Shown here piece by piece: positions 1-64,000 of a stretch of 64,000 nt of DNA (positions within the stretch are counted from its first letter, which is position 1; each line of letters opens with the position of its first letter). The position numbers and the translations under genes are program-made. This stretch comes from Ignavibacteriota bacterium. GTDB taxonomy: Bacteria; Bacteroidota; Ignavibacteria; Ignavibacteriales; Melioribacteraceae. The stretch spans positions 62,001 to 126,000 of the forward strand of contig JABFGH010000002.1 of NCBI GenBank assembly GCA_013112585.1, read 5' to 3'. Under the pieces are notes generated by a model. The model ran no database searches, was not told the origin of the DNA, and saw only the letters and a list, made by a program, of their open reading frames with translations.

Positions 1-2
1 TA

Positions 3-209
3 TTTGCAAATTTGACTGCCGGTCACATTGTAATTGGGGCATTACTCGGGTTGATATTTATTCTTAAAACTTACTTTGTAATTCCCGTATCGGTATCGTT
101 TGCCTTATTTATTTATCTATTAGAAATTTTAGTGGCTTTAATACAAGCATATATTTTCACAATGCTGTCCTCATTATTTATTGGGATGGCTGTACATCAA
201 GAACATTAA
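3..209 (+). CDS. atpB: ATP synthase F0 subunit a, C-terminal fragment (5' end outside window)
   Basis: The reading frame is open from the first bases, so the gene begins upstream of the window. The visible 68 residues start [12 protein letters not shown] and continue through two hydrophobic helices ending in MAVHQEH. This matches the last two transmembrane helices of F0 subunit a, which carries the essential Arg (not in view) and lines the half-channels against the c-ring. The internal TTG at position 12 is a Leu codon in the conserved FANLTAGH stretch, not a start. It is followed after 28 bases by atpE, the usual order of the F0 genes. Confidence 0.93.
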
Positions 210-237
210 ACGAATATAATTCATATAGGAGGAATCA

Positions 238-456
238 ATGGATTTCGCATTTTTAGCAGCAGGATTTGGAGCAGCATTAACAGTAATAGGCGGTGCTTTC
301 GGTATTGGTAAATTAGCCAGTTCAGCAATGGAAGCAAGCGGTCGTCAGCCTGAAGCTGCAGGTGATATTAGAACATCAATGATTATTGCTGCGGCACTTA
401 TTGAAGGTATTTCACTTTTCGCATTAGTAATTTGTATTCTGTTAGCTCTTAAGTAA
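238..456 (+). CDS. atpE: ATP synthase F0 subunit c
   Basis: A 72-residue hairpin of two transmembrane helices, typical of the c-ring subunit. Helix 1 contains the glycine-rich stretch GGAFGIGKLA, the polar loop reads SGRQPEA, and helix 2 has ALIEGISLFALV with the ion-carrying Glu at residue 56. Glu56 is followed by Gly-Ile and not by the Ser/Thr ligands of sodium-binding c-rings, so I infer proton coupling. A strong ribosome binding site (AGGAGG at about 228-233) precedes the ATG. It lies between atpB and atpF. Confidence 0.96.
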   Translation: MDFAFLAAGFGAALTVIGGAFGIGKLASSAMEASGRQPEAAGDIRTSMIIAAALIEGISLFALVICILLALK

Positions 457-504
457 AACTTGGCAGTTTAACTGCCGGTAATTTATAATTAAAGGAAAAG
501 ATAA

Positions 505-1047
505 ATGTACGCTTTTTCAAAAATTGCGTTTGTTGCTTTTGCCTCCGGCGAAGTCGGCGGACCGCTTGATGTGAACCCCGGTTTAATAATTTGGACTGTG
601 GTTACATTTGTAATTCTTCTATTTCTTTTGAAGAAACTTGCTTGGGGTCCAATACTAAAATCGCTTGGAGAAAGAGAAACTTTTATAAAAGATTCTCTTG
701 AAAAAGCTGAACAAGCACAAACAGAAGCAGAAAAACTTTTAGAAGAAAACAAAGCTAATCTTGCTAAAGCCGAAGATGAGGCTCAGAAAGTGATAGCTCA
801 GGGTAGAGAATATTCTGAAAAATTAAAAGACCAGATGCTTGAAGAGAGTAAGGCTGAAGCTAAAAAAATGATTGAGGATGCTAAGTCTGAAATTGAAGGC
901 AAACAAAAAGAGGCTTTTAATCAATTTAAAGAACAAGTTGCTGATATTGCTGTTCAAGCCGCTGAAAAAATATTGCGGGAAAATCTGGATAGCGATACAC
1001 AGAAAAAAATTGTTCAGAAATATATAGATGATTTGTCGAAGAACTGA
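505..1047 (+). CDS. atpF: ATP synthase F0 subunit b
   Basis: 180 residues. After a short N-terminal segment there is one transmembrane helix (about residues 28-45, IIWTVVTFVILLFLL), then a long charged helix rich in Lys, Glu, Gln and Ala, the coiled-coil stalk that holds F1 against F0. The C-terminus (ADIAVQAAEKILRENL) matches the delta-binding end of the family. Length fits a normal b subunit. It ends 2 bases before atpH, so translation is probably coupled. Confidence 0.95.
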   Translation: MYAFSKIAFVAFASGEVGGPLDVNPGLIIWTVVTFVILLFLLKKLAWGPILKSLGERETFIKDSLEKAEQAQTEAEKLLEENKANLAKAEDEAQKVIAQGREYSEKLKDQMLEESKAEAKKMIEDAKSEIEGKQKEAFNQFKEQVADIAVQAAEKILRENLDSDTQKKIVQKYIDDLSKN

Positions 1048-1049
1048 GT

Positions 1050-1586
1050 ATGAGTAATTTTAATATTACATCCCGCTACGCAAAAGCGCTAATCGAGAAT
1101 TCTGAAGAAAAGAATATTTTTGAAAAAGTTTCTTCTGATGTTGAATTGATCTTTAATACTCTCAGTAAATCAAAAGAGCTGCGAGTTACAATGTCAAGCC
1201 CGGTTGTTAATTCGGAAAAGAAGATTGAGATATTAACGGAAATATTTTCAAATCATATTTCTCAAGAGACATTAAATTTTTTAACGCTCGTTGTAAATAA
1301 AAAACGGGAAGATTTACTCTTTGAAATTGTTGCGAGATTTATTGAGTTAAAAGATAAAAAACTTGGCTTGGTTAATGTCCATGTAAAAAGTGCTGTTGAC
1401 TTTGATGAATCACAAAAAGAAATAATGAAATCAAAACTTGCTGAATTTACTAATAAAAAAGTGAGAGCAAGTTTTGATACAGATGAATCTTTGATTGGCG
1501 GATTTTCAGCAAGGTTCGGAGACACAGTTTTAGATGGATCAGTAAAACAGCAATTAAAAAATTTAAAGAAGCAGCTTTTAGCTTAA
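1050..1586 (+). CDS. atpH: ATP synthase F1 subunit delta
   Basis: 178 residues with the family layout: a helical N-terminal domain beginning ITSRYAKALIENS, a central segment LTLVVNKKREDLLFEIVARF, and a C-terminal region with LIGGFSARFGDTVLDGSVKQQL, close to the delta/OSCP signature (uGG-x-u-x-x-G-D-x-x-u-D-x-S). It joins the b stalk to the top of F1. Operon position between atpF and atpA is canonical. Confidence 0.95.
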   Translation: MSNFNITSRYAKALIENSEEKNIFEKVSSDVELIFNTLSKSKELRVTMSSPVVNSEKKIEILTEIFSNHISQETLNFLTLVVNKKREDLLFEIVARFIELKDKKLGLVNVHVKSAVDFDESQKEIMKSKLAEFTNKKVRASFDTDESLIGGFSARFGDTVLDGSVKQQLKNLKKQLLA

Positions 1587-1628
1587 TTAAGAAAAATAAA
1601 TATTGAATAAATTTTTAGGGATTAAAAA

Positions 1629-3179
1629 ATGGCTGAAGTAAGACCGGATGAAGTATCATCAATATTACGTAAGCAATTATCAGGTTTTGATAGTGAAGTT
1701 GATATCTATGATGTGGGTACTGTGCTGCAAGTTGGTGACGGTATTGCAAGAGTTTACGGTTTATCGAATGTGATGGCGAGTGAGCTTTTAGAATTTCCAA
1801 ATGATGTAATTGGAATGGTACTTAATCTTGAAGAAGATAGCGTCGGCTGTGTACTTTTTGGTGAAAGCACGCTGGTAAAAGAAGGCGATACTGTAAAGAG
1901 GACTAAACGCGTTGCTTCTTTCCCTGTTGGAGATAAATTATTAGGCAGAGTTGTTGACCCGCTTGGAGAGCCATTTGACGGTAAAGGTGCCGTACAGTCT
2001 GAAAAGTTTATGCCTATCGAACGTAAAGCACTTGGTGTTATTGCACGGCAGCCAGTAATAGAACCAATACAAACGGGTATAACTGCTATCGATGCCATGA
2101 TTCCAATCGGCAGGGGACAGAGAGAATTAATTATCGGCGACAGACAAACCGGTAAAACTGCTGTTGCCGTTGATGCAATAATTAATCAAAAGTACACACA
2201 CACTGAAGAAGCAAAAAAACGGGGTGTTGATCCTGTGTATTGTGTTTATGTTGCAATCGGGCAAAAAAGCTCAACAGTTGCTCAAGTAGTTGCTAAACTT
2301 GAGGAACATGGTGCAATGGAATATACCACTATAGTTAATGCCCCTGCATCTGTGCCTGCTCCGCTTCAGTTTATCGCACCATATTCCGGCGCAACTCTTG
2401 GCGAATATTTTAGAGATAACGGAAAGCATGCTCTCTGTATATATGATGATTTATCTAAACAAGCTGTTGCTTACAGAGAGTTATCATTGCTGTTGAGAAG
2501 ACCGCCGGGACGTGAAGCATATCCCGGAGATGTATTTTATCTTCATTCCCGTTTACTTGAAAGAGCCTCGAAGTTAAGTGATGAGTTAGGAGGCGGAAGT
2601 TTAACCGCACTACCAATTATCGAAACGCAGCAAGGCGACGTTTCCGCATACATTCCTACAAATGTTATTTCTATTACTGACGGACAGATTTATCTGGAAC
2701 CAAATTTATTTAACGCGGGTGTTCGTCCTGCAATTAACGTGGGTATCAGTGTATCCCGTGTGGGCGGTAATGCTCAAATTAAGGCGATGAAAAAAGTTGC
2801 AGGGTCATTAAAATTAGATTTAGCGCAGTATAGAGAACTTGAAGCATTTGCTAAATTCGGTTCTGATCTTGATAAAGCAACATTAAAAACTTTATCGAAA
2901 GGTGAAAGACTTGTTGAATTACTAAAGCAAGGTCAGTATGAACCTGTTCCTGTTGAAAGACAAGTTGTTAGTGTTTACACAGGTGTTAATGAGTTCTTGG
3001 AATCGATACCTATTGCTGATATAAAACGATTTGAGAAAGAATTTTTAGAATATGTTGATGTTAACTATCCGCAGATATTTGAAAATATTTTATCTTCTAA
3101 AAAATTAGATGATAATACGACGGCAGAAATTAAAAAAGCTGTTGAAGAATTTTTGAATAAATTCAAACGAAGTGAATAA
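1629..3179 (+). CDS. atpA: ATP synthase F1 subunit alpha
   Basis: 516 residues, full length. The nucleotide-binding P-loop GDRQTGKT is at residues 170-177, preceded by [11 protein letters not shown]. Further on are the conserved [13 protein letters not shown] and [26 protein letters not shown] blocks and the [10 protein letters not shown] segment containing the arginine that reaches into the beta active site. The subunit binds nucleotide without hydrolysing it and forms the alpha3beta3 head. A weak AGGG ribosome binding site lies before the ATG. The partner atpD is not in this operon. Confidence 0.98.
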
Positions 3180-3188
3180 AATTAGATT

Positions 3189-4076
3189 ATGGCAACTCTA
3201 AGAGATATAAAAGCAAGAATTACAGGAGTTAAAAATACTCAGCAGATTACAAAAGCTATGAAAATGGTTTCTGCTGCAAGGCTGAGACGCGCCCAGGAAA
3301 ATATTATTAAGGCTCGTCCATATTTCAGAAAAATTTCCGAAGTACTTGATAATCTCCTTTCTATTGAAAAAAATATTGATAATCCTCTTTTTGTTGAGAA
3401 GCCTGTTGATAAAATTGCAGTTATTATAGTTACTTCCGATAGGGGATTGTGCGGAGCTTTTAATACGAATGTTATAAGAAGAACAGAAGCGCTTTTAGAT
3501 GAAGAATATAAAGAACAGTTAAATAATGATAATGTAACTTTATATTGTGTCGGTAAAAAATGCAGTGATTATTTTTCGAAAAGGAATTACAATATCGCAG
3601 AAAAACACATCGGTATATTTTCTAATCTAAAATTTGAATTTGCCGCAAAACTGGTAAATGATTTAACGATGAAGTTTTTAAATGGAGAATATGATAAAGT
3701 AATTTTAGTTTATAATCAGTTCAAGTCTGTTATGCAGCAGAATTTAACAGTTGAGCAATTGCTGCCGCTTCACCCGAATGAGCAGAAGGTTGATGAAGAA
3801 GCTGAAATTCAAACTGAATTTATTTATGAACCGGATAAACCAAGCATTATTGATATACTGGTGCCCAAGCACCTTAAAGCACAGATGTGGCGTGCGTTAT
3901 TAGAATCGTATGCGGCAGAATTAGGAGCCAGAATGACAGCGATGGATATGGCAACCGAGAATGCATCGGAATTAATAAGATCGCTGAAATTAACCTATAA
4001 TAAGGAACGCCAAGCTGCAATTACCAACGAAATTTTAGAAATTGTATCAGGCGCAAACGCGCTGAAAAGTAATTAG
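3189..4076 (+). CDS. atpG: ATP synthase F1 subunit gamma
   Basis: 295 residues. The N-terminus LRDIKARITGVKNTQQITKAMKMVSAARLRRAQ and the C-terminus ALLESYAAELGARMTAMDMATENASELI are the two halves of the rotor coiled coil, both highly conserved in gamma. The central Rossmann-like part has VIIVTSDRGLCGAFNTNV. It turns inside F1 and couples rotation to catalysis. It is the last ATP synthase gene here. The next gene, ffh, follows after 50 bases, where other lineages would have atpD and atpC. Confidence 0.97.
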   Translation: MATLRDIKARITGVKNTQQITKAMKMVSAARLRRAQENIIKARPYFRKISEVLDNLLSIEKNIDNPLFVEKPVDKIAVIIVTSDRGLCGAFNTNVIRRTEALLDEEYKEQLNNDNVTLYCVGKKCSDYFSKRNYNIAEKHIGIFSNLKFEFAAKLVNDLTMKFLNGEYDKVILVYNQFKSVMQQNLTVEQLLPLHPNEQKVDEEAEIQTEFIYEPDKPSIIDILVPKHLKAQMWRALLESYAAELGARMTAMDMATENASELIRSLKLTYNKERQAAITNEILEIVSGANALKSN

Positions 4077-4126
4077 TTTAAATTTGAATAGAGAATTTTT
4101 TTTACTATCTTGTTTTGTTATAAGCC

Positions 4127-5461
4127 ATGCTCGATGAATTATCATTAAAATTAGAAAAAGTCTTAAAAAAGGTAACCGGGCAAGGCAGGTTAACTGAAGA
4201 CAATATATCGGATACTCTTCGTGAAATCCGCCGTGTTCTTTTAGATGCTGATGTAAACTACAAAGTAGCTAAAAAATTTATTGATGATGTTAAGACAAAA
4301 GCTCTTGGCAAAGAAGTTCTTGTATCGGTTTCACCCGGTCAATTGATCACAAAAATTATTTATGATGAACTGACAGAATTAATGGGCGGTGCCAACAGAG
4401 AGCTTAGTTTAAACCCTACCGGACCAACAATTATTTTGCTTGTAGGTTTGCAAGGCTGCGGTAAAACTACTTTTAGCGCCAAGTTAGCAAAGTACTTAAC
4501 TGAGAAAAATAGAAAAGTGCTTTTAACGGCTGCCGATGTTTACAGACCTGCTGCAATTGACCAATTAAAAACATTGGGCAAGCAGACAAATATTCCTGTG
4601 TTTTCCATTGATGGAGAAAGGGATGTTGTTAAAATAGCTGATAAGTCAGTTTCTTACGCTAAAGAAAATGGTTTAAACACAATTATTATTGATACAGCAG
4701 GAAGACTTCATGTAGATGAAGAACTAATGAATGAAGTTGCTGAAATCAAAAAGAAAGTTAACCCGACTGAAACACTTTTTGTAGTTGATTCAATGACGGG
4801 TCAAGATGCCGTTAACTCTGCTAAAGCTTTCCATGATAGAGTAGATTTTGACGGAATTGTTCTTACAAAACTTGATGGTGATTCAAGAGGCGGTTGTGCT
4901 CTTTCAATTAAAGCCGTTGTTGATGAACCTATTAAATTTATCAGCCATGGGGAAAAACTAGATTCAATAGAGCCGTTTTTCCCGGATCGATTGGCGTCAA
5001 GAATTCTTGGTAAAGGCGATATTGTATCACTTGTTGAAAAAGCACAAGCTCAATTTGATGATACCGAAGCCGAAGACCTTGAAAAGAAAATGCTTCAGAA
5101 TAAATTTGATTTTGAAGATTTTCTAAAGCAAATTAAGATGATAAAAAAAATGGGTTCAATTAAATCATTGCTGGGTATGATGCCCGGTATGAACTCTGCA
5201 TTAAAAAATGCCGATGTAGATGACAAACAACTGGTTAGAGTTGAATCTATTATTCAATCAATGACTAAAGAAGAAAGACAGAACCCGAAAATATTAAATG
5301 GAAACAGAAGAAAAAGAATAGCCCGCGGAAGCGGTAATACTATTCAAGATATAAATCGCCTTTTAAAGCAGTTCAAAGAAATGCAGAAAATGATGAAATC
5401 GATGACTGGAAAAGGCGGCAAAAATATGAAGAAACAATTAAAAAATTTAAGATTTAATTAA
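4127..5461 (+). CDS. ffh: Signal recognition particle protein Ffh (SRP54)
   Basis: 444 residues with N, G and M domains. The G domain holds the P-loop GLQGCGKT (about residues 108-115), DVYRPAAIDQL, DTAGRLHVDEE and TKLDGDSRGG. The M domain is methionine-rich (GMMPGMNSALKN, KEMQKMMKSMTGKGGK) and has the RNA-binding RRKRIARGSG segment near residue 400. Ffh binds 4.5S RNA and signal sequences and delivers ribosomes to the membrane receptor FtsY. It opens a cluster of translation genes; no 4.5S RNA gene is seen in this window. Confidence 0.97.
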   Translation: MLDELSLKLEKVLKKVTGQGRLTEDNISDTLREIRRVLLDADVNYKVAKKFIDDVKTKALGKEVLVSVSPGQLITKIIYDELTELMGGANRELSLNPTGPTIILLVGLQGCGKTTFSAKLAKYLTEKNRKVLLTAADVYRPAAIDQLKTLGKQTNIPVFSIDGERDVVKIADKSVSYAKENGLNTIIIDTAGRLHVDEELMNEVAEIKKKVNPTETLFVVDSMTGQDAVNSAKAFHDRVDFDGIVLTKLDGDSRGGCALSIKAVVDEPIKFISHGEKLDSIEPFFPDRLASRILGKGDIVSLVEKAQAQFDDTEAEDLEKKMLQNKFDFEDFLKQIKMIKKMGSIKSLLGMMPGMNSALKNADVDDKQLVRVESIIQSMTKEERQNPKILNGNRRKRIARGSGNTIQDINRLLKQFKEMQKMMKSMTGKGGKNMKKQLKNLRFN

Positions 5462-5493
5462 TAATAAAAATCAAATTTGGAGGATAATCTAAT

Positions 5494-6078
5494 TTGGGTG
5501 TTAAGTTAAGATTACGTAGAATGGGAAAGAAGAGGCAGCCGGTATACAAAGTTGTAGCTGCGGATGTGCGTTCACCACGAGATGGAAAGTTTATTGAGGC
5601 GATCGGTTTGTATAATCCTAGAACTGAACCTGCAACAGTTGAAATTCAGGTAGATAGAGTTAACTATTGGTTGAGTGTTGGTGCTCTGCCTACTACAACT
5701 GTTAAAAATATTCTGCAGCAGGAAGGTATTCTTTATAAAAGAGATTTAGAGAAAAAAGGTTTATCTGAAGAAGAAATTGCTGCAAAAATGGATGAATGGA
5801 ATCAGCAAAAAGAAGCTAAAGCAGCTAAAGCTGATAAGGCTAAACAAGATAAACAAAAAGCTGCTGAAAAAGCTAAAGCAGAGGAACTAAAAGCTAAAGA
5901 AGAAGCAGAAAAAGCTGAACAGGAAAAAGCCGAAGCTGAAAGTAAAAAAGAAGAAGCAACGAAAGAAACAACAGAAGAAACAACAGAAAAAGCAACAGAA
6001 GAAGCAACAGAAGAATCTACACCGGAAGTTAAGGGTGCTGCTTCCAAAGAAGCTGATGATGAAGAAAAAACTGAATAA
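5494..6078 (+). CDS. rpsP: Ribosomal protein bS16 with long acidic/basic C-terminal tail
   Basis: The start is TTG, supported by GGAGG at 5479-5483 and by the S16 N-terminus VKLRLRRMGKKRQPVYKVV following at once. Residues 1-85 are the S16 fold (DGKFIEAIGLYNPRT, DRVNYWLSVGALPT). The rest, to residue 194, is a low-complexity Ala/Lys/Glu-rich helix that ends in Thr/Glu repeats (TEETTEKATEEATEEST). Typical S16 is about 80-90 residues; extended forms are known in Bacteroidota-group genomes. The function of the tail is not evident from sequence. The next gene, khpA, belongs to the same cluster. Confidence 0.95.
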   Translation: MGVKLRLRRMGKKRQPVYKVVAADVRSPRDGKFIEAIGLYNPRTEPATVEIQVDRVNYWLSVGALPTTTVKNILQQEGILYKRDLEKKGLSEEEIAAKMDEWNQQKEAKAAKADKAKQDKQKAAEKAKAEELKAKEEAEKAEQEKAEAESKKEEATKETTEETTEKATEEATEESTPEVKGAASKEADDEEKTE

Positions 6079-6147
6079 AGTTGTTTTTATTTTTCAAAGC
6101 TTTCAAAAAATAGTACCCTGTTAATTTAATATTATAAAGGTGTTCTT

Positions 6148-6381
6148 ATGAAAGAATTTATCGAATTCATCGCTAAACATCTTGTCGATAGTCCTGATTC
6201 TGTCAGCATCGATGAAGCCTTTCCAAATGAAAAAACCATTGAAATGACCTTGAAAGTCGGTCCTGAAGATGTTGGTAAAGTAATTGGAAAACAGGGTAAA
6301 ACTGCTCAAGCAATGAGAACTTTATTAACTGCTATTGCAGCTAAAGAAGGGAAGAGAGCTATTCTTAAAATTCTCGACTAA
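6148..6381 (+). CDS. khpA: KH-domain RNA-binding protein KhpA (YlqC family)
   Basis: 77 residues forming a single KH domain, with the signature VGKVIGKQGKTAQAMRTLL (GxxG loop GKQG) that contacts single-stranded RNA. Length and position between rpsP and rimM are the standard context of this family. In other bacteria KhpA works with KhpB/Jag in RNA binding and cell-envelope control; that role is family knowledge and is not shown here. Ribosome binding site AAAGGTG lies about 8 bases before the ATG. Confidence 0.93.
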   Translation: MKEFIEFIAKHLVDSPDSVSIDEAFPNEKTIEMTLKVGPEDVGKVIGKQGKTAQAMRTLLTAIAAKEGKRAILKILD

Positions 6382-6386
6382 GTTTT

Positions 6387-6905
6387 TTGGAGAATAAATT
6401 TTTAATAGCTCAGATAAAATCTGTTCTTGGTTCCGATGGTTTTTTACAGGTGAAATCTTATTCCGATATTCCGGATAGATTTGAAAACCTCGAACAGGTG
6501 GAGATAGATGTTTTTGGCGGTTTGCGGACCTTTTATATTGAAGAATCCGGATATCACAAAAACAATGTTATTTTGAAATTTAAAAACTTTGATTCTCCAG
6601 ATGATGTTCGTTTCTTAATCGGGAGAAAAATGTTTTTAACGGAATCAAGTTCCGATAAACTTCCTAAAAATTTTCATTACATACATGATTTAATTGGAAG
6701 TAAAGTTTTTAGGAATGAAAAGTTCTTTGGTTATTTGATTGATGTTTTATGTTTACCGGCACATGATGTTTATGTAATTGAAGATGACCGCGGAAAAGAA
6801 ATTTTAATACCCGCTGTTGAAAATTATATTGAACATTTTGATGCTGAAGAGAAGAATTTAATACTTAGAGAAGGCAGCGAACCCTTTTACGATGATGAGG
6901 ATTGA
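6387..6905 (+). CDS. rimM: 16S rRNA processing protein RimM
   Basis: 172 residues. The start is a TTG five bases after khpA; no ATG lies early enough to keep the N-terminal KFLIAQIKSVLGSDGFLQVKS strand typical of RimM. The C-terminal PRC-barrel-like part contains DLIGSKVFRNEKFFGYLIDVL and KEILIPAVENYIEHFD. RimM helps mature the 30S head and binds uS19. Its end overlaps trmD by 14 bases, implying translational coupling. The weak ribosome binding site leaves the exact start slightly uncertain. Confidence 0.92.
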   Translation: MENKFLIAQIKSVLGSDGFLQVKSYSDIPDRFENLEQVEIDVFGGLRTFYIEESGYHKNNVILKFKNFDSPDDVRFLIGRKMFLTESSSDKLPKNFHYIHDLIGSKVFRNEKFFGYLIDVLCLPAHDVYVIEDDRGKEILIPAVENYIEHFDAEEKNLILREGSEPFYDDED

Positions 6906-7575
6906 TATAATTTCAGCAGTACCCGATTCACTTCTTAGTCCGCTTAATACCAGTATTGTAAAAAGAGCACAAGATAAAAATAAAGTTGAAATATTTGTGC
7001 ACAATTTACGTGATTACGCATTTGATAAACATAAACAAATTGATGATAAGCCCTTTGGCGGAGGACCCGGGATGCTGCTTAAACCCGAACCGTTCTTTGA
7101 TTGTATTGAAAAATTGACAAGTGAAAGAGATTATGATCATATTATTATTACAATTCCTAAAGGAAAAATATATGATCAGAAAACTGCAAATAAATTTTCA
7201 CTTGCAAAAAATATTATTATTCTCGCAGGTCATTACAAAGGAATTGATGATAGAGTTAGAGTAAAATTTGCAACCGATGAAATTTCAATCGGAAATTTTG
7301 TCCTCAGCGGAGGCGAGCTTCCCGCTCTTATTATTGCCGATTCTATTGTTAGATTAATTCCGGGTGTACTCAATGATAGTGAATCGGCATTAAATGATTC
7401 ATTTATGGATGGAGATTATATTGAGGCTCCCTATTACACAAGACCGGCAGAATATAGAGGTATGAAGGTTCCTGAAGTTTTACTTTCGGGGAATGAAAAA
7501 AAGATCAAAGAATGGAGAAGTGAACAATCAAAAATTATGACAGAAAATTGGAAAAACATAAATAGTACGGAGTAG
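6892..7575 (+). CDS. trmD: tRNA (guanine-N1)-methyltransferase TrmD
   Basis: 227 residues. The motifs of the trefoil-knot SPOUT fold are present: DDKPFGGGPGM, the knot loop LAGHYKGIDDRV, LSGGELPALIIADSIVRLIPGVL, and the C-terminal PAEYRGMKVPEVLLSGNEKKI. TrmD makes m1G37 in tRNAs reading codons that start with C or G and prevents frameshifting. It starts inside the end of rimM (two tandem ATGs at 6892 and 6895, either usable) and is followed 3 bases later by rplS, the classic rimM-trmD-rplS order. Confidence 0.97.
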   Translation: MMRIDIISAVPDSLLSPLNTSIVKRAQDKNKVEIFVHNLRDYAFDKHKQIDDKPFGGGPGMLLKPEPFFDCIEKLTSERDYDHIIITIPKGKIYDQKTANKFSLAKNIIILAGHYKGIDDRVRVKFATDEISIGNFVLSGGELPALIIADSIVRLIPGVLNDSESALNDSFMDGDYIEAPYYTRPAEYRGMKVPEVLLSGNEKKIKEWRSEQSKIMTENWKNINSTE

Positions 7576-7578
7576 AAA

Positions 7579-7926
7579 ATGGAAAAATTAAATGAATTAG
7601 TTGCAGACCAAGCGCGTACAGATTTGCCATCTTTTAAGGCAGGCGACAGAATAAAAGTTCACGTACGCGTAATTGAAGGCGATAAAGAGAGAGTGCAGCC
7701 ATTTGAAGGTAATGTTATTAGTGTAAGAGGCGGCGGCGCTGATAAAACTTTCACTGTAAGAAAATTATCAAATGGAGTTGGTGTTGAAAGAATATTCCCT
7801 TACCACTCACCAAAGATTGCTAAAATTGATGTAATTCGCGAAGGTAAAGTTAGAAGAGCCAAACTTTATTATCTGCGAAACCTATCAGGTAAAGCTGCCA
7901 GAATTAAAGATAAAAATGTTAGATAG
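7579..7926 (+). CDS. rplS: Ribosomal protein bL19
   Basis: 115 residues, normal length. Conserved blocks are [51 protein letters not shown] and the basic C-terminus [20 protein letters not shown]. bL19 sits at the 30S-50S interface. It is the last gene of the cluster and is followed by a strong intrinsic terminator. Confidence 0.97.
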
Positions 7927-7943
7927 ATTTATTTATTAAGCTT

Positions 7944-7968
7944 AACCCCGATTTATCGGGGTTTTTTT
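7944..7968 (+). terminator. Rho-independent terminator after rplS
   Basis: A 9-bp perfect stem AACCCCGAT / ATCGGGGTT with a two-base TT loop is followed by a run of T residues. It lies 18 bases after the rplS stop and ends the ffh-rplS cluster. Confidence 0.9.
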
Positions 7969-7984
7969 ATTCAATGAAATTATT

Positions 7985-8743
7985 ATGAAATTAGTAATAC
8001 CTCAAAATATTTATTCAGCATTTTTTGCTTTATCACTTGATGATAAACAAAAAGAAAATGTAATCTCAAAACCCTCTTCGTTAATTACAAAATCTATTCA
8101 ATCGGGCGAAGCTGATATTGCATTAATCCCTTCGCTGGATTTAATTAACAACCGCGAACTATTTGTATCACAAAAAATTGCTATATCGTTCGACGGATTT
8201 TTATCGAATGCTTACCTCTACTTTAAACCAAACCAAAATGATTTTAAAAATTTATTTTTACAGGGTGATGTTTCAGCCAACGAAGTTATCCTAAGTAAAA
8301 TTATTTTTTCTGAAATGTATGATTCGCAAGTTGAAATAAAACTAGATACTGAAGAAACAAAATTGGAAAAATTTAATTATTTAATTTGCGGCGATGAAAA
8401 TTATAATAAAAAATTAATGAATAAAGGATTAAGCTTCGCTGATGAAATAGCCGAGTATTTAGATTTTCCCTACACCAATTATCTCTTAGCTGCTAAAAAT
8501 GAAAACGCATTAACCGAGTTTACCCAATCACTGACTGATTTAGATAAAAAAGTTGAAGATAATATTGGAAACTACCTCGATAAAATGCAATATCAGAAAG
8601 AACTTACCGAAACCTTAAAAGCCAATATTAACAGTGTTTATTTTGAACTGACCGACAACGAAATTGATGGATTAAATGAATTGCTTCGACTTCCGTTTTT
8701 CCATGGAATAATCGAAGAGGTTGTAGAAATTAATTACGTCTAA
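7985..8743 (+). CDS. MqnA/MqnD-like protein (menaquinone biosynthesis / substrate-binding fold)
   Basis: 252 residues, no signal peptide. The stretches SGEADIALIPSLDLI and IAISFDGFLSNAYLYF, followed near the C-terminus by a helical part with ELTDNEIDGLNELLRLPFF, resemble MqnA (chorismate dehydratase of the futalosine menaquinone route) in order and spacing. The match is distant. The central segment lacks a clear SGLPFVFA motif (here LDFPYTNYLLAA), so enzyme activity is uncertain. No other futalosine-pathway gene is nearby. It could be a diverged solute-binding-like paralogue. It starts just after the rplS terminator and so probably has its own promoter. Confidence 0.55.
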   Translation: MKLVIPQNIYSAFFALSLDDKQKENVISKPSSLITKSIQSGEADIALIPSLDLINNRELFVSQKIAISFDGFLSNAYLYFKPNQNDFKNLFLQGDVSANEVILSKIIFSEMYDSQVEIKLDTEETKLEKFNYLICGDENYNKKLMNKGLSFADEIAEYLDFPYTNYLLAAKNENALTEFTQSLTDLDKKVEDNIGNYLDKMQYQKELTETLKANINSVYFELTDNEIDGLNELLRLPFFHGIIEEVVEINYV

Positions 8744-8814
8744 TAGAAGTTTCTTTAACATTAAGCATAGTAATACTTAACAAACGGATCATTAATTATT
8801 TTCGGAGGTAGTTC

Positions 8815-9225
8815 ATGCATCATGTAGAAATAAATTATTTTGCCGTTTTACTTAGCGGTGTTCTTGCAATGGTCATTGGGTCATTATGGTACGGACCTTT
8901 GTTCGGAAAGACTTGGATGAAGGAAGAGGGGTTTACGGAGGAAGATTTAACCAAAGATTTTAATTCCGCTAAAACTTATGGCTTAACATTTATTGCAGCC
9001 TTGGTTGTAGTTTATGTTTTAGCCAGAATTCTTGGGTATATTGGGGCGGAAGGAATTGTGGAGGGCTTAAGAGTTGCTTTCTTATGCTGGCTGGGATTTA
9101 TCGCTGCTACAAAAATGACAAACTATTTGTTTGAAAGAAAGACACTAAAATTGTTTTTGATAAATGCATTTTATCATTTAGTTAATTTGTTAATTGCATC
9201 AGTTATATTAAGCGTTTGGAAATAA
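8815..9225 (+). CDS. DUF1761 family membrane protein
   Basis: 136 residues with about four hydrophobic helices. The N-terminal VLAMVIGSLWYGPLFGKTWMK and the later WLGFIAATKMTNYLFERKTLKLFLINAFYHL are characteristic of DUF1761, whose function is unknown. A good ribosome binding site (CGGAGG, about 8 bases upstream) supports the ATG. Its 3' end overlaps the converging capA-like gene by 52 bases. Confidence 0.8.
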   Translation: MHHVEINYFAVLLSGVLAMVIGSLWYGPLFGKTWMKEEGFTEEDLTKDFNSAKTYGLTFIAALVVVYVLARILGYIGAEGIVEGLRVAFLCWLGFIAATKMTNYLFERKTLKLFLINAFYHLVNLLIASVILSVWK

Positions 9226-10310
9226 TCGATTGGCGGATAATAAGGCTGCCTGATTTTGGGCGGCTTTATACTTTTGTTGTAAAAACTCCCATCATCAAAA
9301 AAAATAATTTTTGAATTTTCAAAATCAGTTTCAGTAAGAAACTTAATTAAAGAAAAAGCTTCCTCACTAGAATCAGGCACCGGACCCTTAGGGCGAACCT
9401 GTCTTGCTGAAGTTATTTTTCCTCCCAAAAATTTACCTTTCGGATTTAAATTAGCCATTAAAATTGGAGCTAATCCTTTTGCACCGCTTACACTAAATCC
9501 TTTATATGTACAAAAATTACCTAAACTGTAAGCTATCAATCTATCGTTAAAAATTTCCATTGCTCTTGGTACGTGAGGACCATGACCAATAACTAAATCA
9601 GCCCCTGCTTGCACAACTGCATGAGCAAATTGAATTACATTTCCGCGCAGTTCGTTGTAGTAGATTTCCATTGAATCTGCTATATGCATTGCGTCAGTTC
9701 CCTCTGCACCGCCATGGAATGAAACAATAACAATATCACATGAGTCATTTAATTTGCTGACTTTTTTTCGTGCAGTATGCAGATCTAGAATTTGATTACA
9801 GCCGTCATTGGGTGCAAAAGCAATAAATCCGATACTAAGATTATTTTTCCGCCACTTTACTCCGCCACCTAATTTACCCGAATGCTTTATTCCTTTTTGA
9901 TCAAGGAGTTTAGCAGTTGTGTCGTACCCAATTGCTCCGAAATCGAATGCATGATTATTAGCTAAACTTAACACATCAAATCCTGCATTACTTAAATTAT
10001 TTACATAGTGTGTAGGGGTGCGGAAGATATAACATGTATTTGTATCCCGGCATTCCTTTTCGGGTTCACCGCCGTCAAGCAATGTTCCCTCTAAATTGCC
10101 GAAAGTTATGTCTGCGGATTTTAATATATCCTCAACTTCAATCATTAAATCTCTTCCGTCATTAGCAGGCAGCCGATTTCTCGGATAATCGGTACCCATC
10201 ATGATATCGCCAACTGCCGCAACGGAAATAGAAGTTGAACTTATATTCTGCGCTACAGTAAGAAGCAGTGGGATAAATAATAGTATGGCTGCGATTCTTT
10301 TCATTAGCAT
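9174..10310 (-). CDS. CapA-family metallophosphatase-like protein (poly-gamma-glutamate synthesis type)
   Basis: 378 residues with an N-terminal hydrophobic signal segment (about 3-20), suggesting export. The CapA/PGA_cap fold is shown by GDIMMG, GNLEGTL, LANNHAFDFG, VSFHGGAEG, IGHGPHVPRAME and AYSLGNF, which supply the metal ligands of the calcineurin-like core. In capsule-forming Bacillus CapA takes part in poly-gamma-glutamate assembly. There are no capBC genes here, so its real substrate is unknown. The C-terminal 17 codons overlap the end of the DUF1761 gene. Confidence 0.85.
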   Translation of the reverse strand: MLMKRIAAILLFIPLLLTVAQNISSTSISVAAVGDIMMGTDYPRNRLPANDGRDLMIEVEDILKSADITFGNLEGTLLDGGEPEKECRDTNTCYIFRTPTHYVNNLSNAGFDVLSLANNHAFDFGAIGYDTTAKLLDQKGIKHSGKLGGGVKWRKNNLSIGFIAFAPNDGCNQILDLHTARKKVSKLNDSCDIVIVSFHGGAEGTDAMHIADSMEIYYNELRGNVIQFAHAVVQAGADLVIGHGPHVPRAMEIFNDRLIAYSLGNFCTYKGFSVSGAKGLAPILMANLNPKGKFLGGKITSARQVRPKGPVPDSSEEAFSLIKFLTETDFENSKIIFFDDGSFYNKSIKPPKIRQPYYPPIDYFQTLNITDAINKLTK

Positions 10311-10312
10311 AT

Positions 10313-10344
10313 AATAAAACGGTCATCCCGCAAAAAGATGACCG
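10313..10344 (-). terminator. Terminator between the serA-like and capA-like genes
   Basis: Perfect 8-bp stem CGGTCATC / GATGACCG (10320-10327 and 10337-10344) with a 9-base loop. Read on the minus strand it is followed by TTTTATTAT. It lies downstream of the serA-like gene and would separate it from capA. Confidence 0.6.
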
Positions 10345-10376
10345 CTAATTTTTATTAAATAATTATTAATTACTGA

Positions 10377-11567
10377 TTAAACTGAAATATGAGAAACCGT
10401 AAGTACATTCGGGTTGCTTCTAATCGTTTTCAGCATTTCATTGGTTGCGGCACTTTGCAGTTTCATGGTGCAGAGGGCAACAATACCATCTTCAAAAATT
10501 ATATTTTCAATTTCTTCAATGTTTATATCACCCATTCGTAATACATCAAATACCGATGCGAGCACACCCGGTTTATCGAAGTGCTTTACTGCAAGCTGGT
10601 AAAGGTGATCCGGCATTACAGCTTTATTAACCCAATGAGCAATTATTCCGCTATTAATGTATTTCATTATTATATCAACTGTTTCTTGTGCAACGGCATC
10701 TTGTGCCTGTTTTGTAGAAGCGCCAATATGATGGGTAATGTAAACGTTTTTTTGTCCCTGAAGTTTTGAACTCACCGAACCGGTTTTACCTTCAGGTTCA
10801 TCGGCAAAAACATCTAAAGCAACTCTAAGATTTTTTTGTTCAATGGCTTTAATTAATGCATCTTCATCAATTATTTCTGCACGCGATGTATTTATCAACA
10901 ATGCACCGTCTCTCATGTAGCTGAACATTTCATCATTAAACAATCCTTTTGTTTGAGGTGTTGAAGGGAGGTGAATTGAAACAACATCGGCGATTGGAAG
11001 AATTTGATCCATCTCTGAAAAGTCTTTAATAGCAACACCTTCAATTCTTCTTATATCTTTTCCGTAAACATTCATTCCAAAAGCTAAGGCGCGTTTTGCT
11101 AATTCTTTCCCGATGTTACCAACACCAATTATAGCAAGGGTTTTACCGTATATACCATCAGCCTTAGAATATTCCGCTTTATTCCAAACACCGTTGTTAA
11201 AGTCACTTACATTATCCGGTATTCTTCTGTCGGCGGAAATAATCAATCCCATTGCAAGTTCGGCAACGGCAATAGAGTTTTTACCGGGGCAGTTAGCAAC
11301 ATAAATACCTTTTTTATTTGCCGCTGCTACGTTAATGTTATTATATCCTGCACCGGCTCTGATAATAAGATTTAGATTTTTTGCAGCTTCAATTGTAGCG
11401 GCATTTACTTTGGTGGACCTCACAACTAAAATATCTACATCTTCTACAACATCGGAAAGATCGTTTTCACCAAGTTTCTCTTGGCAGATAACTTCAATTT
11501 CAGCATCGCGTAATTTTTGAATATGCTCTTCAGGAAACTTATCGGCAATCAATACCTTAACTTTCAT
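10377..11567 (-). CDS. serA: D-3-phosphoglycerate dehydrogenase-like 2-hydroxyacid dehydrogenase with ACT domain
   Basis: 396 residues. The substrate domain opens MKVKVLIADKF and has LIIRAGAGYNNINV. The NAD-binding Rossmann motif is GVGNIG. The catalytic trio appears as NTSRAEIIDE (Arg), DVFADEPE (Glu) and THHIGASTKQAQ (His). A C-terminal domain beginning DKPGVLASVFDVL is an ACT domain, as in serine-regulated SerA. It would oxidise 3-phosphoglycerate, the first step of serine synthesis. No serB or serC is adjacent, so another 2-hydroxyacid substrate is possible, but the ACT domain favours SerA. Confidence 0.87.
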   Translation of the reverse strand: MKVKVLIADKFPEEHIQKLRDAEIEVICQEKLGENDLSDVVEDVDILVVRSTKVNAATIEAAKNLNLIIRAGAGYNNINVAAANKKGIYVANCPGKNSIAVAELAMGLIISADRRIPDNVSDFNNGVWNKAEYSKADGIYGKTLAIIGVGNIGKELAKRALAFGMNVYGKDIRRIEGVAIKDFSEMDQILPIADVVSIHLPSTPQTKGLFNDEMFSYMRDGALLINTSRAEIIDEDALIKAIEQKNLRVALDVFADEPEGKTGSVSSKLQGQKNVYITHHIGASTKQAQDAVAQETVDIIMKYINSGIIAHWVNKAVMPDHLYQLAVKHFDKPGVLASVFDVLRMGDINIEEIENIIFEDGIVALCTMKLQSAATNEMLKTIRSNPNVLTVSHISV

Positions 11568-11636
11568 AACTAACCTCTATTAGTTTTTACTTTTTAATAA
11601 AATGAATAATTTTAATTATTATTTAAAAATTGGAAT

Positions 11637-13286
11637 CTATTTTAACATTGGAATTTTTACATTTTGCTCTTTAGCATTTTTAATTGCACGCTCATAACCG
11701 GCATCTGTATGCCTGGCAATACCCATACCGGGATCATAAGTTAAAACTCTTTCTAACCTATTTTCGGCTTCCGCTGTTCCATCAGCAACTACAACCATAC
11801 CGGAGTGAATAGATTTACCAATGCCTACGCCGCCGCCGTGATGTACCGAAACCCAGCTTGCACCACCAATTGAATTAAGCATTGCATTTAAGATAGGCCA
11901 ATCGGCAATCGCATCACTGCCGTCTTTCATTGCTTCTGTTTCTCTGTATGGCGATGCTACCGAACCGCAATCCAAATGATCCCTTCCTATAACAATTGGA
12001 GCTTTTACTTTTTTATCGGCTACCAGTTTGTTAAACACTTTTCCCATTTCAGCACGTTCGCCGTAACCGAGCCAGCAAATTCTAGTTGGCAGCCCCTGAA
12101 AGTGAACTTTTTTCTGAGCCATTTTTATCCAGCGTATAAGCGCTTTGTTTCCAGGAAAGGTTTCCATAACAGCTTTATCCGTTTCATAAATATCATTAGG
12201 GTCGCCAGAAAGCGCCGCCCATCTGAATGGACCTTTTCCGTCGCAGAATAGGGGACGGATGTATGCCGGCACAAACCCCGGAAAATCAAATGCATTCTCA
12301 ACGCCATTTTCTTTTGCTTCGCCGCGGATATTATTACCGTAGTCAAAGGTAACTGCGCCTCGCTTTTGAAATTCGAGCATAGCTTTTACATGAGCAACAA
12401 TTGTTTTTTGCGAGAGTTCGATATATTTTTCCGGGTTACTTTTTCTTAATTCCAACGCTTCGGAAAATGACATTCCCATTGGCACATATCCATTTAATGT
12501 ATCATGTGCCGATGTTTGATCTGTTAAGACATCGGGAATAATATTTCTCTTCAACAATTCCGGAAGCACTTCACCTGCATTTGCTGCCAGTCCAACAGAT
12601 AAAGCTGCGTTATTTTTTTTAGCATCTAAAATTCGTTCAATAGCCTCATCTAAGTTTTCAGCTATCACATCAAGGTAGCCGGTGTCAATTCTTTTTTGAA
12701 GCCGGGTTAAGTCAACATCAATACCTAAGCAGGCGGCACCGTTCATAGTGGCAGCTAAAGGCTGTGCACCGCCCATTCCGCCAATACCGGCAGTTAGTAA
12801 AAATTTACCTTCTAAAGTTCCGTCAAAATGCTGCCTGGCACACTCGGCAAATGTTTCATATGTGCCTTGCAGTATTCCTTGTGTACCAATGTATATCCAG
12901 CTGCCTGCGGTCATTTGACCGTACATTGTTAAACCTTTTTCTTCAAGTTTTCTAAACTCATCCCAAGTAGCCCAATCCGGCACGAGCATGGAGTTTGAAA
13001 TTATAACACGGGGAGCATCAGTATGAGTTTTAAACACTGCAACCGGTTTACCCGATTGTACAACAAGTGTTTCATCGTTCTCCAAATTTTTTAATTGTTC
13101 AACAATTGCATCAAATGATTCCCAATTTCTTGCAGCCTTACCCGAACCTCCGTACACTATTAACTCATCGGGATTCTCTGCTACTTCTTCATCAAGATTA
13201 TTCATTAACATCCGAAGGGCAGCTTCTTGAATCCAGCCTTTTGTATTAAGGGTTGTTCCGGTTGGCGCCTTTATTTTTCTACTCAT
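11637..13286 (-). CDS. hutU: Urocanate hydratase
   Basis: 549 residues, full length. The active-site signature [14 protein letters not shown] has its cysteine at residue 404, matching the catalytic Cys of characterised urocanases. NAD-binding and substrate regions are visible as [30 protein letters not shown] and [20 protein letters not shown]. It converts urocanate to imidazolone propionate in histidine breakdown. hutH, hutI and hutG are not present here. The 112-residue unknown gene ends 2 bases upstream, so the two are probably co-transcribed. Confidence 0.97.
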
Positions 13287-13288
13287 AA

Positions 13289-13627
13289 TTAATCACTAAA
13301 GTGGTTTGAAATAATGTTATCGTATTGTTTGTACATTGATTTGAATAACCATCTAACAAAAATATTACTCTTTTTAACTTTCTGTTCTAAGTTATCCCTG
13401 TTGTTTTTTAACTGTAAAACTAATCTTGTTTTTTCATCTTTAGTAAGTTTAACTGTTTCAGAATCGCCTTCCAGCTTTTCTCTAATTGAACTAAATGCTG
13501 AAACATCCCGCCTAAAATTATCATCACCTTCCATTTGGGTGATTGCTTGTTTGCAAAAATTAGAAATTAGTTTTTTTTCATTTTTGTCAAATTCAAAATT
13601 ATAATTAGCAAAAAGTTTTTTCTTCAT
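13289..13627 (-). CDS. Hypothetical protein, charged helical, upstream of hutU
   Basis: 112 residues, not recognised. It is rich in Lys, Asp, Glu and Asn, without signal peptide or clear membrane segment, and predicted mostly helical ([35 protein letters not shown]). It ends 2 bases before hutU and begins 31 bases after add, so it sits inside an add-unknown-hutU transcription unit. A cytosolic helical role is all that can be inferred. Confidence 0.7.
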
Positions 13628-13658
13628 TAATCGTATCCTTAAAAATTATTCAGTATTA

Positions 13659-14747
13659 CTATGCTTTTAACGAAATTAATTTTTCTCTCATTTTTTGATA
13701 CCCCGGTTTTAGAATATTGTAAATGTAATGCAGTCTTTCTTGATGGGGGAGGAAAGATGATTTCATTGCGTTGATATTCAGTTTTTCAATATCATCAAGA
13801 TTGATATCAAATAATTCGGTAGCTGTTAAATATTCTTTTGTTAAAGTTGTATCGCTCATCAGCCTGTCATCGGTGTTAAGAAATACTCTAAACTTCTGTT
13901 TATACAATTTTATAAAAGGATGGTTTTCCAGTTTATCGACCGCACCGGTATGAACATTACTGAGTAAGCAAAGTTCAAGCGGAAGTCTTTTATCTAAAAT
14001 AAATTGTGCGAGATCACCGAGTGCAACTATATTATCATCTTTATCTATTACTATATCTTCAATAAGTCTTGTTGCATGACCAATTCTGTGAGCGCCGCAA
14101 TATTGCAGTGCCTGCCAAATAGATTCTTTACCGAATGCCTCGCCTGCGTGAATTGTAATATTAAAATTTTCGCGTTTAATAAATTGAAATGCATCCAAAT
14201 GCTTTTTAGGCGGGTATCCGCCTTCTTCTCCGGCTAAATCAAAACCTACAACTCCTTGAGTACGGTAGTTAACTGCAAGCTCTGCAATTTCCAAAGTATT
14301 TTTCATGTTACGCATACCGCACAAAATTAAACCGTAGCCAACACCAAAATCTTTCTTCCCTTTTTCAAGCCCGGTTAGTACAGCTTCAATTATTTCATCA
14401 TGATGCAATCCTTTTTCAGAATGGAACACAGGAGCAAATCGTGTTTCAATAAAGCATACACCATCTTTATGCATATCTTCCATCATTTCGTATGCAATAC
14501 GTTCTAATGATTCCTTTGTCTGCATCAGCGCAATTGTATGCTCAAAGCCCTGCAGGTATTCCACTAAGTTTCCCTTATTTGCGCCTCGGTGAAACCATTC
14601 CGCCAATTCGCCGGCATCTGTGGTCGGCAAGTTTTTGTAATTAAAATCCTTCGCCAAATCAATTATAGTTTCTGCCCTTAATCCTCCGTCGAGATGATCA
14701 TGCAGCATCACCTTTGGAACGCTTAAAATTATTTCTTCAGTTGTCAA
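13659..14747 (-). CDS. add: Adenosine deaminase
   Basis: 362 residues. Zinc and catalytic motifs of the family are in order: LHDHLDGG near residue 15 (the HxH metal pair), ITIHAGEAFG, RIGHATRL (catalytic His) and FLNTDDRLMS (Asp pair). It deaminates adenosine to inosine in purine salvage; adenine or other purine substrates occur in close homologues and cannot be excluded. It is the first gene of a minus-strand unit that continues to hutU, and is divergent from the TPR lipoprotein gene. Confidence 0.93.
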   Translation of the reverse strand: MTTEEIILSVPKVMLHDHLDGGLRAETIIDLAKDFNYKNLPTTDAGELAEWFHRGANKGNLVEYLQGFEHTIALMQTKESLERIAYEMMEDMHKDGVCFIETRFAPVFHSEKGLHHDEIIEAVLTGLEKGKKDFGVGYGLILCGMRNMKNTLEIAELAVNYRTQGVVGFDLAGEEGGYPPKKHLDAFQFIKRENFNITIHAGEAFGKESIWQALQYCGAHRIGHATRLIEDIVIDKDDNIVALGDLAQFILDKRLPLELCLLSNVHTGAVDKLENHPFIKLYKQKFRVFLNTDDRLMSDTTLTKEYLTATELFDINLDDIEKLNINAMKSSFLPHQERLHYIYNILKPGYQKMREKLISLKA

Positions 14748-14930
14748 ATAAACCTCAATTTTTACTTCAAAAATATTCTTTTAGGTTCCTAAAAGCAATA
14801 AATATATAATTATGTTGTTATCGGCTAAAACGCCTAATTTTATTGGCTAAAATATTCTTGACTATACTGTCTTAAAATGGTAATTTTTCTAATATTATTA
14901 TCATAATTTATTTAAAAAGGTGGAGACAAA

Positions 14931-16097
14931 ATGCGTCGTTTTATTATAACATTATTCATAATTGGAATTACATTCAGCCTTACAGCTTTTCAATGTTCTT
15001 CTACAGAATTAACCAGTGCAAAGCTTTATATACAGCAAGAAAATATGGAAAAAGCTAAAGAAGCTTTGATTAAGGAAGTTCAGGCAAATCCGAAAAGTGA
15101 TGAAGGTTATTACTTGTTAGGTTTTGTTTATGGCAAAGAGGGTGAAATTGAGAACATGATTGAAAACTTTGATAAATCACTTGCTATAAGTGATAAGTGG
15201 AAACAAGATATTGTAATTGCCAAAAAAAGTTACTGGGCTGATAGTTTTAATAAAGGTGTAGGGTATTTTAACAAAGCCTCAAAAGCGGGTACTGAAGACA
15301 GTACGAACATGTATTATGATAAAGCAGTTGAATCTTTTGAACAGGGTGTAATGTTAGAACCTGATTCTGTATCAACCTACAAAAATTTAGCGTTTGCTTT
15401 AATTAACTTACAGAAACAAGAAGAAGCAATTGAGCCGTTAGAAAAGATAATTAAGTTAGACCCATCACCAGATACCTACACAATGTTAGGCGATATATAT
15501 GTGAATCAAGGTGAAAAATTAATGAACACATATAAAGTAACCAAAATGGCGGATGATAGTGTTAAAGCAGCTGCTAAATACGAAAGTGCAATTGCCTTAT
15601 TGGAAAAAGGAAGAAAAGAATTCCCCGATAATTCTCAAGTATTATTACTTCTTTCAAATGCATACATCAAAGCGGATAAAATGGATGTAGCGATGGATGC
15701 TTTCAAAGAAGGTGTTGAACAAGAGCCTACAAACCAGTATTATAAGTACAACTATGGGGTACTGTTATTACAGGCTAAAGATTATGAAGGAGCAGTTAAT
15801 CAGTTTAAAGGTGCTCTGGATATAGACCCTGCTTACACAAACGCTATTTATAACTTAGCTGTAACCTATGTGAGATGGGGAACAACAATCCGCGAAGAGG
15901 AAGAAGCAAAAGGTGAAGATATAACCGATGCATATAAAGAAAAATTTGAATTAGCACTTCCTAATTTAGAAGCATATTTGGTAAGCAATCCTGAAGATGC
16001 ATCTGTATGGGAATTATTAGGTAAAGTTTACGGTAACTTAGGCAACAACGAAAAATCAATGGAAGCTTTTGAAAAAGCTGATCAATTAAGACCATAA
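14931..16097 (+). CDS. TPR-repeat lipoprotein (putative)
   Basis: 388 residues. The N-terminus is a hydrophobic signal ending in Cys22 (SLTAFQCSS), so a lipoprotein is likely, although Gln before the Cys is unusual for a lipobox. The rest is a string of tetratricopeptide repeats, for example AKEALIKEVQANPKSDEGYYLLGFVYGK at residues 41 onward, ESFEQGVMLEPDSVSTYKNLAFALIN and AVNQFKGALDIDPAYTNAIYNLAVTY. TPRs bind protein partners; none is identified. AGGTGG lies before the ATG. It is single, divergent from add, and ends at a terminator. Confidence 0.85.
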   Translation: MRRFIITLFIIGITFSLTAFQCSSTELTSAKLYIQQENMEKAKEALIKEVQANPKSDEGYYLLGFVYGKEGEIENMIENFDKSLAISDKWKQDIVIAKKSYWADSFNKGVGYFNKASKAGTEDSTNMYYDKAVESFEQGVMLEPDSVSTYKNLAFALINLQKQEEAIEPLEKIIKLDPSPDTYTMLGDIYVNQGEKLMNTYKVTKMADDSVKAAAKYESAIALLEKGRKEFPDNSQVLLLLSNAYIKADKMDVAMDAFKEGVEQEPTNQYYKYNYGVLLLQAKDYEGAVNQFKGALDIDPAYTNAIYNLAVTYVRWGTTIREEEEAKGEDITDAYKEKFELALPNLEAYLVSNPEDASVWELLGKVYGNLGNNEKSMEAFEKADQLRP

Positions 16098-16120
16098 AGT
16101 TATTTTAATTTTGTTAATTG

Positions 16121-16162
16121 CCCACAGTTTATTTATAGAATAAATTGTGGGTTTTTTTTTAA
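16121..16162 (+). terminator. Rho-independent terminator after the TPR gene
   Basis: A 13-bp stem CCCACAGTTTATT / AATAAATTGTGGG with one G-U pair and a short loop is followed by a long T run. The DUF3467 gene starts 12 bases later and so has its own expression or read-through. Confidence 0.88.
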
Positions 16163-16173
16163 GAAGGTGAAAA

Positions 16174-16497
16174 ATGAATCAAAAAAAAGATCCTAAATCG
16201 CAGCAAATTAATATTGAACTTGGCGAAAAAGAAGCCGAAGGTATTTACTCTAACTTAGCAATTATTACTCATTCACCTGCAGAGTTCATAATCGATTTTA
16301 CGAGAGTTGTACCCGGAGTGCCAAAAGCAAAAGTACAATCACGAATAATTACAACTCCTCAGCACGCTAAAATGCTTTTAAAAGCATTAACCGATAATAT
16401 CGAAAAATATGAATCGAGATTTGGCGCAATAAAAACATTAGAACAGCCGCAGCAGCAGTTTGGTTTTGTTCAAAATAAGGATGAAAAAATAAATTAA
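16174..16497 (+). CDS. DUF3467 family protein
   Basis: 107 residues, cytosolic. The pattern EAEGIYSNLAIITHSPAEFIIDF and FTRVVPGVPKAKVQSRIITTPQHAKMLLKALTDNI is typical of DUF3467, a widespread family without known function. AGAAGGTG gives a good ribosome binding site. It follows directly on a terminator, and is separated from the next gene by 154 bases containing two short inverted repeats (16555-16580 and 16586-16617). Confidence 0.85.
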   Translation: MNQKKDPKSQQINIELGEKEAEGIYSNLAIITHSPAEFIIDFTRVVPGVPKAKVQSRIITTPQHAKMLLKALTDNIEKYESRFGAIKTLEQPQQQFGFVQNKDEKIN

Positions 16498-16651
16498 TTG
16501 GATGCAGAGGGCATAATTTTTGCACATTTGTTATGAATTAAATTTTAATCTTTGAAAATGTTAAAAAAAACAACATTTTAGAGTATTCGGAATGCAGATT
16601 TTGTAAATTTTTCCGAAAAACTTTAGTTTTATGTTGAAGGAGGATTATCAG

Positions 16652-17707
16652 ATGAAGAAATTACTCTTCATATTAGTTGCCGTAATGTTTTTAGCTATTT
16701 CGCCGAACAAAACAAATGGGCAGGTTTCGGTTGATCTTCAAGTATTTGAACCGCTGCCTGAAATCAATTTTGCGGCGTTTTTGCTGGTAAACAATTTGGC
16801 TGGCGCTCCCAGAATTTTTTCCGTTAGAATGGAACCTAAAGGTGTGCCTGTAAAACTTGAGGGTGTTATTAAATGGAAAAAAAATCAGCAGAGTAATTTT
16901 GAAAGACTTTACACATTTTTAACGCAAGAATTTCAATCCAGAAATCTTTCAAATACCGAAATTGGCAACAGTGATATTTTAATTGAAAGCGATGAAATGA
17001 ATTCCGTATTGCGGGATGAGGCTTTAAACAAAGGTAAACCAACAGGAACATACCTGCTGGAAGTTCGTGCAATAGGAGAGGGCGGAACAGTTTTAGGAGA
17101 TGATTCGCATGAATTATTATTTCTAAATCCAACTCAGTCGCTTACAATAAGAATTCCGAGAACCGGAAGTTCACAAAATGTAGGCAGCGTATTAACAGAG
17201 TGGGACCAAGTACTTGGAGTTTCAGGCTATAGTGTTAAGGCAAATGTTAGAACCTCAGGTTCACAAAGTTTAGAAGAAGCCTTAGAATCCGGCAACCCGA
17301 TTATTAATAACCGCGATGTAGGGTTAAAGACTGTAGTAAACCTAAGGGAATTGCTCGATAGAGAATGGCTGCCGGGGCAGGAAATTGTTTTGCAAGTTAC
17401 AGCCATAGTTGAAGGTCCAAGCGGAGGTAATGAACTTTTCAGCAATATTGTAAATTTTTATTTAGAAGATTCTGAATCTCCTTTTACCGCAAAATTGAAT
17501 AACAATATCAGAAGTATTTTAGAATCATTACCTAAAGAATTATTAGAAGACACAGAACTTTTAGAAAGACTTGCCGAAGGCGATGTTGAAATTATTGAAA
17601 TTATTAGAGAAGACGGTACAAAATTAACCCGGCTGGAAATAGATGAATTAGTTAGTTATTTACGCGACAATCCTGAAGTAATTGTTTCATTCACAGAAAA
17701 TAACTAA
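16652..17707 (+). CDS. Hypothetical secreted beta-rich protein
   Basis: 351 residues from ATG 16652. I prefer this over the in-frame ATG at 16631 because AAGGAGG (16637-16643) sits 8 bases before it and a clean signal peptide follows (MKKLLFILVAVMFLAISP, cleavage near NGQ-VS). The mature part looks like tandem beta-sandwich domains (TGTYLLEVRAIGEGG, EIVLQVTAIVEGPSGG), then a short acidic helical tail. The family is not recognised. It leads a run of four plus-strand genes (FecR-domain, large barrel, CHASE2-cyclase) with gaps of 23-30 bases and is probably secreted to the periplasm or cell surface. Confidence 0.75.
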   Translation: MKKLLFILVAVMFLAISPNKTNGQVSVDLQVFEPLPEINFAAFLLVNNLAGAPRIFSVRMEPKGVPVKLEGVIKWKKNQQSNFERLYTFLTQEFQSRNLSNTEIGNSDILIESDEMNSVLRDEALNKGKPTGTYLLEVRAIGEGGTVLGDDSHELLFLNPTQSLTIRIPRTGSSQNVGSVLTEWDQVLGVSGYSVKANVRTSGSQSLEEALESGNPIINNRDVGLKTVVNLRELLDREWLPGQEIVLQVTAIVEGPSGGNELFSNIVNFYLEDSESPFTAKLNNNIRSILESLPKELLEDTELLERLAEGDVEIIEIIREDGTKLTRLEIDELVSYLRDNPEVIVSFTENN

Positions 17708-17730
17708 TGTCATTTAATTGAGGTACTGAA

Positions 17731-18429
17731 ATGAAAAATTATATTAAATATTTAAAGTTGGTTTTAGGCATAATTGTATTAATAACTTTTGAAGCATTCG
17801 CAGCGCCTAATAATTCACCGGCTGTTACAGTTGGATTTATTATGAAAGCTGTTCAAACAGTAGATTACCGCGAGTTCAACAATACCGATTGGGAAGATGC
17901 AAAAATAGGAACAACGTTAAAAAGCGGCGATGAAGTTAAAACAGGATTGAGATCTTTAGCCATAATAAAATTTAAAGATAACTCCCTTTTACGTGTTAGA
18001 GAAAAATCACTCGTAACAATTTTTGGTGATCAGCAGAGAAAAAAAGTTGACAAGAACACTGAAATTAAAAGCGGAACTTTAGGTTTTGATGTAACTAAAC
18101 AATCGGGCGAAGAGTTTAAGTTTACTACTCCGACCATGGTTGCGTCAATAAAAGGCACCAGCGGATATTTTAAAGTAATTGATAGTAAAACTTTCTTATT
18201 TTTGGAAAGCGGAATTATAGAAATAGAATCGACAGTTGGTGTTAAAGAGAAAGTAACTTTAACTGCCGGAAATACCGCCACTGTTGGCATGGATGGAATT
18301 GTATTAGTATCGAAAGCGTCCGCCGATGATTACTCGGAAAGTGAAGCTGTTAAAAGCACAAAAACTACAAGAGTATTGATTAGAACTTCATCCGACGAAG
18401 AGTATATTTTGGAATATTTAGAAAAATAG
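17731..18429 (+). CDS. FecR-domain secreted protein
   Basis: 232 residues with an N-terminal signal peptide (about 1-25, ending EAFA-AP). The FecR fold is recognisable in GTTLKSGDEVKTGLRSLAIIKFKDNSLLRVREKS, followed by KSGTLGFDV and FTTPTMVASIKGTSGYFKV. Unlike sigma-regulating FecR it has no cytoplasmic N-terminal helix or transmembrane anchor, so it is a free periplasmic or surface form. Such FecR-domain proteins are often encoded beside CHASE2 cyclases, as here. Confidence 0.85.
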   Translation: MKNYIKYLKLVLGIIVLITFEAFAAPNNSPAVTVGFIMKAVQTVDYREFNNTDWEDAKIGTTLKSGDEVKTGLRSLAIIKFKDNSLLRVREKSLVTIFGDQQRKKVDKNTEIKSGTLGFDVTKQSGEEFKFTTPTMVASIKGTSGYFKVIDSKTFLFLESGIIEIESTVGVKEKVTLTAGNTATVGMDGIVLVSKASADDYSESEAVKSTKTTRVLIRTSSDEEYILEYLEK

Positions 18430-18459
18430 CCGGGAATTGCAGGAGTAAATTTTTTTATA

Positions 18460-20874
18460 ATGAAAAGAAATATTGAATCAAAAATTAAGATTAAGAACAT
18501 ACTATTTTTTATTGCCGCTGCTTTAATATTTCTTAACGGAAACATTACGGCGCAGTTCAGTAATTACGTTTCTTCTGTAGAAACCAGCGAGGCTATTGAC
18601 GGCGAGAGCGTTGATGTTACAGTTAATCTGCTTCAGAATGCAAACATTGCAAAAATTATTATTGCATACAGAAACTTTGGCGCGACGGAATATACCGAAA
18701 GTGAATTAGTAATGACCGGATTATCGGCAAAAGGATTTATTCCCGGCAGCCATGTTAAAATTCCGGTCGTTGATTATTTTTTAACATTAACATTTTTAGA
18801 TGGATCGTACGAAACCTTTCCTGAAAAAATATTTTCCGGCGGGCTCCCTTCTCAAATAATTGTTAAGCAGGATGAGGATATTGAAAGCGGCATTTTGATT
18901 TTGAGTCCTGAAAAAAATGAAGAACTTACCGAAGATGAATTACTCGTTTCAATTTCACTTTTACGTTCAAGCAAGTTTGTTGCTAACTCTGCAACAAAAA
19001 TATTTATCGATAATAATGATATAACAGAAAATGTTTTATTTGCAGATGATCTTTTACTTTACCGTGCTGCAAATTTCCCGGGTTCAATTTCACCCGGTAA
19101 ACATGTTTTAAAGGTTGTTACTTTCGATAATTTAGGAAAAGAATTAAGTACGGAAAAAATAGAGTTTACAATTAAATCCACAAGAATTTTATCCTCTGCC
19201 GAAACCGTATTTACATACAATGCTGATTTTAGAGGTGAATCAAGAAATGAAAATTATAACAGCAATTCAACTTGGTTCAATAATTTAATGGGCAGTTTTA
19301 TAGGAAGATTAGATGATTGGAAATTTAAAGGAAGAGTTTATGTTACCTCTGAAGAAAAAAAATATAGGCAGCCGCAAAACCGCTACTTTGCTTCAGTGGA
19401 AAATGAATGGCTTAAAGTAGAACTTGGAGATAACTTTCCTCGGTATTCAAAATTAATTTTAGACGGGAAAAGAGTAAGGGGAATTAGCGGCGGCTTATAT
19501 TTAGGTTTTCTAAATCTTGAAAGCAGTTATGGGCAGTTGACCAGGTCTATTGAAGGCAGAGTAATTACACCTTTGCCCAATAGCGATACCCTAGGCACAA
19601 ACATTATTCCTATTGATCCGAATAAATACGGCGCCGATCTTGGTGTAGTTTCATTCGGAAAGTATGAAAGGGACTTGACGGTAATTCGACCATCATTTGG
19701 AAGCGGTGAAAAATTTCAGTTAGGATTTACTTACCTGCATTCAAAAGATAAAATGAATTCAATTGATATTGGTACAAGCCCGCAGGAAAATTTAGTGCTC
19801 GGAACAGATCTTATGACAAGTGCTGATGATAGAAGAATTATTTTAACTGCTGAAGCAGCGATTAATATTACTAATGAAGATATTTCAACGGGGACACTAA
19901 CTGATTCGGAAATTGATACTTTATTTGGGGGGCAGGATAATTTTTTTGATGCCGACCCTGAAGATGTAAAGAACATTAAAAATATTGTCGGAAATTTTAT
20001 TACAGTCAATCAATTTTTGAATCCGCTTAATCCTCATAAATTATCTTCATTTGCTGCAGAGGCTGCCTTAGAGTTAAATTATTTTGATAATTCATTAAAG
20101 GCTACATACTTATACAGGGGAAATGATTTCCGCTCTTTCGGACAGTCATTTTTAAGAAATGATGTTGCAGGTTTTAATATTGTCGATAGAATGAAACTTA
20201 TTCAAAATAAACTATTCCTTTCTGTTACCTACGAAAGACTGCAGGACAACCTCCAGAAAACAAAGATATCTACAACTACATATCAAACATTAAATACATC
20301 AATTTCCTTCTATCCTCGTGCTGATTTGCCGAATGTAACAGTCGGCTACAGCCGCTTCGAAAATTTTAACGGGTTGGATACAAGAAAAATTGATAATGGT
20401 ATGTATTACGTTGATGAAGGAACGGATAAATATTTAATTCAGTTTTCGTATAACTTTGACGGGACAATTAGACATAACGCATATTTAAGTGTTGTTGCTT
20501 CAGAGAAAAAAGATTATACCAGCCGTCGTTCCGATGGGCATAATTTAAGTACCTCGCTTATGCTCAATTCAAATTGGAGCAGTGATTTAATTAGCTTTTT
20601 TAATATCACTTATTACAACAGTGATTACTCAAATATTATTTACCGCTATACAACACTATCGGTTGGTGCAAGGTATAAAGCTATACCTAATAAACTCGAG
20701 TTCTCGTTAAATATAAGTCCCAGCTTTGGAGATTTAGAGAGACAAGCGTTTGATTTTTTAACTACTTACTATGCGCTTAATAATTTAAGAATTGTGCTTC
20801 AGGCTAGAATATTTAGAATTCCCGATTCATCAACGAACTCCATTATTGGTATTACCTCGCAGTGGAATATTTAA
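18460..20874 (+). CDS. Large exported protein, predicted outer-membrane beta-barrel
   Basis: 804 residues with a signal peptide (about 10-31, ending NITAQ). Residues 35-240 look like Ig-like beta domains (EAIDGESVDVTVNLL, VSISLLRSSKFVANSATKIFIDNNDIT). From about 260 to the end there are alternating strands rich in Tyr, Phe and Asn (YNADFRGESRNENYN, YTTLSVGARYKA), finishing GITSQWNI, which fits a barrel with a terminal strand. Family not recognised. It lies between the FecR-domain and cyclase genes, 30 and 24 bases away, so all are likely one operon. Confidence 0.7.
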   Translation: MKRNIESKIKIKNILFFIAAALIFLNGNITAQFSNYVSSVETSEAIDGESVDVTVNLLQNANIAKIIIAYRNFGATEYTESELVMTGLSAKGFIPGSHVKIPVVDYFLTLTFLDGSYETFPEKIFSGGLPSQIIVKQDEDIESGILILSPEKNEELTEDELLVSISLLRSSKFVANSATKIFIDNNDITENVLFADDLLLYRAANFPGSISPGKHVLKVVTFDNLGKELSTEKIEFTIKSTRILSSAETVFTYNADFRGESRNENYNSNSTWFNNLMGSFIGRLDDWKFKGRVYVTSEEKKYRQPQNRYFASVENEWLKVELGDNFPRYSKLILDGKRVRGISGGLYLGFLNLESSYGQLTRSIEGRVITPLPNSDTLGTNIIPIDPNKYGADLGVVSFGKYERDLTVIRPSFGSGEKFQLGFTYLHSKDKMNSIDIGTSPQENLVLGTDLMTSADDRRIILTAEAAINITNEDISTGTLTDSEIDTLFGGQDNFFDADPEDVKNIKNIVGNFITVNQFLNPLNPHKLSSFAAEAALELNYFDNSLKATYLYRGNDFRSFGQSFLRNDVAGFNIVDRMKLIQNKLFLSVTYERLQDNLQKTKISTTTYQTLNTSISFYPRADLPNVTVGYSRFENFNGLDTRKIDNGMYYVDEGTDKYLIQFSYNFDGTIRHNAYLSVVASEKKDYTSRRSDGHNLSTSLMLNSNWSSDLISFFNITYYNSDYSNIIYRYTTLSVGARYKAIPNKLEFSLNISPSFGDLERQAFDFLTTYYALNNLRIVLQARIFRIPDSSTNSIIGITSQWNI

Positions 20875-20898
20875 CTTACTGAATTAGGACTGCATAAA

Positions 20899-23142
20899 AT
20901 GTGGAGAAGAATACTATCGAAAGATAACTCTGTTAAAGTAATGATTAGTATTCTGGTTGCGCTATCCGTACTTATTTTAACCCAAGATATTTTCTTTTCG
21001 ATCAAACCTATAAATGAATTAGAATCAAAATTAATTGATTCGCGGTTTAGACAGCGCGGACCTATTTTTGTTCATGATTCTACCGATGTGATTATCGTTG
21101 AGATATCGCAGGAAACTTACGATCAAATTCCCTCACCTTACAATAGCTGGCCCTGGTCGCGTAAGCTTTTTGCAAAGCTGATAAATAACCTGAACCAAGC
21201 CGGTGTAAAGGCAATAGGCATTGATTTAATCATGACCGATGAGGATAGATATTCATTAAGCAGTGATTCGCTGCTGCTTAAAACAATTAGAGAAGCCGGC
21301 AATGTTGTTGTTGCCGGTAAACTTGATATTACACGAGAAGCATTATTAAGCGAACGAACCGGCTATGAAGTTAGAACAATGAGAAGGAATCCTGAAGGTT
21401 TAGTAAGGTACTTAAATGAATCTTATGGAAATTTATTTTATCATGCTGACAGCTCCATTGGTATTGCTCAAATTCCTTTGGATAACGACGGAATCGCTCG
21501 GCGGTATTTACCTTATGTTTATTCCGGTATTACTGATAAACTAATACCGACATTTAGTTTAGCAGTATTAAATAAATATTACGGACTGCCTAATAATACA
21601 ATAGCCGAACGGGAAACCGACGTTTTTAATTATAACGGGATCGAACTGCCCAAGTATGACGAAAATTCTGTTCTTATAAATTTTTACGGATACAATAGAT
21701 CATTTCCGCATTATAAGTTTATTGATATTATTGATGATAAAGGTTATAGAACAAAAGATGAAATTGAGCTTGGTATTTCAATAAACACCTGGGATGACCC
21801 AAGCTATGGATATTTGCACAGCGGAATCTTTAAGGATAAGATTGTTCTAATCGGAAGCACTATGCCGGAAGATAAAGATTTGTTTCCCGTATCAATCGGA
21901 AAGGGAGAGAGGGAAGGGGATAATCTTCTTTACGGTGTTGAAATTCATGCAAATATTATTGAGAATATTTTATCAAAAAATTTTCTCTATAAACAATCTG
22001 TGTTGATTGAAATACTTGCAATAATATTCTTAACAATATTTACATTCTTTGTATCATCAAATTTAAAGCTCGTCAAAATTCGTTATGGTCTTCTTATTGA
22101 ATTTGTAAATATTATCATAGTAATCTTTCTCATATTTTTTATAAATCTTTTAAGTGTTTATTTATTCATAAATGAAAATTATTTAATAGCCGTTGTAAAT
22201 CCAGCATTGGCAGTTGTTTCCGGTTATATTGCCAGCACAGTATTCCACTTTGTTAGCGAGCGTAAAAAAAATATGGTTATTAAAGGGATGTTCTCTCAAT
22301 ACGTAAGCAGTGATTTGGTTAATCAATTGCTGGCTGACCCTGAAAAATCCGGGCTGGGCGGAGTAAGAAAATTTTTAACGATTTTATTTTGTGACATCGC
22401 AGACTTTACAACTTTTTCAGAAACAAAAACTCCCGAAGAGTTAGTTAAATTTATGAATGAATTTCTCGGCGCTATGACAAAAATAATAATGTCATCCAAT
22501 GGTACGCTCGATAAATACTTAGGTGATGCCGTAATGGCATTTTGGGGCGCACCAATTAGCTTAAATGAGCATGCGCTCCTTGCTTGTAAATCAGCATTAT
22601 CTATGCAGAAGAAAACCGAAGAGTTAAAAGAAAAGTGGGACCAAACGTTAAATATAAGAATTGGGATTAACTCTGCGGAAGTTATTGTAGGCAACATCGG
22701 CGGTGAAAATAGATTTGACTACACGGTGATGGGGGATGGTGTAAACCTTGCCTCCCGTTTAGAAGGGGCGAATAAAAATTACGGCACATCAATTATGATT
22801 AGCGAAACAACCTATAATGAAATTGCCGATGAAGTGATAGTTAGAGAAATTGATACGATTAAAGTAAAGGGCAGGAAAAAACCAACCAAAGTATTTGAGT
22901 TACTCGGTTTAGTCGGTGAAGCTGCCGCAGAGGATATGAAGTCTTTATATGCAGATTACAGTTTAGGAATATCAGCGTATAAACTATCAAATTTTTCCGC
23001 AGCAATTAAATATTTTACCTCATGTCTTGAAAAAATCCCCGATGATCCGGCATCCAAAATTTACCTCGAACGATGCAATTTTTACATGCAGAATCCTCCT
23101 GAAGAAAATTGGGACGGCGTTTTTGTTATGAAGTCGAAGTAG
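20899..23142 (+). CDS. CHASE2-domain adenylate cyclase (class III) with C-terminal TPR-like tail
   Basis: 747 residues. After an N-terminal membrane helix comes a CHASE2 sensor (about 35-360; LIDSRFRQRGP, VKAIGIDLIMTDEDRY, FKDKIVLIGSTMPEDKDLFPV), then three transmembrane helices (about 365-455). The class III cyclase domain begins near 490. The metal Asp residues lie in LFCDIADFT and DKYLGDAVMAFWG, where the Lys favours adenine. DYTVMGDGVNLASRLE supplies the base-selecting Asp and the catalytic Asn and Arg. The last 65 residues resemble a TPR. All catalytic residues are present, so active cAMP synthesis is expected, controlled by a periplasmic signal. Confidence 0.93.
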   Translation: MWRRILSKDNSVKVMISILVALSVLILTQDIFFSIKPINELESKLIDSRFRQRGPIFVHDSTDVIIVEISQETYDQIPSPYNSWPWSRKLFAKLINNLNQAGVKAIGIDLIMTDEDRYSLSSDSLLLKTIREAGNVVVAGKLDITREALLSERTGYEVRTMRRNPEGLVRYLNESYGNLFYHADSSIGIAQIPLDNDGIARRYLPYVYSGITDKLIPTFSLAVLNKYYGLPNNTIAERETDVFNYNGIELPKYDENSVLINFYGYNRSFPHYKFIDIIDDKGYRTKDEIELGISINTWDDPSYGYLHSGIFKDKIVLIGSTMPEDKDLFPVSIGKGEREGDNLLYGVEIHANIIENILSKNFLYKQSVLIEILAIIFLTIFTFFVSSNLKLVKIRYGLLIEFVNIIIVIFLIFFINLLSVYLFINENYLIAVVNPALAVVSGYIASTVFHFVSERKKNMVIKGMFSQYVSSDLVNQLLADPEKSGLGGVRKFLTILFCDIADFTTFSETKTPEELVKFMNEFLGAMTKIIMSSNGTLDKYLGDAVMAFWGAPISLNEHALLACKSALSMQKKTEELKEKWDQTLNIRIGINSAEVIVGNIGGENRFDYTVMGDGVNLASRLEGANKNYGTSIMISETTYNEIADEVIVREIDTIKVKGRKKPTKVFELLGLVGEAAAEDMKSLYADYSLGISAYKLSNFSAAIKYFTSCLEKIPDDPASKIYLERCNFYMQNPPEENWDGVFVMKSK

Positions 23143-23343
23143 AAAATTTAACCTGTTAAAACTGCTTTTTTTACATCTCACTCAAATCCCCGCAACATAA
23201 TCACATCTGAAAATAATGTTCCTATGCCTAAAGTTAATTTTTAGCAAGACTTATAATTATTGATTAAAAATGTGTCAACTATTATTGCACCTCTTTTGGT
23301 TAAATATGCACCCGAAACAGTGGTAATCACCTAAACAAGATGA

Positions 23344-23386
23344 GGAGGTATTTAATGCAATTCCGGTGCTATTTTCACTGAATTGC
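23344..23386 (+). other. Shine-Dalgarno, 8-codon frame and hairpin
   Basis: GAGGAGGT is followed at good spacing by ATG (23355) and an eight-codon frame (MQFRCYFH). The frame overlaps a hairpin with arms GCAATTC (23357-23363) and GAATTGC (23380-23386) plus an inner GTG/CAC pair. It could be a leader peptide, a decayed gene start or an RNA structure. Confidence 0.3.
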
Positions 23387-23428
23387 GGTGGCATTATATG
23401 TGCATAAACTTATGCAACATCTTTATAA

Positions 23429-23629
23429 ATAGGTTGAGTTATGAAAATCAAAATTAAATCACATACTGTTCTGAATCTCCTCTCATACTCTATTACTGTT
23501 CTCCGTGATTTCATTTTGAGATATAATTCCGACATTTCGAACCCTCTTACTGATAACCAAATTCCTCTCACTCAACCATGGTTAATACTCTTCTCTCGAA
23601 ATAATCCTGAAAATCATAACTCAACCTAT
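23429..23629. repeat. 16-bp perfect inverted repeats bounding 201 bp
   Basis: ATAGGTTGAGTTATGA at 23429-23444 is matched by its exact reverse complement at 23614-23629. The enclosed DNA is pyrimidine-rich and carries no coding signal. No obvious target-site duplication is seen outside the arms. It may be a small non-autonomous element or a long stem-loop in RNA. Confidence 0.7.
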
Positions 23630-23799
23630 GCTATTAATTTTTTTCTAGTTCTCTAATTATTGTTTTGTACAGTTTGTTTTTACCCCAATTGAATATCAAA
23701 AGTAAAAGCAAACAAAATTTTGATGCCGCTGCGGCGTGAATACTCTATTCAAATTCCTCTGCTGACCGCGTTTCAACGGCATTATTTATAGGTAGTCTA

Positions 23800-25872
23800 A
23801 TGAAAAAAAATATACAATCAATATCGCTATTTTTACTTATTACTCTTGGGTTAACATCCTGCTTTGATGTGCCTGATGAGTTTGTAGCCCCTGTGTGGGA
23901 TGTTGATTTGAATGTCCCTGTGTCTGTTAAAAAATATACTCTCGCCGATATTATTAAAGATGATCCTAATTTTATAGTTGAGTATAATGATCCTGCTTCA
24001 TTGGGAAGAATTACTTATCTGCATGAGGAAGAATTAACAAGCACACATATTGACGAGATATTAAAGATTGATGAATTTGAAGCCGATGCTGCACATAGAA
24101 TTGAAGAAATTAAAATCGGTGAAATTGAGCCGATAAGTATAAACGCCGGTGTCGAAGAGGTATTCCCGGGATTAAGCAGCGGTTCCACTCAAATAATTCC
24201 ATCTGCTCAAGTACCTTTCAATTCAAATTTCGGATTGAATACTGCATTTGAAAATGCAACATTTTCTAACGGTGAACTTCTGTTTAAAGTAAAAAATAAT
24301 TTACCGGTTGGAATTGAACTCCGCGGTTTTCAGATAATAAATGCAATTGACGGCAGTGTGCTTTTCTCAAGGTCATCCAATTCATCGGACTGGATAATAA
24401 TTGCTCCAAATGATTCGGCTTCGGTTCCATTTAGTCTTAATAATAAAACAGTTACAAATAATCTTCGATTCGAAAGTCAAATATTTACCCCGGGTAGTGA
24501 AAATCAGCCGGTTGTATTACCAGAATATTCAGCTATAGAAATAACAATGGAAGTTCAGGAAGGCTTTGCTATCAGCAGTGCAGTAGCGGTTCTACCCGTT
24601 CAAAATAAAGTTATTAGTGAAAATAGTATTGCTGTTCAAAGCGGCAGCCAGCCTTCACAATTTCAAAGAACTGTTCTCGGCAGCGGCAGTTTTGATATTT
24701 TAATAGATAATTATTTTGACTTGGATCTAACCTTAGAACTAACAATAGATAATTTATTCAAAGCTGATGGAAGTATATTCAGCAGCTCAGTAACTTTAAC
24801 ACCCAATGAATCAGGCAGAATGATTTCGGAACCGGATTTAGCCGGCTGGGTGCTTGATAATAATGGTGTGGCAAGTGAATATATTAGCTACAAGTTAGGG
24901 ATCACGATTCATAACTCTGAAACACCACGTGCAATTTCAGTGGAAGATAGTGTAGCAATACATTTTAGCTTTGGTAAAATGACTTTGGAATCATTCATTG
25001 GAAGAGTCTCACCATCAGATATCGAAATTGCCCCTGACACGTTTAATTTAAATTTAGGCAACCCCGATGAAATTTTAACCTTCGATGAAATTATTTTAGA
25101 AAATCCTAATATAATTTTAGAAGTGATATCACCTACCACTTTTGAAATTATGCTTAACGGTACCATTTCAATTTCAAACGGAATTGAAAGTAATGAACTA
25201 GCACTGAATAATATCCTCATTCAGCCTGCAGGGGTTACCGGTGTTGAGTTAAAGGATTTTGGGTTAGAGGAATTGATGAATTCATTTTCAGAAAAATTCC
25301 CTAAAAATTTCAGCTTCAGCGGAACAGCAACATTGAACCCGAATTATTTGACCGGAAGTATTAGCGGTAAGGATTCCATTACGAGCAATTTAGATTTTGT
25401 ACTGCCGCTGAATGCAGGTATTTCCGGAGGAATAATTACAGATACGGTTAAGAATAATTTAACTGACAATTTACATGGAATTGAAGACCTAAATTATGCT
25501 GTGGTGAAACTGGAATTGACAAACGAAATTCCGCTTTCATTAGCATGCGTTGGAACATTTAATGACATAAATGGTGCAACCCAATTAAACTTGCCGCCGC
25601 GACCAATAATGCCGGGGAATAAAGATACAATTTTTGTTGATCCGCCGCGTGTTGATTATAAAGGCAATACAATTACAGCAGGATATAGAATTCAGGAACT
25701 GGAGCTATTCGGCGATGAAGTAAAGAAATTTTTAGAGTCTCCGATTATGACTTTTCAGGTAAGATTTGTTACACCGCCTAACGGTACTAACCTGCCGGTA
25801 ATATTCAATATTAAGGATGAACTCAACTTTAAGATATCTGCTAAAGCAAGCTATAGAGTTGATATAAACTAA
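23800..25872 (+). CDS. Hypothetical lipoprotein, large beta-rich
   Basis: 690 residues. The signal peptide ends in a good lipobox, LGLTSC (Cys about 21). It is followed by FDVPDEFVAPVWDVDLNVPV and many short beta repeats separated by Gly/Asn/Ser turns (LELTIDNLFKADGSIFSSSVTLTPNE, TFNLNLGNPDEILTFDEI). No known domain is recognised. The gene ends 9 bases before a DUF5723-like outer-membrane gene, so the two are probably co-transcribed and may act together at the outer membrane. Confidence is high that it is a real gene, low on its function. Confidence 0.78.
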   Translation: MKKNIQSISLFLLITLGLTSCFDVPDEFVAPVWDVDLNVPVSVKKYTLADIIKDDPNFIVEYNDPASLGRITYLHEEELTSTHIDEILKIDEFEADAAHRIEEIKIGEIEPISINAGVEEVFPGLSSGSTQIIPSAQVPFNSNFGLNTAFENATFSNGELLFKVKNNLPVGIELRGFQIINAIDGSVLFSRSSNSSDWIIIAPNDSASVPFSLNNKTVTNNLRFESQIFTPGSENQPVVLPEYSAIEITMEVQEGFAISSAVAVLPVQNKVISENSIAVQSGSQPSQFQRTVLGSGSFDILIDNYFDLDLTLELTIDNLFKADGSIFSSSVTLTPNESGRMISEPDLAGWVLDNNGVASEYISYKLGITIHNSETPRAISVEDSVAIHFSFGKMTLESFIGRVSPSDIEIAPDTFNLNLGNPDEILTFDEIILENPNIILEVISPTTFEIMLNGTISISNGIESNELALNNILIQPAGVTGVELKDFGLEELMNSFSEKFPKNFSFSGTATLNPNYLTGSISGKDSITSNLDFVLPLNAGISGGIITDTVKNNLTDNLHGIEDLNYAVVKLELTNEIPLSLACVGTFNDINGATQLNLPPRPIMPGNKDTIFVDPPRVDYKGNTITAGYRIQELELFGDEVKKFLESPIMTFQVRFVTPPNGTNLPVIFNIKDELNFKISAKASYRVDIN

Positions 25873-25881
25873 AGTGAAATT

Positions 25882-27315
25882 TTGAAAAAAATAAAATACA
25901 TACTTATTGCCGCATTCGTTTTTGCAAATATATCAGCGCAAAGCGGCGGGTCTGTTACCTCATCGGATGCTGTATCTTCAGCTATGGGCAACACATCAGT
26001 AACCTTAAGCAATGGTGTGTTTGCAATCGGTAAAAATCCTGCAAACTTAATTTTAGGCAGTAGTAATATTGAATTATCTTCAATACTCCCGCTCCCAAGT
26101 TTCAGTGGAAATTTCGGATCGAATTTTTTAAATATTAATGAGTATAATTATTTTTTTACCGGGCAAAATGGAATTGGTAACAGCACAACCTCAAAGCTTT
26201 TAACTGAAAGCGACAAAGAAAGATTGATAAACCTATTGAAGAGAGGAAATGAAATTAATCTCCAACTCGGTTTCAGCTTACTTTCTCTTGCGGTAAATTT
26301 AGGTGAACCTGCCGGTCAATTAGCATTTTCAATTAATGATCACTCGATAGTTAGTAGTGCATTACCCGTTAGTTTATTTGAACTTTTCCTCTACGGAAAT
26401 GAAGCGGGCAGAAGTTATTCATTTAAAGATGCAGAATTTAACTCATGGTATTTGCGCAGCTACTCGCTAACATATGCTAATGATATAACAAAACTAACCG
26501 GTAATGTATTTGATAAATTTACCTTTGGTGTATCAATGAAATATGTTCAGGGCTTTTGGTATGCAGGCATAGATAAAATAAAAACATATTTTGAAACAAC
26601 TGCTGATTCAGATTCCCTAAATATTTACGGCGATTTTTTAATGCGTATTTCAGGCTCACCGGATTTAGGAATTAAATATAATTTTAACGAAGGGGCAGAC
26701 CGGCAATCTAATCTCTCATTATTTCCAACGCCAGCCGGTAACGGTTTTGGGCTGGATATAGGCTTTAATGCCGAGTTTGATGAGGTGTGGGCAGCAGCCG
26801 TATCTGTAACGGATATCGGTTCAATCACATGGAATAATGAAACGGTGAAGTATTCAACAAACTCTAACTACACTATCAGCGATATCTCCGAAGGTGTAAG
26901 TCTTGATTCAATAACAAATGTTTTACGCGGAGAGGGGAGCTATATTGATCCATTTACAACGCAGCTTGCAACAGCACTGCACATTGGCGTAGCCTGCGAT
27001 TTTGGAAAATTGATTAACTATGACGCTGAAATATTAAATGTTGTTTTTGAATATCATCAAGGCTTTAATAATATGCCTTCCAATTCAACCAATGCAAGAT
27101 TTGCTCTCGGTGTGGAATACCTTATGCTGGATATTCTGCCGGTTCGTTCCGGGTTCTCATTCGGCGGCATTTATACTTTTAATTGGAGTTTTGGTTTTGG
27201 TGTTAATTTAGGTTTGGTCGACTTAAATTTTGCCACAAATGATTTTACTGAATTACTCCGCGGTAATAATTCTAACCTAATCGGGGTTTCTTTTAGTTCT
27301 CGTTGGAAATTTTAA
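25882..27315 (+). CDS. DUF5723-like outer-membrane protein
   Basis: 477 residues. The start is TTG followed by a signal peptide (KKIKYILIAAFVFANISAQS). The beginning of the mature protein, SSAMGNTSVTLSNGVFAIGKNPANLIL, is like the opening of DUF5723/PorQ-type barrels, and the chain ends with alternating strands (LIGVSFSSRWKF). These proteins are predicted barrels of unknown cargo. It follows the lipoprotein gene by 9 bases and converges with lptG, leaving only 11 bases between stops. Confidence 0.75.
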   Translation: MKKIKYILIAAFVFANISAQSGGSVTSSDAVSSAMGNTSVTLSNGVFAIGKNPANLILGSSNIELSSILPLPSFSGNFGSNFLNINEYNYFFTGQNGIGNSTTSKLLTESDKERLINLLKRGNEINLQLGFSLLSLAVNLGEPAGQLAFSINDHSIVSSALPVSLFELFLYGNEAGRSYSFKDAEFNSWYLRSYSLTYANDITKLTGNVFDKFTFGVSMKYVQGFWYAGIDKIKTYFETTADSDSLNIYGDFLMRISGSPDLGIKYNFNEGADRQSNLSLFPTPAGNGFGLDIGFNAEFDEVWAAAVSVTDIGSITWNNETVKYSTNSNYTISDISEGVSLDSITNVLRGEGSYIDPFTTQLATALHIGVACDFGKLINYDAEILNVVFEYHQGFNNMPSNSTNARFALGVEYLMLDILPVRSGFSFGGIYTFNWSFGFGVNLGLVDLNFATNDFTELLRGNNSNLIGVSFSSRWKF

Positions 27316-27326
27316 TACCGCTGCTT

Positions 27327-28409
27327 TTACTTTCTTACCTTAATTATATTAAACAATGCGGCACCAAAGAAAACAAAATTTGCAAACCATGCTGTAAGAA
27401 GCGGGTGGAGCACCCCGTTTTTGCCGAATGCCTGACTTATCTTCATAAAAACTAAATATACAAATGTTACCAGCAGACTAATCCCAAATTGAATTGCCAG
27501 ACCGCCTTTTCTTTTATTAGCCGAAAGAGGAATTCCAAAGAAGACAACAATTATGCTTGAAAAGGCAAACGCAATACGTGAGTGGTATTCAATCTCAATC
27601 CGTGTTGGATCATTGCCGGCGGCAAATTGTTCTTTTGCAAATTTTCGTAATTCTTCCAAAGTCATATCTTCAGTCTTCTGCTGCTTTCTAATTATATCCC
27701 CGGGCTTAAAATTTAATTCCGGCATCTTGAATTCAACAAATTTATCCTTCTGCTGCAGCTCTTTATTAAAAATTCTTTTTGTAGCATTGTGCATAGTCCA
27801 AATACCCGATGAGGTATCGTAGGACATACTTGTTGCATCAATTCGCCAAACTAATTCAGTTATATCTGCCGGGTTATATTCCTGTATACTCGTTCTCGTT
27901 GCAACAAATCTATTAGGATCATAATAAGATATTTGAACAATTCTTGTGTCACTATCCTGAAAGAAAATATTAACACCGCTTCGAACTATATTTTTTTTCA
28001 TATAAGTTTGTTCAATAAAAACTTTTTGTTTATTTGCCTGCGGAACTATCCAACCGGCAAAGTAAATGGTAAATAAACTTATGAGCATAGTAGTAATTAA
28101 AAAAGGAACGGCAAATCGGTATAAACTTAAGCCGCTGGATTTTAAAGCAGCCAGTTCATTTTGGGTGGAAAGTTTGCCGACCGTAAACAGTGCTGAAAGC
28201 AGTACTGCAACGGGAATCATTAGCCTAATTATTTCGGGAATAAAAACAAAATAGTATTCCACAATTATATTTGTTGTTACATTCTGATCAATAAAATCAT
28301 CAAGATTTTCCATCATATCAATCACAACAAACAGTAATGTAAATGCGGCAATACCGAAGAGTATTGTCTGTAAAAATTGCTTAACAATATATCTATCAAC
28401 TATCAGCAT
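27327..28409 (-). CDS. lptG: LPS export permease LptG-like (YjgP/YjgQ family)
   Basis: 360 residues with six membrane helices, three at each end (DRYIVKQFLQTILFGIAAFTLLFVVIDMMENLDDF at the start; IIVVFFGIPLSANKRKGGLAIQFGISLLVTFVYLV late) around a beta-rich periplasmic domain. This is the LptF/LptG arrangement. With LptF and LptB it extracts lipopolysaccharide from the inner membrane. Its start overlaps the end of lptF by 14 bases. Assignment of G versus F rests on length and position and could be reversed. Confidence 0.85.
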   Translation of the reverse strand: MLIVDRYIVKQFLQTILFGIAAFTLLFVVIDMMENLDDFIDQNVTTNIIVEYYFVFIPEIIRLMIPVAVLLSALFTVGKLSTQNELAALKSSGLSLYRFAVPFLITTMLISLFTIYFAGWIVPQANKQKVFIEQTYMKKNIVRSGVNIFFQDSDTRIVQISYYDPNRFVATRTSIQEYNPADITELVWRIDATSMSYDTSSGIWTMHNATKRIFNKELQQKDKFVEFKMPELNFKPGDIIRKQQKTEDMTLEELRKFAKEQFAAGNDPTRIEIEYHSRIAFAFSSIIVVFFGIPLSANKRKGGLAIQFGISLLVTFVYLVFMKISQAFGKNGVLHPLLTAWFANFVFFGAALFNIIKVRK

Positions 28410-29769
28410 CAGTTTCTTGTTTTATTCTAAATTGTTTTGGTACTAATTTATTTAACCAGTCAAAATTAATACTTATCCTTTCTTTGGAAGTTTTAATGAC
28501 AAGAATAATTCCTAAAATTCCCAACAAAATATTTGCACTCCACATACCCCAAAAAGATGAAAGCAATCCTCTATCTGCAAATTTTTCACCGCCGATTAAG
28601 AAAGCCCAGTAAATTAAAAAGAATAGCATGCTAATGCCGGCGGCAACACCAAAGCCGCCCTTGCGTGTCATTGTGCCGAGTGACGCTCCAATCAGCACAA
28701 ACACAATGCACACCGCCGGTATAGAATACTTTTTATGAATTTCGACCCAGTAATTGTTAATCTCTTTTTTATTTATCTGCAGCCTGTTTAAGTTTGAACG
28801 TATAATATTTTGACTGGTTTTAATTTTATTTTCAACACGAAGTAAAATATTTGTATAGGTTGTTTGAAAACGATTGTATTTAGTTTTAGTTAAATCTAAA
28901 TCTCTAATTAAATTTTCACCAATTGCAGATTCAAGTTTATCAGTATATCTAATTCTATTTGCATTTAAACTATCAACTATAATAAGCATATCTTGTGCAC
29001 CCAACTCTCTGTCGCTTCTTCTGCCTCCGGGGTCACTCTGCTGAAATGAAAACTGTCCTGCATCCATAGCAATACGCTGTCTTTCAAAATTTACTTTCCG
29101 GTATGGTTTAGCATCGGCTAAGTTCGATTCATGCATCTCACCATTATATAGATCCATTAGTAATTTTGTTAAATCTTTCGAGAAAAATATTCTGCCTTTT
29201 TCTGCAGTTATAATTGTAATTTTTGAATGGACCGAATAATCATAGATAGTAAGATTCTTAAGCTCATTTGTTTTAGGGTCAATCTCTCTTGCCAATATTG
29301 AATAGTTTTGAATGTCTTGCGAAAACACGCCGGGTACAAGCATCAGCGTTGGTTTCTTTCTATTTATATCCTGCATTAAAATTCTGGCGGCATGGTTAGC
29401 ATCGGGGTAAACATTATTGTTGAATAAAATCAGTAAATAAAATAAAACAATACTCGCAATAAAGGGAGGTGCAATCATGCGGTAAAGACTTATGCCGGAG
29501 GCTTTAAAGATTGCTATTTCATTATTCTGCGCCATACTGCCGAAAGCCATTAAAGTAGCCACCAGTACAGCCATAGGTACTACTAGCACAACCATCCACG
29601 CCATATTAAAAGATATTAACTTAACAATTACCCATGTGCTTAAACCTTTGCCTACTAATCTATCTGCAAATTTCATTAAAAATTGCAGTAGAAAAATAGA
29701 GATTAGCACAAACATGGCGAACAGGAATGGTACTAAATGATTCTTAAGTATGTATTTTGCAATAATCAA
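28396..29769 (-). CDS. lptF: LPS export permease LptF-like (YjgP/YjgQ family)
   Basis: 457 residues, about 90 longer than E. coli LptF. The N-terminal three helices (YILKNHLVPFLFAMFVLISIFLLQFLMKFADRLVGKG) and a conserved FGSMAQNNEIAIFKASGISLYRM precede a periplasmic domain enlarged by a charged helical insertion (about residues 230-330, NRIRYTDKLESAIGENLIRDLDLTKTKYNRFQ). The C-terminal helices contain GTMTRKGGFGVAAGISMLFF. It is first in a two-gene unit with lptG. Confidence 0.87.
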   Translation of the reverse strand: MIIAKYILKNHLVPFLFAMFVLISIFLLQFLMKFADRLVGKGLSTWVIVKLISFNMAWMVVLVVPMAVLVATLMAFGSMAQNNEIAIFKASGISLYRMIAPPFIASIVLFYLLILFNNNVYPDANHAARILMQDINRKKPTLMLVPGVFSQDIQNYSILAREIDPKTNELKNLTIYDYSVHSKITIITAEKGRIFFSKDLTKLLMDLYNGEMHESNLADAKPYRKVNFERQRIAMDAGQFSFQQSDPGGRRSDRELGAQDMLIIVDSLNANRIRYTDKLESAIGENLIRDLDLTKTKYNRFQTTYTNILLRVENKIKTSQNIIRSNLNRLQINKKEINNYWVEIHKKYSIPAVCIVFVLIGASLGTMTRKGGFGVAAGISMLFFLIYWAFLIGGEKFADRGLLSSFWGMWSANILLGILGIILVIKTSKERISINFDWLNKLVPKQFRIKQETDADS

Positions 29770-30007
29770 ATTAATTGTAATAAGTAATAGAATTAAAAAA
29801 TTAAAATAGCTAATAATATTTAACTAATAAACTTAAATTAAAATGCCTGATTTATAAATTAAAATTCCATAATGGCTTTTACCTGTTTCAATTCATCAGA
29901 AATGATTTACCGATAGTACTTGTTTATACTTGAAATCACCATAATTCTGATGTAACTTAGTGGTCTTAGATTTTGACTTATTCCACAAAAATAAAACGGA
30001 GAGAAAC

Positions 30008-31375
30008 GTGGACCAAGTAGTTAATTATATTAAAAGTAATAACAATAATTATATTGAAGAACTTAAAGAATATTTAAGGATACCGAGTGTTAGTACGTTG
30101 AGTGAGCACAAACCGGATATGCAAAAGTGCGCAAAATTTGTTGCAGGTAAATTACGCGATGCAGGACTTTCAAAAGTAAAAATAATTAAAACTGAAAAGC
30201 ATCCGCTGGTTTATGGTGAATGGATGGGCGCTCCCGGCAAACCCACGGTTTTAATTTACGGTCATTATGATGTTCAGCCAGTTGATCCTATTGAACTTTG
30301 GACTAACCCTCCTTTTGAGCCGACAATAGTTGGTGAAGAAATTTATGCACGCGGAGCTAATGATAATAAAGGACAAAACTTAGTTCACATAAAAAGTGTT
30401 GAAGCATTTTTTAAAACCGGAAAGAAACCACCGGTTAATGTTAAATTTTTAATTGAAGGCGAAGAGGAAGTTGGAAGTGAAAGTCTTGAAAAATTTTTGA
30501 AGACTGAAAAAAAATTACTGGCATGCGATGCAGTTCTAATTTCAGATACGAGCCTTTATAAAAAAGGTGTACCTACAATAAATTATGGTTTGCGGGGCTT
30601 ATGCTATATGGAAGTAGAAGTAACCGGACCGAATAGAGATCTTCATTCAGGCAGCTTTGGCGGAAGTGTTGCAAATCCGATAAATGAATTAGCAAAGATT
30701 ATTGCAAAGTTTCATGATAAAAATGGTAAAATTACTATTCCAAATTTTTATGCCGATGTTAAGAAGTTGACAAAAAAAGAAAAAGAAAATATTAAGAACT
30801 TAAAGTTTTCAGATAAAGCATTTGCGAAAGAATTGAAAGTTAAGGAACTTCAGGGGGAAAAGAATTATTCAACCCTGGAAAGATTGTGGGTTAGACCAAC
30901 ACTGGACTGCAACGGAATAATTGGCGGATTTACAGGTGAAGGTGCTAAAACAGTATTGCCTTCAAAAGCCTCGGCAAAAATTAGCATGCGGTTAGTTCCT
31001 GATCAGGACCCTAAAAAAATAGCAAAAGAGTTTGAAAAATATGTTAAGTCAATTACACCAAAAAGTGTTGCCATTAAGGTAACTGCAATGCACGGCGGGC
31101 TGCCGGTTGTAATACCATTAGAAAGTAAAGCTATGCAGGCGGCTGCTAAAGCTACATCAAAAGCATTCGGTAAAAAAACTGTATTTACCCGCGAAGGCGG
31201 TTCAATACCTATTGTAGTTGAATTTGTAAAGCAATTAAATGCACCGGCAATTTTAATGGGGCTTGGATTGGATACAGATGATATTCATTCGCCCAATGAA
31301 CACTTTAATCTAAAAAGTTTTGAACTGGGTATTTTAAGCAGTGCTTATTTTTTAGATGAGTTTTCGAAAATATAA
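30008..31375 (+). CDS. M20-family dipeptidase/peptidase
   Basis: 455 residues from GTG 30008, chosen because GGAGAG lies just upstream and VDQVVNYIKSN aligns with usual M20 starts. The frame is open 16 codons further to a GTG at 29960. Metal and catalytic motifs are YGHYDVQPVD, ARGANDNKGQ, EGEEEVGSES, SDTS and DDIHSPNEHF, with a dimerisation insert around ATGPNRDLHSG. The enzyme is cytosolic (no signal peptide) and most like the dipeptidases of the CNDP/ArgE-DapE superfamily. Substrate is not fixed by sequence. Confidence 0.9.
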   Translation: MDQVVNYIKSNNNNYIEELKEYLRIPSVSTLSEHKPDMQKCAKFVAGKLRDAGLSKVKIIKTEKHPLVYGEWMGAPGKPTVLIYGHYDVQPVDPIELWTNPPFEPTIVGEEIYARGANDNKGQNLVHIKSVEAFFKTGKKPPVNVKFLIEGEEEVGSESLEKFLKTEKKLLACDAVLISDTSLYKKGVPTINYGLRGLCYMEVEVTGPNRDLHSGSFGGSVANPINELAKIIAKFHDKNGKITIPNFYADVKKLTKKEKENIKNLKFSDKAFAKELKVKELQGEKNYSTLERLWVRPTLDCNGIIGGFTGEGAKTVLPSKASAKISMRLVPDQDPKKIAKEFEKYVKSITPKSVAIKVTAMHGGLPVVIPLESKAMQAAAKATSKAFGKKTVFTREGGSIPIVVEFVKQLNAPAILMGLGLDTDDIHSPNEHFNLKSFELGILSSAYFLDEFSKI

Positions 31376-31408
31376 TTTCAGTAAATATATTTGTTTGAAA
31401 GGTTAACA

Positions 31409-32509
31409 ATGGAAGCAAAAGTTGATTATAAATATAAGCTGACAGAGTATCTTAGGAATAAATTTCCAAATTCAGTTTTATCGGAATCGGGGAGTTTTGA
31501 AAAATATACTGATGTTGAAGAGGAATATAATGCCTTAAGATATGGCGTTGGTATTAGGGATTTATCCGATTCAACGAACTTAAAAATTTCCGGAAATGAT
31601 AGTTTAGATTTTCTTCATAGAATTTCTACAAATTCTGTTAAGGATATTAATGAATACGAACTTGTAAAAACATTATTCACAAATGACAAAGGAAGAATTA
31701 TTGACCGGGTTTTAATGCTCCGGCTTTCAAATTATTGTTTACTCGTCGGCAGTTATAACGAGGAAAATAAACTTCAGCGCTGGTTAGATAGATATGTGAT
31801 AATGGAAGATATAAACATTGAAAACTTAACCGGTCGTTATTTGATTCTTGAATTAACAGGTAAGCAGGTCGATTCCTACTTAACACTTATTTGCGGTAAG
31901 GCTATTGAAGACTTGGACTATGATAAAATAATTCTTGAACAGCTTGAAGACACTACCTTTTATTTATTTAAGTCAAAAAATTACAACGGAGAAAATAAAT
32001 ATTGGATTTTAGCATACATAGAAGATGCAGAAAATTTAATTGAATCTTTATCGAACAATAAAAGTGTTTTTGATATGGCATTTGTCGGAAGCAAAGCATA
32101 CGAAACATATCGCGTAGAAAAAGGAATTCCCGTTTACCCAAATGAATTGAATGATGATTTTAATCCGCATGAATTAAATTTACTGAGTGAAGTTGATTTT
32201 AATAAAGGCTGCTACATTGGTCAAGAGGTTATTGCCCGATTAGAGACCTATGACAAAGTTCAGAAAAAACTAACAGCGGTTGAACTTGAAAATGGATTAC
32301 TTACTGAACATAAGCTGAAATTATTTAATAGCAATAAAGAAGAAGTAGGCTCACTTACGAGTATTGCAAACTCTGTAATAAGAAATAAAAATGTAGGACT
32401 TGCAGTTATTAGAAAAAAATACCGTGAAGAAGGAACCGAGCTGAATGTGATTGATAGCGAAAACAATACATACACCGTTAAAGTAATAAAACTTCCGATA
32501 ACCAAATGA
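31409..32509 (+). CDS. ygfZ: YgfZ/GcvT-like folate-binding protein
   Basis: 366 residues from ATG 31409 with GAAAGG upstream; an in-frame TTG at 31391 would add six residues without a better ribosome binding site. The signature NKGCYIGQEVIARL near residue 266 is the KGCYxGQE motif of YgfZ, a tetrahydrofolate-binding protein that supports iron-sulphur cluster assembly and repair. Earlier YGVGIRDLSDSTNLKISGNDSLDFLHRIST is the usual N-terminal block. Stop and next start overlap (ATGA), so it is coupled to the cobalamin adenosyltransferase gene. Confidence 0.88.
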   Translation: MEAKVDYKYKLTEYLRNKFPNSVLSESGSFEKYTDVEEEYNALRYGVGIRDLSDSTNLKISGNDSLDFLHRISTNSVKDINEYELVKTLFTNDKGRIIDRVLMLRLSNYCLLVGSYNEENKLQRWLDRYVIMEDINIENLTGRYLILELTGKQVDSYLTLICGKAIEDLDYDKIILEQLEDTTFYLFKSKNYNGENKYWILAYIEDAENLIESLSNNKSVFDMAFVGSKAYETYRVEKGIPVYPNELNDDFNPHELNLLSEVDFNKGCYIGQEVIARLETYDKVQKKLTAVELENGLLTEHKLKLFNSNKEEVGSLTSIANSVIRNKNVGLAVIRKKYREEGTELNVIDSENNTYTVKVIKLPITK

Positions 32510-33060
32510 AGATTTATACAAAAACCGGTGATACAGGGAAGACAGGATTATTCGGCGGTAAAAGAGTAAGTAAGGATGACTTGAGAATTGAGGCTTATGG
32601 AACAATTGACGAATTAAATGGTTTACTTGGTATAGCAGTATCGAAAATGTTAAGCGAAAGAATAAAAAAAGACATTGTTCTTATTCAAAATGAATTATTT
32701 AATTTGGGCGCAGATTTAGCAACGCCTTTAGATGAAAATAAAATTAAAATATCAATTCCACGAATATCGGATACTGATATTACGAGACTAGAAAAGTTAA
32801 TAGACAATTACCAAAAAGAACTGCCGGAACTACGTGTATTTATTTTACCCGGCGGTTTAGAAGGCTCTTCAATTTTACATTTAAGCAGAACAGTTTGCCG
32901 AAGAGCAGAGAGAAGAATTGTAGAATTATCCAATACTGAATCGATAGGAGAGGCAGTACTAAAATATATAAATCGTTTATCGGATTTATTATTTGTTCTT
33001 GCACGTTTTGAAAATTACAGCAACAACCACCCTGAAGTAGAGTGGAAGAGTATCAATTAA
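32506..33060 (+). CDS. PduO-type ATP:cob(I)alamin adenosyltransferase
   Basis: 184 residues. The N-terminus MKIYTKTGDTGKTGLFGGKR is the ATP-binding signature of PduO/MMAB-type enzymes. YGTIDELNGLLGIA, FILPGG and the catalytic helix LHLSRTVCRRAERRIVEL follow. It converts cob(I)alamin to adenosylcobalamin for B12-dependent enzymes. None of those, nor a cobalamin riboswitch, is seen here. It overlaps ygfZ by 4 bases. Confidence 0.94.
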   Translation: MKIYTKTGDTGKTGLFGGKRVSKDDLRIEAYGTIDELNGLLGIAVSKMLSERIKKDIVLIQNELFNLGADLATPLDENKIKISIPRISDTDITRLEKLIDNYQKELPELRVFILPGGLEGSSILHLSRTVCRRAERRIVELSNTESIGEAVLKYINRLSDLLFVLARFENYSNNHPEVEWKSIN

Positions 33061-33120
33061 AAAGTATAAAGTAAGAAGTAAAAATAGAAATTAAAATAAA
33101 GGAGTAATATCAAACTTATT

Positions 33121-33194
33121 CTAACTCCTAACTACTAACTACTGACTACTAACTACTAACTACTTGCTCCTAACTACTTACTCCTAACTCCTAA
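33121..33194 (+). repeat. Heptamer tandem repeat (CTAACTA-like), about ten copies
   Basis: Ten consecutive 7-base units can be read from 33121: variants of CTAACTA, CTAACTC, CTGACTA, CTTGCTC and CTTACTC. The purine-rich stretch 33061-33090 contains degenerate units of the opposite complement (AAAGTAA, GAAGTAA), so the tract could fold back. It ends 4 bases before the tmRNA 5' end. Confidence 0.9.
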
Positions 33195-33197
33195 TAT

Positions 33198-33551
<354 letters not shown>

Positions 33552-33574
33552 AAATTTCAATTTGATCTAAAAAT

Positions 33575-33602
33575 TAATTGTTGAAAAGTACAATTATTTT
33601 TC
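33575..33602 (+). terminator. Possible weak terminator after tmRNA
   Basis: TAATTGT / ACAATTA (7 bp) with an 8-base loop, followed by a short T run. The stem is AT-rich, so strength is doubtful. The rest of the 233-base gap to the GH9 gene is AT-rich without recognisable signals. Confidence 0.4.
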
Positions 33603-33784
33603 TTCACACAACTTATCCAAACTTTTCCCCACTCCAATACAACTTCATTAATCAAAGTCAATTAAAAAATATTTAAATATTTCTTCAAAAATATTTCTCT
33701 ATATAATCTTATATTTATTAAAAATTATAATTTAAGGTACTTTGATTAATACATTTAACTTATTAAACTTTTTAAAGGTCTGAT

Positions 33785-35578
33785 ATGAAATCGATAATAT
33801 TTTTATTTTGTTTTTTTATAATCCAATCCGCAGCTGTTAGCCAAAGCAGTTGGATTAGGATCAATCAATTAGGCTACCAAAATGAATCAGTTAAAGTGGC
33901 GGTATTTGCATCTAAGGAAAAAGTTAACTTAGAAGAGTTTCAACTAATTAATGCCGCTAATGAAAATGTTGAATTGAAAAGCGGGAAGGTAAGTGCCTAT
34001 GGAGAATACGCCGCTTTCAAAACTACTTTTCGACTTGATTTTTCTGAGTTTGAAAAGACCGGTGAATATTATCTCACAGCCGAAGGAATTAAATCACCCA
34101 AGTTTAATATTAACAGCAATGTATATGACGGCACCGCTGATTTTCTGCTGAATTATATGCGTCAGCAGCGATGCGGTTATAATCCATTTTTAAAAGATTC
34201 TTGTCATACTGAAGACGGCTTTATTGTAGATAACCCTGAAAATGATTCGGCTTATGTTGATGTAATGGGCGGCTGGCATGATGCTTCGGATTATCTTCAA
34301 TATTTAACTACTTCGGCAAATGCCACTTACCAAATGCTATTTGCTTACAAAATGAATCCTAATGAATTTAAAGATGAATTTGATAAAGATGGTAATCCAT
34401 CGAGCAATGGAATACCCGATATTATTGATGAAGCAAAATGGGGCTTAGATTGGCTGATAAAAATGAATCCGGATTACGGTGTAATGTATAATCAAATTGC
34501 GGATGATAGAGACCATGCCGGATATAGACTGCCGAATAATGACTCCGTTAATTACGGCAAGGGGTTTGAAAGACCTGTTTATTTAATAACAGGTAAGCGT
34601 CAAGGATTAGCACAATATAAAAATAGAACCACCGGTGTATCATCCTCTGCGGGAAAATTTGCTTCGGCATTTGCATTGGGTTCAAGTGTGCTGAAAGAAT
34701 ACTACCCGGAGTTTGCTCAGTTAATTTCTGCAAAAGCTGTTGAGGCTTACAAGTATGCAAAATCAGATATTGGTGTTACACAAACAGCTTGTAATGTATC
34801 TCCATATTTTTATGAAGAAGATAATTATGTTGATGATTTAGAATTAGCAGCCGCGCAATTGTACAAAAACACCGGTAATGATGAATATCTAAAAGAAGCA
34901 GTTGAGTGGGGAAGTGTTGAACCGACAACTCCATGGATGGGCTTAGATACAGCACGGCATTATCAATGGTATCCGTTTGTAAATTTAGGTCATTATCTTT
35001 TAGCAAGTGAAAATGAAAACGAACACTCGGGGTTGTTTAAGTATTATTTGGAAAAAGGATTAAACAAAATTTATAATAGAGGAAAGAACAACGCATTTTT
35101 ATACGGTGTGCCATTTATTTGGTGTTCAAATAATCTTGTCGCGGCAGCATTAACTCAAGCAAAACTTTATTCTGAATTAACAGGCAGCAGAAAATTTGAG
35201 GAGATGGAAGCATCGTTAAGAGATTGGCTTTTCGGATGCAACCCGTGGGGGACAAGTATGATTGTTGAACTTCCAATAGACGGCGATTACCCCGAAGATC
35301 CTCATTCATCATTATGGGTACTCAACCAATACCAAACTACAGGCGGACTTGTTGATGGTCCTGTTTACGCTAAAATATTCAATAGACTCCGGGGGCTGAG
35401 GCTTATTAACGAAGATGAATATAAAGAGTTTCAATCCGACCTGGTTATTTATCACGATGATAACGGCGACTATTCAACAAACGAGCCGACAATGGATGGT
35501 ACTGCATCACTTTCTTTTTATTTATCTTCTCTGGAAAAAGAGGGTAAAGCAATGGCTCTTAAAAAAAAAGAACAATAA
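33785..35578 (+). CDS. Glycoside hydrolase family 9 enzyme (N-terminal Ig-like domain)
   Basis: 597 residues with a signal peptide (about 1-20, ending SAAVSQ). Residues 22-110 form the CelD-type Ig domain (IRINQLGYQNESVKVAVFAS). The (alpha/alpha)6 catalytic domain has the Asp pair in GGWHDASDY near 161-169, GCNPWGTSM and PHSSLW late, and the proton-donor Glu in YSTNEPTMDG near 566. GH9 includes endoglucanases and also exo-beta-glucosaminidases; the surrounding chitin genes favour an amino-sugar substrate. The frame stops in LKKKEQ just after a run of nine A residues, and a NodB domain continues in the next frame. Confidence 0.9.
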   Translation: MKSIIFLFCFFIIQSAAVSQSSWIRINQLGYQNESVKVAVFASKEKVNLEEFQLINAANENVELKSGKVSAYGEYAAFKTTFRLDFSEFEKTGEYYLTAEGIKSPKFNINSNVYDGTADFLLNYMRQQRCGYNPFLKDSCHTEDGFIVDNPENDSAYVDVMGGWHDASDYLQYLTTSANATYQMLFAYKMNPNEFKDEFDKDGNPSSNGIPDIIDEAKWGLDWLIKMNPDYGVMYNQIADDRDHAGYRLPNNDSVNYGKGFERPVYLITGKRQGLAQYKNRTTGVSSSAGKFASAFALGSSVLKEYYPEFAQLISAKAVEAYKYAKSDIGVTQTACNVSPYFYEEDNYVDDLELAAAQLYKNTGNDEYLKEAVEWGSVEPTTPWMGLDTARHYQWYPFVNLGHYLLASENENEHSGLFKYYLEKGLNKIYNRGKNNAFLYGVPFIWCSNNLVAAALTQAKLYSELTGSRKFEEMEASLRDWLFGCNPWGTSMIVELPIDGDYPEDPHSSLWVLNQYQTTGGLVDGPVYAKIFNRLRGLRLINEDEYKEFQSDLVIYHDDNGDYSTNEPTMDGTASLSFYLSSLEKEGKAMALKKKEQ

Positions 35579-35628
35579 GTAATGGCGCTATAATCCGGAG
35601 CGATAAAAGTGAAAAAGTAATTTATCTT

Positions 35629-36258
35629 ATGTTCAGCGGCGGCGATTATGCTGATGGATGTTCAACAATTGTTGACGTTCTAAATGAACACAATGTTAAA
35701 GCTCACTTCTTTTTTACCGGTGATTTTTATAGAATGAAAAAGGAATGCGTTCAAAAATTAATTAATGATAATCATTACCTCGGTGCTCATTCTGATAAGC
35801 ATTTACTTTATGCTTCATGGGAAAATAGGGATGAGCTTCTGATTACTAAGGATGAATTTGTAGAAGACCTTAGTAATAATTATAAGGAAATGGAGAAGTT
35901 CGGAATCGAAAAGGATGATGCTCTATACTTTATGCCGCCTTATGAATGGTACAATCAAACTATTGCTGATTGGACAAATGAATTAGGTCTTCAGCTAATT
36001 TCATTTACCCCCGGAACAAGGTCTAATGCCGATTATACAATTCCTTCAATGGGAGACAGATATGTAAGCAGTGAGGAAGTTTACAACAGCATAATTAATT
36101 TTGAAAAAGAAAACATGTATGGGTTAAATGGATTTCATTTGTTTCTTCATGCAGGTACACATCCAGAACGAACTGATAAATTTTATAATAAACTTGATAA
36201 ACTTTTAAGTGAATTGAAAACGCGTGATTACCAATTTAAACTGCTGAATGAGAAATAA
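35629..36258 (+). CDS. NodB-type polysaccharide deacetylase domain, probably the frameshifted C-terminus of the GH9 protein
   Basis: 209 residues from the first ATG, but the frame is open and protein-like back to 35563 (GAIIRSDKSEKVIYLMFSG), and the upstream part supplies the first NodB strand. Motifs are FSGGDYADG (in the place of TFDDG), HSDKH (zinc His pair), MPPYEW (RxPY-like) and LFLHAG. It would remove N-acetyl groups from chitin oligosaccharides. No start codon or ribosome binding site lies at the domain's natural beginning. A one-base slip in the A9 run at 35561-35569 would fuse it to GH9. Confidence 0.75.
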   Translation: MFSGGDYADGCSTIVDVLNEHNVKAHFFFTGDFYRMKKECVQKLINDNHYLGAHSDKHLLYASWENRDELLITKDEFVEDLSNNYKEMEKFGIEKDDALYFMPPYEWYNQTIADWTNELGLQLISFTPGTRSNADYTIPSMGDRYVSSEEVYNSIINFEKENMYGLNGFHLFLHAGTHPERTDKFYNKLDKLLSELKTRDYQFKLLNEK

Positions 36259-36272
36259 TAAATGGAATGTGT

Positions 36273-37511
36273 ATGACTAAGAATAAAATTCAATATTGGA
36301 TTTATATTTTAATACTCTTCCTAATAAATGGTGAGCTTACTGCGCACTCATCGAATTTATTAAGTGATGCCGATACAAATAAAATTGCCGGCTTTAGAGC
36401 GTCAAGAATTCTTTCAAGTTATCCCAACAATACATTTCCTGAACCGGAATATTGGGAACAGGTCGGTGATCAAATGTCGGCAAAGTTTGATGGCTATAAG
36501 CCGGGCGGAGTTTGGATAGTCAGCATATATCTTTCTGATCCGCTTGGATATACACTGCTTAATTTTCCAAACCCTACCGGGGCAGAATATGATTCAATAA
36601 TTTTTCGTTCCATCGATCAGAATGAAAATTATTTAAACCATTTCGATACTACGGGAGTTAAGGTGTGGCTTCAGGTTGAACCCGGTGGAGCGGATATTGA
36701 CACACTCATTAGTCTGGTACTTAATCGCTACAAGCATCATAGTTGTGTGCAAGGATTTGGCGTTGATGTGGAATGGTATGAAACCTATAACTACACCGGC
36801 GGTAAAAAAGTAAATGATACAGAAGTACAGCGATGGGAAGAAAATGTAAAAGCAGTGGATTCCGGTTACACGCTTTTTCTTAAACATTATTCACAAAGCT
36901 GGATGCCTCCAAATTATCGTGGAGAAATTATTTTTATTGATGATAGCCAGGATTTTAATTGGTACTCAAATCCGTTTAATGGGATGATAACAGAATTTAA
37001 AAGCTGGGGAAATCAATTTTCACCTAATCCGGTCGGATTCCAGATTGGATACCCGAATGATCAAAACTGGTGGGGTTTGTTTGATGATCCGGCAAAAACT
37101 ATTGGTGATGAACTGATTGCAAATATTCCAAATATTGCCGGTATTTACTGGGTCGATTTTACAGTTATAAGTACCTTTCCTCCAACTGCGGTTGAATTGG
37201 AAAACATTCCGCCAAATGATTTTTATTTGAGTCAAAATTTTCCTAATCCGTTTAATCCTGCTACAAAAATTCAATTTACCATCCCTAAAAATGTAGAGAC
37301 GTTTGGAAAAACGTCTCAAGTTAATTTAACAATTTTCGACCTACTCGGTAACGAAATTGCAGAATTAGTTAATGAATATAAACAGCCCGGCACTCACGAA
37401 GTTGAGTTTGATGCCTCGGGCGGAAGCCGGGAGATATCAAGCGGAATTTATTTTTATCAACTGAAGATTGGAAATAAAAAATTATCTAAGAAGATGATAC
37501 TTTTGAAATAA
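36273..37511 (+). CDS. GH18-like secreted protein with T9SS sorting domain
   Basis: 412 residues from ATG 36273 (GGA at 36264-36266); an in-frame ATG at 36267 would add two. A signal peptide (about 5-24) leads to a domain of about 300 residues. VQGFGVDVEWYE near 163-174 resembles the end of the GH18 DxxDxDxE motif, reduced to DVE, and VWLQVEPGG precedes it. Tryptophans and tyrosines abound, as in sugar-binding clefts. The last 85 residues are a T9SS type A sorting domain (SQNFPNPFNPATKIQF, FDLLGNEIAELV, SGIYFYQL). Hydrolase activity is uncertain. Surface export is likely. Confidence 0.75.
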   Translation: MTKNKIQYWIYILILFLINGELTAHSSNLLSDADTNKIAGFRASRILSSYPNNTFPEPEYWEQVGDQMSAKFDGYKPGGVWIVSIYLSDPLGYTLLNFPNPTGAEYDSIIFRSIDQNENYLNHFDTTGVKVWLQVEPGGADIDTLISLVLNRYKHHSCVQGFGVDVEWYETYNYTGGKKVNDTEVQRWEENVKAVDSGYTLFLKHYSQSWMPPNYRGEIIFIDDSQDFNWYSNPFNGMITEFKSWGNQFSPNPVGFQIGYPNDQNWWGLFDDPAKTIGDELIANIPNIAGIYWVDFTVISTFPPTAVELENIPPNDFYLSQNFPNPFNPATKIQFTIPKNVETFGKTSQVNLTIFDLLGNEIAELVNEYKQPGTHEVEFDASGGSREISSGIYFYQLKIGNKKLSKKMILLK

Positions 37512-37587
37512 AATTCGAATAATTTTATGAACGAAAATATATGCAAGTTTTATTTTACCGGATTAGTATTTCAGAGCCACTGATTAT

Positions 37588-38808
37588 ATGATTGAAACTA
37601 AAAAAAATAAAATTATCTCATCACGAATAAAATCAATTGATATTTTTAGAGGCTTGACTATATTTTTAATGATATTCGTAAATGATTTAATCTCTGTTTC
37701 AAATATCACCTACTGGCTAAAACACATGCCCGCCGATGAAAGCGGAATGACTATACCTGATATAGTTTTCCCGGCTTTTTTATTTATTGTCGGTATGTCA
37801 ATTCCATTAGCGTTCAAGAAAAGACTTTCGCTCGGTGAATCAAAAATTAAAATTATTTTGCATATTTTAATCAGGTCGGCAGCACTTCTCATTCTCGGAA
37901 TTCTTATGGTTAACATAGGAAGACTAAACGAAGATTTAACAGGAATGCCAAGAAACCTTTGGTCGCTTTTAATGTTTATCTCTGTAATATTATTATGGAA
38001 TACCTTTCCGGCAGATGGTAAACTAAAACGAAGAATTTATTTTTCACTTAAAATTATTGGTGCATGTACTCTAATAATTTTAATGGTAATATTTAGAAGC
38101 GGAACCGCGGATGAACCAACCTGGCTTGCAACAAGCTGGTGGGGAATACTCGGATTAATCGGCTGGGCATATTTAGCTTCAAGTATTATTTATCTTTTTG
38201 CTAAAGATAATATTACAACAATTATTGCTGCAATCGGAATTTGCATTGCTGTTTACATTGGCGATCATTCAGGCGCATTCGATTTTCTTATTTTCAATAA
38301 AAGCTTTTTACTGATTGGACCGCATCTCGCCGGACATGCAACAATAACTTTATCGGGAGTGCTGTTAACATTATTATTTTCTAAAAATGGATTTTTAGCC
38401 GAGCCAAATAAAAAAATTAAGCAGGGAATTTTATTCGCATTAACATCCGCAATTATTGGGTATTGTCTGCACCCGCTTTATGGTGTATCTAAAATTTATA
38501 CTACACCTGCATTTTCTCTTTACTCGGTTTCAATTTGTGTTCTCTCTTTTTTAATACTCTATTGGATAGTTGACTTAAAGAAAAAAGGAGAGCTATTTAG
38601 AATTTTTGATCCCGCCGGCAGCAACCCATTGCTTACTTACATTCTGCCGTCAATTATTTATTCCATTATTGCGGTTATAGGTTTAAGCAGTTACATGGAT
38701 TTTTGGCGTGAAGGAATTCTTGGTGTTTTAAGATCAATTATATTCTCATTTTTAATATTATGGATTACATACTTGATGACTAAAATAAATATCAAACTAA
38801 AACTTTAA
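37588..38808 (+). CDS. NagX-like membrane acetyltransferase (DUF5009 / HGSNAT-like)
   Basis: 406 residues with about ten membrane helices. The opening SRIKSIDIFRGLTIFLMIFVND, followed by PDIVFPAFLFIVGMSIPLAF, is characteristic of the DUF5009/NagX group related to heparan-alpha-glucosaminide N-acetyltransferase. NagX genes recur in bacterial GlcNAc-utilisation clusters, as here before nagA. The human relative acetylates glucosamine ends across a membrane; whether this one does so is inference. Confidence 0.85.
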   Translation: MIETKKNKIISSRIKSIDIFRGLTIFLMIFVNDLISVSNITYWLKHMPADESGMTIPDIVFPAFLFIVGMSIPLAFKKRLSLGESKIKIILHILIRSAALLILGILMVNIGRLNEDLTGMPRNLWSLLMFISVILLWNTFPADGKLKRRIYFSLKIIGACTLIILMVIFRSGTADEPTWLATSWWGILGLIGWAYLASSIIYLFAKDNITTIIAAIGICIAVYIGDHSGAFDFLIFNKSFLLIGPHLAGHATITLSGVLLTLLFSKNGFLAEPNKKIKQGILFALTSAIIGYCLHPLYGVSKIYTTPAFSLYSVSICVLSFLILYWIVDLKKKGELFRIFDPAGSNPLLTYILPSIIYSIIAVIGLSSYMDFWREGILGVLRSIIFSFLILWITYLMTKINIKLKL

Positions 38809-38831
38809 AAATTTTATGATAGGAATAGAAG

Positions 38832-39998
38832 ATGGTTCAACAAACCGTAATAAAAAACTGTTATTTATACAGTGATAGTAAAAAACAAAAATTATCAAAC
38901 ATCTTAATTGAAGATGGAATAATTAAATCTATAGATTCCACAAATGAAAACATCAATGACGATAGAGCCGTTCAGATTGATGCGGAAAATAAAGTTGTTA
39001 TCCCGGGCTTGATAGATGTACATATTCAAGGCGCAGGCGGAGCAGATATTTTGGATAACGGTGAAGAGGCTTTAATTACAATCTCAAAAACATTGGCTGA
39101 AACGGGAACGACATCTTACCTTGGGACAACAGTGGTAAAACCGGAAGAAGACAACCGGCATTTACGTTTAGCCGAATCATATTTTAACAAAAAAGTAATG
39201 GGTGCGGAATTAATTGGAATTCATCTCGAAGGACCTTTTATCAATCCAATTAAAAAGGGCGGCTTAAATCCGGCAGGTATTTATGAAGCCGGTATGCACG
39301 GCGGGTTGGAGGGAATACTAGATGCAGCAGGTGATTCACTTAAAATGATGACGATTGCGCCGGAGTTGGAAGGGAACGAAAAAATAATTAAAGACCTCCG
39401 TGAAAAAAATATAATCGCCGCATTTGCTCATTCCGATGCAGATTATGAGCAAACGAAATTAGGTTTTAAAATGGGTATTAATCACGTAACGCATTTATAT
39501 AATGCAATGCGCACAATGACTCATCGCGAACCCGGACCAATACCGGCAATTTTTGAAGAGGAAAATATCCCGGTTCAGATTATCAGCGATGGACATCATA
39601 TTAATGGAGCTATGGTAAATTTAGCCTACAGAAATATCGGCATTGACAGATGCATCTGTATAACCGATGGCATGCACGGAATTGGTCTGCCGGAAGGAAA
39701 ATATCTTTATAATGGAAGGGAATATATTTCTAAAGATGGTGCTGCAAAATATTTGGATGGAACTTTAATTGGTTCTACTATGAGTCTATTGAACATCGCA
39801 TTAAAATTTATGCAATTTACAAATTGCAGTTTTGAAGATGCAATAAACAGCGTTACAATAAATCCGGCAAAACTTTTAGGATTAGATGATAAGAAGGGAA
39901 ACATTAAAACCGGTGCTGATGCTGACCTGGTTATCCTAAATGAAGATTACACGGTGGATAAAACAATTGTTCACGGTGAAGTTGTTTATTCAAAATAA
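38832..39998 (+). CDS. nagA: N-acetylglucosamine-6-phosphate deacetylase
   Basis: 388 residues, full length. Amidohydrolase motifs are in order: VIPGLIDVHIQGAGG, GIHLEGPFINPIKKGGLNPAG (metal Glu and substrate loop), AHSDADYEQT, HVTHLYNAMRTMTHREPG, ISDGHHING and the catalytic Asp region TDGMHGIGLPEG. It removes acetate from GlcNAc-6-phosphate to give glucosamine-6-phosphate in the cytosol. It follows the NagX-like gene by 23 bases and converges with the SIS-domain gene over a shared terminator. Confidence 0.96.
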   Translation: MVQQTVIKNCYLYSDSKKQKLSNILIEDGIIKSIDSTNENINDDRAVQIDAENKVVIPGLIDVHIQGAGGADILDNGEEALITISKTLAETGTTSYLGTTVVKPEEDNRHLRLAESYFNKKVMGAELIGIHLEGPFINPIKKGGLNPAGIYEAGMHGGLEGILDAAGDSLKMMTIAPELEGNEKIIKDLREKNIIAAFAHSDADYEQTKLGFKMGINHVTHLYNAMRTMTHREPGPIPAIFEEENIPVQIISDGHHINGAMVNLAYRNIGIDRCICITDGMHGIGLPEGKYLYNGREYISKDGAAKYLDGTLIGSTMSLLNIALKFMQFTNCSFEDAINSVTINPAKLLGLDDKKGNIKTGADADLVILNEDYTVDKTIVHGEVVYSK

Positions 39999-40032
39999 AA
40001 AAGCATTCTCAAAAATTTTGAAAATGCTTTTA
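39999..40032. terminator. Bidirectional terminator between nagA and the SIS gene
   Basis: A long near-perfect hairpin AAAAGCATTCTCAAAA / TTTTGAAAATGCTTTT (one mismatch, one-base loop) flanked by A and T runs, placed between two converging genes. Confidence 0.75.
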
Positions 40033-40053
40033 AGTAGGGAGAATATTACCGAA

Positions 40054-40815
40054 TTAAACACCGGCAATTCTTTCTTTATAAGTATCTAATGCTTCTGTTA
40101 ATCTTTCGCGGGCAGTAGTATCGCCGGGTACATTGTGCGATGGATGAATATGAAGTTTAACACCTCTGTCAGCCAATATTTCTGCGACGGTACAGACAGT
40201 CATCCAAACTGCGGTAACAAAAGCCATAGTTGAAACGGGACCAATATTATCCTGATGATTTTTTAATTTAACAGATGCATCCTGCAGCGGGGCGCATGAA
40301 TCCACAACAATATCTGCAATATCAAAAATTGTTTTTCCCGATGAGTGACGTGTCTTTTTGCCCTTGGCTTCGGCAGCCGACCCGAAAACAATTACTTTCA
40401 TGTTTTTCTTTTTTGCTTCTAACGCAACATCAATATTTACATTGTTTATACCTGAATGAGAAAACAGCCACATCGTATCTCTGGGATCAAAATTGTGCCC
40501 TTTCATAATTTCAATACCGTAGCCTTCAACACGCTCTAAAAACACAAATTGGTGAACACCCATTTGACCTGTAATATTTGTGAAGAAGGTGAGAGGCAGT
40601 TCTACAATTGGATGAAAGCCGACAAAGCCGCCAATCCGCGGGTACATTTCCTCAATTGGTAAAGTTGCATGACCGCATCCAAAAGTGTGCACCCATCTGC
40701 CGGCTTCAATTGAATCTGCCATTACCTCCGCAGCTTTTTTAATATTGTCTAATTGAGTTTCTTCAATCTTATTCATTACTTCTCTTGCATTATTCAGCCA
40801 TTCTATTGCTAACAT
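40054..40815 (-). CDS. SIS-domain sugar-phosphate binding protein (UPF0309-like)
   Basis: 253 residues with a single SIS fold. VHTFGCGHATLPIEEMYPRIGG and MWLFSHSGINNVNIDVALEAKKKNMKVIVF are the phosphosugar-binding Ser/Thr loop regions, and CAPLQDASVKLKNHQDNIGPVST follows. The UPF0309 group has no firm function. No canonical nagB is present in this locus, so a role as isomerase or deaminase on glucosamine-6-phosphate, or as a MurQ-like enzyme, is possible but unproven. It is the last gene of a four-gene minus-strand unit. Confidence 0.82.
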   Translation of the reverse strand: MLAIEWLNNAREVMNKIEETQLDNIKKAAEVMADSIEAGRWVHTFGCGHATLPIEEMYPRIGGFVGFHPIVELPLTFFTNITGQMGVHQFVFLERVEGYGIEIMKGHNFDPRDTMWLFSHSGINNVNIDVALEAKKKNMKVIVFGSAAEAKGKKTRHSSGKTIFDIADIVVDSCAPLQDASVKLKNHQDNIGPVSTMAFVTAVWMTVCTVAEILADRGVKLHIHPSHNVPGDTTARERLTEALDTYKERIAGV

Positions 40816-40824
40816 TTAATCTCC

Positions 40825-41994
40825 TTAGTTTTTATTTTTTTTATTCATAAAATTTATTGTTATTGAAAGTGTTATTCCCATAAGAATCAGAAGTACAATA
40901 AGCAGAACAGATATTTTTTCAATGCCATACTGCTGTGCAATTATTCCCATTCCGTAATTTATTATCATGTTGCCCAATAGAGCGATAACCAGTACAATAC
41001 TAAATGCCGTGCCGGATAAGTGCGAATATATTTCTCCTACAAAGCCTAATATTACCGGGAAACCGGCAGCGAAACCTATACCCAATAAGATTAAACCAAC
41101 TACAGCCAATGTATATGAGGCTGCCGCCAGGGTGATTATGCTTCCTAATAAAGCAAATAGAATACAAATATAAAGTATCGTAGAATCTTTGAATTTCTTT
41201 AACAGTCCGCCCAGAACTAATCGGGTTAGTGTAAGACCCAATACAAATAATGAAAGTGCATAGAGTGCTTCTTCTGATGTAGCTTCAAATTTATTTATTA
41301 AAAAAGAGGTTGTCCAATTGTTTACTACGCCTTCTAAGCCGCTCTCAAAAAAAAGTATTAAACCGAATAACAAAAGCAGAGGGTCTTTGATAATTTTAAG
41401 ACTCTGCTTGATGGGGAAGCCCTGTGCTTGTTTAGGAGCAGGGAACTTTATGAGTGAAAATAAAATTATGGTCAATAAAACAAAGTACCCAATACCGGCA
41501 GTTATTGCCTCGTAAGTAAAACTTGAAGATAACACTCCTAATATTACGGGCATACCGAGCGCACCAACCCCGAAGAAAACACCAAGCAGACTTAAACTGG
41601 CTCCTTTCCCTTCCGAACTAATATCCGCAACCAGAGCATTTGTTCCGCCGTTTAACATACCGCCGCCGAACCCGATAAAAAAAATGGAGAGTTGAATGAA
41701 AAAAATATCCATCGAATAAGCTATGCCGAGTAGTCCGGCACCAACAAAAGCCGAATTAAAAACCAGCAGCAATTTATATCCGTAACGATCAACGAGGGGA
41801 CCAAAAATTACAGATCCCGCAAGTATTCCGAATGGCAGCAAAGATGCTAATGAACCGGCAGTTAAAGTATCCATTGAAAATTTTTTGGTTATTGCAGGCA
41901 GTACAGAGCCGAGTGATATCATTGCAATACCAAATATTAACATACCTAAACAAGCGGTGCTGAATAATATTTTTCTATTTCCCATGCTATTCAT
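40825..41994 (-). CDS. MFS sugar transporter (FHS-like), probable GlcNAc uptake
   Basis: 389 residues with 12 predicted helices. GPLVDRYGYKLLL after helix 2 is the family loop motif, and FFIGFGGGMLNGGTNALVAD resembles the fucose-galactose-hexose permease type. It lies 9 bases upstream of the SIS gene and 5 bases after the ROK kinase gene. That context suggests uptake of GlcNAc, glucosamine or chitobiose across the inner membrane; the substrate is inference. Confidence 0.85.
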   Translation of the reverse strand: MNSMGNRKILFSTACLGMLIFGIAMISLGSVLPAITKKFSMDTLTAGSLASLLPFGILAGSVIFGPLVDRYGYKLLLVFNSAFVGAGLLGIAYSMDIFFIQLSIFFIGFGGGMLNGGTNALVADISSEGKGASLSLLGVFFGVGALGMPVILGVLSSSFTYEAITAGIGYFVLLTIILFSLIKFPAPKQAQGFPIKQSLKIIKDPLLLLFGLILFFESGLEGVVNNWTTSFLINKFEATSEEALYALSLFVLGLTLTRLVLGGLLKKFKDSTILYICILFALLGSIITLAAASYTLAVVGLILLGIGFAAGFPVILGFVGEIYSHLSGTAFSIVLVIALLGNMIINYGMGIIAQQYGIEKISVLLIVLLILMGITLSITINFMNKKNKN

Positions 41995-41999
41995 TTTAT

Positions 42000-42962
42000 T
42001 TACTGTTTAATTTTTAGTTGATTAAATGCAAGTTTGCCTGCTCCAACTAATCCGGCTGTATCGCCTAATAAGGAATACTCAAACACAACTTGTTTAATTG
42101 CAATTGGCTGAGCCCATTTTGCTGCTTCCTTTTCTATTTCATCTATAAATATTTTAGCCGGACCAAAAACACCGCCGCCGAAAATAATTTTTTCGGGATT
42201 GAAAATGCTCACAAGATTTGCAGCACACATACCCCAAAACTGAATTGCTGTTTCAATTGTTTTTCTGCAAATTTCATCTTTGTTTTCATAGCCTTCAAAA
42301 ACATGATATGCAGTAATATCCTCAAGCGGAATTTTTCTCAAGCTGCCGTCATAAGTTTTTGAATCATTGATTAACTCTCTTGCTACTCTTGCGAGCCCGT
42401 CACCGGAAGCATGGTATTCGTAGCATCCGTAGTTATCATATTTGTTATCGTAAGGTCTATCTAATGCAAGCCATCCAACAGCTCCGGCTATATCATTATT
42501 GCCTCTTAAAATCTCACCATTGATTAATATACCCGCACCAATGCCTGTTCCCACGGCAATAAAAATTGCATCTGTGCAGCCCTTTGCCGAGCCAATCCAG
42601 CTTTCCCCTAAAATATAGCATGCTCTATCGCTATCAATTTTCACTTTAATTTCCTTTGGAACATGGCTTGTGATTTTTTGCAGTAGGGGGTAGTTATCCC
42701 AGCCGGGAATATTAGGAGCCCAAACAGTTCCTTTATCAGAGTAGCTGATGCCCGGTACAGATAAACCAATTGCCCCAATTTCAATTTGATTATCCTTAGC
42801 TTCTTCAATCAGTAAACTGATTTGACTTACTATTAAATCACCAACTTCATCGCCCTTATTTGAACCAATTTTTTCTACCTTATTAAAATTAGTTCCGCCG
42901 CTTTCATTAATAATAGCAGATGCAATTTTTGTCCCGCCTATATCAATACCTATTACATGCAT
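42000..42962 (-). CDS. ROK-family sugar kinase (probable N-acetylglucosamine kinase)
   Basis: 320 residues. The phosphate loop IGIDIGGTK (residues 4-12), the catalytic Asp112 in IDSDRACYILGE, VGTGIGAGILING and FGGGVFGPA are all present. The usual ROK zinc motif CxCGxxGC is reduced to a single Cys (NYGCYEYHASG), and the ExGH His is Trp (GAVGWL), so zinc is probably not bound. It would phosphorylate GlcNAc or glucosamine to feed nagA. It sits 5 bases before the MFS transporter gene and 152 bases after a degenerate paralogue. Confidence 0.88.
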   Translation of the reverse strand: MHVIGIDIGGTKIASAIINESGGTNFNKVEKIGSNKGDEVGDLIVSQISLLIEEAKDNQIEIGAIGLSVPGISYSDKGTVWAPNIPGWDNYPLLQKITSHVPKEIKVKIDSDRACYILGESWIGSAKGCTDAIFIAVGTGIGAGILINGEILRGNNDIAGAVGWLALDRPYDNKYDNYGCYEYHASGDGLARVARELINDSKTYDGSLRKIPLEDITAYHVFEGYENKDEICRKTIETAIQFWGMCAANLVSIFNPEKIIFGGGVFGPAKIFIDEIEKEAAKWAQPIAIKQVVFEYSLLGDTAGLVGAGKLAFNQLKIKQ

Positions 42963-43114
42963 TAAACTATCCTTGTTTAAAATTAAACTAGAGATAAGAT
43001 CACTAAATAACTTCAGATAAAAATTAGGGATATTAAAGGGGATGAATCAATAATAAATAAAATTAAAAATTAATATTGACTTTTAAATAAAAATTGCTTT
43101 TGAAAAGTGAGCCA

Positions 43115-44074
43115 TTATTTTTTAATTAATTTATTTACTAACTGTCCGGCACCAAAAAGTGCGGCTCTATTACCCAGCTGCGAAACGATAAAATCAACAT
43201 CCCGGCTAAACTGGGGATGTGCCCACTTGCTTGCTTCTTCTTTAATATCGCTTAAGTATTTCTGCCCCGGTCCGAATACTAGACCGCCGAAAATTATTTT
43301 TTCTGGATTAAATAGATTAATTAAATTTGCTGATGCAATACCCCAATAATCGATACAGTGTTTAATTACCTTTACGGCAATTGTGTCATTTGCTGCATAG
43401 GCATCAAAAATCATATTTATGTCAATTTCATCCGGCTGAAATTTACTTAGATAACCTGAATGTTTTTTCCTCTTGCTTAATAATTCTCTGGTATAATTTA
43501 TCATCCCGCTGCCGGATGCGTGATACTCAAAAAACCCCCGTTCACTGTAACTTTCTTTATATGCTGTGTTAAGGCAAAGCCAGCCTAATGAACCGACACC
43601 ATCGCTATAACCGTGCAGAATTTTCCCATCAATTAAAATACCTGCCCCAATACCTTTGCTTACCGAAAAATAGATAGCATTTTTTAAGCCCTTTGCACTC
43701 CCCAACCATTGTTCGCCTAAAATATTACAGGTTCGTTTGCTTGCAATTTTTATCTGCAGTTTATATTTCTGTATCAAAGGTATTAATTCTTTTTTCAGAG
43801 GAAAATCTTCCCAGCCCTGAATATTTGGTGCCCAAACACAGCCGGTTTTAGGATAGTATATTCCGGGTATCGAAATACCTAAAACCTTTATCCGGCTTAC
43901 TTTATTATCATATTCATCAAGTATGGAAGCAATGCCTTCCTTGATCAGATCAATTACATCTTTATCGGTGTTTTCAATAAACTTGGTTGTGTTTCTTGAT
44001 AATATTTTTCCGGTTCTGCCTAATATTGCAATTGTAAGGTAGGAACTGTTTAAGTCCAAAGCCAATAGTGCCAA
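43115..44074 (-). CDS. Degenerate ROK paralogue (probable pseudokinase)
   Basis: 319 residues, colinear with the neighbouring ROK kinase (shared VWAPNIxGW, CxILGExWxGSAKG, EYHASG, FNPEKIIFGG). The phosphate loop DIGGTK is replaced by DLNSSY. The catalytic Asp position holds Lys113 (IASKRTCNILGE), and GTGIGAG reads SKGIGAG. The sole remaining zinc-site Cys is also gone. The frame is intact, with good conservation of the sugar-binding part, so it is not a decaying pseudogene. It may sense sugar or regulate the kinase. It has no HTH domain, unlike ROK repressors. First gene of the minus-strand unit. Confidence 0.85.
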   Translation of the reverse strand: MALLALDLNSSYLTIAILGRTGKILSRNTTKFIENTDKDVIDLIKEGIASILDEYDNKVSRIKVLGISIPGIYYPKTGCVWAPNIQGWEDFPLKKELIPLIQKYKLQIKIASKRTCNILGEQWLGSAKGLKNAIYFSVSKGIGAGILIDGKILHGYSDGVGSLGWLCLNTAYKESYSERGFFEYHASGSGMINYTRELLSKRKKHSGYLSKFQPDEIDINMIFDAYAANDTIAVKVIKHCIDYWGIASANLINLFNPEKIIFGGLVFGPGQKYLSDIKEEASKWAHPQFSRDVDFIVSQLGNRAALFGAGQLVNKLIKK

Positions 44075-44323
44075 TTCATCTCCTCAAATAAAAGTAATCT
44101 ATTAACAACTTGAACTTAATAAAATTTTTGAATGTAAGGAATGTAAAAAGTAATTGCAAAGGAAATAATTTAAAAAATAACTTATTGGGGGAGTTAAAAA
44201 TAACCGTCATTTTACGGATGAAATTAAACTTGAATAATGAATGAGTGCTGCAAATTTATAAATCTGTAGAATTAAGAAATACATTCAATTGGAAGCAATA
44301 TTATAATTACAAAAGGTTTTGAA

Positions 44324-47300
44324 ATGAAAAAAGATTACAGCCCAATAATACTATTTATTATAGTTGTTCTATTTATGTTTACCAGCAAAATGATATTTGC
44401 CGGTAATGGAAAACTAACAGGAAGAGTAATTGACGAATCTACCGGCGAGGCTTTGCCTTCTGCAAATGTAATTATTACACATAGAATACTTTCAAACGGC
44501 AAGGAAACAAGCTTGGCGGCTCCTATCGGTTCATCTACGGATTTAGACGGGTACTACGTAATACTGAATGTACCGGTGGGTAACTATATTGTTAAAGCAA
44601 GCATGGTTGGTTATACCAGCATAACCCAGAAAGGAATAAATGTTAGTTCCGACAGAACAATAAATATTGATTTTGAACTCCCTACCACATCGATTGAAAT
44701 AGAACAGATAACAGTTTTAGCGGAGAAAGAAATAATTAAAGATGATGTCTCCGCTACGCAGGAAATTATAAGTACCGATCGGATTGATGAAATGCCTGTG
44801 TTAAGGGTTGATGAATTTATCAGCCGGCTTAAAGGTATTGAGTTGACCAGCGGTTCCGACGGTGTAGGCTTAAGCATAAGAGGCGGCAGCATACGAGAAA
44901 CCGACGTTAGGTTAGATGGTCTTTCACTTCAGGACCCTCGATCGGAAAATTCCTACCTTGGATTTAATTCTTCAACCATTGAGGAAGTACAGGTATTAAC
45001 CGGAGGCTTTGAAGCAAAGTACGGTTATATACGTTCCGGCTTGCTAAATGTTTCCACTAAAAAAGGTGAACGGGAAAGATTTACCGTAACACTTAAAGCA
45101 AATGTTACACCCGCCGGACAAAAAAGATTTTTCGAATCAAGTCCGTACAGCGATGACTCCTGGATTTACCGGGTATTTGCCGGTGAGTATGCAATGAATG
45201 GAACAGTGGGTGATACAACCGTTCCCGAAGACTTAAGATTTTTTACCGGCTGGAGCGATCCTCGTTCAGGCGGAAAAGACGGCAGGGGATTAGACTCGCT
45301 TCAAAAACTGCAGCTATGGAAATTACAACATCCGCAATACCCGGTTGCTAATAAACCGGAATACTATATTGAAGGTGCGATAACCGGTCCCATCCCCGGC
45401 GAATCTATTCCCCTTTGGGGCGATTTTGCAAAACACACTACTTTTATGGTCGGCGGCAGATATCAAAATTCTCAGTTTGCATTTCCTTTAGGTCCAAGAA
45501 GCAATTACAACTATGTTGATTGGAACGGACAATTAAAACTTACTACTACACTGCCGAACAATATGAGGTTATCGGTTAACGGAATGCTTGCAACAATAAA
45601 CTCCGTTACCGGAGGATTGACTGCCAATTATGGAGGTTCACTTACTGATGCATCCTCAAGTTTCTCTTATTTAAGCAGTACCGAGGCTTCTGTTAGACAG
45701 CAAGCCCGGCTGTTGAACGGCAATTTTAAATCTTCATTATTTAATTTAAGCAGACTGCAGTTTTTAGAGCAGAAATATATGGTAGGCGGAATTAAATTTA
45801 CTAACCCGGTTTCAGAAAATGCTTTTTACACTTTAGAATTTCAGGTAGGGCATACCTATCAGGAATTAGAACCCTTTGCTATGGATACAAGCAATGCATC
45901 AAACTATGTTTATTTTGAAACAGACGAAGGTGAAACAAAAAGGTTTAACGTTCCGAATTACGGCAGTCCAAACGCTTCAACAAACTTCGGGTTCGATCTG
46001 CTCGGAACTTTTGAAATGTTCGGCGGGCTTCAAAGAATTGATTCATCATCTTCAACCGTATTTAATCTTAAAGGTGATTTAACTATGCAGCTAGGAAGGC
46101 ACAATCAAGTTGAAGCCGGTTTTTCTGCACGCCTTCATGATATTTTTGTCTATTCTGGTACCTGGCTTCAGGCTGAAAAATCTTTTACTCCCGATACCTG
46201 GCAGTACTATAACGCTTATCCTTTGGAAGCAGCTTTTTATGCACAGGATAAATTAGAATTTGAGGGAATGATACTTAACGTAGGTGCACGTTTTGAATTA
46301 TTCAGTCCGAACAAAAGAGGCTTCCAGGTAAGTCATCCCCTTGATGATGATTACAGAAAATTATTAAGTGATATTTATAATAACCTGCCCGGAGAAGCAT
46401 TTAGTTATGAGAGGTGGGAAGCATACAGAAAAGTATTAGAAGACCCGCCCGGCTGGCCTCGGGAAGAAAATAAAATTCAGTTTAACATTTCGCCTCGTCT
46501 CGGGGTTGCATTCCCAATTTCATCATCAAGTAAAATGTATTTTAATTATGGGCACTACTACCAGCGACCCGCACTCTCCTTCATGTATAACAGTTATATA
46601 GTTCAGGGCGGTGTAACAGTACCTACGCCTGATTTAGATATGCCGAGAACAGTTTCCTATGAATTCGGTTATGAACAAATTTTATGGTGGGATATGCTGT
46701 TGAATGTTACCGCCTACTATAAAGATGTATCCAATACTCCGCTCGGCAGGCAGTACGTTAGCTACTACGGCGATAATAATGTTACAGAATATACACCCGA
46801 TGCATTCAGTGATACAAGAGGTCTTGAAATAAGATTTGCAAGGAATGTTGGACGTTTTGTTACTTTCAATGCAATGGCAGAGTATGTATTAGCCAGCTGG
46901 GGACAAACCGGCTTAGGCAGAGTTTATGAAAACCGGTTAGAAGCAAGAGATTCGGAAATTCGTTCGGCTAATGTAGTAACTACTGAGGCAAGACCTAAAG
47001 CTAATATTAATTTGAGTTTTCATACACCTTATGATTTTGGTCCTGAGTGGCTGGGAGTAAACTGGTTCGGCGGTTTATTTGCTAATTTCTTTTTTGAATG
47101 GCGCGACGGAGGAGAGCAGCTATTTAACCCTGAAGAAACTAATCCGAAAGATTACATTTATGTAGATAGGGTTAACTATTGGAATGTTGATTTTAGAGGA
47201 TCAAAAGCCTTCACTACTTCTTTGGGGTCGTTAGAATTTATACTAACTATCTCAAATTTATTTGATAACAAATTCTTAACAGTCGGCAATATGTCTCAAG

Positions 47301-47473
47301 ACCAGTACAAAGATTATAAAGAGTCATTAAAACTGCCGCATGAAGAGGGAGAAAACAAAGGCAGCGATAAATGGGGCGAATATGATAAAGAACATATTGA
47401 TGTAGGATGGTGGAAGTTCCCTCTTTTCCTTAACACAAGAAAAGTAACCTTTGGAGTTAAACTAAGTTTATAA
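44324..47473 (+). CDS. TonB-dependent receptor with N-terminal carboxypeptidase-regulatory-like domain
   Basis: 1049 residues with a signal peptide (about 8-27). Residues 30-115 are a beta-sandwich (GKLTGRVIDESTGEALPSANVIIT, GYYVILNVPVGNYIVKASMVGYTS) as in SusC-like receptors. A plug domain (MPVLRVDEFISRLKGIEL, LSIRGGSIRETDVRLDGLSL) and a long barrel ending RKVTFGVKLSL follow. It would take up oligosaccharide or another ligand with TonB-ExbBD energy. No SusD partner follows. Instead there is an unknown secreted protein and a PorV-like barrel. It is divergent from the ROK operon, with a 249-base gap in which I see no clear signal. Confidence 0.92.
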   Translation: MKKDYSPIILFIIVVLFMFTSKMIFAGNGKLTGRVIDESTGEALPSANVIITHRILSNGKETSLAAPIGSSTDLDGYYVILNVPVGNYIVKASMVGYTSITQKGINVSSDRTINIDFELPTTSIEIEQITVLAEKEIIKDDVSATQEIISTDRIDEMPVLRVDEFISRLKGIELTSGSDGVGLSIRGGSIRETDVRLDGLSLQDPRSENSYLGFNSSTIEEVQVLTGGFEAKYGYIRSGLLNVSTKKGERERFTVTLKANVTPAGQKRFFESSPYSDDSWIYRVFAGEYAMNGTVGDTTVPEDLRFFTGWSDPRSGGKDGRGLDSLQKLQLWKLQHPQYPVANKPEYYIEGAITGPIPGESIPLWGDFAKHTTFMVGGRYQNSQFAFPLGPRSNYNYVDWNGQLKLTTTLPNNMRLSVNGMLATINSVTGGLTANYGGSLTDASSSFSYLSSTEASVRQQARLLNGNFKSSLFNLSRLQFLEQKYMVGGIKFTNPVSENAFYTLEFQVGHTYQELEPFAMDTSNASNYVYFETDEGETKRFNVPNYGSPNASTNFGFDLLGTFEMFGGLQRIDSSSSTVFNLKGDLTMQLGRHNQVEAGFSARLHDIFVYSGTWLQAEKSFTPDTWQYYNAYPLEAAFYAQDKLEFEGMILNVGARFELFSPNKRGFQVSHPLDDDYRKLLSDIYNNLPGEAFSYERWEAYRKVLEDPPGWPREENKIQFNISPRLGVAFPISSSSKMYFNYGHYYQRPALSFMYNSYIVQGGVTVPTPDLDMPRTVSYEFGYEQILWWDMLLNVTAYYKDVSNTPLGRQYVSYYGDNNVTEYTPDAFSDTRGLEIRFARNVGRFVTFNAMAEYVLASWGQTGLGRVYENRLEARDSEIRSANVVTTEARPKANINLSFHTPYDFGPEWLGVNWFGGLFANFFFEWRDGGEQLFNPEETNPKDYIYVDRVNYWNVDFRGSKAFTTSLGSLEFILTISNLFDNKFLTVGNMSQDQYKDYKESLKLPHEEGENKGSDKWGEYDKEHIDVGWWKFPLFLNTRKVTFGVKLSL

Positions 47474-47480
47474 AAACAAA

Positions 47481-49619
47481 ATGAATAAAAATAATCATCA
47501 TAAAATTATGGAACCAAAAATGTTTAAACGGCTGTTGTTTACAGTTTTACTTATTCCGTTCATTTTTAATTATTCACAAATACGAATGGAAGACCCAATT
47601 AAAATGATTATTGATATTGGGAATTATAAAATTGATTTCGATAGATTGTACGGTGACGGCGGTCTGCAATCACAATTCAGTTGGAATTTAACGGGAGAAA
47701 ATCCGCAGAACACAGAAAACTTTTATTATCCTGCCGAACAATGGCAATCGAATATGCTGTACCAAATATTTAATCCTTTAGTGCTTGATGAGAATGGTAT
47801 ATTAGATGAAAACGGCACCCGGCGACCTATGTACACAAGGGGAAGAGCTTTAACAAACGAGGGTCCGACAGACTGGGCATCGGAAACTAGACGGTACCGC
47901 CCCCCGAATATAGTTGTTGACGGCATTCCTCTCAACCCTCCTTACAGATGGAATGTTGACCCGAATTTAGAATCTGATATTAAAATTGAATTCGAAGACA
48001 TTTTATCTCAATTCGGTATTAGAAGTCACGTTGAAATTTTTGCCTTCAGCAATCCCAACCACGATGATTATTTTATTTGGAAAGCCACACATAAGTTTAC
48101 CGGCGAAATAAAGCAGCCGCGCAATTCAAGTCCGGGCGATACTTTAGTGGATCAAACAATTAAGTTTTGGTGGCCTATTTCATTTTGTATGGGTCCATCT
48201 AAAGCCGGTGAAAGAATGGCAAATGGCTCATACGCATTTGAAAGTGAAGATGATTTATCCAGTTGGATGGTTCGCAAGTCCGAACTCATGCCGAACCGTG
48301 TAAGGGACAGCCTTCATATAGCATACTATTGGGATTACAAAAGAAATAATCCAACATCATATCCTAACGGTTCATCGGATGAATCGGGCGACCCTGACAG
48401 GCTGACCGGATATCTTCATTCCCCGCAAATACCGGGCTTTACATTGCTTCATGCAGATAGATCACATAATGATAAATCCGATGATATTACTCAGCCCTAT
48501 GCAATGCCCTATGCCTCTATTGAAAGAGATTTGTGGGGACGCAGAGATGCCGGGCTGCTTTTAACATACAGGGGCGATGATGCAAGAGGTCGGTTTCCGC
48601 CTGATCGAGCAACATTAGGACAGAATATTAATAAGGGTCCCATGCGCTTTATTACCGTTGGTCCTTATGAGCTAACCAAAGATACACCAGCCGGAAGGGT
48701 TGATTCAGTAACAATGGTTTACGCAATCGGAGTCGGCAGTATCGACAGATCAAAAGCCGACTCAATCGGACGAGCATGGTACAATGGTGAAATTTCCGAT
48801 TCAGTAAAAAATGCATGGATATTTACAGGAAAGGATTCGCTGTTTAATAATTTAGATAATGCTAATTGGGCTTGGGATAGATTATCATCCGGCAGCAGTG
48901 TGCCTTCACCGCCTCCTCCGCCTGATATTAATGTTGCTTCCGGTCCTGCAAGAGTTTATGTAAACTGGAGTTACGAAAGTCCATCTTATTTTATCGACCC
49001 CTCTTCAGGAGTTGATGATTGGTACGCATGGAGAGTTTACAGAAAGCAAGGTGCATTGCTCGTCAATGATCCTCTTGATGAAAACAGCAATGCTGAATGG
49101 GAACTGGTTCATGAGACGACCGATAGAAATCAAACTTCATTTACCGACTTAAATGTTACCAGAGGTTTAGATTATTATTACGCGGTTACTGCTGTTGATG
49201 ATGGAAGTCAGAATGCTGACGGCATTATTCCCAATCAAAGATTGGAATCTTCAAGAATAGTAACACGATCCCAGCTTCCGGTAACTGCGTTTGAACCGGG
49301 GTTAAATGAATCGAGTAAAGTGAGGGTTGTTCCTAACCCCGCTACGGTTATAGCCGGACCCGCATTAAATGCCGGGTCACCCGATAAAATATCATTTTTT
49401 AATCTGCCCGTTGAATGCACATTAAAAATCTTTACAGAGACCGGCGATTTGATTAAAACTATTGAGCACTTCGGAACAGCGGATGAAGAGTGGAATCAGC
49501 GAACAGATGATAATCAATATATTACTCCCGGAATTTATGTGCTGGCTGTAATCAATGCAAAAGACATTGATAATAATTCATTAGATAATCAATTTGTAAA
49601 ATTTGTTGTAGTGAGGTGA
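47481..49619 (+). CDS. Hypothetical exported protein, partner of the TonB receptor
   Basis: 712 residues from ATG 47481. In-frame ATGs at 47508 and 47520 are alternatives; the last gives the best signal peptide (MFKRLLFTVLLIPFIF), and none has a strong ribosome binding site. The body is rich in aromatic and Asp/Asn residues and is not recognised. Residues about 480-590 look like a fibronectin-type domain after a proline run (SVPSPPPPPDINVASGPARVYVNW is the junction). The C-terminus (VRVVPNPATVI, LKIFTETGDLIKTIEH, GIYVLAVIN) resembles a FlgD/T9SS tail, but the PNPF motif is incomplete. It starts 7 bases after the receptor gene. Confidence 0.75.
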   Translation: MNKNNHHKIMEPKMFKRLLFTVLLIPFIFNYSQIRMEDPIKMIIDIGNYKIDFDRLYGDGGLQSQFSWNLTGENPQNTENFYYPAEQWQSNMLYQIFNPLVLDENGILDENGTRRPMYTRGRALTNEGPTDWASETRRYRPPNIVVDGIPLNPPYRWNVDPNLESDIKIEFEDILSQFGIRSHVEIFAFSNPNHDDYFIWKATHKFTGEIKQPRNSSPGDTLVDQTIKFWWPISFCMGPSKAGERMANGSYAFESEDDLSSWMVRKSELMPNRVRDSLHIAYYWDYKRNNPTSYPNGSSDESGDPDRLTGYLHSPQIPGFTLLHADRSHNDKSDDITQPYAMPYASIERDLWGRRDAGLLLTYRGDDARGRFPPDRATLGQNINKGPMRFITVGPYELTKDTPAGRVDSVTMVYAIGVGSIDRSKADSIGRAWYNGEISDSVKNAWIFTGKDSLFNNLDNANWAWDRLSSGSSVPSPPPPPDINVASGPARVYVNWSYESPSYFIDPSSGVDDWYAWRVYRKQGALLVNDPLDENSNAEWELVHETTDRNQTSFTDLNVTRGLDYYYAVTAVDDGSQNADGIIPNQRLESSRIVTRSQLPVTAFEPGLNESSKVRVVPNPATVIAGPALNAGSPDKISFFNLPVECTLKIFTETGDLIKTIEHFGTADEEWNQRTDDNQYITPGIYVLAVINAKDIDNNSLDNQFVKFVVVR

Positions 49620-49676
49620 TAGATATGCAGTATAAAAAAACAACCTTGTGCATAAGTTATCATCAAGGAGGATTTA

Positions 49677-50696
49677 ATGAAAATAAATATTAAGATATTA
49701 CAATTACTGCTTTTTTCTGCTTTATTAGTAAGTGTCAGCAGTTCTCAAATAAAAAAGAAAGCGCAAGTAGGATTCAGGTTTCTTGAAAACCCTGTTAGTG
49801 CCGAAGTAATGGGTAAAGGGGGAATCGGTGTTGTTGGGTTGAGTAATTCCAACGCGGTATTTTGGAACCCTGCACTGCTGGGGCAGATTGATAATCCTGT
49901 TGATATTAGTTTTAATCATACACGCAGTATTGCAGATATGAATTACAACGCTGGTGCGGCAGCTTTTAAGTTAGGTGATTTTGGAATTATTGCTCTAAGC
50001 TTAATGGCAATGGATTACGGTGATTTTTACGGAACCGTACGAGCTGCAAATGATCAGGGCTATACTGAAACGGGTACATTTTCTCCTTCGGCTTATGCCG
50101 CGGGTATTGCTTTCTCGCAGCAAATTACCGATAGATTTTCCTACGGTGTTCATATAAAATATGCAAGACAGGATTTAGGCGAGGCATATATATCCACAGG
50201 TACGTCTTTCGAGGATTCTACTTTTTCTCTTAGCACAGTGGAATATGATAAAGGAATTATTGCAATGGATGTAGGCGCATACTACGATTTTCTCTTTAAG
50301 GGAATAACCTTTGGCGCATCATTACAAAATATTTCGCCCGAGGTAAAATATGAACTGCATGAATTTCCTTTACCTTTTTCCGTGAGCTTTGGTGCAACAA
50401 TTGAACCGCTGCAGATTTTTATGCAGGAAGTTGTAGATCATAAAATCGTAATTAGTATCGAGTCGAAACATCCAAGGGATTTTGGAGAGAAGGTGAAATT
50501 TGGTGCCGAGTATAGTTTCTTAGATATGCTTGCTGCACGAGTCGGCTACCAATCTAATTATGATGAGCGGGACTTAACCGCCGGAGTTGGATTTAGAAAG
50601 GATATTTCAGGTCATCCAATTAGAATTGATTATGCTTTTGAACGATTCGGTCTGTTCGGCGACAGGCACTTTATTTCGGTTGGAATTGGTTACTAA
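49677..50696 (+). CDS. PorV/UPF0164-like outer-membrane protein
   Basis: 339 residues with a signal peptide (ending SVSSSQ). The mature start, VGFRFLENPVSAEVMGKGGIGVVGLSNSNAVFWNPALLG, is typical of the PorV/UPF0164 group, with barrel strands to the C-terminal FGDRHFISVGIGY. PorV is the shuttle of type IX secretion; this copy may be a paralogue dedicated to the preceding pair. AAGGAGG at 49665-49671 strongly supports the ATG. Third gene of the receptor-unknown-PorV set. The following 289-base gap includes a short membrane-like frame without start (50713-50784). Confidence 0.82.
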   Translation: MKINIKILQLLLFSALLVSVSSSQIKKKAQVGFRFLENPVSAEVMGKGGIGVVGLSNSNAVFWNPALLGQIDNPVDISFNHTRSIADMNYNAGAAAFKLGDFGIIALSLMAMDYGDFYGTVRAANDQGYTETGTFSPSAYAAGIAFSQQITDRFSYGVHIKYARQDLGEAYISTGTSFEDSTFSLSTVEYDKGIIAMDVGAYYDFLFKGITFGASLQNISPEVKYELHEFPLPFSVSFGATIEPLQIFMQEVVDHKIVISIESKHPRDFGEKVKFGAEYSFLDMLAARVGYQSNYDERDLTAGVGFRKDISGHPIRIDYAFERFGLFGDRHFISVGIGY

Positions 50697-50985
50697 ATTA
50701 TCGTAAAGAAAACTGAATGAAAAAAAATCTGAATTAAAAACTTACGGTGCTGCTGTAATATTAGTTTTGATTGTTGGGGTTTAGAATTTTATCAAGAAGT
50801 ATCAGATAACTTCCATTTCCATTTTTACAACTACAATGCATGCGGGTTTAATACTTTTTGTATTGCAAGCCGCAAAGTAATAGATAAATTTTTCAGCTTA
50901 AATGTGTACTAAAGTATTTTATATTGTAGAGTTAATTTTAATAAATCGAATAAAACATTATTGAATTTTAAGGAAATATTAACAA

Positions 50986-52653
50986 ATGAAATTAAAACGA
51001 TTTTCCATTTTAGTCTTTATATTTTTATCAACAATTGTGAGCGGAAAAAATGTAGTTGGATATTACTACGCAAATTATTCAGCGTACCCGCACACTGCTA
51101 TAGATTATGATAAGATAACTCATATTGCACATGCATTTATATACCCGACTGCAGCCGGAGAAATACAAACCGATTCTTGGTTTTTTTATCCGGATCTGAT
51201 TACTGAAGCGCACAACAATGGAATTAAAATTATTGCAGCAATAGGCGGCTGGGGCAACTCCGGCGGATTTAGCCCAATGGCTGCCGACCCGACATCGCGT
51301 GCGGCTTTTGTACAGAACCTGGTAAACTTCTGTTTAACGCACGGTTATGACGGAGTGGACTTAGATTGGGAATACCCGAACAGCAGCGACAGAGCCAACC
51401 TGGTTACCCTTGTTCAAGAACTTCGAACTGCATTTGATGCAAACAATATTGAAATCATAAGTGCGGCAGTACCCTCATCCGATTGGAACGATGGTTACGA
51501 TATACCGAATTTGATTGATAATATGAACTGGCTTGCAATTATGACTTACGATTTTACGGGACCGTGGGAGGCAAAAACAGGCAACAATTCACCGTTATAT
51601 AAAAACCCAAGCCAATGGGGTTCAGTTGATAATAGTGTTACCTATTATATGAACAAAGGTTTGCCTAAAGAAAAGCTGCTGATAGGAATGCCATTTTACG
51701 GCTATTCATTTAACGCAGCCGGTCCGTTCCTAAATCATAGCGGGGCTTCTTCAATATCTTATACATCAGCAAATTCAAAATTATCTCAAGGGTATGAATA
51801 TCATTGGGATGAAATAAGCAAGGTGCCTTATTTGCAGGATGCAGCGCATACAAAATATATTTCTTACGATGATACAAATTCCATAAAACTTAAGTGCGAG
51901 TATATTCATCAAAAAGAATTAGGGGGCACTATCATTTGGAAACTTGGTTTCGATTATTCAAACGGAAGCGTTCCATTATTGGAAACGGTAGATAAATACA
52001 TCCATAATCTGCCGGCGGCTGCACCTGTTGTTCCGGTGCTTAGTTACCCGTCAAACAACACTATCGTTGATTCTATCGGACTTAGATTTCTGTGGAGTCC
52101 CGTTGATTGGGCAACGTCTTATTCTATTCAGATTAGTAATGATGAAAATTTCAATAACATAATTATTAACAAACCAAAAATTTCTATGCCATACTTGGAT
52201 GTTAATGGTTTACCGATGGATACTGTTTACTATTGGAAAGTTAGAGCCTCGAATATGACCGGGACGAGTGAGTGGACAGATACATGGTCTTTTTCAATTC
52301 CATCTTTAACAAGTGTTGATGATAAAATAATTACAACGGATGATTTTAATTTGTTTAATAACTACCCTAATCCATTTAATCCTGAAACAACAATCACATA
52401 CACTATTCCAAATTACACTGGTGCAAATTATTTTATTGTTCAGCTAAAAATTTATGATCTGCTTGGTAAGGAAGTAGCGCAGATTGTAAATAAAGAGCAA
52501 TCACCGGGTACATATAAAGTTGTGTGGAATGCTGAATCCGTCAGCCGACGGATATCAAGCGGAACTTACTTTTATCAATTGTCGGCTGTTGATAAATCGA
52601 ATAGTAAAGACCGAAGTTTTATTCAAACAAAAAAAATGAATTTATTGAAGTGA
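50986..52653 (+). CDS. Secreted GH18 chitinase with T9SS sorting domain
   Basis: 555 residues with a signal peptide (1-20). The GH18 barrel shows KIIAAIGGWG (81-90), the catalytic DGVDLDWEY with Glu129, LAIMTYDFTGPW and LLIGMPFYGYSF. About residues 350-435 form a fibronectin-like domain (PSNNTIVDSIGLRFLWSPVDWATSYSIQIS). The last 95 are a T9SS type A tail (FNNYPNPFNPETTITY, IYDLLGKEVAQIV, SGTYFYQL). It hydrolyses chitin outside the cell, either free or anchored. It is the clearest evidence for a chitin locus and lies 54 bases before the GH20 gene. Confidence 0.95.
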   Translation: MKLKRFSILVFIFLSTIVSGKNVVGYYYANYSAYPHTAIDYDKITHIAHAFIYPTAAGEIQTDSWFFYPDLITEAHNNGIKIIAAIGGWGNSGGFSPMAADPTSRAAFVQNLVNFCLTHGYDGVDLDWEYPNSSDRANLVTLVQELRTAFDANNIEIISAAVPSSDWNDGYDIPNLIDNMNWLAIMTYDFTGPWEAKTGNNSPLYKNPSQWGSVDNSVTYYMNKGLPKEKLLIGMPFYGYSFNAAGPFLNHSGASSISYTSANSKLSQGYEYHWDEISKVPYLQDAAHTKYISYDDTNSIKLKCEYIHQKELGGTIIWKLGFDYSNGSVPLLETVDKYIHNLPAAAPVVPVLSYPSNNTIVDSIGLRFLWSPVDWATSYSIQISNDENFNNIIINKPKISMPYLDVNGLPMDTVYYWKVRASNMTGTSEWTDTWSFSIPSLTSVDDKIITTDDFNLFNNYPNPFNPETTITYTIPNYTGANYFIVQLKIYDLLGKEVAQIVNKEQSPGTYKVVWNAESVSRRISSGTYFYQLSAVDKSNSKDRSFIQTKKMNLLK

Positions 52654-52707
52654 TAATCTTTAATTAGTTTTAATAACTTTTTCTTAAAACTATTCGGAGT
52701 TCAAAAA

Positions 52708-54747
52708 TTGAAAAAAATATTTTTACTTATAACGGCAATAGTTTCTTTCAGTTTAATCTCTTTAAATGCTCAGCAAAAAACAGTAGAGTTAAACCTAATG
52801 CCCATGCCGAAACAGATTAATCTTTTGGATGGGAAATTTAGAATAGACAGCACATTTTCTCTATATGCGGATGCCTCAATAAGCAAGCGGGTTCAGGAGT
52901 ATTCAAACAGAGTTTTAGATAGACTGATAAACAGAACAGGAATATTTTTGATCAATCCTGTTTTGAAATCAGATAATTATCCTTTGAATAATTTTGCGGA
53001 GCTAAGTTCCAATACGCAGGGCGAATTAAAACTAAATGAAGATGAATCCTACTCGTTAAAAATTTCTGAAAATAAAATAAGCCTAAAAGGTAAAACCGAT
53101 TTCGGAGTGATGCGCGGTTTAGAAACATTACTGCAATTATTCAGCGCCGATGAATCCGGTTATTACTTTCCTACTCTTGAAATAAAGGATGAACCCCGCT
53201 TTCCCTGGCGCGGATTAATGATTGATGTAAGCAGGCATTTTATGCCGATGAATATCATCAAAAGAAATATCGACGGCATGGCTGCCGTTAAAATGAATGT
53301 TCTCCATCTGCATCTATCCGATGATCAGGGGTTTAGAGTTGAATGTAAATCACTGCCGAAATTACATCGGTTAGCTTCCGAAGGAAATTACTTTACCCAC
53401 GAAGAAATAAAAGACTTAATCGAGTTTGCTGAAAATAGAGGTATTAGAATTGTACCGGAGTTTGATATACCCGGTCATTCAACAAGCTGGCTAACTGCTT
53501 ACCCGGAACTTGCAAGCGCACCCGGACCCTACGAGTTAGAAAAAAAATGGGGAATATTTGATCCGACGTTCGACCCGACAAATGAAGAAACGTATAAATT
53601 TTTTGAAAAATTTTTCGGCGAGATGGCTGCTCTTTTTAAGGATGAATATATGCACATCGGCGGAGATGAAAATGAAGGAAGGCACTGGGATGCCAATAGC
53701 AATATTCAGAAGTTTATGAAAGAAAATGGATTCAAGGATAATCATGAACTGCAAAGTTATTTTAATAAAGGGATACTAAAAATATTAACCGATAATAATA
53801 AAATTATGGTCGGCTGGGATGAGATACTTCAGCCTGAAATGCCGAAGAATATTGTAATACAATCATGGCGGGGGAAAAAATCTTTAATTGAATCCGCAAA
53901 AAAAGGATATCAGGGAATACTCTCAAACGGTTACTACATCGACTTGATGCAGTTTACAGATTTTCATTATTTGAATGATCCTTTAGAAAACACAAACTTA
54001 AGTGAGGCTGAAGAGCAGAAAATACTTGGCGGCGAAGCAACAATGTGGTCGGAGATGATTACACCTTTAACCATTGACAGCAGAATTTGGCCAAGGACTG
54101 CCGCCATTGCCGAACGATTCTGGTCTCCCCAAAATGTTAACGATGTGGATGATATGTACAGAAGACTTGAAAGCATAAGTTTCAGATTGGAGGAATTAGG
54201 GCTGCGGCACAAATCTTTTCAGCCGGTAATGCTGCGAAGATTAACAGGTAATAAGGATATTGAATCACTGAAAGTTTTAGTTGATGTTATAAAACCATTA
54301 GAAGAATATAAGAGGCATATTGATTCAAAAAGGAAGGGGAAAATATTTGGGAAGCACAGTCCATACTCAAGGGTAATGGATGCAGCAGTTGCCGATCCGA
54401 AGAAGGCACGCATGTTTAATAATTTGGTTGATGAGTATTTAGCTGCTAGTGATTCTGCAAAATTAAAATTAATAATTGATGATTTAATTTTATGGAGTGG
54501 AAATCATGATAAACTTTTGCCGATAATAAAATCATCGCCTATTCTAAAAGAGATTGAACCGCTATCACAAAACCTGTCAAAAATTTCAGATGCAGCTCTT
54601 GTAATTTTAAATTCGGATGATAACAAAATCGAGGATGTTGATTTGTTCAAGGAAAGTGTAAAAAATTCTAAGATCACTTATGGTCAGGTAAAATTAATTA
54701 TCATCGACTCGTTAGAAGAATTGATTCTGCAGAAACTAAAAAAATAA
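52708..54747 (+). CDS. GH20 beta-N-acetylhexosaminidase
   Basis: 679 residues; the start is TTG with GGAG upstream and a signal peptide (ending SLNAQ). A GH20b-type N-terminal domain (about 25-160) precedes the barrel. HLHLSDDQGFRVE (about 200-212) and the catalytic Asp320-Glu321 pair in HIGGDENEG are present, with VGWDEIL and GGEATMWSEMI later. The C-terminal 150 residues are helical and of unknown use. It releases GlcNAc from chitobiose and longer oligomers, probably in the periplasm because no T9SS tail is seen. It ends the chitin locus. Confidence 0.95.
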   Translation: MKKIFLLITAIVSFSLISLNAQQKTVELNLMPMPKQINLLDGKFRIDSTFSLYADASISKRVQEYSNRVLDRLINRTGIFLINPVLKSDNYPLNNFAELSSNTQGELKLNEDESYSLKISENKISLKGKTDFGVMRGLETLLQLFSADESGYYFPTLEIKDEPRFPWRGLMIDVSRHFMPMNIIKRNIDGMAAVKMNVLHLHLSDDQGFRVECKSLPKLHRLASEGNYFTHEEIKDLIEFAENRGIRIVPEFDIPGHSTSWLTAYPELASAPGPYELEKKWGIFDPTFDPTNEETYKFFEKFFGEMAALFKDEYMHIGGDENEGRHWDANSNIQKFMKENGFKDNHELQSYFNKGILKILTDNNKIMVGWDEILQPEMPKNIVIQSWRGKKSLIESAKKGYQGILSNGYYIDLMQFTDFHYLNDPLENTNLSEAEEQKILGGEATMWSEMITPLTIDSRIWPRTAAIAERFWSPQNVNDVDDMYRRLESISFRLEELGLRHKSFQPVMLRRLTGNKDIESLKVLVDVIKPLEEYKRHIDSKRKGKIFGKHSPYSRVMDAAVADPKKARMFNNLVDEYLAASDSAKLKLIIDDLILWSGNHDKLLPIIKSSPILKEIEPLSQNLSKISDAALVILNSDDNKIEDVDLFKESVKNSKITYGQVKLIIIDSLEELILQKLKK

Positions 54748-55377
54748 TCTGACAAATTTAACCCGAATTATGCATTAGAAATAATTTATAAAGCTAAATA
54801 AAAATTGTCCTTGTAATAGCACCGTCATTCCTGCCCGTCCGGCAGGCGGGTATGACGGTGATTGATTTTAAAATTATTTAAGGGGCTTTAGCCCGTCTTT
54901 GCCGGCAGGCAGGCCCAAAACCATTTGGGTTAAAACCCAATATTTATGTTTGCTCAATCCCGCCTGCCGGACGGGCAGGATTCACGGAGCTAAAGCACCG
55001 TGCAATTTTCTCTTTTGCATAATTTGGGTTGAAGAATAATTGCTGTTATAATTGAAATTTTATCCCAAACAATAATTTGGTTGAACCGCTCTGCGGTTCG
55101 ATGTTTTTCTTCTTTCACTTTTCTACAAACATTTAACCCCTAACGGGGTTATTAACTTTGCAGTGTTGATTAAATTATCAAATATTTGTTATTCAAAACA
55201 GTGTGGTTCGGGGAAATATTCAGACCTCTTAACTTATTAAAAACAAATGACTTACACCCAATTTGACTTTCAATTTACTCTACAATTTATATATATTTGT
55301 TAAGGCAATAAAATAAATTACAAAAAGAAAGCTATGCTTTTCTAAGATTTTAGATACAAAATTAAAATGGGTGCAAA
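54748..55377. other. Intergenic region with palindrome array
   Basis: 630 bases without a gene. The middle (54821-55150) is the palindrome array listed separately. The last 220 bases are AT-rich, contain a small hairpin (AGAAAGC/GCTTTTCT near 55326-55343) and presumably the promoter of the barrel gene at 55378. Confidence 0.7.
54821..55150. repeat. Array of short palindromes, REP-like
   Basis: At least six hairpins occur in series. They are ACCGTCAT...ATGACGGT enclosing CCTGCC...GGCAGG (54821-54859), GGGCTTTAGCCC (54883-54894), TTGGGTTAAAACCCAA (54925-54940), CACGGAGCTAAAGCACCGTG (54983-55002), GAACCGC/GCGGTTC (55083-55099) and AACCCC/GGGGTT (55135-55150). The 21-base stretch 54830-54850 recurs as its exact reverse complement at 54959-54979. 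Confidence 0.88.
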
Positions 55378-56553
55378 GTGAAAAAATTAATTCTACTCTT
55401 CGTATTACTTATCTCAAATTTAGTTAACGCTCAATTAGGAACTCAGTATAATGTAGCATTAATTCCAGCCGGGTTTACAAACCCCTTACTTAATGCTTAC
55501 GGTAACTCCGGTCTCTTTAATGATGTTGCAAATATTAATTCAATGAATCCGGCAGCGTTACAATCCTTTAATCATCCTTCTGTTGGATTCTCATATCAAT
55601 TTGAACAAAAATTAGATGATGCCTGGATAGCAGGGATCGGCAGTGAAAGAACTTCTATGAGTTTACCCCAAAGTATCGGGATTGTCATCCCAATAAATAA
55701 TTTGAGGATTGGACTTGCCGCACATCAAAAATACAATAGCCGTTTGAAGTTTGGTGAAATAAAGATAACGACCAATGAGTTGCCGGATGGTACAGGTGAG
55801 ACTTATGAACCGGATTTTAAAACCCGGGTATTTTCTTATGCTGCGATCGCGTCATATTCAGTTCCAATTAATTCAAACAATTCTATTTTATCATTCGGGT
55901 TTCGATATGAGCTCAACCAGTTAAATGAGTATAATCAACTTTTGGATCACAAACTTGATGAAACATTATTCGGTTCAAATTTTGCAATGGGAGCTGTATT
56001 TAAGTCCGGTAAAAGTAATAGCAAATATTGGGAAGTTGGGATTAGCTATGAAACCGGTTTGGAAATTGACGGCGAGGGGAAATATGAACATGATGGAGGT
56101 TCAATAGTTCCAACAGATACATTGGGCAGACCGCCCGGGCTTTATCAGTATAATCCTCTAACTGCTCGCATAAATGCACAGTTTCCTTCAATGGTAATTT
56201 TGGATTTTGATTATAGTATAATACCTAAGTTCAAATTCCTAGCTGCACTATCCAATACTTTTTGGAGCCAAGTTGCCGACAACTTTAAAGATCAAATTGA
56301 ATTTTCCGGCAGTGTGGTGTATCAGCTAAATAAAAAATTTATACCATCAATCGGATTTTTGTTTACAGATAGAAACTTGAAAGAAAATATCTTTGGTATT
56401 AATGAAAATCTAAATGCAATATTTTTAACTGCGGGCTTGGCTGCAAATATTTATGGAATTAACTTAAACGTAGTTATCGCAGACAGCCACCTTTTTTCCG
56501 GCGATTGGGGTAAGCAGACGATTTTTAAGTCTAGTGTTAGTTATGGGTTTTAA
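55378..56553 (+). CDS. Outer-membrane barrel-like protein, tandem paralogue 1
   Basis: 391 residues; the start is GTG followed by KKLILLFVLLISNLVNAQ, a clear signal peptide. NSMNPAALQSFNHPSVGFSYQFEQ resembles the N-termini of PorQ/FadL-like or DUF5723-type barrels, and the chain ends with strand-like FKSSVSYGF. It is a paralogue of the next gene, with the same order of motifs (NPAxLxxF, GxxIPIxNxxIG, GRPPGxY versus QRPPGFY). Function unknown. The upstream palindrome array separates it from the chitin locus. Confidence 0.75.
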   Translation: MKKLILLFVLLISNLVNAQLGTQYNVALIPAGFTNPLLNAYGNSGLFNDVANINSMNPAALQSFNHPSVGFSYQFEQKLDDAWIAGIGSERTSMSLPQSIGIVIPINNLRIGLAAHQKYNSRLKFGEIKITTNELPDGTGETYEPDFKTRVFSYAAIASYSVPINSNNSILSFGFRYELNQLNEYNQLLDHKLDETLFGSNFAMGAVFKSGKSNSKYWEVGISYETGLEIDGEGKYEHDGGSIVPTDTLGRPPGLYQYNPLTARINAQFPSMVILDFDYSIIPKFKFLAALSNTFWSQVADNFKDQIEFSGSVVYQLNKKFIPSIGFLFTDRNLKENIFGINENLNAIFLTAGLAANIYGINLNVVIADSHLFSGDWGKQTIFKSSVSYGF

Positions 56554-56694
56554 TGGAGTTAGAATTATTGAGCCTGATGTTGAATTAGAATATATAATGT
56601 TTGTTGGTTAAAGATTTTCTAGTAAAGTATTAGATTCTTGATATTTTTTTATTGAGATCGCAAAATGCAGAGGAAGAATTAACAAAGGAATTAA

Positions 56695-57855
56695 ATGAGA
56701 TATTTAATAGTTATAATATTAATCTCGTCAATTATGCTTGCTAGCGGTGGTGTTCGACATGGAACTTCAAATCCATATTTGTTGCCGCAGGGTTATGAAA
56801 CAAATTCGTACCATAGTTTTGGTTTTTCAAATATTGTGTCTGCAACTATCGCTGATATTGCTACTTCAAATCCAGCTTCATTGACTGGCTTTTCAGTTCC
56901 CTCATTTGGGTTTAAATCTGAATATTCAACGAAAATTAATAACGCATATTATGGTATAGGGTATGAACGCTTAAATCCTCTACTGCCCAAAGCTGCGGGT
57001 TTGGTCTTTCCAATTGATAATTTTTGGATTGGTGCCTCGTATAATCAAAAATATTCCGGTCATAAAACAGCCGATATTTTAGTTACAACAACGCAAGATC
57101 CAACTGGAAGTTCAGGAGAAACTGAATCTATCAATTATGAAACTGCAGCCCACTGTTTTTCACTAATTGGAGCGATTAAGTTTGATGAATTGTTCAATGG
57201 CGACGGAAGTTTATCAATAGGAGCGCAATTAAATTATGATTATTTAAAAAATAATGACACATACCTTAATGCGGTAATTGATAGAAGTGGAAGCACTCAA
57301 AGTTTTAAATTGGGAACAGTGTTAACTCTTAATAGTGATATAAGTTTTGGATTGCTTTATGAATCAGGTATTGAAATAATTGGGGAAGGAAATATTGAAC
57401 AGTCCATTTTAGTTTTGGATAATGACCCCTTGCAAAGACCTCCGGGATTTTACAAGGTCAATAATGATATTTCCTTTGAATCTCAATTACCGGGGCATTT
57501 AGCTATTGGTGTTGCAATTCATGCCAGTGAATTTTTATGGCTTTCACAGACCTCTTCGCTAACTCTTTGGAAATCCGTGAACGATAATTATAATAACTCA
57601 TTGGATTTATCAGTTGGGGGAGTTTATAGGCTGCCTGACCTGTTTGATATTTCTTTTGGGATTTTATATGCTGACGGTGATTACTTAAATTCAAGTTATG
57701 TTCAAAAGATGATAGCAGTTTATTTGAATGCAGGTATTAGATATGCATTTAGTAATTTCGATGTAATTCTTGAAATAAATGACAGTCATTTGCTTTCGAA
57801 CGAAAGTAGAAAGCATACAAAATTTGATTTTGGTGTTGGATATTCATTTAACTAA
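56695..57855 (+). CDS. Outer-membrane barrel-like protein, tandem paralogue 2
   Basis: 386 residues with a signal peptide (about 1-18, ending LASGG). SFGFSNIVSATIADIATSNPASLTGFSVPSFGF, GLVFPIDNFWIGASYNQKYSG and LQRPPGFYKV align with the preceding gene, so a tandem duplication with divergence is likely. It ends in strand-like KFDFGVGYSFN. Function unknown. AAAGGA lies before the ATG. It is followed by a lipoprotein gene after 14 bases and may be co-transcribed with it. Confidence 0.75.
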   Translation: MRYLIVIILISSIMLASGGVRHGTSNPYLLPQGYETNSYHSFGFSNIVSATIADIATSNPASLTGFSVPSFGFKSEYSTKINNAYYGIGYERLNPLLPKAAGLVFPIDNFWIGASYNQKYSGHKTADILVTTTQDPTGSSGETESINYETAAHCFSLIGAIKFDELFNGDGSLSIGAQLNYDYLKNNDTYLNAVIDRSGSTQSFKLGTVLTLNSDISFGLLYESGIEIIGEGNIEQSILVLDNDPLQRPPGFYKVNNDISFESQLPGHLAIGVAIHASEFLWLSQTSSLTLWKSVNDNYNNSLDLSVGGVYRLPDLFDISFGILYADGDYLNSSYVQKMIAVYLNAGIRYAFSNFDVILEINDSHLLSNESRKHTKFDFGVGYSFN

Positions 57856-57869
57856 CGGTTGAGGTTTGG

Positions 57870-58400
57870 ATGAAAAATTTGATTTTCACTATTTGTCTAT
57901 TGGGAATATTTAGTAGCTGCAGTTTATTAGATAATCCTCCCAACGAAAGTGAGCAAAGTATTTTCTTTGAATTAGAACATGTTAACTATGCATGGGGTTA
58001 TCAGCATGCCGGATTTTATGTGAATAGGAAGGGTGAAGTTTTTACTTATCAATATGAGTCAAACAGCGCACCCTGGCAGCCAAATGAAAATAATTATTAT
58101 ACTGAAGCGTAGTTGTTAAAGAAGTTGCAACCCAGCAAAAGGCATGTTAATAGTGTTGACGTAAATTCCTTAGCTGATAAGGTCGAGTTGATATTGCCTG
58201 CTATGAAAAGTGAATATAGCGATACAACATTCGTGAGTGTTGATGGTCCAACAACAAATTATATTTGCTACTACTATGATGAATCCAAAGAAAAATATTT
58301 GCGTGTGACATTGCTGAGCGATGGGGATTGGTATTATAAAAAGAATTCTACAGCAAGTGATGAATTGATTGAGTGGTTAAAGACTTTAGTTGTTAAATAA
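57870..58400 (+). pseudogene. Lipoprotein gene interrupted by an in-frame amber codon
   Basis: The first 80 codons encode a lipoprotein signal (MKNLIFTICLLGIFSSCS, Cys17) and a mature start ending NENNYYTEA. TAG follows at 58110-58112, and the same frame continues at once for 95 codons (LLKKLQPSKRH to LKTLVVK) before TAA. The downstream part has no start codon context of its own. Reading GAG for TAG would give a 176-residue lipoprotein of unknown family. This may be a recent nonsense mutation, a sequencing error or a readthrough site. Confidence 0.75.
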
Positions 58401-58423
58401 ATTAATTTGACTTAATATATTTT

Positions 58424-58897
58424 ATGATAATAAATACTTACAAATACTCCGGTGCCTACTCATTAATACTGCTTCATGAAAAACATTTAAAATTATTTCT
58501 GGATAAATGGACAGAAGCCAAAAAAATAAACTTAGCATTGCCCGAAACAACTGATCAAGATTACGAATCTTTGGAAACCCTGCTAAGGCACGTATTAAGA
58601 TCGGCAAGGGGATACATGGTTTGGATGTGTGAAAAATTAGAGCTGCCTGATCCTGAAATTGATGACCCGCCCAGTTTGGAAAATATTGAGCAACAAGCAT
58701 CAAGTTATATCGATCATCTAGTTGAAAAATGGAAAACTCCTTTATCTGATGTAGAGGAGGTTAAATTTTCTAACAAAGTTTATAATTCAAATTGGGGGGT
58801 GCCTTTCTGCATTGATGCAATGTTAGAGCATGCAGTTATGCATCCAATCAGGCATGCTTTTCAGTTGGAAAATTTAATCAAAGATAATAGAAGATAG
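58424..58897 (+). CDS. DinB-like / DUF664-type helical protein
   Basis: 157 residues, all-helical, no signal. LLRHVLRSARGYMVWMCEKL and LEHAVMHPIRHAFQLENLI place three His residues as in the DinB/YfiT metal-binding four-helix bundle. Many members are thiol-dependent transferases; the substrate here is unknown. It follows the broken lipoprotein gene by 24 bases and converges with the BNR-repeat gene, 3 bases away. Confidence 0.75.
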   Translation: MIINTYKYSGAYSLILLHEKHLKLFLDKWTEAKKINLALPETTDQDYESLETLLRHVLRSARGYMVWMCEKLELPDPEIDDPPSLENIEQQASSYIDHLVEKWKTPLSDVEEVKFSNKVYNSNWGVPFCIDAMLEHAVMHPIRHAFQLENLIKDNRR

Positions 58898-58900
58898 AAT

Positions 58901-61018
58901 TTATTTCAATAACACAAGTTTGATTGTCTTATTAAACTTCTCTGTATGAATCTGACACAAATATACGCCTGAACTTAAACTTGAACCATTTATCGGTACA
59001 GAGTGTTCTCCTGATTCATATATACTATTTGTCAACTCTAAAAGTTTTTCACCAAGGGTGTTGTAAAGAAATATTTTCACATTTGATTTTTCAGTTAATG
59101 AAAAATTAATTTTTGCAGAGTTGTTAAAAGGGTTCGGATAAACTGTAAGTTTATATTCTTGAGGTAACTCAAGTTCAGCATTTTTAATGGATGTTAGATC
59201 GGGGGCATTTCTGGTAAAAGCTCCCAATTCAGTTCCTAAAAATAAAGTATTATTTTTATGAGAATAAAAAATTGTAGAGATGTTAACCTGTGGTATTCCT
59301 TCATTGAATGGTGTGAATGTCTCACCTAAATCATTAGAATAGTAAACTGTATTTTTTAAAGCGGCATAAAGCGTACCTGAGCTATCTACTGCAAGACTAA
59401 TAACATCCTGCCCTGATAACCCTTTTAGTATCCAAGCGGTATCAATTTGACTTCTAAAATATATACCCTGCTGCGATGCAATATATTGATTCAGATTTTT
59501 ATCAGTTTCCAGGCAATATATTTGAAAATCAAAAGTGGCGGGAAAGCCCTGGCTAAAATCAATAAATGTTTCTCCATTGTCTATACTTTTCCGAATATAG
59601 TCAGTTCCATCCATCGCACTTGTTGAAAATGAATAAATATTGTCCATCCAATCTTTCTCCAGCAGATAGATTCGTTCAATAAAAAAATATTGATAATACC
59701 ATGAAACACCCTGATCAAATGATAAGTGAATACCTGTCCCCTCAGGAATTTGTCCGGGAATAGATCGATAAAAACCACCAAGCAGTTTATCGTCTTCCGC
59801 TGAAAGTATATTTAAACACGGAAATGGGAACGGATAATTGGTCCACGTATTTTCGATGTCAGAAAAATAAAGTTGGTTTCTCTGAGCCACATATATATTA
59901 TTTTTTGATTTTGAGATATCAATTACTGGTAACTTTCTTGTACTTTCAGCTTGCTGCCAGTATGCCTCAGTTAAATTTGTGTAGAATATACCTCTGTTTG
60001 TCCCTGTGTATATCCTATTGTTAAATTCATCAAAATGATTAACCTGCACATCACTTATTCCATCATCAAAAAAACTAAAGTTTGATGTATCAGCTTTATA
60101 AAGACTTTCTTTAGTCGAGAGTAGTAAAGAATTATTATCTTTAATTATTTTAAGAACATCCAAGAAGTTAATCCCAGGATTAAAATTTTGCCATGTTAAT
60201 CCATAATCACTAGTAAAATAAACACCAGAATTTGTACCTGCATAAATAGTAGAATCGTTTTCGTTGTACAAATCCCGAATGACTATGCTGTTCGATAATC
60301 CATCATTACGCGGTATCCAATTTAATCCAAGATCATTGGTAAAATATACTCCGTTGTTAGTTCCAATAAGAATTTCATTATCGCAATTCACGTTTACTGA
60401 ATAAATATGAGTATATTGTGGAAGTCCGTTATTCCTTTGTTCCCAGTTTGCGCCTTCAGTATAAGATACTAGAACTCCATAATATGAACCAATAATCCAA
60501 ACACTATCATTATGTGCAAATTTAATTTCGCCAGTTCCTCCTACATTAGAATCAAATTCAAAAATTGTCCATGAAATTCCCAAATCATTAGATACACTTA
60601 AATTATAAGGACCGTATCCTAAATGAAAAATGTGATTGGAGTTATTTTTTGTAAGATTGCCATTTTTAATTGGATGATTTTCAATCTCACTCCAAGTATC
60701 GCCAGCATTAATTGTTTTTTTTACTCTAGCTCCCCCTTGTGAAATAAAAATAATACTATCGCTTACCACTAATATCCCCGGAAAATTATAATGCCATAAG
60801 TCGTTAGTTTTTAGGAGTAATTTTTCCCAGGATTGATCTGGTTTCTTCCTATAAAGAGAACCATCTTGAAGTCCGGCGAACAATATTCCATTCGGCGTTT
60901 TAGCAATGTTACGAATATCGCCGCCATACATATTATCTGTTATCTGCCAGTTTGATTGTGCCCAACTTGAAGTTGAAATTAAAAAGCTAAACATCAAAAT
61001 AAAAATTGTGCGTCCCAT
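58901..61018 (-). CDS. Secreted BNR/YCF48-like beta-propeller protein with T9SS sorting domain
   Basis: 705 residues with a signal peptide (ending SSWAQ). The body is a chain of repeats of the type SNDLGISWTIFEF, TNDLGLNWIPRNDG, TSDYGLTWQNFNPG and SNDLGETFTPFNEG, the Asp-box pattern of sialidase-like propellers and photosynthesis-stability-type repeats. The last 80 residues are a T9SS type A tail (YKLTVYPNPFNNSAKINF, LYNTLGEKLLEL, SGVYLCQI). A surface-binding or adhesive role is possible. No sialidase catalytic residues are identified. Confidence 0.88.
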   Translation of the reverse strand: MGRTIFILMFSFLISTSSWAQSNWQITDNMYGGDIRNIAKTPNGILFAGLQDGSLYRKKPDQSWEKLLLKTNDLWHYNFPGILVVSDSIIFISQGGARVKKTINAGDTWSEIENHPIKNGNLTKNNSNHIFHLGYGPYNLSVSNDLGISWTIFEFDSNVGGTGEIKFAHNDSVWIIGSYYGVLVSYTEGANWEQRNNGLPQYTHIYSVNVNCDNEILIGTNNGVYFTNDLGLNWIPRNDGLSNSIVIRDLYNENDSTIYAGTNSGVYFTSDYGLTWQNFNPGINFLDVLKIIKDNNSLLLSTKESLYKADTSNFSFFDDGISDVQVNHFDEFNNRIYTGTNRGIFYTNLTEAYWQQAESTRKLPVIDISKSKNNIYVAQRNQLYFSDIENTWTNYPFPFPCLNILSAEDDKLLGGFYRSIPGQIPEGTGIHLSFDQGVSWYYQYFFIERIYLLEKDWMDNIYSFSTSAMDGTDYIRKSIDNGETFIDFSQGFPATFDFQIYCLETDKNLNQYIASQQGIYFRSQIDTAWILKGLSGQDVISLAVDSSGTLYAALKNTVYYSNDLGETFTPFNEGIPQVNISTIFYSHKNNTLFLGTELGAFTRNAPDLTSIKNAELELPQEYKLTVYPNPFNNSAKINFSLTEKSNVKIFLYNTLGEKLLELTNSIYESGEHSVPINGSSLSSGVYLCQIHTEKFNKTIKLVLLK

Positions 61019-61157
61019 CTAAATTGCTCCGAAAATTTAATCCCATCAGGAATAATTTCATACAATTCATTAGCTGAATTAATTATATATCAAGTTAATG
61101 AAAGAAGTTCGGAATGTAAATCAACTCCAATTAATTTTTAAGCTGATCTCACCTAAA

Positions 61158-61661
61158 TCACTCAATAATCTCCGCACCTTCGCCAACTACTTCAACAACA
61201 AACTCGTTTAAAATTTTCATCTGACCAGCACTTAATTTTTGTCCAACCTTTGCCAGGTAAACTACTCCACCTGTTAAAACTGCAGCAATACCAATAAGCC
61301 AAAACGCATGCGGAGTATGACCAAGGGTTACTTGGGATAATCCCCAAAACAAACCAACCATTGCTGCCAAACCAAGTACCGCATAAATAAATAAAAATGT
61401 TGTCCACACAGTTGAACCGGGACCAATTACGCATCTTACTTCAGTTCCTTCTTCAACCTCTTCTGTATAAACAGTAAGCTGCGGCGACCAAATATGTTTT
61501 GTTTCCTCAACAACTTGAACATGAGCAGTGCGGTCGGCTACCCAGCCGGTAACTCCTGAGCTTGTTGAGCCTATTTTTTCTTTAAACTTTTTCAATATCT
61601 CAACAGAGCTATCTTTTACTAAAAATTTAAAACGGGGTCTTACTTGAAAATGTGCTGACAT
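61158..61661 (-). CDS. Hypothetical membrane protein
   Basis: 167 residues, not recognised. A soluble N-terminal half of about 90 residues (FKFLVKDSSVEILKKFKEKIG, TAHVQVVEETKHIWSPQLTVYTEE) is followed by two membrane helices (about 96-116 and 123-141) and a short C-terminal helix. The gene stands alone between a T9SS protein gene and a repeat element; frame and composition look like a genuine gene. Confidence 0.7.
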   Translation of the reverse strand: MSAHFQVRPRFKFLVKDSSVEILKKFKEKIGSTSSGVTGWVADRTAHVQVVEETKHIWSPQLTVYTEEVEEGTEVRCVIGPGSTVWTTFLFIYAVLGLAAMVGLFWGLSQVTLGHTPHAFWLIGIAAVLTGGVVYLAKVGQKLSAGQMKILNEFVVEVVGEGAEIIE

Positions 61662-62060
61662 AATTTTTTGCTAATTATTATTAGAGGTTAGAATTTAATA
61701 ATTATTAAATAACATCGTAATTGATTTATCAATTTATAATTGCAAGGTGCTCGGAGCAGTCAAAAAAAAAATAAAAGGACTACGAAGTTAGTCCAAAGTA
61801 AATAACTATGGATGAAATCCATAGCATCGAAAAAAAATGTCAAGAACTGCAACGCAGTTCAAGTATAAGCCTGCAATATCGAATATGCTTTATTTCAACT
61901 ACATTCGTAGTTGTGATTTCTATTCTTTCTATTCTCCGCATTTCATACGGAGTTATTATAATTTGGACTACCTTTGCAGTCCGAAACCATCTTTATTTTG
62001 AGTATAGCATGTTAAAGCAACACTGCCAAAATAATTACTATTAAAAAAAATAATCTATTT
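61662..62060. other. Intergenic region with hairpin element
   Basis: 399 bases. A 78-codon frame at 61808-62044 lies entirely within the hairpin element and is not called. Apart from the element at 61777-61982 and a small hairpin TGCT/AGCA (61748-61758), I see nothing that looks coding. Confidence 0.7.
61777..61982. repeat. 206-bp inverted repeat of two three-hairpin modules
   Basis: The plus strand 61777-61869 carries three hairpins: GGACTA/TAGTCC, CTATGGAT/ATCCATAG (61806-61824) and GAACTGC/GCAGTTC (61844-61860). The minus strand from 61982 back to about 61890 carries a second copy in the same order: GGACT/AGTCC, CTCCGTAT/ATGCGGAG-type (61934-61952) and CAACTAC/GTAGTTG (61896-61913). Loops and linkers are conserved between copies while stem bases change in pairs. 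A seventh small hairpin (61873-61888) marks the centre. Confidence 0.85.
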
Positions 62061-64000
62061 TCACTCTGTTTCCGGAGCAATCTCCGGATTATCATTTATT
62101 CCGGTTTGGGCTAACTTTTCCGAATAGCCGGAAAATCTTTCATCAATTAAATTTTTGAAACCAACTAAATATTCGGCTTTAGTTTTTTCATTACCAGTCT
62201 GTAATTTTTCATGCAGCCGGTTTGCCTGCAGCAGAAACACTTCTATCTTCGATTGAATAATTTGCGGAAATAAATTCCCATCAGTTTCAACGGCTAAAAA
62301 TGGAAGTTCATCAATTTCACCGGATAATGATTCAATCACCTTTCCTTCCGCGGCTTCTTTTCCTTTTAAATTCATTTCAATATTCAATATCGATTCTGCA
62401 ACACGCGAAGGCATACACCCGAACGGTCCAATAGAAATTACTCCTGAAACATTGTTTAGTATCTCATGCAGTGCCGAACCGATTGTTAGAATTGCTTCTC
62501 CGGTTAAGGCAGGGGATACTAAATGTTTTGCGCTATTTATTATTTTATCAATATCAATTACTTCACGCTCACATAAGCCCGATCGAGAAAGTATTTTCCG
62601 AACTTTCTTTTCGATGTTGAGCTGCACTGTTTTTTTAATTCTAAATTTTAGTCGGGACTTAAAATTATATTTATCGGTAGTGTGCCCGGCTTTTATTAAA
62701 TAATTAGCATAATGAACAAACTCTGATACAGGTGCAGTTTTTACGATAACGTTTTTTTCGTTCAGCTTTTCAATTAAATCCACACGTGAAAATTCTTCGC
62801 TGCGCACAAAGATTTCACCTATCAATGCAATCTTCGGTGCATCATCATAACTAACTGTTGTCTCTACTTGCGATAAAAGGTCAGCAGAATTTTCTAACTG
62901 TTCATAAAGTTCCTTGTCGCTTCCCGATTCAATTGATTCAATAATTTTCTGCCATTCATCTTCAAGAATTATTTTTGCATCAACTTTATTTACGGCAATA
63001 GCATTAAGTGCAGAACTGATACCATTGAAAATATCGCCGATCAGCAATGCCTTCCAGCTTCTAATATCAAACTTATTTCCTAATCCCTCGTATGAATCCT
63101 CATCACTTAAGCTGTATACGCCAATGTTTTTCAACTTTTTCTTATTAATTAATTCAGTGATTGAAACTCGGTATTGTCCAAGCCTGCATGGTCCGTCGCC
63201 GGTTGGAATAAAAACTAATGTTCTTTCATCTTCCGCTTTTGTTTTATTGTAATATTCTAAAACTGTTCCGGCAGTTAATATTAAAGGAAGGCATTCCTTA
63301 CAAGTCGTGCTTCCTCTCCCTAACTTTAATGTGTCAAAAGTGTAAACGGGCATTGACTCGGTGTTGATACCGATATGTCTAAAAGCCGCTGCCACTGCGC
63401 TCGTCATGTATCTACCCATATTCGGGATTATCATTTTCACTTTGGGATCAAAGATGGAAATCTTATTGCTCTCCGAATCAATTATGGTTGACTTGTCATC
63501 CACTGTTAAAGGTTTGAATCCATTACCGTCGGGATCAGAAAAATTATTTTTACCAAGCTGGCGGTAACTTCTTACAATATCAAGAAACGCTTCAATGCGC
63601 GTATTCAATCCTGCATCTGCGGAATGACTGTCGAGTTCCAATGTTAATGAGGGCTTGCTTTCCATAATATTTCTGAAGTAAGTGATTATAAACGAATCGG
63701 GACCGCAGCTAAAATTAGTAATGTATGATGCATAAAGCTGCGGATGATTTTTAACAAAGTGAGCAGTCTTAAGAATCTGTCTTCCTGTTCCCCAATACAT
63801 GTGATCAACACATTCTTGGTCGCTGACCTCGAGAAAGTCGAGCGGGATGATTGTTACATTCCTTGATGAAAATTTTTGCGGAATACCAAGATTTGCTTCC
63901 TTTGCAAAAGCACTGTAGGCTCTGCCGACAAGCACAACGGCAAAATTATTTTTATCACTTCCCAATTCCTCAAGTGCCTGCCTGCCGATTGACTTAAACT
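62061..64000 (-). CDS. CoA-dehydratase-activase-type protein, C-terminal part (start outside window)
   Basis: At least 646 residues are visible, and the frame is still open at the window edge (FKSIGRQALEEL before the apparent TTG start at 63965), so the protein is longer. Conserved pieces are VVLVGRAYSAFAKEANLGIP, cysteine motifs NFSCGPDSF, CKECLPLILTAG, GDGPCRLGQYR and GPFGCMPSRVAESIL, and HLVSPALTGEAILTIGS. These fit the large BadF/BcrA-type activase fused to 2-hydroxyacyl-CoA-dehydratase-like halves (DUF2229-type), which carry iron-sulphur clusters. The ATPase domain would lie beyond 64000. Substrate unknown. It ends in an acidic tail. Confidence 0.82.
   Translation of the reverse strand, partial: FKSIGRQALEELGSDKNNFAVVLVGRAYSAFAKEANLGIPQKFSSRNVTIIPLDFLEVSDQECVDHMYWGTGRQILKTAHFVKNHPQLYASYITNFSCGPDSFIITYFRNIMESKPSLTLELDSHSADAGLNTRIEAFLDIVRSYRQLGKNNFSDPDGNGFKPLTVDDKSTIIDSESNKISIFDPKVKMIIPNMGRYMTSAVAAAFRHIGINTESMPVYTFDTLKLGRGSTTCKECLPLILTAGTVLEYYNKTKAEDERTLVFIPTGDGPCRLGQYRVSITELINKKKLKNIGVYSLSDEDSYEGLGNKFDIRSWKALLIGDIFNGISSALNAIAVNKVDAKIILEDEWQKIIESIESGSDKELYEQLENSADLLSQVETTVSYDDAPKIALIGEIFVRSEEFSRVDLIEKLNEKNVIVKTAPVSEFVHYANYLIKAGHTTDKYNFKSRLKFRIKKTVQLNIEKKVRKILSRSGLCEREVIDIDKIINSAKHLVSPALTGEAILTIGSALHEILNNVSGVISIGPFGCMPSRVAESILNIEMNLKGKEAAEGKVIESLSGEIDELPFLAVETDGNLFPQIIQSKIEVFLLQANRLHEKLQTGNEKTKAEYLVGFKNLIDERFSGYSEKLAQTGINDNPEIAPETE

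Follow-up and report, generated by a model that had tools for sequence, protein, structure and literature searches.

Candidate programmed −1 recoding joining GH9 and NodB domains in a Bacteroidota gene family

A gene family that encodes a GH9 hydrolase followed by a NodB domain very probably uses programmed −1 recoding. Its representative in the stretch of DNA analysed here (64,000 nucleotides from an Ignavibacteriota bacterium, hereafter called the window) is probably a single recoded gene of the form GH9-linker-NodB whose own slip site is productive. Normal decoding would stop at a TAA codon after a run of nine A nucleotides (A9) to yield a short product, which is a secreted GH9 enzyme. Some decoding would slip by one base on A9 to yield a fusion of GH9 with a NodB domain of the CE4 type, which would be about 825 residues long and would export NodB on the GH9 leader. 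Slippage in the window is well supported by sequence comparison. The analysis shows the reading frames, the lack of a start codon, the fused form in relatives, the recurrence of the −1 arrangement, selection on NodB in shifted relatives and the motif statistics, and from these we infer that slippage takes place in this cell; its rate and mechanism are likewise inferred. The family looks like one that is recoded via two routes, namely −1 frameshifting by ribosomes under stimulation from a Shine-Dalgarno (SD) sequence, and slippage along an extended run of A.

Reading frames and slip site in the window

The GH9 open frame (positions 33785 to 35578, + strand) encodes 597 amino acids and includes a hydrophobic N-terminal leader (judged by eye), a CelD_N Ig-like domain and a Glyco_hydro_9 catalytic domain. 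Its match to PF00759 scores 237 bits against a cut-off of 27.7. The letters at the junction are CTT AAA AAA AAA GAA CAA TAA, wherein the A9 run (35561 to 35569, + strand) provides three AAA codons in the 0 frame and is the presumed slip site. The 0-frame TAA stop (35576 to 35578, + strand) lies two codons past the run, and so the letters and open frames confirm the earlier note, which had placed the GH9 stop at 35578, directly after A9. The run also contains a heptamer of the X_XXY_YYZ form, A_AAA_AAA (35563 to 35569, + strand), which is followed by a G.

The −1 frame opens inside the A run and encodes a NodB/CE4 domain of 229 amino acids (35569 to 36258, + strand) that matches Polysacc_deac_1 (PF01522) with an E value of 3.5e-17 and 63 bits against a cut-off of 23.1. 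This frame could be entered from a transcript that has gained a base, or by a −1 ribosomal shift. The first ATG of the frame (35629 to 35631, + strand) codes for residue 21, and no ATG, GTG or TTG occurs in the frame upstream of 35629. In a predicted model of the domain (mean pLDDT of 96.4), strands are formed by residues 2-4, 7-10 and 17-24. This ATG would fall within the central strand and is an unlikely start, because a protein initiated there would lack the first two strands of the predicted fold and half of its central strand. The frames and the model thus agree with the earlier claim that NodB lies in the −1 frame with its first strand before the first ATG. The claim that a one-base slide gives a continuous GH9-linker-NodB protein of about 820 residues is likewise supported, and is close to the fusion length given above.

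A GAGGG sequence (35540 to 35544, + strand) lies 18 nucleotides 5′ of the heptamer, which is outside the spacing counted here for an SD-like stimulator (a range taken from PMC4066793, in excerpt), and there is no GGAGG in the 40 nucleotides 5′ of the run. The window belongs to a genome of 4.94 Mb (77 contigs, 99.97% complete) that has 257 matches to A9 on its two strands, or about 2.6e-5 per position and strand. At this genome-wide rate, A9 would be found by chance in a given linker of 40 nucleotides about once in 1000.

Homologues and the state of their junctions

A GH9 scan of species genomes provided 80 named loci, which are the best 80 of 289 relatives. The best GH9 relatives of the window among these carry the record names Melioribacteraceae, Bacteroidetes and Ignavibacteriales. 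Additional loci came, at E 0.001, from the window's family (GH9 in 67 of 79 genomes) and from the genus to which Siphonobacter aquaeclarae belongs (6 of 6, with a close GH9 in 3), and, at E 1e-150, from the family of that species (70 of 222). More GH9 sources were the window's class (51 of 391), the Siphonobacter order (52 of 390), the phylum (36 of 394) and the family of genome G906 (35 of 120). The G906 family includes Pontibacter, as the GH9 loci of two of its genomes are identical to named Pontibacter loci.

Loci were picked by open-frame length, such that short rows that looked unfused were taken first and fused rows were taken in part, and 11 Siphonobacter-order rows with less than 47% identity were left out of the fetched set. 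Homologues were retained if the match started before query position 60 and reached position 560. Merging of copies with identical inner GH9 DNA reduced 228 rows to 202, and removal of L001, which duplicates the window, gave the 201 distinct homologues that also form the tree set.

Because unfused rows were favoured in sampling, the counts of junction states, including the 36 of 201 that are shifted, are not frequencies. A single open frame crosses the junction into NodB in 105 of the 201 homologues. In 36 (window included), NodB adjoins GH9 but is shifted to the −1 frame, with an A run at the junction. NodB was scored as a separate gene in 6, and is absent from the fetched DNA (80-4000 nucleotides past GH9) in 53. 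Thus, GH9 homologues with NodB in a single frame, for which the earlier note had suggested a search, do exist. Some of the 105 fused rows have flaws, which are a contig end in L009, L019, L023 and L176, Ns in L010, and a stop within GH9 in L161 (G181:C1). A further fused gene, L193 (G043:C22:12500-16650), has a stop within NodB and was kept out of the count. L193 and L161 are apparently decaying or mis-sequenced copies.

Five of the six NodB genes scored as separate are real, whereas the one scored for L171 is part of another GH9 gene, a fused one that lies 8.5 kb away. One of the five, L155, is adjacent to GH9 in the −1 frame, but its NodB starts 87 nucleotides past the GH9 stop and was counted as separate under a rule of 80 nucleotides.

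Two designs of shifted junction

All 36 shifted junctions are −1 shifts, and a slip-prone sequence at the frame overlap is conserved across species at every one of them. The length of the A run is bimodal, with 6 nucleotides in 24 loci, 9 in nine and 10 in three, and no run of 7 or 8 occurs at these 36 junctions. The loci with six A nucleotides (A6) read xxA AAA AAG in the 0 frame, and in 23 of the 24 this is followed directly by TAA or TAG. Every A6 locus also carries GGAGG 6-13 nucleotides 5′ of A_AAA_AAG, and in 20 of them the distance is exactly 10 nucleotides. Synonymous codon use would be expected to produce GGAGG at the observed places in about 4.5 of the 24 loci, a post hoc expectation that is based on the places where GGAGG was found and treats loci as independent. 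As judged by these sequence features, the 24 A6 relatives have the layout of SD-stimulated −1 ribosomal frameshifting.

The loci with A9 or A10 are different. GGAGG is in range in only 3 of these 12, all from Siphonobacter, and is lacking in the other 9 of the 12 loci, among which the window is counted. The difference between A9/A10 and A6 loci gives a Fisher p of 2e-6, on counts that, like the others given here, are not independent in phylogeny. Among the 105 fused loci, an A run of at least 6 is present in 32, a run of at least 9 in 3, and GGAGG in the linker in 17, yet none of the 105 has GGAGG within 20 nucleotides 5′ of an A6.

Two fused genes carry an in-frame A9 just before the NodB core strand (L006 near 4805 and L036 near 5754), and L006 is sister to the window's small clade. 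Slippage at these in-frame runs would truncate the fusion.

Mechanism of the shift

RNA polymerase slippage is the likelier mechanism in the window, where it would produce transcripts with one extra A. Bacterial RNA polymerase undergoes high-efficiency slippage at nine As or Ts (PMC5009743, in excerpt), and the A9 run of the window has the homopolymer length for this process. It is rather unlikely that the same recoding is achieved in the window by ribosomal −1 frameshifting on A_AAA_AAA. A ribosomal slip would make use of the right form of heptamer, which the window has, and would align it with the 24 relatives that carry A_AAA_AAG and GGAGG. However, the run in the window has nine nucleotides rather than six, and the window carries neither an SD-like element in range nor a 3′ structure.

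Single-sequence folding with 60 shuffles indicates that there is no RNA structure 3′ of the junction in the window (z of +0.6 and +1.4). The same approach yields weak folding on average for the A9/A10 group (mean z of −0.3 and −0.8). For the A6 group, 3′ folding is weak on average (mean z of −0.8 for 45 nucleotides and −1.0 for 70 nucleotides). A few A6 loci, such as L185 and L227, fold strongly 3′ of the junction, but most do not.

The lysine tRNAs of the hosts might also be relevant to the choice of route. A tRNA-Lys(CUU) pattern matches the window genome, in addition to the UUU one, and is found in 7 of 12 A9/A10 genomes versus 2 of 24 A6 genomes (Fisher p 0.0025, confounded by lineage). 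Five A9 genomes lack a match. Since the pattern is matched in 58 of 75 genomes from the window's family, a few of these matches not being tRNA-like, lineage may explain the association. The presence of two lysine tRNAs has been suggested as the reason that Thermus dnaX uses slippage and not frameshifting (PMC5009743, in excerpt).

A strict pattern for the 16S tail matched 4 of 13 genomes, of which three are A6 hosts and one is an A10 host, and the misses may reflect absent or variant 16S sequences. The anti-SD sequence is occluded in the ribosomes of Bacteroidia, where prfB often keeps an internal SD sequence for a +1 shift (PMC8710568, in excerpt). The SD-like layout of the A6 loci stands out against this background.

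Selection and history of the second frame

Eight hand-chosen pairs of shifted loci were used to estimate dN/dS. For NodB, the ratio is 0.04-0.12 in seven of the eight pairs, and the eighth (L030/L040) has saturated dS. For GH9 the ratio is 0.03-0.07, and six of the seven pairs show tighter constraint on GH9 than on NodB. Thus, the second frame is under protein-level selection in the shifted relatives, through which the result bears on the window. One pair, L172/L173, keeps its run at a dS of 1.2 for GH9 and 2.8 for NodB; both members have A10 and belong to the same taxonomic order as the window.

On a FastTree phylogeny of GH9, the shifted state requires 11 changes, at least 9 of which are forced by starred branches, and the state persists within clades. 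This tree is midpoint-rooted, and so its root does not distinguish gain from loss of the shift. An A6 locus, L183, sits in a Pontibacter-like group in which A9 is the run at all other shifted junctions. The repeated and long-kept −1 shifts in several lineages support the earlier reading that slippage could give rise to both short and long forms.

It is improbable, but deserves consideration, that the A run of the window recently gained or lost a base, which put NodB out of frame, and that any long product is a functionless leak. Long A runs are prone to indels, and the window is a singleton in its clade, represented by one genome. It groups on the GH9 tree with L002 and L004, its two nearest GH9 relatives, and neither of these has NodB within 4 kb 3′ of GH9. 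Because NodB is missing beside GH9 in both, the shift in the window could be a step toward loss of NodB. However, the arrangement of the window is seen again in three Siphonobacter genomes, in L172/L173, in the Pontibacter-like group and in the A6 group. Moreover, the NodB frame of the window is fully intact and shows no excess divergence. This last point comes from a pairwise comparison, since regressing NodB identity to the window against the corresponding GH9 identity was uninformative. Against 28 fused homologues, the NodB identity of the window is on average 9.9 points below its GH9 identity, and the same gap is seen in 310 fused-fused pairs with GH9 identity of 60-69% (drawn from 1500 random pairs). 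The window NodB is therefore no more diverged from fused homologues than those are from one another.

Separate NodB genes

Each of the five truly separate NodB genes begins at a start codon of its own and encodes a hydrophobic leader. In L155, the gene has its own leader and an ATG that overlaps the GH9 stop. The earlier note had considered whether homologues might carry separate, well-started NodB genes. Such genes exist in 5 of 201 homologues, but with their own start and leader they are unlike the arrangement in the window. The separate NodB gene of L003 (about 8254 to 9093) lies 2.7 kb 3′ of GH9, and its leader ends in FNFC, which by eye resembles a lipobox. This protein is perhaps a lipoprotein.

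We considered that NodB in the window might likewise be a separate gene, expressed from a non-canonical start codon or by reinitiation past the GH9 stop. The distance from the GH9 stop to NodB is short enough for coupling, and the five separate genes, including the overlapping arrangement in L155, give some precedent. However, in 34 of the 36 shifted loci the NodB frame offers no ATG, GTG or TTG ahead of its core strand, and a product made in this way would miss the hydrophobic leader that is present in all five separate genes. Comparison of start codons and leaders therefore makes a separate NodB gene very unlikely.

Reliability of the assembly

We scanned 464 kb of the window genome (the window plus 20 stretches) for runs of exactly 7, 8, 9 or 10 A or T. 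Both strands were scanned, such that each run is counted twice, and open frames of at least 200 codons were considered. Runs inside open frames number 171 of 626 for 7 bases, 48 of 226 for 8 bases, 5 of 24 for 9 bases and 0 of 2 for 10 bases. One run each of 7, 8 and 9 bases looks like a frameshift, and none of 10 bases does. The 9-base case is the junction in the window, whereas the 7- and 8-base cases appear by eye to be neighbouring distinct genes. With one such case at each of these lengths, the assembly is not generally prone to homopolymer errors.

Homopolymers are a classic site of error, but given how rarely 7-9-base runs elsewhere in the same genome look like frameshifts, a sequencing or assembly error at the junction is highly improbable.

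The A8 at a two-frame junction is in L265 (G000:C13:1-20000, minus strand), where the run starts at position 11072 of the reverse complement. An APS-kinase-like frame is overlapped there by a frame that by eye resembles a short membrane segment and then another CysC-like kinase. Although frameshift-like by frame, this junction is probably formed by two tandem genes.

Protein function and gene neighbourhood

The metal-binding histidines of NodB (HxxxH; H74 and H78) are invariant in all 37 aligned sequences. Motif 1 of CE4 enzymes is TFDD and includes the catalytic Asp. In the window, motif 1 is at positions 35629 to 35658, and the position aligned by eye with the motif-1 Asp of PdaA is Ser or Thr in 37 of 37 NodB sequences. 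This replacement makes the deacetylase activity of the domain unsure. The predicted fold matches active CE4 deacetylases and also a CE4 pseudoenzyme. On sequence grounds, the NodB domain of this family would be either an unusual CE4 variant or a pseudoenzyme.

The genes nearby include nagA (38832 to 39998, + strand), which codes for N-acetylglucosamine-6-phosphate deacetylase (TIGR00221 at 312 bits, cut-off 225.65) and lies in a cluster for amino-sugar catabolism. Other neighbours include a DUF5009/HGSNAT-type acyltransferase (for which the NagX model is far under its cut-off), a SIS sugar isomerase, an MFS transporter and a ROK kinase. Given nagA and these other genes, breakdown of N-acetylglucosamine polymers or oligomers is a reasonable prediction, and GH9-NodB might have a role in the breakdown of amino-sugar polymers. 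Production of GH9 with and without NodB from one message would determine how much of each domain is made relative to the other. The gene that follows NodB (36267 to 37511) encodes a protein with a sorting tail for type IX secretion (Por_Secre_tail), in which no further Pfam domain scores above cut-off.

Comparison with known recoding systems

The SD-like element of Escherichia coli dnaX has a spacing of about 10 nucleotides. The slip site of this gene is A_AAA_AAG (PMC5009743, in excerpt), and the 24 A6 relatives resemble it in having the same heptamer together with a 5′ SD-like element. The GH9-NodB genes differ from E. coli dnaX in that the shift would yield the longer product and add an enzyme domain. 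In addition, E. coli dnaX has a 3′ stem-loop, whereas 3′ structure at GH9-NodB is weak in the folds made, and the window differs further by having A9 and no SD-like element in range.

Transcriptional slippage in Thermus thermophilus dnaX is similar in its nine-base homopolymer, its two products and the two lysine tRNAs of the host. The setting of the window, with a tRNA-Lys(CUU) match, no GGAGG and no structure, resembles that proposed for T. thermophilus dnaX (PMC5009743, in excerpt). However, the long product is in-frame in that system, whereas the long GH9-NodB product needs the slip. Bacteroidia prfB shares with this family an internal SD-like sequence near the shift site and a taxonomic group in which the anti-SD is occluded, but it uses an autoregulatory +1 shift at CUU UGA, whereas GH9-NodB would use a −1 shift at an A run that joins two enzyme domains.

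Two other systems offer partial parallels. The tssM gene of Citrobacter rodentium (PMC4256274) is a chromosomal gene reported to give two length variants by transcriptional frameshifting, but the protein is unrelated and the case is described as restoring a single interrupted gene, not as a family-wide pattern. An archaeal alpha-L-fucosidase (PMC8037382) is a glycosidase whose full product is reported to require a −1 shift, although it is archaeal and belongs to another enzyme family.

We found no earlier report of GH9-NodB frameshifting in the literature searched. The main text of the GeneTack survey mentions no deacetylase or cellulase, and its sole 'glycos' match is a DNA glycosylase. The part searched of a 2016 review has no mention of deacetylase, 'glycos', fucosidase or chitin.

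Implications

We tentatively propose that GH9-NodB genes have moved repeatedly between in-frame fusion, SD-driven −1 frameshifting and long-A slippage, and that the route follows the lysine tRNAs of the host. On this tentative proposal, the ribosomes of Bacteroidota might read the internal SD sequence despite an occluded anti-SD and thereby set the ratio of the two secreted enzymes.

To our knowledge, −1 recoding that adds a whole enzyme domain has been described for few bacterial genes that are chromosomal and non-mobile. Gene callers that are blind to frameshifts would split such genes and hide a GH9-CE4 enzyme. The family offers natural replicates by the dozen, in two site designs and with in-frame controls, which would make it testable why and how recoding is used. 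It also bears on how Bacteroidota ribosomes, whose anti-SD is occluded, may use internal SD-like sequences.
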